Shown: positions 1-64,000 of the stretch, in pieces | How the letters are laid out: every line of letters starts with the position of its first letter | Numbering within the stretch: position 1 is the stretch's first letter | Assembly: GCF_000003815.2 (NCBI RefSeq) | Contig: NC_049986.1 | Span: forward strand, 6,192,868-6,256,867 | From: Branchiostoma floridae | Lineage: Eukaryota; Chordata; Leptocardii; Amphioxiformes; Branchiostomatidae | Length of the DNA stretch: 64,000 nt | Direction: 5' to 3' | Notes under the pieces: generated by a model | The model's input: only the letters and a program-made list of their open reading frames with translations | Told to the model about the DNA's origin: nothing | Database searches by the model: none | Position numbers and translations under genes: made by a program

Positions 1-79
1 ATAAACAAAGTTTTCTTGGTAAACTACAGTTGTTTTCTACCAACAAATAAATTCTATTAAAATCAATGTTATGTTCATG

Positions 80-155
80 GTTCAAAATTTATAATCTATG
101 CTAATTTTATGACGTCATTAGTCAAAATCCAAGATGGCCGCCAAGGATCTAGTTT
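80..155. mobile_element. Fragment of the same MITE family
   Basis: ATGCTAATTTTATGACGTCA followed by AAAATCCAAGATGGCCGCC matches the central part of the 19686 and 39081 elements. The rest of the element is not seen at the window edge. Confidence 0.5.
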
Positions 156-656
156 TACATGTTTATCATTCTCTGAAAGTTTGGTGGTCATACCATAAGT
201 AGTTAAGGAGTCTCAAAAGTTTGTTCCAAAAACAGCACGTTATTGCTGGGGTACGTTTGGACCCCAGACGGACTGATCACGGACTTTCTTTATAGTTTCC
301 ACAGTATCGAACCAATCTTCGTAAAAACTTCGGAGAAGATACTTGGTATAGAAGGTATTGACTGACAAAGTCACGAAAGGAATTTTTCTTCAGATTAAAA
401 ATGTTCAAATGGTACTTCAAAATGTACGCCTGGGGTCCAAATGGACCCCACTCAGATGTTTGAGGATTAATTACCTCAATGAAATGTGTGATGTCACTCG
501 TTCTCATTGAAATGTCGAAAATGGCTTTTTTTGGTCGAAAAATGAATCGGCTTTATTTTCACTGAAAACTACCTGGTTGTTTACTCCTCTTTTAACCATA
601 GCCAAAAAATGGCAACTTATTATTTTCGGTCCCATTGGTAATGCATTACAGGGCAT

Positions 657-688
657 GTAACAAACGTTACCGGTAACGTTTGTTACAA
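657..688. repeat. 32-bp perfect palindrome
   Basis: Half-site TGTAACAAACGTTACC is followed directly by its exact complement. The half GTTTGTTACA recurs at about 840-850 and 1022-1032. Confidence 0.9.
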
Positions 689-1389
689 CAGTAGAATTTA
701 CCCTGTTTTCTTCGAAAGGAATTACCTTATTGACTACATCATTTAGGTTTAAGTGGTTGTCCCTAGGAACATTTGAAAAGTGGGTAGCTTTTTTACACCA
801 GGTCAAATAGAAAGCTTAGACAGCATCGAACAATGGTAATGTTTGTTACAGTCATTTCTGTACAATATTGTGTTAAGCAAGGTGGGGAACAAATGACAGT
901 CAACAACCCTTTTTTGTTTCTTTAGAAAGTCAGAACAACTATGCAGCGTCGCAAAAACGGCCATTTCTAGTCTTATACGTGCATAATGTAACCGTGGCAA
1001 CAATCGTACTAGTGGTAGTAACGTTTGTTACAGAATCTGGCGACAGGCATAAACCACCTCACCCAGCCTCCAAGATCAGTGACAGGAGCGATCTGACGCC
1101 ATCGGGCAGAGGGCCTTTGTAGCTGGTTTCACCTGCCGAACAATCATTCTGGTCACTGAATTGTTACATTTTTGGCTACTATTTGAATTCTTCGTTTCTT
1201 CTCAGGCGACAGCCATTTTTTAGGGTGTGAAATCCCACTTGTGGCTATAATAATCTTCTAACCCATCAACCTATACGAATGTTGTGGTGTATCTTTTGTA
1301 AAACATTACAGGGGTTGTGGAAAAATGAAGGAACCAGTGATGTTGTCTATAATTTCCTCCATATCAAGGCGTAAAATCAGGCGACAGCA

Positions 1390-2110
1390 TTTCGACATTT
1401 AAATGAGAACGAGCCCTGTGTGTCTGTCTGTGTGTAAACAAGATAACTCAAAAACGACTGGGTGAATTGGTTTCATACTTGGTGTGTTGGTAGGGTGTGA
1501 TGAAAGCTGGAAATGATTAGATTTGGAGCCCCCTAGCGGCTCCCTTGGTACTGCAGCGCAACTTCCGGTTTTGCTATCTCGGTGTTCTGAACTTGCTACG
1601 ATCACAATTTTTAAGTATTAGATACCTCTTGTGCTCAGGAAGGAATGATATAAGTTTGGGCCCCCTAGCGTCTAGTTTTGGGATAGCAGGGGCATTTTTT
1701 GTCAAAAACTTCTGACGAGGATAACTCAAGAAGGGAACAACGGATTTTCATGATTTTTGGTATGTAGGTACCTTAGACAATGTTGTGCAAGATAAAATAC
1801 CAATCATGCAAAATAGGAGTACATTTGCATAATTAATGAGAATATTTTATCAAAGCAGTTTTTTCAATGTATCTCTTGTCCTGGACATGATATGGTTGTG
1901 ACATTTGGGTGGTAGGTAGCTTTTCGCGTCATGACAAAGGGGGCAGCGCCCCTAACATTTAATTGTGGAACTACAGGGGCGTTTTTGTCAAGACACTCCA
2001 AAGAGGATAACTGCAGAAAGGAACGACGGATTGCCTGCATTTTAGTTATGCAGATAGCTTGGGCAAAGATGTTCATAATGATATGCATGTTATGCAAATG
2101 AGGACTTAAT
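1390..2110. repeat. About 280-bp tandem repeat, three diverged units
   Basis: GATAACTCAA.AA.G..C..CGGATT recurs near 1441, 1719 and 2005, with CCCCCTAGCG and AGGGGCATTTTTTGTCAA blocks between. A related CTAGCG block appears in the transporter intron at 60240. Confidence 0.6.
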
Positions 2111-3753
2111 TTGGATAATTAATGAGGAAATTGTATAATTCCACTGTTTGCAATAACTGGACTACGATAAATGTCACACTTGTTAATTATAACCAGTGGA
2201 ACATATGCAGATATCAAATATGCAGATGAGGAACTTATTTGCATAATTTATTGATGTACGTTATTCAATGATGAACAACACCATGCATAAATCATGTTAA
2301 TGTTAAGTCATTTGCATGAAATTAACAAAAGCTCTAAATATTCATGGAGGAAAGATAAGTATTTCTAAGTGAATCTTTTAAATATATATTCTATGGTATA
2401 GAACTGTATAAAAGGCACCATGTTAACTGACGCCTTTTACATTCAGGTCAATATCACATTAATAAAACAAGCACTAAATTTCGTACTACTTTTATTGTAT
2501 ATGGTCATCGTGTCAACATGTCATGAATCATTTTAGAGAATAGAGAATACTTTTAATTTGGTGAATTTATCATATGTGAATTATGATCTTATCAAAATAA
2601 AAGTACATGTACATCTGCGATAACATCTGAGAACAAATGTCGTTGTGCACGTTTTGATTTAAAGTTTTGATATTGCCCGATCAAATAAAAGCGGAATAAG
2701 TTGTCTGTAAGTATATTGTATTAGATGAACATTTTGACATGACTTATTATATATTCTTAATGATATAAATCAAGATTAAAGACTTATTCTTAACGATTAC
2801 TATGTGGCGATTGGCGCAATTATTGTTATATAAACATTTAAACATTTGACTAAGCTTACCTATTGTACGACTTCTAAACGTTAATAACTATCAAACTAAT
2901 ACAACATTATCTAAACATTTTTAGATATAACATGTCAGCCATAACATATTTAGTAGCATTTCAGGAGGACACTATTGCTAAAGACATGAACATTTGAATA
3001 TGGACTGCTAAGAATTTGCCATTATTCATGACGCTATAGTTAAATAAAATGTATAAGTAATATGAGCACAAAATATACCATTAATTATTAATCCTCGACG
3101 ACGGGGGAAAGAGCCATGATTAATGTTTTGTAAAGAAGAAATAATGGTGCAGAATACTAACCTTCTATCACCAATAGTTATAATATAACAATATGATAGG
3201 CATTAATGCTTCAAACAAAAGTGAATTTATACTAACCATACTAAGGTTTACGTTGGTGTATTTATATGCATAGACCACAAAAATTTGCATGATTTACTAA
3301 CTAAAGAACTGCACTCAACGTTATGAATTAAATACGCGTTTCCTAAAGGTTTTGACCGTTTACATATTGCATTATTAAGATTGATTATGGTTTTACTTAA
3401 TATACTTTATATTCTTACCTTAACGTTTATAACGTTATCATGCTTCTTGGTAACGTGGGAATTTAATTCTTTTCTAAATTAATTATAATAGATATATATA
3501 TAACATAGGTGCATGAATTGCAATTCTAAATATTCTTAAGCTACTTCCTTACATTCTGTTATGCATTCATTGAAATTGTGACTTTTAAGAAGCTTTGCTT
3601 ACTTCCTTAGATCTAAATTGATTTATATGATTAATCTGTGATGAAATAATGGCCATATTGTTTAGAGAAAATTAATACTGATGTTACCTGTTCGTACTGA
3701 CGGTATAATTATGCACAATTTAATAGGAACGTGCTGGGACTTATTATATAATG

Positions 3754-3955
3754 ATAAAAAGTTAAAGTTAAAGTTTGCCCATACATCTAAGATGCGTAGG
3801 GTGGCGCCCATCTCCACTTCGAAGCTCTTTGGCCACACATTTTGTGCAAGTCACTACTGCAAGGGGCTAGTCCGCTGGTTGTGATTGGTGTTTAACTTCC
3901 ATACTCTTCCTCGTTAGTGCCGAGTGCCAAGTAGAGAAAGCAGCATGTACCATAT
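3754..3955. repeat. SINE-like dispersed repeat
   Basis: TAAAGTTAAAGTTTGCCCAT, then GAAGCTCTTTGGCCACACAT and TGCCGAGTGCCAAGTAGAGA, blocks typical of an invertebrate SINE tail. It lies just 3' of the synthase stop. The identity is a recollection of pattern, not a match I could run. Confidence 0.35.
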
Positions 3956-3974
3956 AATATTAGCTTTACTGTAT

Positions 3975-6900
3975 TTAGAACTCAGTCATTGTAGTTTCCT
4001 CTCCATACGATTCGTTAAAATAACCATTTTCCTCGCCTATTTCCTCATCCACGGTGTGCAAACTCATAGCCATAGTAGCGGGTGCAGGGTTTCCGGAGAT
4101 TTTGGGAGAGACATCCGAGCCTGGTGTTTCCCATGGGTTTGGTATACGGGCTAACATGTGGACAAGAGTCCAGCCTCTGTGGACCACCATGGACAGGAAC
4201 TGGACACCCAGGACCACGCCGAACACGAGGAGGTAGGTCAGAGTGAGTGGGCTCATCATCAGTACCTAACACATTGTTTAGAAACAGATGTTAAAAAAGA
4301 AAAAAAAATAGATTCGAAATCTGCTGATGAAAAATAACTCAAGGGGTGTTCATCTGGTGATCTTAAAAACAAATTATGTCTGTTCTAATAGAAAAATAAT
4401 AAGGGGAATCTTAAAAACAAATTATGTCTGTTCTAATAGAAAAAATATAAGGGGTAAGATTGGCTTTAAAAAGTATTGAAAGCCCTACTTCTCTTCGTCG
4501 TAAACTTCAAAGAGAATTAAGTTTCCTGTCTATTCAGAATAATTCACAAACTGGACAGACACTGGCATGAGGTAGGGAATGGGGGATATGAGGGAAGGTA
4601 CAACAGGGAACCAATGGGAAAGGCCGTTAGGGATTGGGGCGCATCCGTCCAATAAGTGAGCCGACAGTAAACGTGAATTAAGCACTGGTTGATTTTGTTC
4701 CAATCCAATATATATGATCCAAAAATTGAACTAGGGGTTTAAATTTTTACGATTTTTTTGTCAATTTCTGTTTGTAAGAAATAAATGACAGTGAATAATT
4801 GAAATAACCATACCATCTTTCACACGCTTCCTACAAGCTGGAAAGCTCATAAAACGGTCAGATTTCAGGAAATGAACTGTACTATTGCTAGCAAATTGCA
4901 TGTTTAACCTAAAATAGTTATAATCACCTCCATGTGTGTGTAAGACTTCAAGATAAAGATCAAGGTCAGCCACATTGCGTTGGTGACGAAGAAGACAACG
5001 ACCCAAGCGTTGCGAAGCTGAAGGAGTTTCTCTTTTAGGTCCTGTGTGTTGGTTTTCAAACCACTGTCCTTCTTTGGGTCTAGGGTTTTATCAACAAGAC
5101 GCTTCCAGAAACTAAAAAAAAATAGGGTAAAATGAATAATGCGCAATTTTTTCTCAGAGTAACCCCTACTTATTTCCTTGACATCCAGGTAGATAAAGTA
5201 CTTTTTTAATAAAGGGGCAATTATCTTTTTGCTTTTAATTATTTACATCGTATGATATACGCCCAAATAAGCACTTCCACTGTAGCTTGATTAGGTGTTT
5301 TTTACTTCGATAATCTGTAACTGAACGACTTTAAAATTCTAGTTAATTGGAAAAGTATTTTAATACCATATTGAGCCTTGTTTTAGTACTACTGCATGGA
5401 AGACATGTAAAAATAATTACCAGTAAAAATGACTGTATAAAGGATTCAATCATAGCTTGTATAATATGTTTTAAATGTTTTTATTTTAGTTATTGATAAT
5501 GCTACAGATTTAAAAAAAACTGCAGTAAAAATAACTGTATGAAGGATTAAATAATAGCCCTCTAATCCATTTACATGTTTTAAATGTTTGAATATTAGCT
5601 TCCGAGGATTTTAAATATGGCAAAAAACGTGTTTGGGTTGACATCAAAGCTTTTGCTGCTAAAAGTGAACCAAAGACATTGATTATTTGCCGTATAATAC
5701 TACAGACTGATTGTCAAACATTGTACCAAGAAAGACATTACGCCAAACAAGAAAACATCATTACCTATATTCCAAGAAACGGCTGTCAGCGTCGTCTACT
5801 TTGTGTTTTATCTCCCCGTTGACCCACCCATTGGCCTGACCGTTCGGCTCAGCTCCTGCATGCGAGAGCACAAAATACCGATATAACATCAACTAACATA
5901 ATTCCACCAGGTGCCATAATACCGCCACCTCAAAAAAACGTTAGTATAGAGGTCTTTCCAATATTGTTTTCAACACCAAATGTTGAATATTCTAAATGTA
6001 ATACAATTCTGATATTTAGGTGCGGAAGACAAACTTGAGAAGGTATCCATAACAACGTTTTTTTTTAGATGGTGGTATAATGACACCTATTGGAATTATG
6101 CGAATTCGTATGTTATTTCTATTTCGTTTGTGAACGTTGTATTTTCTTGAATTAATTTTACCAAAATGTGCCGGTTAAATGTCGCGTTAATATATACTAA
6201 GTAAGTGTTAAAATTAAAACCTACTAACAATGCCAAACCGTACATAAAATAACATAACATTTTTAGAAAAAAAAACAGACTGTTTTTTACAGTTGATTTA
6301 GATGACTAATTATTGAGTAAATAAGTATTAGCTTACCAAATGAAAGTTGTTCGTGGTTTTCGTTTTCAGGTGAAAGATCAGAACGTTTATTGCTGTTAAA
6401 AAACTGTTGTTGTTTGTCACCTTGGGGTGTACCCCTGCGTAAGGAATAACAAAAGGTTACTATAGCATTGCAAAAATATCTGTGAATATACAGACATATT
6501 ATACAGATGTATAAGATATATAAGTGGATAGATAAATAATGTACGTGAATATCGTTGATGGGATGTATTCCTAAAGTAATTTGTCTTTTAATTAATACAA
6601 AACATCAATATACAAATAAATAGTTTCTAGATTTTCTTTCTTGTTTACAAGGGTCAAATCCATTTACAAATAAATTCATATTGCATAATTTCTGTACCGG
6701 TATACCGGTAAGGGAATATAGAATCCAGCACACGACATTGCAGGATAACTATGTTTATCAATTTTCATATAGAGGAAAAATGACAATGTCAAACTAACTG
6801 GGAGACTGTGTTAGTCATTTTGCTGGATCCATTTGCAATTTGGTCGACGTTCTCTTCCTTTGTAGTCTCACGTGTACCTTTTGAAAAACAAATCACAGCA

Positions 6901-8373
6901 TTGGGTTACACAAAATGCTAAATGGCTACATGATGTTCAACAAGCTTTCAGTTGGTGTTTATCTCTAAATCATTATAGCAACATTTTTGTATGCATATAT
7001 TTATTTTATTTATCATGCGACAATTATGCCAACTTGCAGTTTTTCATGTAAACGAAACGGGCGTGGTTATGGGCATAGGTCCGGAGTTATAATTCCGAAC
7101 CGTTATAAGTCCGGACCTCCAAATGAATTTCTATATATACCTTGCTTTAACCTTAACTTTAGTTTTATTACACAGTAATAAATGTAAGAGCTATAGCCAT
7201 TGCACTGTACTCCCATTGGTTAAAAACTTGAATGGTTTGAATGAGTAGCGCTACCCCAGCTCCTGTCATTCAAATTGCAGATGCTGTAGATGGGCAGCAA
7301 AACGCAAGTTGTCGGCAGACACAACAGGTACAGGAAGCCGTAGACCACGCAGGAAAATTCCGCTGGATGTAATATGGCCGTTACGATGTAGATTCCGACG
7401 AAGCTGAAAATGATGAGGATATCCACAGACGGGATTCCTGACCAAATAAGGAAGCTAGAGTTAGTCCAGAAATAAATACTAGTAGAGTTCATATTCAATG
7501 CCATGTTGGCAACTAGGAGGAGTGATATAATGCAGAAACATATAGAGATGCACATAATACACATTCCACATAGCACGAATATCAATCAGACGATAGTCTC
7601 TGCGCTCTAAAGGACATTTTACGCAGTGATACGTCCGTCCGTGTTTTCTAGATCTGCGCGCGATTTTTAATGATAATTGAAGATCGTCAACAATGTTACA
7701 GGAGTATAAATATAAGTTATTTGGAAACTGCAAGACAGTAACTTTCCTAAAGAGTTATTTTCTACTTGTTCATGATTACCTGATCTGTCGGTAAGTTGAA
7801 GTTGCAGGTCTTGAAAGACGGCAATAGCGCAGCCTAGACTCAGTGCGAACATTGCTACGAAAAAAGCAGCAGCCAAAAGCTTGGCAACCTGTAATATGAG
7901 GGGGAAACGGTCATTTAAACGAGATATATAAAGGATTCTGCATGTTACGTTACAATCTAACACTAAGGTCAATCCATTTAACCAGATCTGGTGTAAATTA
8001 AATGTTCTAGAATCAAGCATAATTTTGCACCATCGTCTGTTCAAGAATAACTTAATCATATATGTTTCTTATTAGCACCAGAAGTTTCAAATTGGTAGAT
8101 TTCCTGATTTTTATTTGTATTCCGGCTGTTGCGGTCCATTCGGTAGTGACGTCGATGATAGCGTATTGCTTGAGCATTTCAAATGGCTATTTATTTGCAT
8201 GGGTGTTTGCGCATATATATATACTATGTTTAATGAAGTATTAAAAATAGTTCTTACCTTGAGCTGTGTATTCTGTTGTGCATAGAGGCACACAACACCG
8301 TAAGCCACAGTGGCTAGACTCAACACGATCATTGATATCTCAAGACTCAGTCCGAAAGCAAGCTCCACTCCAC
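3975..8373 (-). CDS. Exons 28-35: C-terminal membrane region and tail
   Basis: Exons 28-30 encode four hydrophobic segments and the LHPAEFSC and [14 protein letters not shown] stretches of animal chitin synthases. The SWGTRE motif is split across the intron between exons 30 and 31 (TGG G / GT ACA CGT GAG), which independently confirms that junction. Exons 31-33 encode a polar, low-complexity linker rich in Asn, Gln, Glu and Lys. Exon 34 has the conserved [12 protein letters not shown] and [16 protein letters not shown] segments. Exon 35 has [19 protein letters not shown] and FHR-like [11 protein letters not shown], followed by a short acidic cytosolic tail ending TMTEF and TAA. No polyadenylation signal was assigned with confidence. 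Confidence 0.9.
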
Positions 8374-11300
8374 CTAGGTTTTCGAATTAGGGCAAAGGTT
8401 AACATAAAAATAATAAGTATCGCGGTATAGAAAAATCGCATGGGGAAAATTATGGCATTTACTTATAATGCTTTGGAGTTCATATAAACACATGTGTGCA
8501 CATTTCCGTGTATATTTGTTTTGATATAAAACCATAACCATGTAGATACTTTTGATGCTCAACATTTTATAATTATACTTAAAAGACCAGTTCTATTGAA
8601 ATATTACATAACTGTACCAATTATAAAGTTAGTTTAAGAAAATTTTAAAACGTTGGATATAAAAATATCGATTTTAGGAATGTTTATAATTACCAAAAAC
8701 GTAAAACCAATTACGACTGATATTACATCAAAGCGAGCATTCCTACCTGGTCAAAAAATCGAAACGTGAGTCGCATAAGTTCGTAGTTTGGAAGAAAAAC
8801 AATGCTCAAGGATTATGGTGCAATATGAATCTATAATAACATTTTTTCTCATAATTTCTTGAGCAGTTGATCCAAGTTGTGAACTAATGAAGCATAATGA
8901 ACCGTGTGAGCCTGCATGGCAGAAACCTCAGGTCTAAACACCAGATAACACAATTCCACTGTAGAACGGCTAGGTACAGAAAGACTACACTGCCGTACCT
9001 TGTCGACTTGCTAAACAGTTCATAGTGCTAGAAGTATAACTAAGCTTTGGATGTATACACAGTTATTTTAAAGATGATTATTGTTATGTTTTATAATGTT
9101 TTGACTTGTGTACCTCTATTGCTTTTCATTTTAAATGTAACATGTGTAAAGCATACTACAATTCAGCCGAAGAAATGAAGGCTGCCACTGTATGTTATTG
9201 TTTGTCGCTCGATGCGGAAATAAACCATTCATATACTAAACATACCGGCGACAAGTATAAGGCAGGTTCCAGGGGTGACAATGGAGGAAACGATGAGGAG
9301 TATCTGGTAGAGTAGGAAGGGTCGCGAAAAGTTGCGGTTGTTTGCTACAATCGTCTTCCAAATCTGTTGACGAAAACGGGAGATTGGTGACGCCATAGAT
9401 TGTTCAGCTGAGTAACGACATTATCAATGTTCGATGTTGCCTTGATTTCTTGAGTGAATTCAAAATCACTTAGACAGACTCTACATTATAATGATTATCC
9501 TACTAAAAGCCCGATTGTTATCGAAGAAAACAACAACCCTTATTGCGTACAAGGAACACATCTTTATGTGTTCTTTTTTTAAAGTCATGACACCAGTGAC
9601 ATTCTTCTCGCGGTACTTGACTCATAATAGATAATAGAGTATTTGTCAGATTTAAATTTGTTTACTGATACTTGGTTTGATTTATTGATGCTGAACATGT
9701 TCATAGTATAGAAGGAAACGTGTAGAGGGGGGGGGGGTGAATAGTGGTTTATTGGAGCCTGCTTATCAGAAATATTCCGCGCTTAAAACTAGTTGCACAT
9801 TAAAAACTTAACAATCAGATAGCATTGTCAGCTTGCAAAAACTGTAACAGTACGCCCAAGGGCTTGCATCTTACAATGCAAAAAATAACAGTCAACACAA
9901 AATAACAGTACCTGGGCGATGATAATCGGGTTAACAAGGCTGGAGAGCAGCCAGCGTCGACGCTGTTTGAACAGCTCTTCGAACGTCTCGGGACAGTATG
10001 TAAAGTCTTCAGTCATCGCTGAGTATTCCAGAGTCCACCCGTGCTTGATCTAGCGCGTTCGAAAGACATTTAAAAGTAAAAGAATTATATAAGACAAGTG
10101 GAGACAACACTAAGCTATACTGCAATAGTGGCGCTGGATCCGTCATACAGATCAGTACGACAAAATTATGATCACCTTTGAGCATGAAAGGATTTTGCAG
10201 GAATACAAAGCATCTGATAATGTCCACGGCTTACCGCTCGAATGACATATATCAATGATATACCGACTGCTATATATGTATAATGATTCATAATACAGTC
10301 AAACCTGCCCAAGACGACCACCCGCGGGACCAGACAAAAGCGGTCAATTTGGACAGGTGGTCGCTGAGAAGAGTATCGACTCACAACATGCCCGATGTAT
10401 AGTATAAATTACTGTACGGTGTACCTTTCGAATTCGCTTGGGCAGGTTTGACTATATACATGTATAGCAGTCATTCACAAGAGGGAGCTAGGAAGGTAAC
10501 ATTCCAGAAAATGCAGCATGTTTCCCACCCGGTAATATGCCTTTTGTGAAGTTAATCACACACATCATTATATCATAAATCTCGCCCCTGAAGCGTCGCC
10601 AAAAATGACATAATTTATGCACCTTTATTCACTCATTGAATAATCTTGATAATGGACATGTCTTGTAAAACTTTTTGAAATACTTTGGGATATGCACAAT
10701 GGTTTTTGAAAAAGTCAGTTTCATCCTGTGCATTTTGTATAATATATGAAATATGGTCACTTTAAAGAAAGTTAGATTTACTTTAACACATTAACAAATA
10801 TGTCGCCAGCATGATAATATAAAAAATGCATGACAATAGACAAGCATTGCATAGTGCTTGCATTAAACCCAAATAACAAAAGTAGAAGTGAGAAGAACAC
10901 ACACAAAAATGTGATTTTCCTATGGAGAAACATAACTAGGATGACGACTTACCAACAGGGTACAGAACCACCTGTCCTCTCCCATGTCCTTGACGAGGAA
11001 GTCATTGGCTTCCTTGACATGAGAGGAATATTCAGACAGTCCGTCTCTGACGGCATTTGCTCGGTAGACAGAGAAACATCCAGGGCAGCAAAGAACGGTT
11101 CCCATCATATTGTTAGCCGTCTATTTGTTACGGTAAAAAAATAGAATGCATTACCATCTCTGCTTCATGTTGGTATTAATTGAAATTCACTAATGTCGTG
11201 ATAAAATTCCATGTCAAGTTTTGCTATGTTTGAATGACGTTATACTGGCAAGATGCATGTCAATTATCAAATTTAAAGCAATATGAATGAAAAATAAAGC

Positions 11301-14300
11301 CCATTGTAAATTACGTATTTCATTTAGTAATAATGTTTTTTTAAACAATGTGCATTTCAGTTTTATCTCTCTTATCGAAAACCTCAATGCAGTTCAAAAG
11401 CAAGCTGCTGGGGCCCAAAGGTACAAAACATCTTCCAATGAGCTCATGAGGTTCACCAACGTGGTAATAGACATAAACAACGGAACTTCTACTGCAATAC
11501 TAAGATCATATACATGGGGCTCAATTTTTTTCTTCTTCTTTCCAGGATCTACACACATAGGGTTAGGGTTATTGTAACCATATGTTAACCCAAAACTCTA
11601 ACCCTGAAACGAAACAAAAACACCGATAGAAAAGCACTCAAAGACACACAAAAACAATACCTCATGAGACAGGGGGCCGATATCGACTTCTAAGCACATT
11701 TGATCCTTTGTTTTTAACGCCACACTTCTGGTCTGGATATATAACTTCACATGGTGCTGATCGAAAGCTTTGTTTCGTGTACGGATATAAAGTTTAAACG
11801 TGTACATGTAACATAACCACCATTTTCTATTTTTAAAAAATGACCTTACCTTTCCCAGCCAGTGAGCTATGGCGTAGTCAAATATCTGATACCATGCCAC
11901 AGGTCCGGAGCCTATCGGGTGAGTCCGCGCGCACACCGCCCCGACAGATGGGTTCTGTACGACAATGTCCAGTAAAGATCTGACGGCCTCAGACTTGAAC
12001 TTGACATCCCCATCCGTCATTAGAATGTAGGTGTTAGCAAGCCTGTCATCTTCAGAAACAAAAAGTTTGTACAATGCTTGCAAAGATTGGTGTACCAAAA
12101 CAAAACAAAATTTTGAAATGAGACAGATTACTTTCTAATATTAAGTAATGTATGTATACTACGTAAACATCCATAATAGAATTAAGCTCAACGTCAGGTA
12201 AATGCAATCTATCTACGTAGAAATAGACAACGAAAAAATCTGATAAAAATCGCAACATGAGTCGCTATTATGTCATTTTAGCTATAAGGCCACAGCGTGT
12301 GAATTTTAAGAATTACATCCTCTGTAGACAGCAAAAATAACAGAATGGGAGATAAAACAAAAAAAAACATTAACGAGGTAATAAAGGAAGAATTTGATAT
12401 TACAGCCATCCATTCCTCTATTCAAAATTTAGAAGTTGATCACCAAGTTCGCAACTCAATTTATTGCTTCAGTATTCGTGCCACCATCAACTATCCAATT
12501 TTCATAGAAATACATTCATAGCTACCTCACATGTGTCACTTCTGCATAATCGCTAAGCACACAATATCTGGCCATTTCGGTGCTTTCTCGTTATTTGTAC
12601 CAACTCCGTTGGGGAAAATCTTTTCAAATTATTGCGTAAACTAATGAGCGCCTATGTCATCCTTTAGATTTACTTGCTGTAGACTTATGCACTCCACTAG
12701 GGTGGGTACCGGTAAAAAATCAAGTACAGGTACGGTTCAAGTCGTAAGGATCAGGTCCAAATTTGGACCTGAACCTGATTAGGAGTATCTGTAAAAACTG
12801 AATGAACAATACTCAAAACAATGGTCCATTTCGCTACAAAAGATTATGTTTGATGGGGTATCCGACGTCCACTGGCGTTTAAAAATTCTATTTTCATGTA
12901 AACAAGACTAACTGCCTCTGTCTTAGACCAAGTTTGACCGTAGAAGCTTGGTAATAATGACCATCAACTCCCATCTACTTTTCCTATTGTTTTTTTTTTT
13001 GTTGTTGTTGTTGGCCTTAAGCTTGTCAGGCCCTTCACACGCGAACACCTGCCGATATAATCTCTTTATTTTCGAATTTGTACAACGGTTTTTCTGGACC
13101 GATCCAACAAGAAAGACGGTTCTGTGCCGGTACACAATACACACATCTAATGCCAATGGCTCCAAGCCATGTAGAGAACGTTACACATTATCTGTTGCAT
13201 ACGGAAAAAACATGTACATACTGAGAGGGTGTCCAAGGACCTCGAATCTCATGCCGTGACACTTTGTTGGATAAATCCGCAGAAATCGGGTCTTGATGGG
13301 TTGTTTGAGAAGAATTTTGACGGGTTCTTCAATTCCATCTTCCGAAACAGTGAAAGTCTAAAAAAAGAGCATTAACGGTAATAAAAAAAATTAAATCAAG
13401 TTATATCTGTCCATCGTATATCCTCTTCAACAGAAGTCAGTAATAATTGTGAATATTCTTAAACCTTTTTTATGTTTGTATGTATATGTCATAAAGTAAA
13501 ACACTTAAGAAAAATACAATTACACTAAAATGATACCTGGCAAAATATATCACTTGACAGTGATGACACATAGGTATAATTGTAAATATTGTCATCTACA
13601 GATTCATATAGTAGTAAATGAAAATCGTTACATTGTTGATTAATGACATGTGAGATAGCGCAGCGTCAGTGTGTTTCGAGTTTGAATCCGGCTGCCGCGT
13701 CACCGATCTTGTGCCCCTGAGAAAGGAACTTTACACGACTTTCCTCGCTTTACTCGGGTTAAAACAGTCGAACCGCAGAGCTCTATGCGCATCCGTTCTG
13801 CGCAGCCTTCTCTACAACAGGTCGTGCGCCTGATCGCGGTTTGTCCTGGTTTGACCTCTTTGCATGGGTGCAAATAAGTGCCTGTTGTGCAACAAAAAGA
13901 CCTCAGACCTACGTAATGTTTATACTTTTTCACATCTACAGGTTTTGCCACGCACAGCTATGTACATATTTCGTGCATGGCAAAATGACAACGAGCGCTG
14001 TAGCTTTCGAAACATTTGCAAGTTTTGATCCGTTTATTTGTGGCTGTCTTTTAAACAGATCAACTTCATCCCATTAGCTAACACCACCATGTGATAGCCC
14101 AGTTTCTCTCCTTTAAATTGATACCAAAGTCACCGGGTTAATTTATGGAGCAACGTTTTGCCCCGAAATTATGTGCGAACATACGCAAATCACGGTGGTG
14201 AAGTTTCAGTCTGGTTGTAGCTACCCACGCACACTACCCCGTGTTTAGACCGTATTCTTATACATTTCGCATGGTGTCAAAGACCTCATTTCTTGGCAAG

Positions 14301-17300
14301 AGAAGCGGAATGGGTGCGGCTGTCACATGCAATATAATAAGTGACATGATGATAGACAAGTGTACATTGACACAGAGTTTTAGTACAGAATAAGAATTTT
14401 AAAAAATCGTCAGTTTTCAAGTCAATCTGTTTCGAACTCCTGGTCCGAACCTGGGTTCGAGCGGTGGAACCCAGCCGGTACGTTCCATTTTTCGTGCCGC
14501 GGGGGTCAAGCCTAATGCTGCAAGTTCAACCAGCGTTTGGAAAAGTTAACAAAACTAACAGCTCATGTCTTGCCGTCGCAAATAAACTTCCTGAAACCTA
14601 CCAAACTAAAACTGACATTATTCAAAAGCCAGAATAAGTGGGATTCATGTGCAAACAAACTGATATCAATACTTCATGTCAGAGAGTTGTATAGCATAGT
14701 GAAAGATCCGTGTGTGCGGTTTGTCGTTCGAAAAAAAGACGCTGGGAATTTGACATGTTGTTACATAATTTCGGGGCAAAAAGTTGCTCCTCAAATCAAC
14801 ATGGAAACTTTGGTATCAATTTAAAGGTGAGGAACTGGGCTATCACGCTGTGGGGTTAACTAATGGGATCAAGGTGAACTGTAAAAAAGAAAGCTACAAA
14901 TAAACAGACGAAAAATTGCCAATGTTTCGAAGGCAACATCGTTCACAGTCATTTTACAATGCACGAAATATCTACTAGGTTGTACGGGGCAAAACCTGTA
15001 GATGTGAAAAAGTATAAACGTTATGTAGGTTTGAGGTCTTTTTGTTGCACAACAGGCAGTTGTTTTAACCCTTGCAGCGGGGTCAAATCGGGTCGCGACA
15101 AAAGCGGTATCTTAGAGAATAACGCGTTCTGGGGTGACCTGCGGTTCGACTGAAAATGAGTACTTAGCTTCGGCTAGGGCCGTCCCTCGGATAGGACGTT
15201 AGATGAAGGTCCCGTGTATGGTGAGAACCATACCCAAGGCACGTTAAAGAACCCCCACACGTGCGATGGTGCGGTGTGCGATGGAGCAAAATCGTTCTGA
15301 CTGGAGTTAGCGATTCACTATAAATCATCGAATGTAGGCCTGGCGAACCTCTGTTTCGTATCAACAACCACATGTTGAGTGACGTATTGGAACTTTCACC
15401 CGGACGGGAGACGTGGTGCATTACCGTCTTGTATTCAGCTAAAGAAGGGTATATGTCACCTCTAACGGGGCGGTATTACCCAACGCAAGGGGTTAGTTCC
15501 TGGCCTATACACATACATTATACAGGCAAAATTTAAATTACATCATTTGCAAGTGTAGATACCTTGATGGGCCCATCCGTACTGTCCCTGTATCTGATCC
15601 AGTCGTCATCGCTGAGACGCAGTGTGTCCCTCCTTTTAAGTGGGTTGGAGGATTCCATGTAGCGCAACTGGAAACGTGGTACACTCTGGCCGTAACTTTG
15701 CTCCACTTGCATCAGAAGTCCTGTCACTGACATCGGCTCACCAAAATCAATCTTCGTTTATAAAAAAAAAGAACAACGATTACCAAAATGTAGTCTTAAA
15801 ATATGCTTGGCAGCATTGTGCTTGGTCTCATTTTGCTCGGCTGTATAGTGAGAAATACAGCCAGGGCTACCCAACAAGCCGGATACTATTATCAAGGGCT
15901 AGCCCTGGTAACTGTGCAATATACAATATAGCAATATTACGTTTGCCGATACATGAGGTTTGTTTTTCGAAGTAGGTTATACAGACAACACAAGGTACGG
16001 ATAAATTTGACTACAGATTCTAGTTTCTTATTACGTAAACTAACGTGTTGTTTCTTATAATAATATCTCTTTTAAGGATGGCAATATATAAACCAAATGA
16101 CCCCCCCCCCCCCATGAAGTTTTAATGTTTACTAATAGACATTTGGAAAATAAAATTCACTGCATCTATAATGGCAACAATTTTGAGAAATCGCAGGATG
16201 CATCCCATCCAGCCGTTTATCAAGCTTCTCTCCCACAATACTATAACATTTGGTTAGGTATTAAGGCGTTGCCAGGAAGGTGACCAAAAAAAAAAAAAAA
16301 AAGATATAAATTTTCTATGGGAACAAAAAGGATAAGGAAGCTACCATGATGTACGGCTTAGGGTCAGTTTTATCCGGTTTCCAAAACGTGGACCCGTTTA
16401 GTCTTGCACGATGTGGACCATTCCGGTCAAAGTTCAGCATCCCTTTCTTTGGTGACGACGCGGTGATTTCGTCATTCAAGATGGCGCCAGATGACATTCC
16501 CAGTGGACTGGAATTTGCTTTGAGATACCAATAATGTAGTTGATATCAATTAAGTAATATTTTTTGTGCTAACTACATCGTTGAATTTGAAAGAAATAAC
16601 TGTTACTCCTAGAGGATGCGTATTTGTATGTTTTGTTTGTATGTGTATAGTTATCGTGTGTATTTGTGTTTGTGTGGGTTCATGTACATGTGTGTTTTGT
16701 GTGTGTGTGTGTGTGTTTGAGTGTGTGTGTTTGAGTGTGTGTGTTTGCCATAAAGCTTGCTCTAGACTTAAAGTCGCATTTTCGTCCCGCTATTTTAGGA
16801 TTCCTGAACAAAGCATCGAAGGATTTCCGTAATATCCAGTATGCATCTATTTTAGACAGACACGTACACAAACGTTTTGAGTTGCCAACGCGTAAAAAAC
16901 TTAAAACAGATATCTTATATATCGCCACTTAACTCTGAGTTACTTCTAAAAACATGTGCAGTACGTGGATATGTGCATATTCTAGAGCTTGTAAATTACC
17001 AGAAAAATCCAGGATATAGGACATGTACATGACTTGGCTCCATCTCTTGCCTGCCTTCACCTGCTCAATGACAGTGTAGAGAATTGTTATCTCAAAATAG
17101 TTTAATCTTCTTGAATCTTAAGTATTGCTGTTTTCTGTAAATCAGTTTGCAAAACGTTCTAGGGCAAAAAAGGTCTTATTCAAGGATTGACCATATGCAA
17201 CCAACACTTACAGTTGACGTTAACTTGATAGGTCGTTTCCCCATGTGATTATCTTTAGATAAGAAAGTACATGTTTTCGGAAGCAATGTTTTGAAACTTG

Positions 17301-18605
17301 AATTCTAGCTTCAGGGTCCCTTTACTTTGTGACTTGTTTTTAGACAAGATTGGACGGATGGGTATAATCTCTATCACCTTCAATTTGGTTCTAAGGGAGA
17401 TTACATTGGTTCGAATGATAAAAATAAAGAATAAACGATTAAACATTGACCTTTGACTTGTCCTTTAGATGAACATTCAGTGGCATCTTTTTCAGTCCAA
17501 TCGTCCAGGAAAACTGCAATCCATACGGCGTATTCCACTTGTTTCCAAGCATTGCATTGTCCTCTGAAATGACATGACAATAAGATACAACCACAAACGA
17601 AAATGAAATACAGTCACATACAAGTACACCGAGTAATCATAACTTACTCCTTTCGGCATTCTCCTAACCAGAGACATCCAACGACGCCAGCAAACCGCCC
17701 CTAGTATGTACTCTGCTTTCTCAACCGTCAGTACCAGTTCATAACCGCCCTGCTTATGAATATAAATAAGGTTCCCCCATATATATGCGAGACCCCTTTT
17801 GAGAACCGAAAGGCCTATTTTCTGATTGGCGGACAGCTGGTTTGTGGTGAAGCCCACAGGAACTGAAAGCGACGGTTAAAATATCAGAGTTCAGACAAGA
17901 GGCGGTTTGCTGGCGCCGTTGGATGTCTCTGCGTAGGGGAATGTTTTTCCATGGGGTTAAAGGAAATCAATTCTTTTATAAAACAGTAATTGAACTTGCC
18001 TTTTTCAGGAGCGACAATTTTCTCTATGAGCGCCATCAACTGCAGTGCCCATGAAGTTGGTTGTCCATCCTTACAGCCTCCGTCAAAAAAGATGTAGGAT
18101 TCAAAATGGCGCTGACCTTCGTCTTGGAGGTCATTTGCTATACCCTGTAGAGATATGAGCAGCTGCTCCATTTCTTTCTCAGACTGTAACCAAAAGAACA
18201 AAAATATCAGTATTTTGAGACCTGATATGGTCTCATATGAACTGAACGGTCTTTGTTATTACAAACGTATATCTTGCATACATAATTCAAAAAATAAATC
18301 CAGGAAAATGTAATATTCTTTAAGTAATTAAAATGTATTGTGTTTCTTCCCTTTGCCTTATATCTGTAATAATTATCTTAAGAAGGAAAAAAATAGTTGA
18401 ATCTCTACATATTAGTATCATTAGACTTTGGATACAGCAATATGCCATTTTATATAACGATTATGCCTAATCGCTATGGCCTGTACGTAGCTTGCTGATA
18501 GATCATATATGTACAATGAATGCCTTCTGTTCATTATTCTATTTGTTTTAAACAATCAACCTAAGGACGAGGCAGTGTGTGTCCTCGAAGTAAAAAACAA
18601 AATGA

Positions 18606-18667
<62 letters not shown>

Positions 18668-21600
18668 AAATTATCACATTACCTCGTGGTACATGGTGCT
18701 ACAGACATACACGCATGCGTTTCGCAGGTTTTTGTTCCAACGCAGAAATTGCTTTCTGCTGTTGAACTTCGTTTTCCGACTCAGAACCAGCCATTGCTCT
18801 AAAAAGAAGCTGTTGTAGCCAGGCAGCAAGAAAATCTAACAGACAAGAAAATCAGTGTTCAATTGTTTTGAAAAAAAAATCACATACAAACAAAAATTAC
18901 ATATATCTATTTTTTTTTCCTTTGGTAAAAACATTATTGACAGAAATATTGTTGTGACAAGAAAATATGTTTCTTTCCAAATAAAAAATAATTTTTTTCT
19001 TAAATCAGCTATGATGACAGGCTACAATGTTTAAGTCTCCTGGTGGCAAATAATTTTTCATGCATGACATTTTGCTTAAACTTAAACTACAAAAATCATA
19101 AAGTTTTTGTTGAACATACGTTTACCTGGGACCTCTTTTCGAGTATTCCACTTGGGCTCTGAGCAAGAAGACTCCACACGGCAATGACCTGTGCTACGTA
19201 CAGAGCCAATGCGGCAGAGATGGCCAAGCAGAAGCTGAAACTGTTTTAAATCGCACAAAAGTCATATTATTGGTAGATACACGTGCTTCAATTAGCACAC
19301 AAAAATACACAAACTCACACACAGGCACACACACAAACAGAAACACATACATGGCGATGTCCAGAGTCCATAGTATAAAGTAACAAACCTGTTCTCCTCA
19401 ATGAAACATGCGGAACTTGGAAGAAACGTCTCGCACACAGGGGTAATGAAAACCAACACCACAGCATCAATACTTCCCAGCAGCAGTGGTAGGGCAAATC
19501 CTATGTTGTATGTACTCGTGCTATATGAACAATACGATGACAGGCTTTGTTAGATATCATTTATCATTCGTAGCCATACTTTCAGCTGTGAATGTATAAA
19601 TGTTTATCATGGTTTCCTTGCATTTTGCACAACATGCAATGTCTCTCGACCGAACTTGAATGCTACGTTTGAATCGCAACATTAACCCTATTCAGACATT
19701 GGGGGGCTTTTGAGGCCTGCGCTAACTTCGATGTCCCATAACGCCAGAACGGCTTACGCTAGAGCAAACAAATTTGGTGAGTTTTCCTAAAATATTGTTG
19801 GCAACAATTTTACGAAGTTGCCATGGCAACCGTTTGTTGACAGGCAGTTTTGCCCAAAATCACTATTTTTGGTTCTAACTATGTATTTTTTACATTTATT
19901 TGCTATATTACTGCAATTTTGTTACATAAATAAAATCTTATATTATTCAGCATATCTTTCATAAATATATATGCATAAATTATGCTAATTTGATGACGTC
20001 ATCAGCCCAAAATCCAAGATGGCGGACCGAATGGCAAGATCAAGAATAACAAGCTAATTATCCCTTAAAATTTATAACTACCAGGTATTTTTTCATCAAA
20101 AAACATCTAAATAAATGAATTGAGTCTATTTCCATTGCCTTTTGTGATTATTTGCTGCAAAAAAAGTATTTTTAAAAATTCAAGGTGGTGGATATAATAT
20201 GGCGGAGCCCAACTAGTATCTTAGACGTGCATGACGTCAATTTATGACGTCATATTGACATCATTGATGCTGCTATTGGCAACGCAAGTCGTAATAAACA
20301 TTATTATTCTGTTATCTGCACTTGTTACATTTTTGTAGCATAACTTGAAGTTTTCTGAGAATACCCATTTTTCATGGGTTTGGCCAATGTAATCAAATTG
20401 ATGACGTCATAATTACGTCATCATACGCCAACGTAACGTCAAACGTCACATACTTGTCAGATATTATGTCGAAATCATGTCCTAAAAATTTGGTGGCCCT
20501 ACGGCACGTTGTTTTAGAGTTATAGGACTTAGAAGTGGAGGGCCTCAAAAGCCCCCCCCCCCCCGGTCCAGGGATGACCAAAAAAGCCCGGTCTGAATAG
20601 GGTTAACACTGCACGAAATCAATAATTTCCAGGTGTTTCAAGGGACTTACACACCTGTGAAATGTTCTGTGTCCTGGCTGTGTACATGACTTTCCTGGTT
20701 CGGCGTGTAATGTCCTTGTTTTTTTCTTACATACCTGGACTCGCGCTTGTACAGGAATTTCTAGGACCCTTACACCAGACGTGTAGGGGAAATATTCAGA
20801 CAAAGGCTTGGCGGCGCCTATTCTCAAAGCCAAGCTTGGGTCGCGGGTTTACTGTTTACGGCAACTACTACCCCTGCAACCCAGCCTAGGCTATGCTTGG
20901 ACAATTAATAAGCAACGAGGTTTACATTTTAAACACAAAATAAGGGGGAGTGTCGGGGGGTATTGAATGGTTGGTATGTCTACCCGTGACATCGTCTGAC
21001 AGAACAAAGTGGAACAAAATACAACTATAAAAAGAAACGACATCCACATTTTTAGGAATACAATCAAGGTCAGAAAGAAAGGTCTACAAAATACTAAAAA
21101 AACAATCATAATTAATGAAGCTGTGATTTGTTTGGCCCGATATTTCCAACTTATTTGGAAATCCTACGGTCGGCGCGTATTGAACGGGCCATTCATATTC
21201 ATTTCTACATGTCGGAAAGAAATAAATGCTAGGGATAGATCTTGGCTTATAAATAGGAAAGTATGTCTTAAACCAAGGAGGTTTCAACTTCCTTGCTTAA
21301 ACAAACTCGTCATTTTCATTACATAAACAGCAGTTCGTTAGCCGAATGTGTATTGCATTGTCTAGCGCAGACAAAGGCCACAAACACCCAGCGTTCATTG
21401 AATCATTCTTATTTCTTCTTTAATCATTTTGCACTCACACTGAGATTCTGTTTCAACATACATAAATCTGAACTGCTGCAATAGACTTCTGCGTGTATCG
21501 CGATAATCAGTTACGTGATCAGCCCCCTTTGTATGAAGAGCTAGGAAAATAAAGTAAAATAACCAAAGAAGTTTAATTTGGATAGTCGCAAACTAGTGAT

Positions 21601-24600
21601 GTACGATGTTTTTATAGAGTGCCTGTCGCGTCATAGCGAGGAAGTTGAACTGAAACGACGTTGGACATAGGGAAAACATAGGACTGCGATCTGATTTATG
21701 GGCAGCTTTTTGTCAAAAGAATAGAGAGAACACGGGACAAAATACAGTCCATTTTCTTGGTTACTGTCTCTAACTTTGGCTACTGTCGACGCACAAACTG
21801 AGTGAAATGATCTATGTTAAGATATAACCTCCTTGACTCGATGTACTAAATTTTTGTCCCGGGTTATGTTCTTGATTGTACAAACTAAATGACAACGTTG
21901 AACGTTAAATTTCTACCGATGTTTCAAGCTGTTGATAATCACAGCGGCATGTTTCACATCTTTCTAGGCAGGTATTGTTTTACTGTGAAGTGAAATACGG
22001 GTAATCAGGCAGCTCAAACAACCTCCTTGACGTGATTGTAACAATAGACATCATGGCTGGTACTAGCGGTAGTTCACAGCTCTTTGTGTCTGTGCCCATG
22101 CAAATTCTTCAGAAAAAGCCAATAGAATTTCTCCTCGCACAATTATAGGGTCAAACCTTCGGCCAATCAACGTGCCAGTCACAATTTTCAAATTCTTCAG
22201 TTGAGTTGGTATTGTGAATTCCGCGTCTTTGCGTGTGGATGTGCGTTCTTGCTGTCCAAGTGTGTCTATATACCAGGGTGCGTTATCTGATGGTACCGAG
22301 GAACATTGGTTATTATTTTACATCAGCAAGGAGTTTCTACTCAAGATCGCGGAACAGGACGACAGGACGTCAGCTGCAACTAATATTAACAGGACCACAG
22401 TCGGGCCAAAGTTCTCTCCCATGGCTTCAAGGATCAAGGAACTTCCGTATACAACTGTAGCGATGATATTGCAGTCGGCATTTGACTTTGCTTTCGACGG
22501 AAATAGTGCGGAGGAATATCGAAACGGCTCTCATGTTTGGGTAGCGAAACCACCCTCATCTAGGAACGACAACTGTATCACCTAGACTCCCTTGCAGTCT
22601 TCGGAACGGGGCTGTTTTTTTTTGGGGGGGGGGGGGGGCGTTGTTCCGCGATTTTCAACGTTGACTAGTCGACTATGTTCTTTTGTTTCGGGAAAGGGAG
22701 TTTGCCGTGGAAGGGAGTTTGCTGTGGAACTGAGTTTGCCGTGATACTGATAGCGAGTCTTTGGCCCGTCCGAAGACTCGCTATCACGGCAAACTCCCTT
22801 CCACAGCAAACTCCCTTCCACGGCAAACTCCCTTTCCCGGCACAAGAGAACATAGTCAACGTTGAAAGTCGCGGACCAACGCCCCCCCCCCCAAAAAAAA
22901 AACCCAGCCCCGTTCCAAAGACTGCAAGGGAGTCTATGTACTACCAAGGAGGTTAACCTCCTTGGTACTACCCTGCATGCCGTCAAGAAGTGCATACTAC
23001 TAGCCTACCATACTACTAGCCTACGAAGACTAGAAGACAACAAGAGACCAGCCGGCATTCTATGACATACAAAAGGCACTCGCGACTTCAACCTATCATA
23101 CACACGAACAAACACTAATAAAAATTGTTTTGTTTCAATATGAATAAATATATGGTGCCATTACAGAATAAGAAATGCGAGTAAGAAGCTGCCGAATAAA
23201 TGGGGAGGGGGGCAAAATCCAGAAAGGGGGGGGGGGGGCGTCAGATCTCTCGACGCCACTTTCCATGACAAAAGGGATGCACTGGGTGAAGCAGACCGGG
23301 GAAATATAATTAGGTGATAATTGGCCGCTAATGTATGCATATTCTGCCAACACACAATGCAACACACGGCTCATGTCCTGTTGTGTAAGGTTGTTTCAAG
23401 GGAATCTGTAAGGGTATTTCAAGCCCTTTACACGTCCTGCACACAGAAATGGTTCGTTTCCGCGAGATTCTAGGACATGTAAAGGACTGTACACGTCTCG
23501 TTTGCAGGCATGAAACCTCCGGATTTTGAAGGACATGTTTAATTTCCAGGACTGTGTAAGTCAGTTTCCATCCTGGAAATGAGGCTTTTCAGGCAGTGTA
23601 AGGTATTACCCCAGCCATGGCTTACGGCTAAGGCTAAGGCTAGCGGAAAGAGTCCTTTCCAATGGCATAAAGGTGCCCGGTCCGTACCCTCGTACGTTTC
23701 GATATGACAGTTTCCTGAGTGCATTTGATCTCGAAACAAACCCAAACGCGGCTAAGTTTGTATTCCTCTTTTCCCCAAGGAGGCTTTTTGGATAAGAATA
23801 CATACACCAGTACTACGAACCGGGACGAGGTATACGAACTTCGCTATATGCTTCTTAGTGTACATCGGCTATACATAGCGTCGAGAAACAACGCTCCTGT
23901 CAGAAGCCGTAAGGAATATGCGTAAAAGTTATGTAAGTGAAAGATATTGCTGATTATGGAAAAAAGAAAAATTCAATATCCTATTTTTTACCGTTGTAAG
24001 TTAGTTTATGCTTATTATCATACCTGCATGCGATAACGGAAAGCAGATATCCACCCAGACCACAGGAGATGTTGATCATCATCTCGTCAAAGGCTGGATG
24101 GTCAGATGTGATATTGGTCCAGCTCTCCAAGCTCCACATCACGGAAACGTCACCAATCTAAAGAGCACACAGATACAAGTATATATTAGGCCCCTCTCAC
24201 TGCGACCTAAACAGGACATTTGTAACCTTCGATCCCACACTGGGTATATCACACAGAACGTAAAAGTGTGGCAGAGAAGACAACAAATCACACGAAGCGT
24301 TAAAAAGATTCGTTTCTTTTTTCGTAATAAATTTGTGAATTCCTTGAGCGATCCGTCAATTAGCTTGTGAGGATGGAGAGAGCGCCGTCCTAGAAAAGGG
24401 GGAATTACAAAGAGTTTAACCCTGTTCAGACCGGGTAAATGGGCCTTTTGAGGCCTGCGCCAACTTTATTGCCCCATAATGATCGAAGGGCTTACGCTAG
24501 AGCCACCAGATTTTGTGAATTTTCTAGATCTTCCATTGCCAACAGTTATTCGAATCTTTCAAAAGTTGTTTTGTTTTAGACTTTCGCTAATTCCTGTTCT

Positions 24601-27600
24601 AACAAAGCATTGTTGTTTTAACTACATTCTGGCTATTTCATTTCATTATTAAAATGTAATTTCGTATATCTTTTGGAATAAGTTGGTCGACCAAAATCTA
24701 AGGTGGCGGAAGATCACACAGGATCAAGTATAACTAGCTTTAATTATTACAAAGCGTAAAAACCTGTTACATTTTTCATAAAAATACATACCTCAAAATA
24801 CCACACAAAGAGTGATGCCGTCGCTGGGGTGAGGAGGACTTTCCACAGACTAGTCAGAAGACTGAGTTTCATGCCATCATCTTCTTGCATGTTGGTGAGT
24901 GCTTTTTCTTCTCTAGACCAGCTTAGTCTGTCTTTGCCATCACCAGAGTACAGGGACCAGATGTTCGTATTGACGTCGACGTTTAAAATGGTTTGTTGTT
25001 TTTGGATGACAGGAGACCAGGCAAAGGACACAAGTAGTGTACTTATGAGCCCCATCCACCACCCTAATTGGCAAAGAACAAATATATATTTAAGTCGCAG
25101 CATAAACAATATTTACATGCTAGATTTTTTTGATAATATCGGTAGCCATGTGTATACTACATCAAAGTAATAATCACTACTAATAGGGAGCCAAACTTGA
25201 TGTAAGAAAAACATTCTATTGTAATCACCAACACCTCATCATTACACAACCGTGGGCATGTGTTTTACCTGCATTGTCCTTTGCTCCGTATGTAGTCATG
25301 GTCAAACCTCCAAGAGAGAGGACCGATGCCACCATGAAAGCCACCATCCATTTCCAAGAAGGATCCCGTTCACCAGTACGATGTGGCCATATCATTTTGT
25401 AAACCTCGTAGATGAATTGGTAAATGATTTGCACAATGTAGATACTGTTCATGAATAGAACGCCAGTGAGACCGTTGACTGAGTTGAAAACCTTCAGAAT
25501 GAACAGCGACAGTCCAAAAACTTCTGCTGTACTCGAAGCCAAGCCCTGAATTTTATGGAAAACAATGAAGCAAAATTGTTCAATGACAATCATTTTGAAA
25601 AACAAAACAAAAAAGACACAAACAGAAAAAACATGCTCAATCTGCTCGCGAACATATTTAATCTTATTTCATCTAAAATAGCTTTAAATGACATAAATAT
25701 TTAGATAATAATTAGATATCTCTATTATAATAGTTATTTTCAATCGAATATTGAAATGTGGACCTTTTTACATAATAGTTGAACGTTATATTGCGTCTAT
25801 CTGTCACCAGAAAATCAAAACCACAGTATGTATTTGGAAAAGACAATAAAACTGTAAGTTCAGCTGCAATACATGACTTGCCGCAAGCTGGCCGCAGATT
25901 TCACTTGACTTTAGTGAACACCTACCCACGTACCAAAGAGAAACTCGCATATATTTTGAGATATTGCGGCTACTCGTCACACTTGATGACCTTACAAACG
26001 TGCCCTTCGTAAAATGATAGTCCAATTTTCATGGAAGCGAATATCTACGAAACTAGCTTCACTAATACAGTAGAAGCCGTTTAATTGCACACCACATTTG
26101 GAAGCGCGTTATGTGCAACTATCTGGATGGTGCAACAAAGTTATCCAGCTGGACCGAAAAAGCTTTCGTATTTTCTGATTTCGTGTAATAAACAGAGCTG
26201 TGCGGTTATCCGTTGTGCAATTAACTGGCTTTTTCTAATATGATGAACTTTATTGCTCGACATTTGTACATGGTACAATGTATGGCAACGACTGTTACAC
26301 AAAGTACAAAATAGATGTATAGAAAAAGACTTAATATCCTAATTAACATAACAAAAAGGGCTTACACAAGTCTTTAAATGGTGTTACAATCGAGTTGGGC
26401 TATACATGAGTTTCATTACTCTTTCTAATAGCAAAGCAGTCTTTGATATATTTGCCTATCTTTGCATTATGGGAGTTGTGGCATCCAAAGATATATACAT
26501 TTGTAGCATCGGGTCTGTAGCATCGAGTCTCTTAAAATCTGCTGTACTGGATTCGAGAAATGTGAATAGCTCATTACGTAAAATAGCGTATCTAGAACAA
26601 TGTATTAAAGAGTGAAATTAATCTTTAATATGCTTTGACAGAAAGGACAGAACCTTTGGTTGGGGGCTATATTGTAGTATCTGCCTGTTTCAATATTCAA
26701 TTTATGGCTACTGATTCTTAACTGAGTTATCGCTTTTCGAATTTCAAAATTATTTATATCATAAAGGTATGTTTCTTGTACATAACATTCTTTTGACTTG
26801 CTAAGAAAAGACAGTTTTGAATTGTTTTCAATAGAATTAAACCATTTTTTTATATATGTATCTTGTAGCCGGAGGCGTATTTGGTTGACATATATATAAT
26901 CTATGTTATCACAGCACGAAAACAACTATTTAAGCAAAGTTTCAGAGATACGTATAAAAACCTTAAAGGCGGAGAAATATTTCAGAAGATTTTAAGATCT
27001 ATTAAAGGCATCGGAAACTTACATCTGGCCTTTACGTAAGATTTCAGCGTTTGTAAATGTAACTTAATCTGTCGTGTTTCTTTACGTGAATTTTACATGT
27101 ATTTTAGTATGCCGAAAAGACAACTTAAATGTCTCAAAAAGTTATAAAAAATAATCCGTTTTACTGTTTTACCACTGTGGTAATATTTCAAATACCGTTT
27201 CTCTAGATCTGTTTACCAAACTTACCTCGGCTATGTCAAATATAATAAGCCTTTGTCTGGCGTTTGATAAAGCATTGCGTCATCTGTTTTAAAACAGTGG
27301 CAAGATTTACTGTCAAAACTGACAATTGCGTTTTCCGGGACAAAATGTTATGTTAATACCTCAGAAAAGTCAAATACAATATTCTTCTATGTTGTTTGTT
27401 CCGAAAGCATATGACGTATTCGATCTTTCTGTGCGCAATTTTTGATTCGAACAGGGAATACCTCTTACGCTTAGCTTATATGCGCTAGCTCCCTTACGTT
27501 ACATGAAATGCTGCGTTTTTCTGTTGAATATACGGCATCTGTAATCTATTTCAAACCGCCGTTTACGCAAAGAAGAGGGGCTTCCCCCGTTTAGCTTATA

Positions 27601-30600
27601 TGTTGCCAAGAGGTATATGAAATGTTGCGTATTTCTGTTAAACATACGACATGTTTAATCTTTGAATCAAGGCAGTTTAAGTGAACATGGGGAGACCTCC
27701 TCCGTTTAGCTTATGTTGCCAAAACGTATATGAAATGTTGCGTATTACTGTAAAACACACGACATGTTTAATCTTTGAATCCGCTCAGTTTAAGCAAACA
27801 AGGGGAGACCTCCCCCGTTTAGCTTATATGTTGCCAAAACGTACATGAAATTTTGCGTATTTCTGTTAAACATACGACATGTTTAATCTTTGAATCCGCG
27901 CAGTTTAAGCGAACTAGGGGAGACCTCCCCCGTTTAGCTTATATGTTGCCAAAACGTATATGAAATGTTGCGTATTTCTGTTGAACATACGACGTGTTTA
28001 ATCTTTGAATCCGCGCAGTTTAAGCGAACTAGGGGAGACCTCCCCCGTTTAGCTTATATGTTGCCAAAACGTACATGAAATGTTGCGTATTTCTGTTGAA
28101 CATACGACATGTTTAATCTTTGAATCCGCGCAGTTTAAACGAACTAGGGGAGACCTCCCCCGTTTAACTTATATGTTGTCAAGACGTACATGAAATGTTG
28201 GGTATTTCTTCTGAACGTACGACATGTTTAATCTTTGAATCGGTGCACTTTTAAGCGAACACGGGGAGACCTCCCCCGTTTAGCTTATATGTTGCCAAAA
28301 CGTATATAAAATTTTGCGTATTTCTGTTCAACATACGACATGTTTAATCTTTGAATCCGCGCAGTTTAAGCGAACTAGGGGAGACCTCCCCCGTTTAGCT
28401 TATATGTTGTCAAAACGTACATGAAATGTTGCGTATTTCTGTTGAACATACGACATGTTTAATCTTTGAATCCGCGCAGTTTAAACGACCTAGGGGAGAC
28501 CTCCCCCGTTTAACTTATATGTTGTCAAGACGTACATGAAATGTTGGGTATTTCTTCTGAACGTACGACATGCTTAATCTTTGAATCCGTGCACTTTTAA
28601 GCGAACACGGGGAGACCTCCCCCGTTTAGCTTATATGTTGCCAAAACGTATATAAAATTTTGCGTATTTCTGTTCAACATACGACATGTTTAATCTTTGA
28701 ATCCGCGCAGTTTAAGCGAACTAGGGGAGACCTCCCCCGTTTAGCTTATATGTTGTCAAAACGTACATGAAATGTTGCGTATTTCTGTTGAACATACGAC
28801 ATGTTTAATCTTTGAATCCGCGCAGTTTAAACGAACACGGGGAGACCTCCCCTGTTTAGCTTATATGTTGTCAAGACGTATATAAAATGTTGGGTATTTC
28901 TGTTGAACATACGACATTTTTAATTTTTGAATCCGTGCACTTTTAAGCGAACACGGGGAGACCTCCCCCGTTTAGCTTATATGTTGCCAAAATGTATATA
29001 AAATTTTGCGTATTTCTGTTGAAAATACGACATGTTTAATCTTTGAATCCGCGCAGTTTACGCGAACTAGGGGAGATCCTCCCCCGTTTAGCTTATATGT
29101 TGTCAAAACGTATATGAAATGTTGCGTATTTCTGTTGAACATACGACATGTTTAATCTTTGAATCCGCGCAGTTTAAGCGAACTAGGGGAGACCTCCCCC
29201 GTTTAGCTTATATGTTGCCAAAACTGTACATGAAATGTTGCGTATTTCTGTTGAACATACGACATGTTTAATCTTTGAATCCGTGCAGTTTAAACGAACT
29301 AGGGGAGACCTCCCCCGTTTAACTTATATGTTGTCAAGACGTATATGAAATGTTGGGTATTTCTGTTGAACATACGACATGTTTAATCTTTGAATCCGCG
29401 TAGTTTAAGCGAACACGGGGAGACCTCCCCCGTTTAGCTTACATGTTACCAAAACGTACATGAAATGTTGCGTATTTCTGTTGAACATACGACATGTTTA
29501 ATCTTTGAATCTGCGCAGTTTAAGCGAACACGGGGAGACCTCCCCCGTTTAGCTTATATGCTGCCAAAACGTATATGAAATGTTGCGTTTTTCTGTTTAA
29601 CATACAACATATTTAATCTTTGAATCCGCGCACTTTTAAGCGAACACGGTGAGACCTCCCCCGTTAAAAGCTCCTTGGTTTAGCTTATACTTTTGTGTAG
29701 TGAGTGGTGTTTAACCATGATATTTTTCTTACTATTAAACGGCGAGCATTTCTTACTACAAGTAAATGTGCGAATGATTTCTTTATCTACAAGCAAGCGT
29801 CAAGAAAGAACAGGCTGGACACACAGGCAGTGTCTTCCCGTGTTTGTTTTGGTTATTGTGATATGCGTGGGCAGGCTAGATGTAAATTTATTCAGCGTTA
29901 ATTCGTACGCGCATTCCGCATGGGGCGCACCTCCGTCTGTGGCCGGCATACTATGCATACACAGCGGCTGTGTCATGTGATAGGATGTATCCAATGGCAG
30001 AAAAGAGTGGGGGGTTCAAATTTACCATACCACAAGGAGCGGTTATTTTCCAGGCGCTTATTTGAAAAGAAGTATTGAAGAAAGGTTGGACCTGTTCTAA
30101 CCCGCAAGTTGTGGCCGTGACACTGCTATTACCGCCTAGGACCCCCGGTGACGGAATTTGACGCAAAGATAGTAGGTGGCTATCATTCTGTACAAGTTGA
30201 TGTTGTTGGAAATCGACACAGAATGGGAAATCACGACCTTTGTACCATCCGGATTAATAGAAGCCGAGACTGCAAGCTGAACATGTTTCGCGTCCAAATA
30301 ATCCAAGAGTCCAAGACCATCCAACAACACGAGTCATATCGGCCACTACTCTAGATCTTACCGGATTCTTATTCCTGTGGTGACCAGATGGAACTGTGTG
30401 CTCTTTTTAACTTACGCCGTGACTCTTCGCCCGACACTGGAAATGGGACTGTGGACTTGGATACTGCACGGAATTGCACAGCCGTTGTGATTGCTTCAAC
30501 TGCCGACTACATCAGAATGATAGGCCACAAATACCTAGTAGGCTGTAGGTTTTTTTTTTACTTTTCCATGTAATGTTTTCTCGTAATTCAATAAAATTTC

Positions 30601-33600
30601 AAAGTTTCATCCATTGTATTTTCTTGCTTTAAAACGTGCTTATGATTATAACTTTATCCCGCTAAAATGACACTTATCCACACCTTATAATCACCTTAAT
30701 GCACACGTATATGAGACGTAGAAAGGGAACTTTAAACATGTCTTAAGGGTGTTTTAGTACGTATTTATGACAACTTTTAGCTGCTAAAAGGACAAATATA
30801 GGCACATTAAAATCCTCTTAATGCGCATGTATATGAGACGTAAAGAGGCTTCAGAGAAGATAAAAGGGAACTTTAAACATGTCTTAAGGGTGTTTTTATA
30901 AGTGTTTATGACAACTTTAAGCTGCTAAAAGGGCAACAATACACATCTTATAAACATCTTAATGCACACGTATATGAGACGTAAAAAGACTTAAGAGGAA
31001 ATAAACGTGAACTTTAAACATGTATTGAGGGTGTTTTAATAAGTGTTTATGACAACTTTAAGCTGCTAAAAGGGCACCAATACACAAAGTATAAACATCT
31101 TAATGCACACGTATATGACAAGTATAAAGGCTTCAGAAGAAATAAACGTGAACTTTAAACATGTATTAAGGGCGTTTTAATAATCATTTACGAAATATTT
31201 AAGCTACTGAAAGACAACTTAAAAAAACGGAAAATACGGATCTATAAGCACCTAATGATCATCTTTACGCACACGTAAATGAGCCGTAACGATGTTTAAA
31301 GTTTTATGAAACGTAATATTTAATTGCAATTTAAATGAGTTTTGATAAACATTTACAACATTTTTAAGTTGCTGAAAGGCAACTTAAAAAACCGGAAAAT
31401 ACGGACCTATCCGCACCTATAAGCCACCTAATGATCATCTTTACGTACACGTAAATAAGCCGTAACAATGCTTAAAGTTTTATAAACGTAACATTTAAAT
31501 GCAATTTAAATGAGTTTTAGTAATTATTTATAACAACTTTAAGCTGCCGAAAGGCAACTTAAAAAACCGGAAAATACGGACCTATTAGTGCCTACGTAAA
31601 GACTACGTAACGCCAATCTTTACGTACTCGTATAAGAGATGTATAGATCCGTAAAGAAGGAAAATACGTCAACGTTAAGCATCATTTAAGCATGCTTAAA
31701 TTCCGTTTTTCGTGCCGTGTATAAGCGTCAGGTTTCATCCATATGTGTCCAAAGCCATGGTAACTGAGAATGTCTTTAACATGATTAATCCAGTCTTGAT
31801 TATCAGTAAGTACAGTGTTGTATGCATCGCGAAGCAGAGAGTCCTCAGGTAAGTTTACCAAACGGTGCCAGTATTTAATGAGCTGAATTTTAGCAGATAT
31901 CATAATAGGAAAAGTTCCTAACTCTCCTCGCACGCAAATAGAAAGAACCTTAGTGTACGCTAACCCAGCTACAAGTAGCAAAGTGGTACATTACGAACCT
32001 CTTAAACTTAGGCCACGTTGATTTGATAATCTATGGCTAAGTCTACTGCAGTTCGGGGTTTCACTGAATACAATAACATATGGCAAAATTGCAATGAAAA
32101 CTTTGGTTTGTTGTATCGTTCTTTACTTGCCCGTGTAAAAAGCAAAACGTACAATGTACAGAGAATGAATTTATTTTTCGTACAATGAAATTCTGATACG
32201 TGTAAAGATATTGAATACTACTGTACACATCATGCGACCGTTACAATTGAACGTTGGAAATTTAAATCCAGCTGGTTTACCAGACAAGTAGTTAAGATTG
32301 CACATGTCAAACACCAACATTTCCAAACAAGCACCCAGTATTTAAACCAATACTGAAACAAGGATATCTATGTCGCATACTTTTCCATTGCCAGTCGACG
32401 AAGTAACTTGAGTATCTTTGAGATGAATATACCGAATATTAAATTCAATCTTTACAATATAGAAAACGTTGATTAGTGGTGAGCGTTATANNNNNNNNNN
32501 NNNNNNNNNNNNNNNNNNNNNNNNNNNNNNNNNNNNNNNNNNNNNNNNNNNNNNNNNNNNNNNNNNNNNNNNNNNNNNNNNNNNNNNNNNNNNNNNNNNN
32601 NNNNNNNNNNNNNNNNNNNNNNNNNNNNNNNNNNNNNNNNNNNNNNNNNNNNNNNNNNNNNNNNNNNNNNNNNNNNNNNNNNNNNNNNNNNNNNNNNNNN
32701 NNNNNNNNNNNNNNNNNNNNNNNNNNNNNNNNNNNNNNNNNNNNNNNNNNNNNNNNNNNNNNNNNNNNNNNNNNNNNNNNNNNNNNNNNNNNNNNNNNNN
32801 NNNNNNNNNNNNNNNNNNNNNNNNNNNNNNNNNNNNNNNNNNNNNNNNNNNNNNNNNNNNNNNNNNNNNNNNNNNNNNNNNNNNNNNNNNNNNNNNNNNC
32901 CTTCCAGTTTCCGGATACATCATCTTCAGTAGTGCCAAGATATTAGACCTAGCAAAACATGGGGCATTTGAGAACCTAACAGAAAACCTAACAGGCTAAA
33001 GGCATATCCCCGTACACGCACACAATAAAGGCAGTTGAGGGGAGATTCGACATGCTTTGATTTAAGCATTGACAGGAGATGAACGAAATCATTACGGTAA
33101 CAATGGTGGAGTGATGCTACACTAAGAGAATTAATTTCGTTTTCCGTACTATTTTTCGTTAAAAAAATTATACTGAACGGAGTCGTTTATGTGTGTGTGC
33201 GTGTGTGTGTATGTGTGCGTGTGTGTGAGAGGGGTGGGGGTGGTACAATATCGAATTCCTAGACCATGTTATGTAAGCTTGTTAGAATACAGTGTGTGTA
33301 AGCACTTTTGATAACACGAGAATGTGTACCTTTCCAACATGCGAGTTGCCTATAGCCAAGGTAGGGTTCCATTTGTATCCAGGCTTCACAGCTCCAGGTG
33401 CGTACGGGAACATCGGCTTCTTGTACGAAGAGCTAAAGAAATTAAAAAGAATTGTCTTCTTTTACTTGACGGGACAATAGTGGCAATATCGGAGTGTATC
33501 AAAGTTGATGAGAGTCTTGCGCCTAGCTGCTTACCTCAATACGGCATAAAAAGAAACAATACTTTGGCAATCAGATCAGAGTTTAGAGGAATTAGTTTAT

Positions 33601-36600
33601 ATCCCACCGCACCATTCTGTTTTCCTCGTACTATGTACAGCATGGCTTTGATTTGGCTCTCTCTGAGCAATTCTAATTGGTTTCTGTTACGCACTGCAGA
33701 TAGGTGTCGCTGCTGACATATGCAGTATCAAACTTTAAGTACTTACATATGTACAAAGATATGTGGTTCATGCGATTTTTACAATGCAGTCTATGTATAA
33801 CAGTATGTGTAAATACATGTACTTTACGTTTGGGACCGCACATGTTAGTAGCGACACCTACCTGANNNNNNNNNNNNNNNNNNNNNNNNNNNNNNNNNNN
33901 NNNNNNNNNNNNNNNNNNNNNNNNNNNNNNNNNNNNNNNNNNNNNNNNNNNNNNNNNNNNNNNNNGTAGAGTATTGATGCATTGTTGAAGTCCCTGCTTT
34001 GACAATGAAATCAGGGCAAGGTCGTCTGCCCAGGACAGACAATTAATAGATCTAGAAGTTAAAGTAGGTGAAGGTCGACAAAGCCATACAAGTTTGTACC
34101 TACCACCAAGATGGCCTTTCCAGTAGGCCATGGATGGTTGTGCTTCAGTCCGGTCGACCAAAGACACCCTAGGAATGTGATGCCGTAAGGGATCACCAAC
34201 ATGAGGAGGATCATGTTAACTATGGTCTCCGGGAACTCATCTTCACAGGGCTGTACAAGAGTCAGGTTCCTGGAGCTGGAGCTGGAAAAATTATAAATTT
34301 TAATTTTTTTAATTATAATTTTGAAATACCGTGGATTATATCTAGCTATAGGCATTTCGTTGCTAAGAAATTTACTGTACAAGGATGCATGTAAGTATAA
34401 TACAGCAAATATATTTATGTTCCAGTCCATTAAAAAAATTAAAAGAGTAAAATGCTGGATTTTTTTTACTTATACTTATTGTACTGAAGTCATTAATTTT
34501 ACCTTTCCTGTAATTTTTGTAACGTGATATAACGTAATCATAACGCTATTCATGTTTTGTATGGTACAGAACAAATTTAGTTTAGCAAGAAAACTTGACC
34601 CTATAATTGTTCAAACCCAAATTATTGAATTTTATTATGAGAGAACCCCATTGTTAGTTGGTACAAGTTAAAGCACATGTCGTTCGGCAGTTACACGACT
34701 TCAAATTTGATGCAGGAATTTTAGCCCCCCCCCCTTGCGAAATAGGTTTAAAAATCTACCGTTAAAGACAACTGCTATATTATAAGGTAAGCCAATACTT
34801 TTTCTGACCACTTGCCACATTGTTGAACTATGATGTCAACACGCAAATCCCTCACCTGCTAGTGATGTTATTATTTTTTTTCAATTCATAGTTTACATTT
34901 TTTATCACTAGTTACTGAGAGCTGTCGGTAAATTCCCTTTATGTCATACCTGTGACGCGAAAACGTTCGATACGGGTGCTCCGGACCGGGCCATAACTTT
35001 CGCATCGCACAGGTTCGAAAGGCGTATCACACAGGCATTCTTTGAGTAAATCGAACCATTTCGAACGGGCCGAATACGGCACGGTTGGCAATTCGAATGC
35101 CTGATTCGGACGTTGGAACATTGCTGTTGCAACACTTTTTGTTCGAGGGCATGAAATTTGTTCTGGCGCATTTCGCATCAAGTCTAGCTTTCTCAGGTGG
35201 GTATGACATAAATAAAATAAAACACGGTGTACTCCGCATCACCCTCGCTCCCAGCCCTCCCGCGGGTCGGATCACGCTCCGGCGTTCGGCCGTCGGGTGA
35301 TCCGACCCGCGGTCGGACTAATAACTCGGGCGATACGGAATACACCGTGTTGTATTCTATATTTATTTCTCACCTGCTAGTGTAGTTTTCTAGTCCTGCC
35401 TCTGTCAAGCATCCTGAAATAGAAATGATTGACACCTTTCCGGCCCCGACGCAGAAGAGGCTACCGAGCAAAAAAATGACGGAGACCAGGATTTTAAAGA
35501 TGGACGGTGATATTTTGTTTTGTTGCTTGTCTTCTTTTCCTGTTGCTTCATCAGCATTGACGATGCTTCCGTTTCTGTTTGCCATCTCTTCACGTTCCCT
35601 AAGATTTGATATTAGAAACCTGTTAGTTCGTGTACATTGACATTCTAGTAAAAACTACGTAAATATTCTAGTCAAACAAAGCAGACTAGTATTACTTCGC
35701 CATTTAAAGTGTTTCTTTTTTAAATGAACTTTTCAAAGTTATGGCACCAGTTTAGGATCTATCATTAAATAGCTCAGCTATATTAGATTGCTCAGGGTTT
35801 GATATGATATGATTTGATATGATGGCGTATTGCGCAACAATTGCATCAGTGGCAAGCGTACAGACAACAAAAGTTACATTCTAGTACTACACATACACGT
35901 TATATTACAACACTTTCAGTGACTACAATGATAGTAAACTTCATCGAGGGGAATCTAAGGTTTGATATAGCATCTGGTTTGAAAAAATTGAAAGAAATGT
36001 CTTTTTAATGTTATGATTACATACAGCATGGCTGACGCTTACTTTTTGGCAGTCCTCTGTTGACGCCCTATCTTCATCATTGACCTAAAGGTGAAAACCA
36101 TCACAAACAGCAGAGCCAAAGCGACGAATACAACTGTCCTGACTACAATGATGGTGATGACATCCCTCCCTGTAGAATTGAAAATTACAATAGCAAAACC
36201 ACCTTAAACAAGACTGAGTGGAAGGTATGGATTTAAATTATTTTATCTAAGCCACTGTATCAGTAAAGTATGTCGCCGTATCTCGCTTCTAGCGTGTAAA
36301 TTTCAGTTCATTAGATTCTTTAGTAAAGTCTGGGCATCCCTATTTGGGTTAATATTAAAAAATGGAATAAAAAAGATAATAGAAAAATCATAAAATATTG
36401 TCATAAATCACTCTCCAAATATTTTACACATACCTTTTAGGGTTATCACAACAGGGGTTACGTATAAACAGTGACCCCCTAAAAACGTTCAACACAAGTG
36501 CTATTGGGGTAATAAGAGTTAGGGGTAAGGGTTTAACTGTTTAGAATAGAATACTGCCCCAAAAACATTTAAAGCATATAGTAGTGAATGTGTAACATAC

Positions 36601-39600
36601 TTTAAGCTTTTCCCTTTTGTGCTACATGCCCTCATACAACCACATTACTTAGAACACCTGACTTTAAAACCTCTATATAATCTATTTTTGACTACTGATT
36701 TCACCAACAAAATGTAAATTGAAAATGTACCAATCCCGCCGTCCCAGCTAGTATGGCTAGTTTCAGGTTTTTCCTCTGGGACATTCCGTTCTAACGCCTT
36801 GTTGATAGTCCTTAGTAACGGGTTAGGCTTTGTGGAGCATGTTGAACCCCTAAAGTCGTCGAAATCCAACGCCCATACCATCGCGCCTCCGAGACCCCTG
36901 TTCTTCAGCCATTCCACCTGCAGTCACATAAAAGAGTTTCACATTTATAGCTGACGACAATCCTAGTTTCTGGTCATTCCGTTACATTAACCCTATTCAG
37001 ACGGGCGGGAGTGTTGGGAATGGGGCTTTTAAGGCCTCTCATGTCTCAACTACATACGCTAGAGCCACAAAATTTAGTACTTAGATTTTTTTTCCTAAAA
37101 TTTGGTTGGTAATTGCACAAGGTTTGAAAAAAATCTAATTTACTCGTGTAGCTATGTCAGCCATTTGTTGCCAGGCATTTTGTAGAAAAATCGATAATTT
37201 GTTTTGGACTTTTTACTGCTATTTTCTTACATAAATGAAATCTTATGTTGCCTAGAAAATCAAATATGAATAAATTATGCTAATTTGTCCTTCGAAGCAG
37301 TATATGCTTACATTCTGGGTTTTAACCAAACAACTAGCTGAGATTAGTCACTTACCTTCATCTGAATGGTCATCTCATCATCATAAGCCGCCCAGTAGTT
37401 GTCCTTGTACATATAGAGCGCATTGTTTTTCTGGTCCCAAAACCGTACTCCTCCATTGCTAAGTAACTCACAGATCTGTAACGTTTTAAATAGTGTTTGT
37501 CATCTTCATGGATAGAACATCAAATAGAGGCCGTGTGTTTGATGAGAGTAACACATCAAGCACATTTAAAACCCAACGCACTCATCGAAAAGGGATGAAA
37601 ATAATCCGTCCGGATATATAACTTGTACTCTTAAGTACAAAGCTTGTGTNNNNNNNNNNNNNNNNNNNNNNNNNNNNNNNNNNNNNNNNNNNNNNNNNNN
37701 NNNNNNNNNNNNNNNNNNNNNNNNNNNNNNNNNNNNNNNNNNNNNNNNNNNNNNNNNNNNNNNNNNNNNNNNNNNNNNNNNNNNNNNNNNNNNNNNNNNN
37801 NNNNNNNNNNNNNNNNNNNNNNNNNNNNNNNNNNNNNNNNNNNNNNNAGTTGAAAGGAGTTGCCGTATAGAGGAATGCCTAAGACAAGTTTCGAAGGTGT
37901 TGCACCCTCACGTATCCATTTTTCCACAGCCCAGATCTGATTGGTAAGAAACATGCTTGATTATTAACGTGTTACTTTATGTAGTTCTCCAGGGTATTCT
38001 CAATGAAGGTTATTTGAAAAAGATTAGGAGCGAAATAGAAGCAGGCGAATTTTAAAAAATGACAATTTCAAACATTTGTAATTAATTTTAACGATTTGCC
38101 AATGATAAATTCATCATCCAACCTCTTGTACACTGTTCACTATGTGATGTTTTAAAGTTAGAAATTGGTCAAATAATCAGATATTTAGATAATTGTCTGA
38201 AACTGACAATAGTATCTACCCAGTTTTTAGATTGGGGTTACTTTGAAAACAGTTACCAACCAAAGCCAACGCGTCGGTAAAAAAGTATGATTGTGTTACA
38301 TACTGAGACAAGAGTTACAAATACAATGCTTTAAAAATAACAATACTTCGTAGTTGTTTCTTATATCATGATACATCAATGAAAAATGTGAATATGGGCC
38401 TCGAAAGACACAGTTTATATATATATATATTGTACCGTCTATAAAAAAAGTGATGAAATACCAACAATGCTTGGTTCGAAAACTGGCGGCCGGTCAGGCG
38501 GTTTGCAGCAACGTAAAAAAACATGTTTGAGGGCATCACTTTTGTATATTTTTTTCGATAGCACATTTATTTTTGCACTACCATGCCATTAAAGGGCCGA
38601 ATTATCAGAATCGCTGAGGACGCGATGCAACAACATAAAACAACATATATATATATACCGTATTGAGAGTTGCTTCATAGCCTGTCACATTGGGAGGTGC
38701 TCTCAGCAAGCTGTTGTGCCAAGTACCAGTCGCGTTATCTGGACTTAGGTCATAGGTCATCAGATTGATAAAGTCCAGATACCTGAGCATGCAAAAAATT
38801 ATGTATGTATGGGATTTTCTAAAATATAGTCGGTCTTCGGGGCGGGTCATTAACCCTAAATATCACACCCTTTATATTGGTATATTCAATCTACGGCTAG
38901 CTACAATTATTATTGTTGAATTCTCATTGACATGTAAGGCCCAAGCGTTTAGGCGACATCTACGATTCGTACTGCACAATGCGTTTGCGCTAAATAGCTG
39001 TACGCCAATCAGAACCCTCCCCCCATATTTTTGGTGGAAACGTTACTAGCCAATCAATCGCATTGCCTCCTGACCGTTAACCCTATTCAGACCGGGGGAG
39101 GGGGCTTTTGAGGCCTGCGCCAACTTTGATGCCCCATAACGCCAGAACGGCTTACGCTAGAGCCACCAAATTTGATGAGTTTTCCTAAAGTATTGTTGGC
39201 AACAATTTCACGAAGATTGACAAATTTTCCATTTTTCGTGTTGCCATGGCAACCGTTTGTTGACAGGCATTTTTGCCAAAAATCACTATTTTTGGTTCTA
39301 ACAATGTATTTTTCACATTTATTTGCTATATTACTGCTATTTTGTTACATGAATAACATCTTATATTATTTAGCATATATTTCATGATTACATATGCATA
39401 AATTATGCTAATGTATGACGTCATCAGTCCAAAATCCAAGATGGCGGACCGTATGACCAGATCAAGAATAACAAGCTAATTATCCCTTAAAATTTGTAAG
39501 TACTTGGTATATTTTCTTCAAAACCATCTAAATGAATGAATTTAATCTATTTTCATTACCCTTTGTGATTATTTGTTGCGAAAAAAGTATTTTTTAAAAA

Positions 39601-42600
39601 TTCAAGGTGGTGGATATAATATGGAGGAGCTTAGCTCGTATCTTAGATGTGCATGACGTCATTTTATGACGTCATTTTAACGTCATTGATGTTGCTATTG
39701 GCAACGCAAGTCGTAATAAATATTATTATTCTGTTATCTGCACTTGTTGTTACATTTTTGTGGCATAACTTGAAGTTTTCTGAGAATACCCTTTTTTCAT
39801 GGGTCCGGCCAATAAAATCAAATTGATGACGTCATAATTGCGTCATCTTGCGTCAGCGTAACGTCAAACGTCAAATGCTTGTCAGATATTATGTCGACAT
39901 TATGTCCTAAAAATTTGGTGGCCTTACGGCACGTCGTGTTATTTATTATTAGAGTTAGAGGGCATAGAAGCGGAGGGTCTCAAAAGCTCCCCCCCACGAG
40001 ATGGGCCATCTTACACCCGATCAAAAGGTATCAGATTGGCTGGTGCAAACACAACTAAAATTTGCAGAATTTCTGCAGAATTGTTGGGATCGGTCTTTGA
40101 CACAAAGAAGCGGTGACCTTGTCAAGAGAGGATATTCGTATGAACATTACTGGAACTAACATGGGGTCTTACCTGGCAAGCCCTGAAACATTGTATCCTG
40201 CATCTATTCGCTTCATCCCTGCGGACACGGCGGCTGTAAGCAGTAACTTTTCTGTACCCATTTGAACCTCTTCGCTCTCAAAATACTCACGAAGTTCCTG
40301 TACAAAGGGTGATATTGATAATACATTAGTTTAGAGGTATCTGTTTTATAATGAGTGTCTGTCATTGTAAGTGTTAGAGACAACGACATGTAGGAGGACT
40401 TAACTTCCCATTGCTTTATTTGATGTTTAGATACTAGTTCCTTCTAACCATCTGAAAAACTGTATCAAGTGTGCGTAGCTCATATTATATTAGATACATA
40501 GTAGAAGAAAGGTAACGAAGAATGGAGTCAAGGCTTGACTAGGAATCGTCGAAGCTATGCAATCATGTTACGTATTTAAATTGAAACTTGCATGTTCAGC
40601 AATGGCTGCAAACATTAATTACGTCAACAGCCATCAAGCTTTTATTTGAGACCGCAAAGTTTTTTTATCATCACATAATGATGACCCTTCCGAAATAGTA
40701 GATACTTAAGCAATTTGGTATTTCGCTCTGAATGTTTGAATGATAATAGCCAATAGCTTTTGGGCAATCCTTTGCTGTAGATACACCCAAAGAAACAGAT
40801 AGAAAAAAGACAAATAGACGTTTTACCTTGACTAACAAGATAAAGTTTTCCTTGTCATCGGCTTCAGGGTACTCCCAGTCAAGATCAAGACCGTCGAAGC
40901 CATGACGTCGGAGAAAAGAGACTGACGTCTGGACGAATGTTTTTCTGTTGGCTGCTGATGACGTCATGTTCTTGAAGGGCTGGGTGCCGAAGTTCCATCC
41001 TCCTACCGCCAGGAGTGCCTTGGGTGTCACGCCTCTGGTGCTTTTCAGTCTGTCCATGAGCCTAATTATGTACAACATTGGCATTAAGATATATGTATAT
41101 GACTGGTTTATTTCGAAGTTCAACAAATTGACAATGACATTGCAGCCACACGGCTGAATTGCGACTTGTCATTACAAACCGTTAACATCAAAGTGGTTAA
41201 AATCGAGGCAATAACATAGTTCTTAAAAGGCATTTCAGACCGACAAATTAAAACAGTATTGTCAATATATAGTTATTCAAAATACATAATGCTATTTGGT
41301 ACAAAATATGTAACATCGAACATAGCCACAGGTGACTGTTGTATCGTAGAGCATAATAGCCCATACAAGCTCATACAACAGTCGCAGATGCCAACATTAC
41401 GGCAAATGGAAAAAAATCGCCGAGTAACCGTGCCGCTGCACTAATCCTCAGAACTCTGGGTGTCCCTCACTTCTTAGGAGCCTTACCTAGCATGCCGGGG
41501 TGGTGGCCGGGTCCAAAACTCCCTGCACTACCCGTGCCGGCACTGTTTCTGGCCTGTCTCAACTATTTTCAAATTGTCAATCGGCCCGCCATTGTTTTTT
41601 ATCCGGGGTATTGCAAACCTGCGGGCTCTCGTTCACAGGGTAGTTCTAATGGTTAGTGAGAGCAAGATGTTACAGCTCTGGACACGAGAGGAGGTCTCAT
41701 ACCGCGGAAGAAAAACAATGGCGGGACGATTGACGATTTGAAAAACAGGCCAGAAACAGTGCCGGCACGGGTAGCGCAAGGAGTTTTGGACCCGACATCA
41801 TCCCCGGACGCTAGGTAAGGCTGCAAGGAAGTTACTATAGGGGCACTTTTTTTGTAGAGTTTTGTTGTATGGGCATTTATGATCAGTCGCCTTTTGTTGT
41901 ACCGAACAGCGCGCGTCTGTGCTTGAATGTGTACTCTTTAAGCAGAGGTNNNNNNNNNNNNNNNNNNNNNNNNNNNNNNNNNNNNNNNNNNNNNNNNNNN
42001 NNNNNNNNNNNNNNNNNNNNNNNNNNNNNNNNNNNNNNNNNNNNNNNNNATAGAAATAGGAAATTCAGGCATTTTTGAGAACTGATGAGTCTTACAGAGT
42101 TTATTTGCATAGTGAGTCCCTGTGAGAGGACACCATTTAAAGTTTGTGTGAAAGAGAATGATTTCAGGAAAAAACGTAATAAATAGTTTTTCAATAGATA
42201 CGACTTTCAGGGGGGTGGGCGAGGCAGACCCTTCTGGGAGTGCAAGAAAAATGACAAAATAGAAAGCCCGATAAAAACGAATAAAAAAAACGCTAAAAAA
42301 CAGCCGGAGCCTAACCTCTGCTTGGAGAGTATGCTTGTGTACTTGTATTTCATCTATCTGATATCAGCAATTAATTGGAAAATTCTCATTTATTCAGCAA
42401 TAGACTTTCTTGAGCACCATAAATAACGCCAAAAGCAAAAGTAATGTTGTAAGAAAAATTAGTGCGAGTACCCAACTGATGTGATTTGCCATAAATTCAC
42501 ATCAAGTAAACTAGAAAGGCCGACATTTGCTTAAGAGCAAATACAGCATATTTCAGCCATACCCCTTCCCACGCAACATTGGACTGTTCCAAATCACCCC

Positions 42601-45600
42601 TGCGTAAAAATGGAACATCCTCTTAACAGTACATTATCCCCCAAAGTGGACTGGTATTGTGAATTGATTCCAGGTAAAAACAGAGCTTGCTTCTATTTTT
42701 TCAGAAAATGACAATAATCACACCTTCCATTCAGAAAATTTTCATCATGACTGAAAATTGTTGAATGACTTCATGTAATGTCATTAACAATTTTCAGTAC
42801 GATAACTAGGTGTAAGTTTAAAAAAGTATAAGCTCCTTGTGATGTGGGTACATTTATTATTGCAGTGAACTTTTTTTATTCAAGTAGGGCATACGATTTG
42901 ATAATTATCAAGCAGGTGCAGGTACTGTAGGAGCGTTTGTTTTCTTCAAGCTGTAAAACTGTTAAACTGTTTTACTTTGTATGCAATCAGCCATCGAGCC
43001 TATTCTTATTTTAGTTTAACAACTTCCTGCCAGACCCGGAAGATACGATTGAACCTTGTTCGAGGATTTCTTGTCGTCTGTCTGGTCAGTCTGTTCATAC
43101 CCTGGCGCTGAGAGTGTTTTATTGGGCTGAAACTCTGGCAGTTTAAAGTTACTTACAATTTAAATGTTCAAAGTTTATGTCAAACAACAACAGCACTAGG
43201 AAATGTGGCCACTATAGACAGGTGGTCACTATAGAGAAAATGCTGATCTATTGACTAGGAGCCATACGTTACACATGATTTCAGTACACTGATCATTAAT
43301 CATATAAACATTGCACAGGTAAGCCAATTGTTTAGATGTACAATTAAGTTCAAATAATTCTGAAGAGAAATATTGATGAGAAAATAATCATTCTCGCCAC
43401 TGTCTAACTTATAATTACGTATCAAAACTAAACGCAGATTTTCTAACTAACGCACCTTTCGCCGACTTCATCAAAGGACCGCCGGCTATCAATCAAACAC
43501 GGCTGTTGATTAGACTTAGAGTTTCAAACAGTCATGTGCTGTGTGCCAGTTGACAGCGAACTTCATGCTACGTGATGTTTTACATTGCTTGGACCTTCTT
43601 TCCTACAGCGGTGTTAAAATATTTAGACTGTAACACTGAGTCCCACATGTTTTATAGAATAGAATTTGACGAAGAACAGCATTTTTTGCTGGGTATTTTT
43701 CTTGAAACATGTCCGTGGGAATATCAGCGAGGCGGCGACGTAGGGATATCAGACCGTCAACAAAAGTCGCACGGCGGCTAACGGCGCAGCGAAGATACTA
43801 GCGCTATAAATAAGCGCTTCAACTAAGGATGGCAACCCGTACAATATTTTTGTATACTGTTGAGCTAAGTAAAGTTTGTTGTTTATGAGGTTTTAGTTGT
43901 CTTTGAAGCTTTGACCCGAAATATTTTAAAGTCAAACTGCTGAAGAGAAGTAAGTGACTGCTACGATTATCGTAGATATGGCCCTAAAAAAACTGATAAA
44001 AGAAGCCTTCTCAATAGTCTAAAATGCAAGAGCTTCCGGGGGGGGGGGGGGGGCTTCCCCCACCTGGGTCCCCCTCACAGGGGCCCTGCCCCTGGACCCC
44101 GCCAGGGACATTCGGGGGCCCCCGGACCCCGCCAGGGACATTCGGGGGCCCCCGGACCCCTGTCCGACGCTTTGAAAAAATCCTGGCGAGAAGTCTGTAC
44201 GGCCTGAGTCTTCAAGTTAACGTATTGTGTGGTCCCGCTTATGAATATTAATTAGCCTTCGCTTTCCTCTTCACTGATTGGCTGAACCATTAATTGAATT
44301 AACTCTTCCTGACGGCTAGACGCAGGTGCAGATGTCGGCTCTGTGGGGTGAACGTCCGAAAGGTCATGGCATGGAGAACGAAAGAAAGCCAATTTCTCCC
44401 CAAAAAAGTGCTGTAATTAAGCCTTTTACAGAACTTTATGCCAAAAATTTCACTTGGATCATTTTACCAACTATCTTATGCCTATCTATACCAAATGTTA
44501 CTCATACCAGGGTACAGGGGTGCAAAATATACCGTTGTAAGACCGTCAACAACAGTCGCACGGAGCTAACAGCGCAGCGAAAATACCATCGCTAGCGTTT
44601 CAACTTCGGATAACAAGTTATAAGTACTGTTGAACTCAGTAACGTTAAAGTTTGTTTTTAGTTGCCTTTGACGGTTTGACCTGAAATAGTGTTACGCTAA
44701 ACTCCTGAAGAGAAGTTAAGTGACTGCTGCGATTATCATAGATATGCCCCTAAGAACTGATACAATATAAAGCCTTCTGAATAGTCTAAAATGCGAGAGC
44801 CTTAGGCGGGCTTCGCTCCCCCTGGCGGGAACACTGCTATATGCGGGATCATGAGGCCCCGCTTATGAATATTAATTAGCCTTTGGCCTCCTCTTCGCTG
44901 ATTGGCTAGGTCTTTGATTCAATTAACTCTCCGGCTGACGCGCACAGGTGTGGCTCTGTGCGGGGTCACGGAAGGTCACGTCAGGAGGCCAAAAGAAAAC
45001 AAATTTCCCCTCAGAAAAGTGCCAAAATTAATCATTTTAAAGTTGTTTATGTCAAAAATTTTACTTGAATCTTGTTACCAAGTATCTAATGCCTATCTAT
45101 ACCAAATTTCAGGTCATTTAATTGCAATACCAGGGTACAGGAGCCAAAAGTGTCCTTTTTTGGTCAAAAATTGGCCAAAAATCGCAAAAATAAGCATTTT
45201 GTTGTACTGTACACCAAAAGTGTTATTGAATTTATATGGGGGCATTATCAGGGCACATCTCTGTCAAATTTCAGCTCATTTGGTTGTAATACCAGGGTAC
45301 AGGGGCCAAAAGTGTCCTTTTTTGGTCAAAAAGTTGGTAAAAAAAATCGCAAAAATAAGCATTTTGTTGCACTGTACACCAAAAGTGTTATCGAATTTAT
45401 ATGGGGGCATTATCAAGGCACATCTCTGTCAAATTTCAGCTCATTTGGTTGTAATACCAGGGTACAGGGGCCAAAATATACAGTTTTGGTCTAAAATTGA
45501 CCAAAAAATCTCAATAAAATCATTTTAGAGGCAGATATGAAAAAAAACTGAGAAAAAAGCATCAAAGTATTGGCCCATTCTACCCCTGTGCCGAATTTCA

Positions 45601-46292
45601 GGTCCTTCGGTCCAGGAACGGCGGAGATGAATCACTTTGAAGATTTGACAGGAGAAAGAAGAAGAAGAAGAAGAAGAAAGAAGAAACATTACGAATACAA
45701 TATATTTCACCATACTATGTATGGCTGAAATATAAATAGCGTTTCACCTGCTGTACATTCCCTTTGTCGACGTCAGATCCTCATCGTTCCACTCAAGCGG
45801 TTTTAGCCGATTATCCTCCATGTTAGCAAAGGCGTAGATGACGTGTGTGCAGAGGTTGGGGTCAACGTTCTCTGGGACGTAATTCCATGGTGGCTTCCTG
45901 TACTGTGCCCAGTTGGTGTAGTAGCAAACCATTCTATACTCAGCCACTGAATAAAAAAAAAATTCTGTTTTTTACCATCGTAAATAGTCTCATCAAGTTT
46001 CGGAAAGACTTATCAACAAAGCTCCCTAGTATTCACATCAAAATGTGTTTTTTTTAGCCAACCTTTTAGAGACCATCTGTCATTTTCTTTAATGAAAAAA
46101 AAAATAAAAATTGCTCATCGCATGACCTCCAAGCTCATTATTACTATTGTGTGATTTACCACAACGTGAATTAAAACGTAAGTTTGTGAAAACGGCATTT
46201 GCTATATCAGCGCACAAAAACGTACATTTGCAAACGAACATACCTGCCGCCTGGACTGCAGTGAGGAGAAAAAGAAATGCTAAAATCCCCAT
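3975..46292 (-). CDS. GH18 chitinase-chitin synthase fusion gene, 35 exons
   Basis: Membrane enzyme joining a secreted-type chitinase (GH18) to a family-2 chitin synthase that polymerises GlcNAc from UDP-GlcNAc. Exons (high to low): 46292-46244, 45946-45748, 41061-40827, 40297-40173, 38782-38659, 37936-37848 (runs into N gap), 37475-37356, 36917-36731, 36169-36043, 35598-35374, 34281-34104, 25545-25269, 25063-24792, 24157-24024, 19520-19389, 19240-19126, 18835-18683, 18183-18000, 17563-17451, 17060-17000, 16517-16345, 15751-15563, 13357-13222, 12049-11850, 11120-10953, 10049-9912, 9363-9246, 8373-8258, 7888-7780, 7437-7255, 6877-6799, 6434-6337, 5855-5765, 5111-4928, 4265-3975. Phases agree at every visible junction; all introns are GT-AG except GC-AG after 18000. 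About 1790 residues are visible and some 40 GH18 residues are lost in the gap. The start is the only ATG giving a signal peptide in phase with exon 2; the stop is TAA at 3977-3975. The fusion rests on the phase-1 join between exons 8 and 9 and the lack of a stop or promoter between the halves. No transcript was available. Confidence 0.88.
4358..4455. repeat. Direct 50-bp duplication
   Basis: ATCTTAAAAACAAATTATGT..AAGGGG occurs twice in tandem, in the last intron of the synthase gene, just 5' of exon 35. Confidence 0.85.
9246..12049 (-). CDS. Exons 24-27: second half of GT2 domain and first C-terminal helices
   Basis: Exon 24 carries [13 protein letters not shown] (the metal-binding DGD strand) and [12 protein letters not shown] with [12 protein letters not shown]. 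Exon 25 has [14 protein letters not shown] and ends in KDMGEDRW, the catalytic-base EDR motif. Exon 26 has [17 protein letters not shown], containing the QRRRW chitin synthase signature. Exon 27 encodes [13 protein letters not shown], a membrane helix of the translocation channel. All four core motifs of the family are intact, so the enzyme is predicted active. Exons 24, 25 and 26 end in phase 0 and exon 27 ends in phase 1. Confidence 0.92.
10296..10454. mobile_element. Short TIR MITE (about 159 bp)
   Basis: AGTCAAACCTGCCCAAG at 10297-10313 and its exact complement at 10437-10453, with TA on the outer sides. It lies in the intron between exons 25 and 26. A Tc1/mariner-type origin is an inference from the TA. 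Confidence 0.75.
12751..12772. repeat. 22-bp palindrome
   Basis: TCAGGTCCAAA followed by its exact complement, inside a likely dispersed repeat (GGGTACCGGTA nearby). Intronic. Confidence 0.8.
13222..16517 (-). CDS. Exons 21-23: F5/8 type C (discoidin) domain inserted in GT2
   Basis: Three exons (16517-16345, 15751-15563, 13357-13222; 498 bp, 166 residues) encode a complete F5/8-type-C domain. It starts [20 protein letters not shown], continues ARLNGSTFW and [15 protein letters not shown], and ends [18 protein letters not shown]. These match, in order, the family PLGM.SG.I.D.QITASS, ARLN...W, VDLG....VTG and ARYVRI.P..W motifs. The cassette enters and leaves in phase 1. The usual N-terminal and C-terminal cysteines are absent; the only Cys is in TKCHG. 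Such domains normally bind lipids, glycans or proteins outside cells; the ligand here is unknown. The exon 21 acceptor (CAAAG) lacks a good pyrimidine tract and is the least certain boundary. Confidence 0.87.
13645..13764 (+). mobile_element. SINE, 5' part (tRNA-like head)
   Basis: GATAGCGCAG (A-box-like) and GTTTGAATCC (B-box-like) are followed by ATCTTGTGCCCCTGAGAAAG and ACACGACTTTCCTCGC, a layout I recognise from tRNA-derived invertebrate SINEs. It is interrupted at 13764 by the 1.39-kb inverted-repeat element. Confidence 0.6.
13765..15152. mobile_element. 1.39-kb long-inverted-repeat element inserted in the SINE
   Basis: Ends CAGTCGAACCGCAG and CTGCGGTTCGACTG, flanked by AAAA at 13761-13764 and 15153-15156. 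The arms stay largely complementary for about 400 bp (13765-14170 against 14760-15152), around a 590-bp spacer. No transposase frame is evident. It lies in the intron between exons 22 and 23. Confidence 0.78.
15157..15430 (+). mobile_element. SINE, 3' part
   Basis: Continues the interrupted SINE: TGAGTACTTAGCTTCGGCTA, then CGTCCCTCGGATAGGACGTT, GGTCCCGTGTATGGTGAG and GGCACGTTAAAGAACCCC, the usual SINE body. The 3' end is not sharply defined. Confidence 0.6.
17000..18183 (-). CDS. Exons 18-20: first half of the GT2 catalytic domain
   Basis: Exon 18 encodes SEKEMEQLL to a strand with FFDGG, corresponding to the FFDG segment of animal chitin synthases. Exon 19 has the conserved TPYG and HLKDK segments ([22 protein letters not shown]). 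Exon 20 has [16 protein letters not shown], the family [13 protein letters not shown] motif. Exon 18 ends at a GC donor (AAAAAG/GCAAGT), needed to reach exon 19 in frame (phase 1). Exon 20 ends in phase 1, where family members would continue within about 20 residues to the DGD strand; here the discoidin cassette intervenes. Confidence 0.9.
18606..18665. repeat. (TG)n microsatellite
   Basis: Uninterrupted TG repeat of about 29 units, less than 20 bp from the exon 17 donor at 18682. Confidence 0.97.
18683..36169 (-). CDS. Exons 9-17: N-terminal membrane region of chitin synthase
   Basis: Exon 9 encodes one strong helix ([14 protein letters not shown]) followed by a basic stretch, which fits an outside GH18 domain and an inside linker. 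Exon 10 begins with an acidic/basic linker and a helix ending SKL-type ([10 protein letters not shown]). Exons 11-16 hold about nine further hydrophobic segments, laid out as in the N-terminal half of animal chitin synthases; exon 11 joins directly to exon 12 (AILV to [12 protein letters not shown]), matching the family helix. Exon 17 ends with CSTMYHE, the equivalent of the family CATMWHE motif that opens the catalytic domain. The intron after exon 11 is about 8.6 kb and holds the LINE and satellite element. The exon 11 acceptor is ambiguous by 6 bp because CTCCAG is repeated there. Confidence 0.88.
19686..20602. mobile_element. piggyBac-like MITE, intact copy (917 bp)
   Basis: The element begins CCCTATTCAGAC and ends GTCTGAATAGGG, with TTAA on both sides (19682-19685, 20603-20606). 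TTAA target sites with CCCT..AGGG ends point to the piggyBac superfamily. No coding capacity. It contains several TGACGTCA palindromes. It sits in the intron between exons 14 and 15. Diverged relatives lie at 39081, 36991 and 24420. Confidence 0.85.
22583..22936. mobile_element. 354-bp foldback element
   Basis: Nearly perfect inverted repeat with arms of about 165 bp: TAGACTCCCTTGCAGTCTTC at left and its complement at 22917-22936. Internal GGGAGTTTGCCGTGGAA repeats sit in each arm, with a short loop near 22765. A TA target duplication is plausible. A related copy lies at 58125. Confidence 0.85.
22942..22967. repeat. 26-bp palindrome
   Basis: TACCAAGGAGGTT followed by its exact complement, six bases beyond the foldback element. 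The core CCTCCTTG recurs at 21272, 21828 and 22020 (either strand). Confidence 0.8.
24420..24785. mobile_element. piggyBac-like MITE, diverged left fragment abutting exon 13
   Basis: Starts TTAA/CCCTGTTCAGACCGGG and keeps TTTTGAGGCCTGCGCCAACTT and later blocks of the family. Similarity fades at about 24785, a few bases from the exon 13 donor at 24791. Confidence 0.68.
26068..26237. mobile_element. pogo/Tigger-like MITE
   Basis: Left CAGTAGAAGCCGTTTAATTG, right complement AGAAAAAGCCAGTTAATTGC. CAGTA ends with TA flanks resemble pogo-type elements. Non-coding. Confidence 0.55.
26605..26906 (-). mobile_element. LINE retrotransposon ORF2 C-terminal fragment, part 2
   Basis: The minus frame continues as [19 protein letters not shown], then [20 protein letters not shown] and QRFCPFCQS, a typical LINE tail with a zinc-knuckle-like CPFC. 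It is the direct continuation of the fragment ending at 31723 once the TIR element is removed. It lies in the large intron between exons 11 and 12 of the synthase. Confidence 0.72.
27470..29690. repeat. 115-bp tandem satellite, about 19 units
   Basis: Unit of 115-116 bp marked by CCCCCGTTTAGCTTATATG; marker positions are about 27589, 27704, 27817, 27932, 28047, 28162, 28278, 28393, 28508, 28624, 28739, 28854, 28970, 29086, 29201, 29317, 29432, 29547 and 29663. Each unit contains a GGGGAGACCTCCCC hairpin. Middle units are nearly identical; left-hand units (back to about 27400) are strongly diverged. Confidence 0.95.
30640..31680. repeat. Diverged 120-177-bp tandem repeats, about seven units
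   Basis: Repeated marker GCACACGTATATGAGACGTA and relatives near 30702, 30823, 30966, 31108, 31272, 31446 and 31623, with shared TTTAAACATGTCTTAAGG and ACAACTTTAAGCTGC blocks. Spacing rises from about 121 to 177 bp from left to right. It forms the right subterminal part of the TIR element. Confidence 0.85.
31723..31985 (-). mobile_element. LINE retrotransposon ORF2 C-terminal fragment, part 1
   Basis: The minus frame reads [21 protein letters not shown] and LLRDAYNT through [19 protein letters not shown]. This resembles the conserved C-terminal region downstream of reverse transcriptase in many invertebrate LINEs. The upstream frame is closed by stops, so it is a dead remnant. It is cut at its 3' side by the 4.8-kb TIR element. 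Confidence 0.7.
32491..32899. other. Assembly gap (409 N)
   Basis: In the large intron between exons 11 and 12; no coding sequence is expected here. Confidence 1.
33698..33865. mobile_element. Foldback MITE truncated by assembly gap
   Basis: Inverted repeat: left AGGTGTCGCTGCTGACATAT at about 33700, right complement AGGTGTCGCTACTAACATGT ending near 33863, with further pairing through CAAACTTTAAGTAC. The right end touches the N run at 33866. Confidence 0.6.
33866..33965. other. Assembly gap (100 N)
   Basis: Separates a foldback MITE from the LINE reverse transcriptase fragment. A length of exactly 100 suggests unknown true size. Confidence 1.
33966..34071 (-). mobile_element. LINE reverse transcriptase fragment (WADD palm motif)
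   Basis: The minus frame reads [20 protein letters not shown] then QQCINTL into the N gap. It carries the (Y/F/W)xDD active-site motif of a LINE reverse transcriptase. It begins about 30 bp downstream of the exon 11 donor. It could belong to the same LINE insertion as the 31985-26605 fragments, which share strand and order, but the middle is not recognisable. Confidence 0.65.
34940..35210. mobile_element. MITE with TATGTCATACC ends
   Basis: TATGTCATACC at 34940-34950 and its exact complement at 35200-35210. The inside is AT/CG-mixed and non-coding. It lies back to back with the next MITE, in the intron between exons 10 and 11. Confidence 0.6.
35210..35369. mobile_element. MITE touching the exon 10 splice donor
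   Basis: AATAAAATAAAACACGGTGT at left and ACACCGTGTTGTATTCTATA at right, with an inner hairpin GCGGGTCGGATCA..TGATCCGACCCGC. The right end stops about 3 bp from the exon 10 donor (GT at 35373-35372). Confidence 0.7.
36731..46292 (-). CDS. Exons 1-8: signal peptide and GH18 chitinase domain
   Basis: Exon 1 encodes a hydrophobic signal peptide starting [10 protein letters not shown]. Exon 2 opens the GH18 barrel ([14 protein letters not shown], then [10 protein letters not shown]). Exon 3 carries [10 protein letters not shown] and the catalytic [10 protein letters not shown] with all DxxDxDxE acids intact. Exon 5 has the conserved MTYDL and exon 6 the LVLGIPLYG strand. Exon 7 covers the small insertion domain ending in YDDE, and exon 8 has [14 protein letters not shown] with the substrate-stacking Trp. 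On family knowledge this half should hydrolyse chitin and lie in the lumen or outside the cell. The gap at 37650-37847 removes the segment between LYGNSF and the insertion domain (roughly 40 residues), so that part cannot be checked. No chitin-binding module is seen after the barrel. Exon 8 ends in phase 1 and joins exon 9, a transmembrane helix, rather than a stop codon. Confidence 0.92.
36991..37300. mobile_element. piggyBac-like MITE, left-end fragment
   Basis: Starts TTAA/CCCTATTCAGACGGGC and stays alignable with the family through AAATTATGCTAATTT near 37290. It fills most of the intron between exons 7 and 8. Confidence 0.7.
37650..37847. other. Assembly gap (198 N) inside the GH18 coding region
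   Basis: Exon 6 runs into this gap. The missing GH18 segment (about 40 residues by family comparison) and perhaps one small intron lie here. Confidence 1.
39081..39997. mobile_element. piggyBac-like MITE, copy lacking right terminus
   Basis: Starts TTAA/CCCTATTCAGACCGGG at 39077-39096 and stays closely similar to the 19686 copy until the CTCAAAAGCTCCCCC stretch near 39997. The right inverted repeat is missing. Same orientation, in the intron between exons 4 and 5. Confidence 0.82.
41473..41824. mobile_element. Foldback element (about 350 bp)
   Basis: GGAGCCTTACCTAGC and GGGTCCAAAACTCC with CGTGCCGGCACTGTTTCTGG at left are matched by the complement at 41735-41824. It lies in the intron between exons 2 and 3. 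Confidence 0.72.
41950..42049. other. Assembly gap (100 N)
   Basis: In the intron between exons 2 and 3, after a foldback element. Confidence 1.
43755..45115. repeat. Tandem duplication of a 570-770-bp segment
   Basis: Blocks GTCGCACGG..CTAACGGCGCAGCG, AGTCTAAAATGC.AGAG, GCTTATGAATATTAATTAGC and ATGCCTATCTATACCAAAT occur in the same order from 43755 and again from 44540. The first copy carries an extra GC-rich stretch at 44035-44165. Intronic. Confidence 0.75.
44035..44165. repeat. GC-rich stretch with 33-bp direct repeat
   Basis: A run of G (about 18), then GACCCCGCCAGGGACATTCG with GGGGCCCCCG repeated twice. Strongly unlike the AT-rich surroundings. Confidence 0.85.
45128..45490. repeat. 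162-165-bp tandem repeat, two and a half units
   Basis: TACCAGGGTACAGG recurs at 45128, 45290 and 45455, followed each time by CCAAAAGTGTCCTTTTTTGG or a variant. Both spacings are multiples of three, which keeps a long plus-strand frame open. Confidence 0.9.
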
Positions 46293-49200
46293 CTTCTCTA
46301 AGCCTCGCCGCCTTTACTGTAGAATTATCTTGAAGAATTAAAAAAAAAAAGAGACAGTCATACTAGTCCAGGAACTCAGAGGTCTCTCAGCATATACACG
46401 GAGAGTCGTCGGGACACTCTGTTTCCCTTGACAAAGTAAAGATCCTCGAATCAGAGCCGTAATTCTTTGTAAGAGGAGTGAAGGATGCTGTGTACATCAG
46501 CGCCAATTGCTGAACAGAGACGGAGGGTGGCACTGGTTATCTGGCATTTATGACCCTCTGCTGCAGTCACGTGTCTCCAGCATCACGTTCCGGAAGCTAC
46601 AATACACAGGTCCATTACGTAAACAATTCTGACGCGTCAGCCGGAAATTTGCGGTATTTATTTGTTTGTTGTTTGTCAGTTCAGCACAGGCAGCGTTGCC
46701 CATTGTTACCTGTTGCTAGAATAAGGCCCCAAGTACAACAATTGTTTATTCTCTGTCGCAGTTTGAAAATCGCGGGTAAATATTACGCTCGGCACCCTCA
46801 TCGAATACAATAAAGCCACCTCGCCGACTCATCTGAATTTGTTTTAAGAGAGGCCGTGTGATCTTCGCCGCTACTCTCTGTCCCACGACCCTCGTGGGAA
46901 AATAGGCAAATCAGACCTTGTGGTAACTTTACTCCGTGTTTTGTTCAACCTTCTCAACAACCTGAGCGTCATGTCAATGGAAGCACCTTTCTTGCCATTT
47001 TTTTTTCAATCAAATAAAGTTTGGGAGTTCCCAAAAGATGCCATTGATACCATCAAATCAGCATGTCCTTACAAACAAAAACAAATTACCACGCTGAAAT
47101 TGGGGACAACAATCTATGTTTTCTAACGATAAGGCGAACTTTACACAGAAAAACACCGTGGTCGTTTTATCATACGTTGAAGACAAATATGTAGAGATTT
47201 CGTCAATGGTACGTAAAATCTTGTAAGCATGGTTACATCATCTATTATATGGTGATTGCATGTAGGAAACATTTTGCCCGGTTCTTATATCATCAATGAG
47301 CTCTATCCCATCCTCCTTAAAATACACTATCAAATTCCACACCTTAATACGGCTAGCGCTTCCTGTCAGGTGTGTGTGTGTGGGGGGGGGGGGGGATGAA
47401 ATCTCTCTGAACACTCTGAAACCATAATCATTTCTCCGTAAACTTATACAATGCAAAGCGTGGAACCAGAGACTTTGGAGACGAATAACATGGTCTGTAT
47501 CCGTTCACTAGAAATGACTTCAGAACAAATATTTATAAGTTCTCACCTTTTTTGTACTGTACTAGAAGAGACGCCTGATTACCCGAACGTTATACATGTA
47601 CCTCGGAGTCAAAACGATCTGGAACACTGTAAGCCTCTAGCCTTACTAAAATCGCGCCCCTAGCGGCCGGCTCTACAATATTGCCGCCGCCCTAGGAGGG
47701 GTCATTCACCCCAGTCAGCGAGAGATTGTGTCAACACAGGTTATGTAAGCCTTTAACTGCTTGAATTTGTGTTTATTTTGCATGTGAGTTTCATAATGAG
47801 AAAGGCATGGCTGTAACATTTTGATAAAAGGGGGATTTTAATTTCATGTTACTTCTTTCCTAAGGACGTTTACTATGACATTTGAATGCTTTAATTGAAG
47901 AAGACAACAATATAAGTGCAAGTTTTTTAGTTTAAATAAAACGGTGGCAACCCCTTTTCTTTCTTTGTCTTTTCACCCCTTTGACAAAAGTGATATGTTC
48001 TGCATTATAATTTTGTTGTAACAACGATGTTAGTTACCTGCTACCGAAACAACAATAATGTCTGACAGGACGAAATCTTTGCACGTTAACTATAATGCAG
48101 GAAAAATAGAGATTTTGAGAGTAGAGGTATGATTTCGAACTGCTTATAATTCAATACAATGACACAAATACAGAAAAGAAAAAACACCATGTTTACGTAT
48201 AAACTTTCGTGTTAAAATTATTCGTCCAACTTGCGCAAGATTGTATCCCCCGCAACCCAACCTCTGCTTGGTGAAGCACTGTTGACTAGTTATGTGACGT
48301 GGCTGGTGTTTATATTACATCACTTCGCTTGATCTTTGAATATACCTATCTATGTAGTTCGTAATCTTACGCGAAAAGATTCCAGTTGTGACTGTATTTC
48401 AAAGTCCAACACGAACATATGCAAACGTCCAGTCTGTGTCAAAGCTGTATTGCGATCTTACAAGTAGAGTTGCGTCATTTCCGGTGAGATGTCCGAGGGT
48501 TGGATGTGATTTCGATTCCCCCCCCCCTGATCTCTAATATTTGGTGCACCAAAACAGGAGCTCCATCGCACTCAGCTGAGGTACGCTACCAAATGACATT
48601 TCAAATGTCCAATATAAGATCTTCCTGGTTAAGATAAAAGGTCAAATGTCCAAAAATAACACGTACGTTCTACATTTTGGACAACTATATGTCGCAATAA
48701 CGCAATGTGTATTACGAGTGGTGGTATTGTATATAGGAATGGGAGGATTCTGATCGTCATTTTGAAACCTTTTTGAAACCATTCTAACTTCAGATGCGGT
48801 AGAATGATATGTTACGTGTAAACTCAATTTTTTTCCGTATCTGATGTGCAAGGGGCCATGAATGATTCTCCGTACATACGTGATGTCACAGACCTACTTA
48901 CAACGCTCTGGAAAAATGTGACTACTTCAAATATCTGTGTTTATTTTGCGTGTGAAGGATGCTTGCTAGCGCACCTCGAATCATTTACTCACGATGTATT
49001 AGGTTTTGTTGTTAGATATAACCGTAGCATCTTCGTTTATTTGTAGATGTTTCGCCAATATAAGGTACAAATTTATACGATACGAATGCCACTTATGTTG
49101 CTAAGACGCTGTCAGTAACCTGCTACCAAGTCGCCACAATTAACAATGTACTGGACACCCTAAAACCCTATAAGTTCTGCAATAGTGCTCCACAAAAAGT

Positions 49201-51703
49201 TTGTATTCTTTTAGGATCCAGGTTTGATTTCTCAAAAATATGTCTTTAGATAACATAATCATATTGCCAGAGTTCATTTGCTCCTAAATAGGTAACCCTG
49301 CCTTGTCTGACTTCTGTCTCTTTTACTTCTCGTAGTTCTAGGGCACGTAAGGCCTATATGTTTTTACTACATTTATGTAACACTTCCCGAGAATGTTACG
49401 CGTAAATTTAAAAATTTCAAATTCTTACCTCTTTTTATCTATACTGTGATAGATATAGAAGCGACGACTGAGTCCCTCCGCGTTATATGACCGACGTACA
49501 ACCCTCTGTAAAACTGTAACTCCTTCCAATGTCTTTGTTTTCTCTGCGTGAGAATATGATTATTCATCCAGGGGAGTAACGTGGCGGTTGCATATTCATA
49601 AAGTGGTGATGCAAATTTAATTTTCTATTATAATAAATCCATCTTATTATCCAACTATATTTCAATATTTGTATTATTTGTTTGCGATTGTTTTTTTTTT
49701 AATGTTAAATGCAAACTCGCTATTTCTTTTAGCTCCCTCCCCCCTCCCCACGGTAAACGCAATGTAGACAAACCATTCCAAGGTTCACTCGTTCATTACG
49801 TAAATAGTCCATCTAGAAAAACAAATTGTATAAAGCATCTACAGTGCGACAATGCAGGGCGGGTCGTAAGAAGCGCGATTAAATGAGGCAAATATCGAAG
49901 AGACTACGTATATGATAATGCATTTCTTTGTAATTCGTTGTAAATACATATTTTTCACATGAGGAAAGAAAACGGTATTGTTTGTTTTATTTGGATCTAC
50001 ATTAGTGATGCTAAATGTACTGGTATTGTCACCTTTCGTTCTGTCTGAAAGTTATTAATATTATAACTAAAAGAAGAAAATTGACAGAGGGTTCCCATTG
50101 GCTAACTTGATACAATTTACATGATACATTTTAGATAGTGATGCTTTTAGAGCAAAACCAGTTGTCAAATCAGTTAGTCAAATGTAATGTATTGTAAACA
50201 GTGCAAATTAACTACCTATTCAATGTTTATCTAGTTGACGGCAAAATATACTTGGAAATTAGCAACATTTTACAGAACAAAAGTATCATCAACATCATCT
50301 CAATTATAATTATCATCATTGATTTGAGCAAATTTTTGACACGACATAAGTACTGAAATACTAGTATGAAAACCCACATTTGGACAAAGAGAATTTTAAA
50401 AAAGGGAAATTTTCTGAGTTTTCTCAATCATTACTATATGTAGGTCAAGGATATTCAACTAGAGTAAACTTTGGATCACTAAAATCAAATTAGTCATCAT
50501 TTAAATATACCAACCGTCCGTTATCATGATACAACCACCGTTTTTAAAACCACAGAGTATGTCAGTTTTGTAGCAATAATCATGTAAAATTGTTTTAAAT
50601 GCATACTGTACGAAGATGTGCACAGATCTCGTGCAAGCGCCATTCAACTAGACTAAAAATATGCAGGTTTAACGAATGACGAAATATAAAATTACGTTAA
50701 TCTATTTCGTCTAGCTAAAAATCGATACGAATCTAAAAACTGCAATGTGATGGAAAACCGCTACTTTTGCACTTAAGCTATCTAACTCCGTGTTGTGTAT
50801 ACAGGGCAATGACCTTAATTGACGCAGCCGCAGAAGGCCCAAAATGAGTCCATACAGTATTTTAGCCTATTTTCGACTATTAGCAGGAAAAGGTAAGAAA
50901 TGTTTCTTATTGGTGAGACAGTGTTCAGATCGGATACGTTCAGATCAGGCAAAAAAACAAGGTTTTGGTTCATTTTTAGGCCTGCGCTGACCCCTAATTT
51001 GAAGTGGTCAGTCCCTAAATTGAGGTCACGTGATGGCGGTATACTTGAAGGCTGCGGGAAGTTCCGCTGGCCGGAATGTTTAAAAACCGGACTTTTGGAC
51101 ACTTGACATAGCGGGCTGCTGTGTTGGGTGAGTTCCTATGACCTGGAATTTTCGCGGATGAGATTATGACACCCTAAACTTGCCTATTTGTACATTGTCG
51201 CCAATACAAATTTCGATTAGTGTTCACTGCTCTACAATACCGACCATAGGTATTTTAGAAGCTCACCTTTGTTGGTAGCAATCATATTACAATGTTTAAC
51301 TTTCTGTCAACACAAAGGTATAAACGAACCAAAATTTAACGACCACTGTCGCCTTCTTCAGGATCACTAACGGAAAATTATTTCCGAACGCAAGCTTGCG
51401 AGAGTTACAAATTCGTGACCTTATTGACGTGTGATCTTGAGTATACGTTTCGTCAGCAATAAGTCAAACGTTGACATCTTAACATTTCGCTCACTGTCCA
51501 CATTGAATCACTGAACCAAACCGTTTCACTGGACGAAGTCGGAAAACCTTTTTACTTTGCGGAGTATGAATGGGGCAGTGTCCATCGGGTCACTCCGGCC
51601 ATCATTTAACAGGACGGTGGGTGATATAAACTTCCTAGTACGTTTCACCAATTGCTGAAGTCACATTTCCATAATCACTGTCACTAGTATGTAACAGGAA
51701 ATC
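46293..51703. other. Intergenic region between transporter and synthase genes
   Basis: Should hold the synthase promoter (upstream of 46292) and the transporter 3' UTR (below 51704). No clear TATA box. A GTGTGTGTG/G-run lies at 47371-47396. A diverged block with TGTGTTTATTTTGC.TGTGA occurs near 47770 and 48940, with a weaker relative near 49540. No coding frame is supported. Confidence 0.6.
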
Positions 51704-53576
51704 CTACAAACTGGTGACATTTTCCACTATGTCTGCTCCGTGGCCTTTAGTAAAAGTCGGTTCTCCATTCTGCTTGGTCTCTTCGTCATCCGGTAAAAAT
51801 GTCGGATTGCTTGCAGCGTTGGACATCTTAACATCTATCGCTTCGCTGTCCTAATAAGAGAAAAAATCGAAATATTGAGTCTTAAGAAGACGTACCCCTT
51901 TTTGTGCAATGTGATTGTGTTGCATACCTGGTTTGCACTGAACAGTATCTATTTTGTTTACTTATTCATTAAGATTCACAAAATGAGAATTGAAAGGTAC
52001 GAGTAACAGGATACATCTTTTATAATGCCCACACATCCAGCAAACAGTTAAAACAAGCTTTAATCTATAAGAAATAAGCAAAGAAAAATAAGTCCATAAA
52101 GTATTCTAACAAATGAATAGCAATTAAAAATAAAGCAAAATAGTAATTAGAATTTACATATCCGGTTGCTGGTTCGCGAACACGGGACCTCCATTCAATG
52201 TATTAAGCTAGCAAAAGTTATGTTTCAACTTTCACCTGAGTTAAGGAATGATTAGTTAGGAGTTCCAATGGAATTTCATTTCATTCCACACAATCGAATC
52301 AGCATGGTAAAAAGAGGTATTGGCATATAACTTTAACAAGATTGTAAAATTAGAAATATAATAAACATGTATTACAGCAGAGACTAAACAAGAACCATAT
52401 ATATCTTCCTTAAGTTTCTTTATTTCAGAAAGGAAAATCTAGGAATGTTGGACTCAGGCAGCTATACTGCAAGGCCTTAAAGCTTATTTTATTTCGTTTA
52501 ATCTGTTTTCTTGTTTTGCATTCAGGAATTTAGCATTCTTGTCTCACCTCATCTCCACTCGGCACCCCACAGCGCAGCCACTTCAGCCAGCTGTTCGGCA
52601 GGCAGCAGAAGAACCGATCGTAGAACGGTATGAACAACTTGGGGTCCATCTCCTTTGGATCCTGTGTACCTGAAAAGGAAAAGGTATCTATTCTTTCCCT
52701 GTATGTAACCATATCTTATCAGGACATTGCAGAAAAATTGTAGTTTTAATATCGGAAAGTTCACTAACAATAATAGAACAAATGTATAAAAGTTTACGTT
52801 ACATGCCCTTAAAAACCATTACTGTTGGAGGCGCATTGGTTCCTATATCTATATTGGTCATATTTTGGCTTCTAGTTTTGCGTCAAGTGCGCGATTCTTT
52901 AGCTACATTTTGTCGGTATTTAGCCGCCTGTGTTAACGTCTTATCCCAGCTTTAAAAACAAATCCCCCGATTCAGGCGGTTCATTGGCGTCCTTTGGCAC
53001 CCATTGCTGGCGCATTTGGCACCTGTTCGCGGTACGTTGGTAAATGTCAGTCGCCAACAGATGTCAACGTACCGTAGTCCATTGAGATAGTGATATAGTG
53101 ACACATAGCTGCATTTTCTCTGTCAGGTCAAAGGCAGTGTATGCGTTTGGATAATGGCACTTTTCTAGGCATAAGTAACCCCTACCAATATAAAGCCATG
53201 CCTACCTGTTGCAAAACTCACTAGAAGCCCTACGACGACACAGGTGACCGTTGCCAGAGCGCCATACCAGACGTACGACAGTTCGTACAACGCTGCTTCA
53301 GGAGGGCTGGTTAAAACGAACAGGAAATGTACTAGATTATCATTTTATAAACATACTGAAATGGGTAAATTTCAATATGATGATATTGATGAGACAAAAG
53401 AAGGAGTCGTAGTGCTAACATTATCTCAATACACATAACACTTTACCTGGCCAAAACTGTTTGTACGGCTACTTGGTACACGGAATATTGATGCGTAAAC
53501 GCATGCATTGACACGAGCCAAGACGAGAAAAAAAACTCAAAGTCATAAGCATACATAGACACACGGACGCACATAG

Positions 53577-53627
<51 letters not shown>

Positions 53628-53888
53628 CGCATGAAAATACACTATCATATGCTCAAGCACACCCAGAGGCACATACACAGTAACGCAGACACACACACAT
53701 AAACACAAGCAGACACACATACACAAATAAACACAAACATGCACAATTTTAAAACACACGCACGACCCATACCTAAGGAAACAGACACTCTCACACTGAC
53801 AGGCACACATACACACGAACGAGTACACATACACACATGTACACACACACGCTCGCGCGCACGCTCACACACACTCACATGCACATGT

Positions 53889-53936
<48 letters not shown>

Positions 53937-56900
53937 CACGAACGCACAAGAAACACACACACAGCACGAACGTTCCAAAGATCTTCAAATCACTTACTAC
54001 CCGTTGTCCACAGCTGGAGTGGTGATACTATACTCTGCCATACTTGTAGACATGGTCGAGATGGTGGTGAAGTTTGCGGTGCCATTAGCGGGAAAATCTA
54101 CGGGACATCCTTCAATCGAGACCGGCGGCATCCACCGAGCCCTCGGCCAGACGATCGCACCCATCCCGACCCACAAGGTGAGAAACAGGCTGCTTAAAAG
54201 GCCTACAAGCCCTCCCTGTTTGAATGTTTGTATACAATTAGATAGTTTTAGTCATAAGAAACTCGCAGTAATTCGTAGCAAATCGTTATAGGTATATTTG
54301 TTGCAGCAAAGTCAAACTTTGATTGTAATTAACATTGCAAAACAGTTAACCAATTTTTTGTGTCGGAAACAAAATGTACTTTTGAACTTTGAAGTTTCTC
54401 TAACAAATTGAAATATTACATATCATCGATACATATTATCTTACTGCATACAAAGAAGAAGATTCGAGCCTGAAATCTTTACGTTATGCCATACACTCCA
54501 CAAAAATATCTTGATCCAAAATAAACAGTGTTATAAATTTGAAATCATTTGCTGATGTTCAAATCTCTGAATTTTATCAGGACAACGCAGAAATTTATTT
54601 TTAAACTTCACAGCAGTAGTTGCTTATGGGACCTCATTCGTTTCCTTAGTCGCGCCGTCTAGCGGAAAATATAAACTTTGCACAAACCTAAACTTACCCA
54701 TTTGTTGGCACATGGAAACATCATGCCGAGAACAAAGATGCCGAGCATCGGCCCTCCCACCATTCCGAACAGACTGAGCGCTGCTTGGACCACCGAGCCC
54801 AAAAATGAGGCGACGTACGCCATTAGGATCATCAAGCCTCCGAAAAACATGGCTGACGGAAAAAAAAGATGATTGCAGCAATGTTAGTTTGGCTGGAAAT
54901 GCAGTAGTATTTGCATATTTTTGTTTGTTAATTTTCACTATTTATCAGGTGAAAGTCTTATATGTTTTGACTCCCGTACGTTCCAGTACCCTTATGTTCC
55001 AACATACGCATGTTCTGTGCAAGTATTTTCCGACACTGCCATATGTTCAGACCACTCTATATCTGTTCTGACAGCCATTCAAGTTCCACAGCCTCTTATG
55101 TTCTGACACTCAAAATGTTTCGAAGACCCCCCAGACATGTATTTAGCGACAACCTTACATGATTCGACACCCCCAAATGTTCCGAAATCCCTACACGTTC
55201 CGACACTCTTAAATGTTCTGACATCCCTACACCTTCCGACACTCCTAAAATGTTTCGACATCCCTACACGTTCCGACACCCCTAAAAAATGTTCAGATTC
55301 CCCTACACGTTCCGGTACCCCTTAATGTGCGACATCCCTACACGTTCCGACACCCCTAAAATGTTCAGATTCCCCTACACGTTCCGACACCCCTAAATGT
55401 TCCAACATCCCTACATGTTCCGGCAGCCCTGAATGTTCCGACATCCCTACACATTCTGCCCCCCCCCCCCCCTACATGTTCCGACATCCCTACACGTTCC
55501 GACACCCCTAAATGTTCCGACATCCCTACATGTTTTGGTAACCCCTATATGTTCCGATACCCTTAAATGTGCCGATATTCGTACACGTTCCGACATCCCT
55601 AAATGTTCCGACATTTCTACACGTTCCGACGCCCCTAAATGTTCCGATTCCCCTACACGTTCCGGCACCCCTTAATGTTCCGTCATCCCTACATGTTATG
55701 ACACCCCTATATACAACGCCCTACAATGCTAAAACATGCATGTGTAGTTATGTGCATATGTGCATGCCCTACGTATACGTCAGATTTATATCTAGATAGT
55801 ACGCACCTAGCGCTTTAGATATCCATGTGTATTTCTCGTCGCTGAAGTTGGGGAAGCAGGGCTTGACGAAGTCCTCCAGCGCTACGGCGGCAAGCGCGTT
55901 CAGGCCCGAAGACATGGTGCTGAGGGCCCCGCTGAACACGCACGAAGTGAAGAGACCCGGCATACCCGGGTACTTACCAAGGATGTCCATTACAAAATAC
56001 GGCATCATCTGTGGAATAAGCAGTATTCAGTGTTAAAAAGCTATATACGTATACTACTGTTTATGGTTTTGAATGGACCCAGGAATCATTGACGCTTTAT
56101 CCAAAGTCTACGTCATTTTGTACACTGAAACAAAAATAACATTGTCAAGTTTAACGTCAGATGGGATGTAGTCTTTTCCTGTTTTGATTTTGCACTTACA
56201 GGGACAATGAATTTAAAACAACTATTCTTAATTGCCGAATGCAAAGAATTAAAGATAAGAAATGACATGATTCATTTAATGACTCATAATTAATAATTAA
56301 ACAAACATTGCCTTTCCTAATTGACTAAACATCTTATGTAGCTTCCATACGCAATTTTCATATTCCATAAAAATATACTATGTAAGGTTCGCAAACACTC
56401 TATATTCAAATTTTCAAATCCTAAACTAATTACGATAATTGGAGTGCTCACCTGGTCTGAGTTATCAATAGCTCCAATCGTCTTAGGATCACACATGAAG
56501 TACCGAGCGTACATCACCATCCCACTTACAACAGCAAAGGAGATGAGTATCACCAGTCCCAAGATGTTCCAGTAGAGGGCGCTGCAACACAATGCATTGT
56601 TAAGTTTTACCGCCTTTCACTCTAAGGTACCTTGGATACACATTAACATGATGTAAATATGTTGTTCGCGATGCTAGATGGTCAAACTTTTAAGGTATGT
56701 AAAGTATTATAAGATATCTTGTTTCTCAGCATATGGATGTTTTCCCGCTGATCATAATTGTGAAGTAAGGGCCATCGTTGCCCCAAATATCTATCCTCAT
56801 GTTATTTTTAGCGCTAGGAAATTCAGCAATATTTGGCAACTAAAATCTGTTTGCACTAGAAGTTCGTTGCATGGACCTGGTCAACTAAGCAGAACCAAAA

Positions 56901-59900
56901 CAACTGAATGGGGGATTTAATTAGAAATAACAAATATATTGGATCGCGTCACAATATATGCACATGTGACTTGAAAATATATATAGAATGAAATAATGAT
57001 GGATTGAATTCGCTTACCAATATCACATGGAAACAAAAGAAAAATGATTTGATGGATAAAAAGTGAACAAAAAATTGGCCTAAATAGTATGATACTCACC
57101 GCTGTGCTTGCTTGACGGAAGGGCAGCTGAGATACCGCTGTACCTGTGCCTGGTTTACCCCATACACGGACGCCCAGATGAAGATACCGCCTACATTAAT
57201 CCCCCATGAAGAGTGTCGAATCCTCGGGTCTGGGTCAAAGCTTGTTAAATCATAAAACATAGAAAAAGTAAGATAATTAGAAAGGCAATATTTTCAAGAA
57301 AACGTAGGGTGTTTCACTCTAGGTAATTTACCTTTTGCCAAGCTACTGGAATACAGTGCTATATCATTAGGCTCGCCACTAAGGCGTCGCAAAAATCAAG
57401 CCTACCCTTGAGGAGTCACAAAAAAATACAGAAGAAGGAGGAAAACACAAAAGCAATATAGTTTCTCTTTGGGAAACAAAATAAGATAATAACTGACGGA
57501 ATAGAAAGTATGAGGGGAATATAGACTTAGTCACGTTTAGGATTATGTACATATCCTTTGCTGCCACAACGCCACCATGCGAGGAGGATTGGCAATGAAA
57601 TGCAATGTCTACTTAAACGTTGCGCATTTTGATATCAAGAAATTTACATGACTGCATCATTGCCCTTACGTACTGAAAGTCGGAAGTGACGTCAAGAGTG
57701 AATGAAAAGTGGCGGCGAGACGGAATTTAAAGGTCGGCCAGAAATCCATGATGAGTATTTCCATCCTTTGTGTTGGAACAAAGCTCAAACTTTCCAAATA
57801 GGGATTCTACAAACACATATGTGTCTTCTTTCGAATGAAAGGCTAGGTTGTTTTGAGAGTCGATCAAGTAAAATTACTAGTAGGTGTTTCTTACTTACTT
57901 GAAGAACTCCAGTCTCTCTCCTTGCCCGTTGATCTCCCAGACGCGAGCAGGTCCCCCCACCTCTATGGTCCCCTGTATGATGACAGCCAGGAAACCTGCC
58001 ACCATCACAACTATCTGGAACGTGTCCGTCCACATCACAGCTTTCATACCACCCTGGGAGAGGAGAATATACGGAAATGTAGTAGGAAGGTACTGGCTGC
58101 CATGTTGTTGTTACTAATTTACATTAATCCCCGTTGCAGTCTTCGAATGGGGCTGTTTTTTATTCTAGGGGAGGGAGGCTGGTCGCAATTTTCAACGTTG
58201 GCTAGGTTCTCTTATGCCAGCAATGGGAGTTTGCCGAGGAAGGGAGTTTGCCGTGGAAACTGACAGACCTTCCTCTAAAGCTTACCTTTCCCCTTCATAA
58301 GAGAACCTATCCAACGTTGAAAAAGGGCCAGCCTCGATCGAACTTTGCAACAGAGGCTAAATTTGTATCTTGATGAATCGAAACGCTAGTTCACTTTTAT
58401 CAACAAAGTAAGCATAACCGATTGTATTTTGGCAGTGTAAACAGGGATGTCAGGTAGACGGACGGTTGTTTCAAGCTGCAATATTTTCAAGATATTGCAG
58501 TCTGAAACCACTTTCCGTTCCCTTGATATCACGGACGATACATAGAGTACCCCACGGATTAAGGTTAACTAGCGTTAGTATCGCATTGTTTGGTAAGTAC
58601 AAACCACTAAATCATACGAATTAGTCTGTATTCTCCATACTCATATCAAAATGTATATTCCGAATGGTAAAGATATATCTGTCACTCACCAAAGTCGTGT
58701 AGAATGTACACACCACGCCAACTGCGGCAACGGCACCCCAAAGTGTAAGACCGGTTACTGTAAGAAACATTTTAAATAAATATACTATAGTCAGTGTTTT
58801 TTTTTATGAAATGTGACTATAAAATCAACAATGTATTTGGAAGCGAACAGTGCCCGTCAATGTTGTACATGTCTAATTTTGCAGGGTATTCGGTATGCTG
58901 GTAGCGTGGACTGAATACAATGGAAAGGACTTTTTTTGCAATTTAGAACTATTTTCCACACGTAAAGAGGGAATACTACCATCATTGTTACTTACCCGCG
59001 TTGAGAGCCAACGAGGGTGTGTATAAGACAAGACCCATGTACACCAGCTATGAAAAGAAATGAATTTAATGTTCACCAAAGTGTCGCGAAAGAAGTTAAT
59101 AAAAATAACAAACAAGGTATTTTCACAATTATTTTCCCAAATAAAGTTGAAGTCTCTTGTAAATTGTGTGATATTTCAATAGTTAACAACGGTTGTAACA
59201 ACAAACATCCTGTTGTAAATTGTGTGATATTTCAATAGTTAACAACGGTTGTAACAACAAACATCCTGTTGTAAATTGTGTGATATTTCAATAGTTAACA
59301 ACGGTTGTAACAACAAACATCCTGTTGTAAATTGTGTGATATTTCAATAGTTAACAACGGTTGTAACAACAAACATCCTATCCACTCACCATGTTCACCA
59401 TGAATACTACAGTAGTAAGTAAGCGAACAGGCTTGGAGAAGCGTATTTCTAAATACTAGACAAGGGGAAAACAAGATGCTATTTACATGGTGAAATCAAA
59501 ACAATAGCACGATGCATAGATGAAGACATCTATATACGCAAAATAGCAATTGCTCAAGACAAGCAAGTATTCAAGATCATATAATATAACTTAGATTTTA
59601 AGACAGTATATCAATGTATCATGAAAAGTTTTTTTTCGATTAACACTTCGTATTTTATACAAAAATATCTTTTAGATTTGAAGTGGATCAAGTTTATAAT
59701 TGCAGATTAGAAGTTTATTCCCTATATTTGGATACAGAAATTCTCCGCCATATAGGCGTCGCCAAAGAGTCTTAAAAGCTGTTTTAGTATAAAATGTATA
59801 GGAACAGTTCCTTATCATTAGATAATTAATTAGTGGTTTGACAAAGATTTTTAAAAAAATATTTGTTATAGAAAATACTAGAAAATTGATTTTTTTTTTT

Positions 59901-61139
59901 AATTAGCTAACCTCGTACGTGCTTGTCAGCCCCAGGTTGTAGAAAGTCGGCACGAATAGCCTCGCTACCACCACCATGGCTATGCCGTCTGCCACTGCGA
60001 AGTTCCAGAACATGGTGCCGTTATTGTACACCTCTGCAGGGGTCCCCAGCACCGTGATGGCGGAGATGAACGAGGCTAGCAGGGACATGGTCACCGGCAC
60101 TATGGACATAGACTGAACAAAAAGAGAAAGAGATAATATGTTTTAAAAGCTAAAGTCCTTGACATGCCATGGTCTTAATTTTTCTAGTGGCATAATAGCT
60201 TGACAGATAAAGGAGTGGTCTAGAATTGGACACCCTAGCGGCTTGGATTAGAATGACAGGGGCGTTTTTGCTAAAATAAAGTCAGGGACGGAGAATGTTA
60301 AGAAGATGGCGCCGTTATTATAGACCTCTGCCAGAGTGATGGCGGAGATTGAAGGATGCTAGCAGGGACATGGTCACCGGCACTATGGACACAGACTAAA
60401 CAAAGACGCAAAACTAGAAAAAGATAGAGTTGAATTTGTGTTTGAGTTGTTTGCAAGCTGAATCTGGACCTGCCATAGTCTTTATATTCTGGTAGCAGGT
60501 GGCTTTAGAAGTGTTATTGTTAAGGGTCTTCTAGCGACTTGTATTAGAACGGCACTGACACTATTGACATAGACTAAACGAAAAAAAAAGAAATAGTTGA
60601 ATTTGTATTTGTGTCGTTTGCATGCTGAAAACCTGGACCTACTATGGCCTTGATATTTTGTCGGCAGATGGCTTTTGATGTGAAAAAGAAGTATTATTCT
60701 TCGGGGTCCCTAGCGACTTGTATTAGAGCGGCACTGGTATTATTGACAGAGACTACAAAAAGAAGTTGAAAGATGAAATGGAAATACTTTATGTATGTGG
60801 AATGCCCTCTCGAAGAATAGAAATGTATGCCTAAAAACACTAGTCTAGTAATGCCCACGACGTTTCTTTTTTTACCTGTTTGTAGTTTCGTGAATTTTAC
60901 ATTATACTTTTCTTTCCCGAAGCTGCCCGGTTGGGCTCCGGTTTGGAAATGTGACGTAGATCTAACTATAGGGGATCTATGTAGGGGTCACTGACCTTGT
61001 CTGCCATGAGGAACTCCTTTTGCGTGCGTTGCTTCCCTCTCGTGCATGCGTAGTAGAGTCCTATCCCTGCCGAGATGCACAGCATGACGGCGAACACCAC
61101 GTAGTCCCAGGCCCCAAAGTACCGCACTTCGGTTGCCAT
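51704..61139 (-). CDS. Sodium-coupled solute symporter, SLC5A8/SLC5A12-like, 14 exons
   Basis: Plasma-membrane sodium/solute symporter, probably for monocarboxylates or a related anion. Exons (high to low): 61139-60996, 60112-59912, 59455-59390, 59047-58996, 58757-58690, 58053-57899, 57240-57100, 56581-56452, 56008-55807, 54852-54698, 54215-53998, 53306-53206, 52669-52548, 51850-51704. All junctions are in frame and the product has 633 residues, close to the usual 610-620. Family marks: [93 protein letters not shown] and [12 protein letters not shown]. Exon 11 holds a long extracellular loop with NGT and NFT sequons. Exon 11 has two donors 3 bp apart. The tail ends VENVTSL and lacks the TRL-type PDZ end I associate with SLC5A8. 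SLC5A5 or SLC5A6 type is possible, so the substrate is not assigned. Confidence 0.92.
53578..53935. repeat. (CA)n microsatellites and CA-rich block
   Basis: Two pure CA tracts (53579-53624 and 53892-53934) joined by ACACA-rich sequence, in the intron between transporter exons 11 and 12. Similar but shorter TG tracts occur at 16695-16745. Confidence 0.95.
54975..55715. repeat. 18/36-bp minisatellite
   Basis: Alternating CCCTACACGTTCCGACA and CCCTAAATGTTCCGACA units repeat for about 740 bp in the intron between transporter exons 9 and 10. Units vary by single substitutions and a C run near 55460. Confidence 0.92.
58125..58345. mobile_element. Diverged copy of the foldback element
   Basis: CCCCGTTGCAGTCTTCGAAT, then TTTTCAACGTTGGCTAGGTT, GGGAGTTTGCCGAGGAAGGG and the complement CCTATCCAACGTTGAAAA. 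It lies in the intron between transporter exons 5 and 6; the ends are eroded. Confidence 0.72.
59156..59379. repeat. 56-bp tandem repeat, four copies
   Basis: The unit starting GTTGTAAATTGTGTGATATT is repeated exactly four times (59156, 59212, 59268, 59324). It ends about 10 bp from the transporter exon 3 donor and fills most of intron 3. Confidence 0.95.
60090..60765. repeat. Tandem array of exon 2 acceptor/intron 1 units
   Basis: Four diverging copies of the segment around the exon 2 acceptor (GGCACT..TGACATAGACT followed by an AAAGAA-rich stretch, a CTGGACCT..CATGG stretch and CTAGCG.CTTG.ATTAG) start near 60090, 60373, 60545 and 60727. The true exon 2 edge is copy one, and only copy two keeps recognisable exon sequence. 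Confidence 0.6.
60303..60395 (-). pseudogene. Degenerate duplicate of transporter exon 2
   Basis: About 283 bp upstream of true exon 2 lies a near-copy of its first half, including the acceptor (TTTAG then TCTGTGTCC). It translates [15 protein letters not shown] and then loses frame and meets TAA. It lies in intron 1 and would be harmful if spliced in. Further fragments of the same acceptor region recur near 60545 and 60727. Confidence 0.75.
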
Positions 61140-64000
61140 GGTAACTCAGAACTGTGCGAAAAATCCAAATAAAAACACCCCTTTTTAAATTTGGTATCTT
61201 CTGAAATCTGGAGTGTTTTTCAAGTATGAATCGTAACGAGCACATAAGACATTTTATGCAAAAACATCCCATTTCGAATAGGACAAGGGAAGCGCCCTCA
61301 ATGTGTACTCGAGATATTAAAGCATGTATACGCTATAATGCATATGATTGCTGAACACAACATAATACAGTATATGGAGTCAATACACTGATATGTTTTG
61401 TGGTAGCGAAAACCGCAGAGGGGTGGGGGTGGGTGGGTTTGTTTTTCAAAGTTCGTGCCCGGAGCGCTGTGGTCACATCATTCATCGCAGGCCGCGTTGT
61501 AATATTTTCTTGGGACGTTTCTTGAGTTTCTGTGGCAGAACAATTCACGTACAAGACAGCATAATTCTGTATGTCAAAGTTAGACTATCTCAAGAATACC
61601 CTGTGTTTACGAGTTTACGTATGGTTGGTTTCCTTAAGAAATACGTACATGTACCGCACGCATACCTGCAAAATTATAAGTACAGGTCCAGGCCTAAACA
61701 TACGTGCTTATATTGAAAATAGTAGGCGGCCTTTTTAGTGTGAGTGGCTCAAAATATATTTGTCTTAAACAATTCACGCGTCTCCACTCGTGCAAAACAC
61801 ACAGTGCCTTGATCTTTGCCCCGGTCAGTCACTGCCTATTTGTCTAAGTACTCACGCACACCAAATTTTGTTTTGCCCATACTGTACGCGCACTGTTGAT
61901 GGAGCTTCAGTTGCTACACAAGTATAAACAACACAGATGTATAGCATAGCACTTACTTCCAACATGAAATCAGTTGCGTACATTTATATAGATATCATAC
62001 AAAGCGTGCATAATAAAAGAACATTTGTGAAAATTGTGTGATTTTGGCAACTGTCAAACCTTTGTTGTCAGCACAGAACCGGTGCTTCTTCCTGGTTGGT
62101 TGTTGTAGAAAATCCAATTAAGTATAAGGCCTGTCCTGTGCCACTTTTAACCAAGTCAGAATTCTCTTGGTCGAGCCAGGAAACCAAATGATGTTGTGAG
62201 CAAAGGGCACTTTAGCTGACAAGCCTTAAAGGCGAGTTTTATGTACATATTGTTAATCATTTGCAAATGGCAATTACTCTCTCGGCGTTATGTAATTACA
62301 CATAGGGTCTCTATTGTTGAGTGTTAAAATGTCAATACACGCCCCTAAACCAGAATAAGGTTAGTAGCCAAGCAGATATTGTGAGCGGAAAATGTGACTC
62401 TTTCTTAGCTGCACAGTTATGCTATTACAAAGGAAGTTGGTACTTTGAAATTCAATGGGCGTCGCGTATCATAACGCATTGAATGTAACAACATATTAGT
62501 CCTATACAATAAATCACTTGGGTAAAACATACTTGAGAAAGTATGACATTTATTACACTTTTTTTGACATGGAAGACTAAAATCGTGAATAATAAAAGTA
62601 TTCGCGATCAACAAAAATTATCATTTTTATTCCATAATATCAAAAATCCATACTTAACACTGAATTAGTTAACATAAAGATTTTGCTTATTCTGATGCTG
62701 TCTTTTTTGGTTCATGACTATTGCTTTCTTTCATGTAGTACCTGCCACAACCGCAGTGAGGCCATGCTTTACTGCATCATAGAACCAAAGAAACAACAGA
62801 ACACACTACTTGATCGCCATCTTCAGTCGTTTTTGCTTTAAAAAGTGACGCTTTGAGGAGAATTATTTTTCTTTCCAAGAAGTTCAAGGTTTTGTGCAAT
62901 TCGTATTTATATGGACAGCATAATTTGTGAAGTCATATACGGATCGTTTCTCATTTTCGCGTATATTCGTTAGCTAAAATAGATTTAAAATTTCCTACAA
63001 GTGATTTATGTCGTACTGTTGAAGAATTTTTGATTTTGATGAATTTCTTTCGAAACTCGCCATTGTCCTACTCCGAGTCGAGCGTGGTTTGGACGTTTTG
63101 CAAGTTCATTCGAAGAAAAGGGGTATTAAAAACTCCTCTAATTTTCTGTAAACGGATTCTTGAGACGACTGTACAGTTTCTACTCCAAATGGTAGTACCA
63201 CAGCGGAGTGTTTTCCAAGTCGACGAGGAAAGCGGCTGTGTAAACCAAATCACTGATGATTAACCACCAACAACTATTCACTCCAATCAATTTGGGACGA
63301 ATTGCCAGGCACACAAAAGAGTCCTAAAACTAGGACATACAGATAACCAACAAACCACGTGCCTATCACGAGTGAACAACAAGAAGAACACTCGCATTCT
63401 TCAACTCAGAGGAAAAAGACCTAAAGAACAACTCGCAAGTGTCTCGTTTAGTCTCTAGTTTGAATCTCTCTCGTACGTCTGTGTCCTCTTTTCTTGGGCT
63501 ATACCGGAAAAGTTCTTCCTTCCAAGGAAAGTAGTGACCTTTGGAACCAGAAGATAAAAGCGTGCAACAAGACTACATTCAAGTGTCAGCGTTTTAACTC
63601 CTTCAAACAACGTTTATTACTAAAGGTAAGATTTTTAAGACCTTTTATAGCCATCTAATTATTACATACAACTCTTATGCCTGTACTCTTAACATCTTTA
63701 GCAAACTAATCATATACAAGGGTCTCTCGTATTAACCTATATACAGTATAGCGACAAGTATGCCAAGTAAATCATCAATTTGGCAGTAAGAAGCTTAAGA
63801 CTTGCTACACATATCCTGCGTTTAATGGTAACACACAATGTATGCTTTTGGATAGCAAATCAAAATAATTCATAGTACAAACATTTGCAAATTTGGAGCA
63901 TCCACATCAACTTGTTCCGCACGAATTATGCTCACATATATTTATACGGCTATCTTGTATGCTTGTCGACGGTTTGTTTGGTCACAGCCTGGTTGAAAAG
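61140..64000. other. Upstream of the transporter gene
   Basis: Presumed promoter side of the symporter. No TATA box or known element was assigned. Frames such as 63030-63263 (77 codons, plus strand) show no recognisable domain. Confidence 0.5.
63550..63625 (+). other. Possible plus-strand non-coding first exon
   Basis: A TATA-like GATAAAAG at about 63554 is followed some 70 bp later by a strong donor TACTAAAG/GTAAGATTTT at 63625/63626. The stretch has no ATG in a long frame. A gene running beyond the window would explain it; it may equally be chance. Confidence 0.2.

What the first reader, a model, noticed from the sequence alone, without database searches (positions are those of the whole stretch)
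13222..16517. Discoidin (F5/8C) domain inserted in the chitin synthase catalytic domain
Between the [13 protein letters not shown] motif (exon 20) and the TDGD strand (exon 24), where family members have only about 20 residues, three exons encode a full 166-residue F5/8C domain. The flanking catalytic motifs are intact and in frame, so the domain appears to be displayed from the GT2 fold. I know of no chitin synthase with this layout, but I could not search.
Basis: partly seen in the sequence, partly recalled or inferred. Interest (0 to 1): 0.95.

Follow-up and report, generated by a model that had tools for sequence, protein, structure and literature searches.

The report
Discoidin domain inside chitin synthase core
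In this lancelet-like genome, nine of the seventeen chitin synthase genes that could be checked carry a discoidin domain spliced into the middle of their sugar-polymerising core; the combination appears to have been reported in 2012, but here the domain seems to sit inside the cell, not outside it.

Summary
Three exons (window 16517-16345, 15751-15563, 13357-13222, minus strand) encode a 166-residue F5/8C domain (Pfam PF00754, 64.4 bits, cut-off 28.2). It lies in frame between the KRWSQVM helix and the TDGD strand of a chitin synthase. The exons form a symmetric phase 1-1 cassette.

It is not unique. In the same genome, 9 of 17 chitin synthase genes readable on both sides carry the insert there, one of them twice in tandem. 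Eight lack it; in the six modelled, a phase-1 intron is predicted at or near the site. The closest gene pair shows purifying selection (dN/dS about 0.13). In one paralog, skipping the cassette would create a stop codon.

All 10 inserted domains lack the two border cysteines usual in this genome's other F5/8C copies, and the GT2 core is cytosolic in solved relatives. I read it as a cytosolic interaction or assembly module, not an extracellular-matrix binder. That function is inferred.

The combination is probably already in print: Guerriero 2012 on B. floridae chitin synthases. I saw only its title, in reference lists, and recall its abstract.

The parts
17000..17060 (-). Exon 20: catalytic helix [20 protein letters not shown], ends in phase 1 (donor gtaatt)
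16345..16517 (-). Exon 21: first third of the F5/8C domain ([14 protein letters not shown]...KPYIM), phase 1 to 0
15563..15751 (-). Exon 22: middle third of the F5/8C domain ([11 protein letters not shown]...DGPIK), phase 0 to 0
13222..13357 (-). Exon 23: last third of the F5/8C domain (TFTVSEDG...[10 protein letters not shown]), phase 0 to 1
11850..12049 (-). Exon 24: DxD strand exon [18 protein letters not shown]...HWLGK, starts in phase 1
10953..11120 (-). Exon 25: [20 protein letters not shown]...[11 protein letters not shown] (EDRW motif)
9912..10049 (-). Exon 26: [33 protein letters not shown]... (QRRRW motif)
7220..9420 (-). Hydrophobic open frames resembling the C-terminal transmembrane exons of a chitin synthase (judged by eye from recalled motifs; not modelled)
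   Evidence: ORFs 9229-9420, 8111-8386, 7667-8068, 7220-7585
13358..15562 (-). Intron between exons 22 and 23, holding a dispersed inverted-repeat element

Best explanation
This is an animal chitin synthase gene. An F5/8C module sits as a phase 1-1, three-exon cassette inside the GT-A core, between the KxxS helix and the DxD strand. Shown here: domain identity, position, phases, nine gene copies, purifying selection in the closest gene pair, and absence of both border cysteines. Inferred: the module was shuffled once into a phase-1 intron of an ancestral gene of the SAM-bearing (type I-like) group and spread by gene duplication. Because GT2 cores lie in the cytosol and no membrane span borders the domain, it folds in the cytosol, at the end of the helix-strand hairpin opposite the active site. 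There it serves as a protein-interaction or self-association surface that groups synthase molecules or tethers them to partners. It probably neither binds extracellular matrix nor takes part in catalysis.
For: Pfam scores 64.4 bits for the window's insert; nine of the ten inserted domains in nine genes pass the cut-off (range 23.8-99.8 bits; the one below is C17 domain 1). Phase 1 in and 1 out in all nine genes, with two irregular borders told below. In the six insertion-free paralogs modelled, the best donor and the best acceptor give a phase-1 intron at or near the site. The exon junctions fall near Pfam positions 37-39 and 82-90, and 44 of 150 listed F5/8C matches genome-wide (166 reported) cover a similar middle stretch. 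C3_6606 versus C3_6722: insert dN 0.033, dS 0.25; the insert's pN is below its pS in all 11 comparisons. In C8b, joining exon 20 to 24 gives TAG. Border cysteines: 0 of 10 inserts at either end, against 12 of 16 (N-terminal) and 11 of 12 (C-terminal) in other F5/8C copies of this genome. TYILMTDGD aligns to the PsChs1 strand before DVGT 382-385; the paper puts KASKL 355-359 and DVGT in the reaction chamber of the GT domain, which is tethered under the membrane at the cytosolic side (passages). SAM_2 matches lie 6-14 kb 3' of six CHS genes, three of them insert-bearing (C8a, C8b, C3_6688). Muskelin is intracellular (abstract start) and has a discoidin domain (passages); a paper cited there has 'self-association' of that domain in its title.
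Against: No transcript, protein or structure shows that the domain is translated or where it lies. Insert-free synthases in the same genome show the module is dispensable for the fold. Inserts evolve much faster than the core exon: identity 49% against 73% (window/C8a), 52% against 94% (C8a/C8b), 53% against 98% (C8_9627/C17); this fits a peripheral role but also weak or changing constraint. Silent sites are saturated in most pairs. Two copies (C8_9627, C17) match the F5/8C profile only weakly (39.6, 23.8, 28.3 bits). Eight of ten inserts hold cysteines elsewhere (1 to 4), so disulfides at other places are not excluded. The control F5/8C domains are close relatives of one another. C15 uses a GC donor and one exon of C17 domain 1 has no confirmed acceptor. 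C16 has no intron at the site and C5 seems to have its intron elsewhere. SAM was not found for the window gene. No assembly or partner-binding evidence exists.
Confidence: 0.55

Rival explanations
1. Extracellular-matrix reading: the discoidin domain is exposed outside the cell and binds collagen or glycans, as the title of the 2012 paper suggests ('extracellular matrix-related domains').
For: Closest solved relatives by sequence are extracellular domains (neuropilin, factor VIII, lactadherin; their location is general knowledge); the 2012 title is cited.
Against: The domain lies between two motifs that form one active site in the cytosol-side GT domain of PsChs1. No transmembrane stretch was noticed in the 166 residues (by eye). 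Both border cysteines are absent in 10 of 10 inserts.
Confidence: 0.12
2. Alternative-splicing switch: exons 21-23 are an optional cassette; skipping gives a canonical short-loop synthase, inclusion a modified or inactive one.
For: Symmetric 1-1 phases; the 20-24 junction stays open in 8 of 9 genes and reads [18 protein letters not shown] in the window. The exon 21 acceptor is weak.
Against: In C8b the skipped product has an immediate stop. In the closest pair the insert is as conserved as the core exon (dN 0.033 versus 0.028). No transcript data.
Confidence: 0.25
3. Lipid-binding reading: like factor VIII C2 or lactadherin C2, the domain binds phosphatidylserine, here on the inner leaflet or on transport vesicles, helping deliver or orient the synthase.
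For: Factor VIII C2 is among the best PDB sequence matches, and GML of the insert falls on NMF of factor VIII in the alignment (the role of that loop in membrane binding is recalled).
Against: The loop is not conserved among the ten inserts, and the insertion point lies at the end of the hairpin that should face away from the membrane (inference from connectivity).
Confidence: 0.15
4. Decayed or misassembled locus: the exons are relics or a nested unrelated gene.
For: Individual exon scores are weak; intron 22 holds a dispersed repeat.
Against: Open frames, matched phases, intact splice sites and the same layout in eight paralogs on four contigs (C8, C3, C15, C17).
Confidence: 0.02

Closest known systems
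Discoidin- and SAM-bearing chitin synthases of Branchiostoma floridae (Guerriero 2012, Genomics Proteomics Bioinformatics 10:197-207, PMC4937987; text not held, title seen, abstract recalled)
   Same: Probably the very same gene family: chitin synthases of a lancelet with discoidin domains. I recall nine such proteins, and I count nine genes.
   Different: Whether that paper places the domain inside the GT core, or notes the missing cysteines, the phase 1-1 cassette or the double domain on C17, could not be checked. Its title calls the domains extracellular-matrix-related; the evidence here points to the cytosol.
Metazoan type I chitin synthases (Zakrzewski 2014, PMC3942024; passages seen)
   Same: GT2 core; most type I enzymes have one or two C-terminal SAM domains; SAM_2 matches follow six of the CHS genes here.
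   Different: No discoidin domain is mentioned: the paper is not among the five holding both 'chitin synthase' and 'discoidin'.
Phytophthora sojae PsChs1 (7wjm; PMC9556331, passages seen)
   Same: GT-A core; KASKL 355-359 followed by DVGT 382-385, which I take as the counterparts of the two elements that flank the insert.
   Different: 22 residues between them; here about 23 plus the 166-residue domain.
Muskelin discoidin domain (PMC9180843, passages seen; PMC1876237, abstract start)
   Same: An intracellular protein with a discoidin domain; self-association is in the title of a paper it cites.
   Different: N-terminal domain of a kelch protein, not inserted in an enzyme core.
Plant cellulose synthase plant-conserved region (recalled, no call)
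   Same: An extra module inserted in a GT2 synthase core before the DxD strand, thought to help assembly.
   Different: Inserted before, not after, the helix preceding the DxD strand; unrelated fold.

Membership tests
F5/8 type C (discoidin) domain, PF00754 | Profile match above the curated cut-off | tested here: met
   64.4 bits against 28.2
F5/8 type C (discoidin) domain, PF00754 | Cysteine pair at the domain borders, usual in extracellular eukaryotic members (common, not required for membership) | tested here: not met
   Absent at both ends in 10 of 10 inserts; other copies in this genome 12 of 16 and 11 of 12
Chitin synthase, GT2 | DxD, EDR and QRRRW motifs in order and in frame | tested here: met
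   the PDB sequences matched are all chitin synthases (6 of 6 at E up to 0.001)
Metazoan type I chitin synthase | C-terminal SAM domain | tested here: inconclusive
   SAM_2 matches 6-14 kb 3' of C8a, C8b, C3_6688, C3_6449, C3_6187 and C5 (not joined in gene models); none found for the window gene, whose 3' end may run off the window edge; the SAM_1 search failed
Exon-shuffled symmetric (1-1) module | Same intron phase on both sides and empty introns of that phase at the site in relatives | tested here: met
   Nine of nine genes 1-1; six of the eight insertion-free genes modelled and phase 1; C16 has no intron there, C5 not modelled
Discoidin chitin synthases of Guerriero 2012 | Same gene identifiers or sequences | not testable with these tools
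   Paper not held

The most novel reading that the evidence does not exclude
A normally extracellular adhesion module has been re-engineered, by loss of its border disulfide and by exon shuffling into an intron inside a glycosyltransferase core, into a cytosolic assembly or control element of a polysaccharide synthase. It was then duplicated in tandem in one gene and made obligatory in another.
Probability: 0.35. Interest if true: 0.72.

Novelty: already known. Interest (0 to 1): 0.45.

Why it matters
It is a clean case of a complete folded domain tolerated inside the catalytic core of a processive sugar polymerase. One genome holds nine natural copies with the insert and eight without, so its effect on assembly, location and output can be tested by comparison. 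If the domain is cytosolic, as its position and missing border cysteines suggest, the extracellular-matrix reading implied by the 2012 title would need revising.

Tried and rejected
Nested or separate gene: rejected by phases and by recurrence in paralogs. Uniqueness of the layout: rejected (9 of 17 genes). Single gain without loss versus later losses: unresolved. The core alignment is only 144 columns. A tree with the nine insert genes as one clade is not rejected (AU p 0.128), nor is one that groups insert-free C3_6449/C3_6493 with C8_9627/C17 (p 0.654); most nodes are weak. Insert tree: all ten inserts fall on one side of a 99% branch from other F5/8C copies, but those are 15 rows holding only 9 distinct, closely related domains. 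SAM domain in the window: not found. C3_6720 was left out of the 17-gene count because its 5' side is not visible. C3_6722 has a run of N where its EDRW exon should be. One off-by-one exon start (C15) broke its frame and was corrected; one off-by-one end of exon 25 showed and was corrected. C17 domain 1 has no confirmed acceptor for its third exon. dS is saturated in most pairs, so only C3_6606/C3_6722 supports a dN/dS value.

Literature searches. 'Chitin synthase' with 'discoidin' gave five papers; passages of one (PMC1945033) show no link to this subject, and the other four I judged by the listing (title and start of abstract) alone. The library does not hold Guerriero 2012.
Full report
The window is C8:6192868-6256867 of an unnamed 513 Mb genome in 431 contigs. 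Size and gene content fit Branchiostoma floridae, which I recall; no call names the species. The gene runs on the minus strand.

The observation. The three exons are window 16517-16345, 15751-15563 and 13357-13222. Each has AG and GT borders, in phases 1-0, 0-0 and 0-1; together they are 498 nt or 166 codons. Exon 20 ends in phase 1 after [16 protein letters not shown], and exon 24 begins in phase 1 with [15 protein letters not shown]. Exons 20-26 join into an open frame of 355 codons. The acceptor of exon 21 is weak. The joined domain scores 64.4 bits with PF00754, cut-off 28.2. Its best PDB sequence matches are neuropilin and factor VIII discoidin domains (59 distinct sequences at E up to 0.001). 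EDRW and QRRRW follow in order.

The site in the fold. The catalytic query matched six PDB sequences at E up to 0.001, all chitin synthases. In PsChs1 the aligned strand runs into DVGT 382-385, and the paper names KASKL 355-359 as the other wall of the substrate tub (passages). Equating KRWSQ with KASKL is my reading; the alignment does not reach it. The insert thus sits at the far end of the helix-strand hairpin whose near ends form the active site. This is inference from connectivity; no model was made.

The family. A search for the core found chitin synthase DxD exons at 18 places (a lower bound by the tool's own note). For 17 genes I could read both sides of the site. Nine carry F5/8C exons there: the window gene, C8a (6.085 Mb), C8b (6.120 Mb), C3_6606, C3_6722, C3_6688, C15, C8_9627 and C17. 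Eight do not: C3_6449, C3_6493, C3_6424, C3_6228, C3_6187, C10 and C16 and C5. The eighteenth, C3_6720, was incomplete and left out. C17 holds two domains in tandem, each a phase 1-1 unit (one acceptor is not confirmed). By Pfam, nine of the ten domains pass the cut-off: C17 domain 1 falls below it at 23.8 bits and C17 domain 2 just passes at 28.3.

How it arose. In six insertion-free genes the best-scoring donor and the best acceptor agree on a phase-1 intron, with the donor 16-29 codons after the start of KKR, against 17 in the insert genes. C16 reads through the site without an intron, and C5 seems to have its intron just after KRWSQ (not modelled). All nine insert-bearing genes have phase 1 on both sides; C15 needs a GC donor. 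The internal junctions fall near Pfam positions 37-39 and 82-90 in most copies examined (C15's first lies a few residues further on). In the genome-wide list, 44 of 150 listed F5/8C matches (166 reported) cover a similar middle stretch. This is the signature of exon shuffling of a standard F5/8C module. Whether the eight insert-free genes never had it or lost it is unresolved.

Is it used? In the closest pair, C3_6606/C3_6722, the insert has dN 0.033 and dS 0.25, much like the core exon (0.028 and 0.25). In other pairs silent sites are near saturation. There the insert changes far faster than the core: 52% against 94% identity for C8a/C8b, 53% against 98% for C8_9627/C17. In C8b the skipped product reads TAG at the junction, so inclusion is needed there; in the other eight genes the skipped frame stays open. 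No transcript data could be examined. PMC6109156 reports B. floridae chitin synthase EST clones and intestinal chitin (passages), but I could not link its clones to these copies.

Which side of the membrane? Discoidin domains in this genome outside chitin synthases mostly begin C..PLGM and end E..GC: 12 of 16 and 11 of 12 matches in the loci held. The misses are L032, one of two in L033, L034 and L035 (cysteine two residues later) at the start, and L031 at the end, a likely spurious frame. All ten inserts lack both cysteines at those positions; eight of ten hold one to four cysteines elsewhere. With the position of the flanking motifs, this argues for a reduced, cytosolic domain. The control sequences are related to each other, so the counts are not independent.

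Function. The most likely role is a protein-interaction or self-association surface that groups synthases or tethers them. The muskelin discoidin domain is an intracellular precedent. Lipid binding, a splice switch and extracellular matrix binding are the rivals. None was tested here beyond sequence.

What is known. Guerriero 2012 is cited by title in three papers. I recall its abstract as describing twelve B. floridae chitin synthases, nine of them with discoidin and SAM domains; I could not read it. Zakrzewski 2014 (passages) classes two of the Guerriero sequences as type I, most of which bear SAM domains. SAM_2 matches lie 3' of C8a, C8b, C3_6688, C3_6449, C3_6187 and C5; for the window gene none was found. 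The headline is therefore most likely already known.

Noticed in passing
window 13760-15092: Intron 22-23 holds an inverted repeat (arms 13845-14182 and 14755-15092, 338 nt, 83% complementary); about 195 bases of it match 39 other places in the genome at 86-96% identity (40 of 567 candidates scored), so it is a dispersed mobile-element-like repeat.
   Followed up: partly
G000:C17:3740300-3744000 (L064, L073, L079): A paralog with two divergent F5/8C domains in tandem in the same catalytic insertion site, 54% identical to each other.
   Followed up: partly
G000:C8:6120299-6122532 (L027, L042): In this paralog, joining the exons that flank the insert would create a TAG stop, which makes the insert obligatory.
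   Followed up: yes
G000:C3, loci L014, L044, L045, L055: Two chitin synthase core blocks in tandem about 2.7 kb apart; the second lacks visible 5' exons and runs of N lie between, so it may be a partial duplicate or an assembly artefact.
   Followed up: no
window 12017: The window gene has TDGDVKF where its insert-bearing relatives have TDAD[VI]KF, and [12 protein letters not shown] where they have QRRRW[LIGT]PST[VIL]AN; its core is divergent within the group.
   Followed up: no
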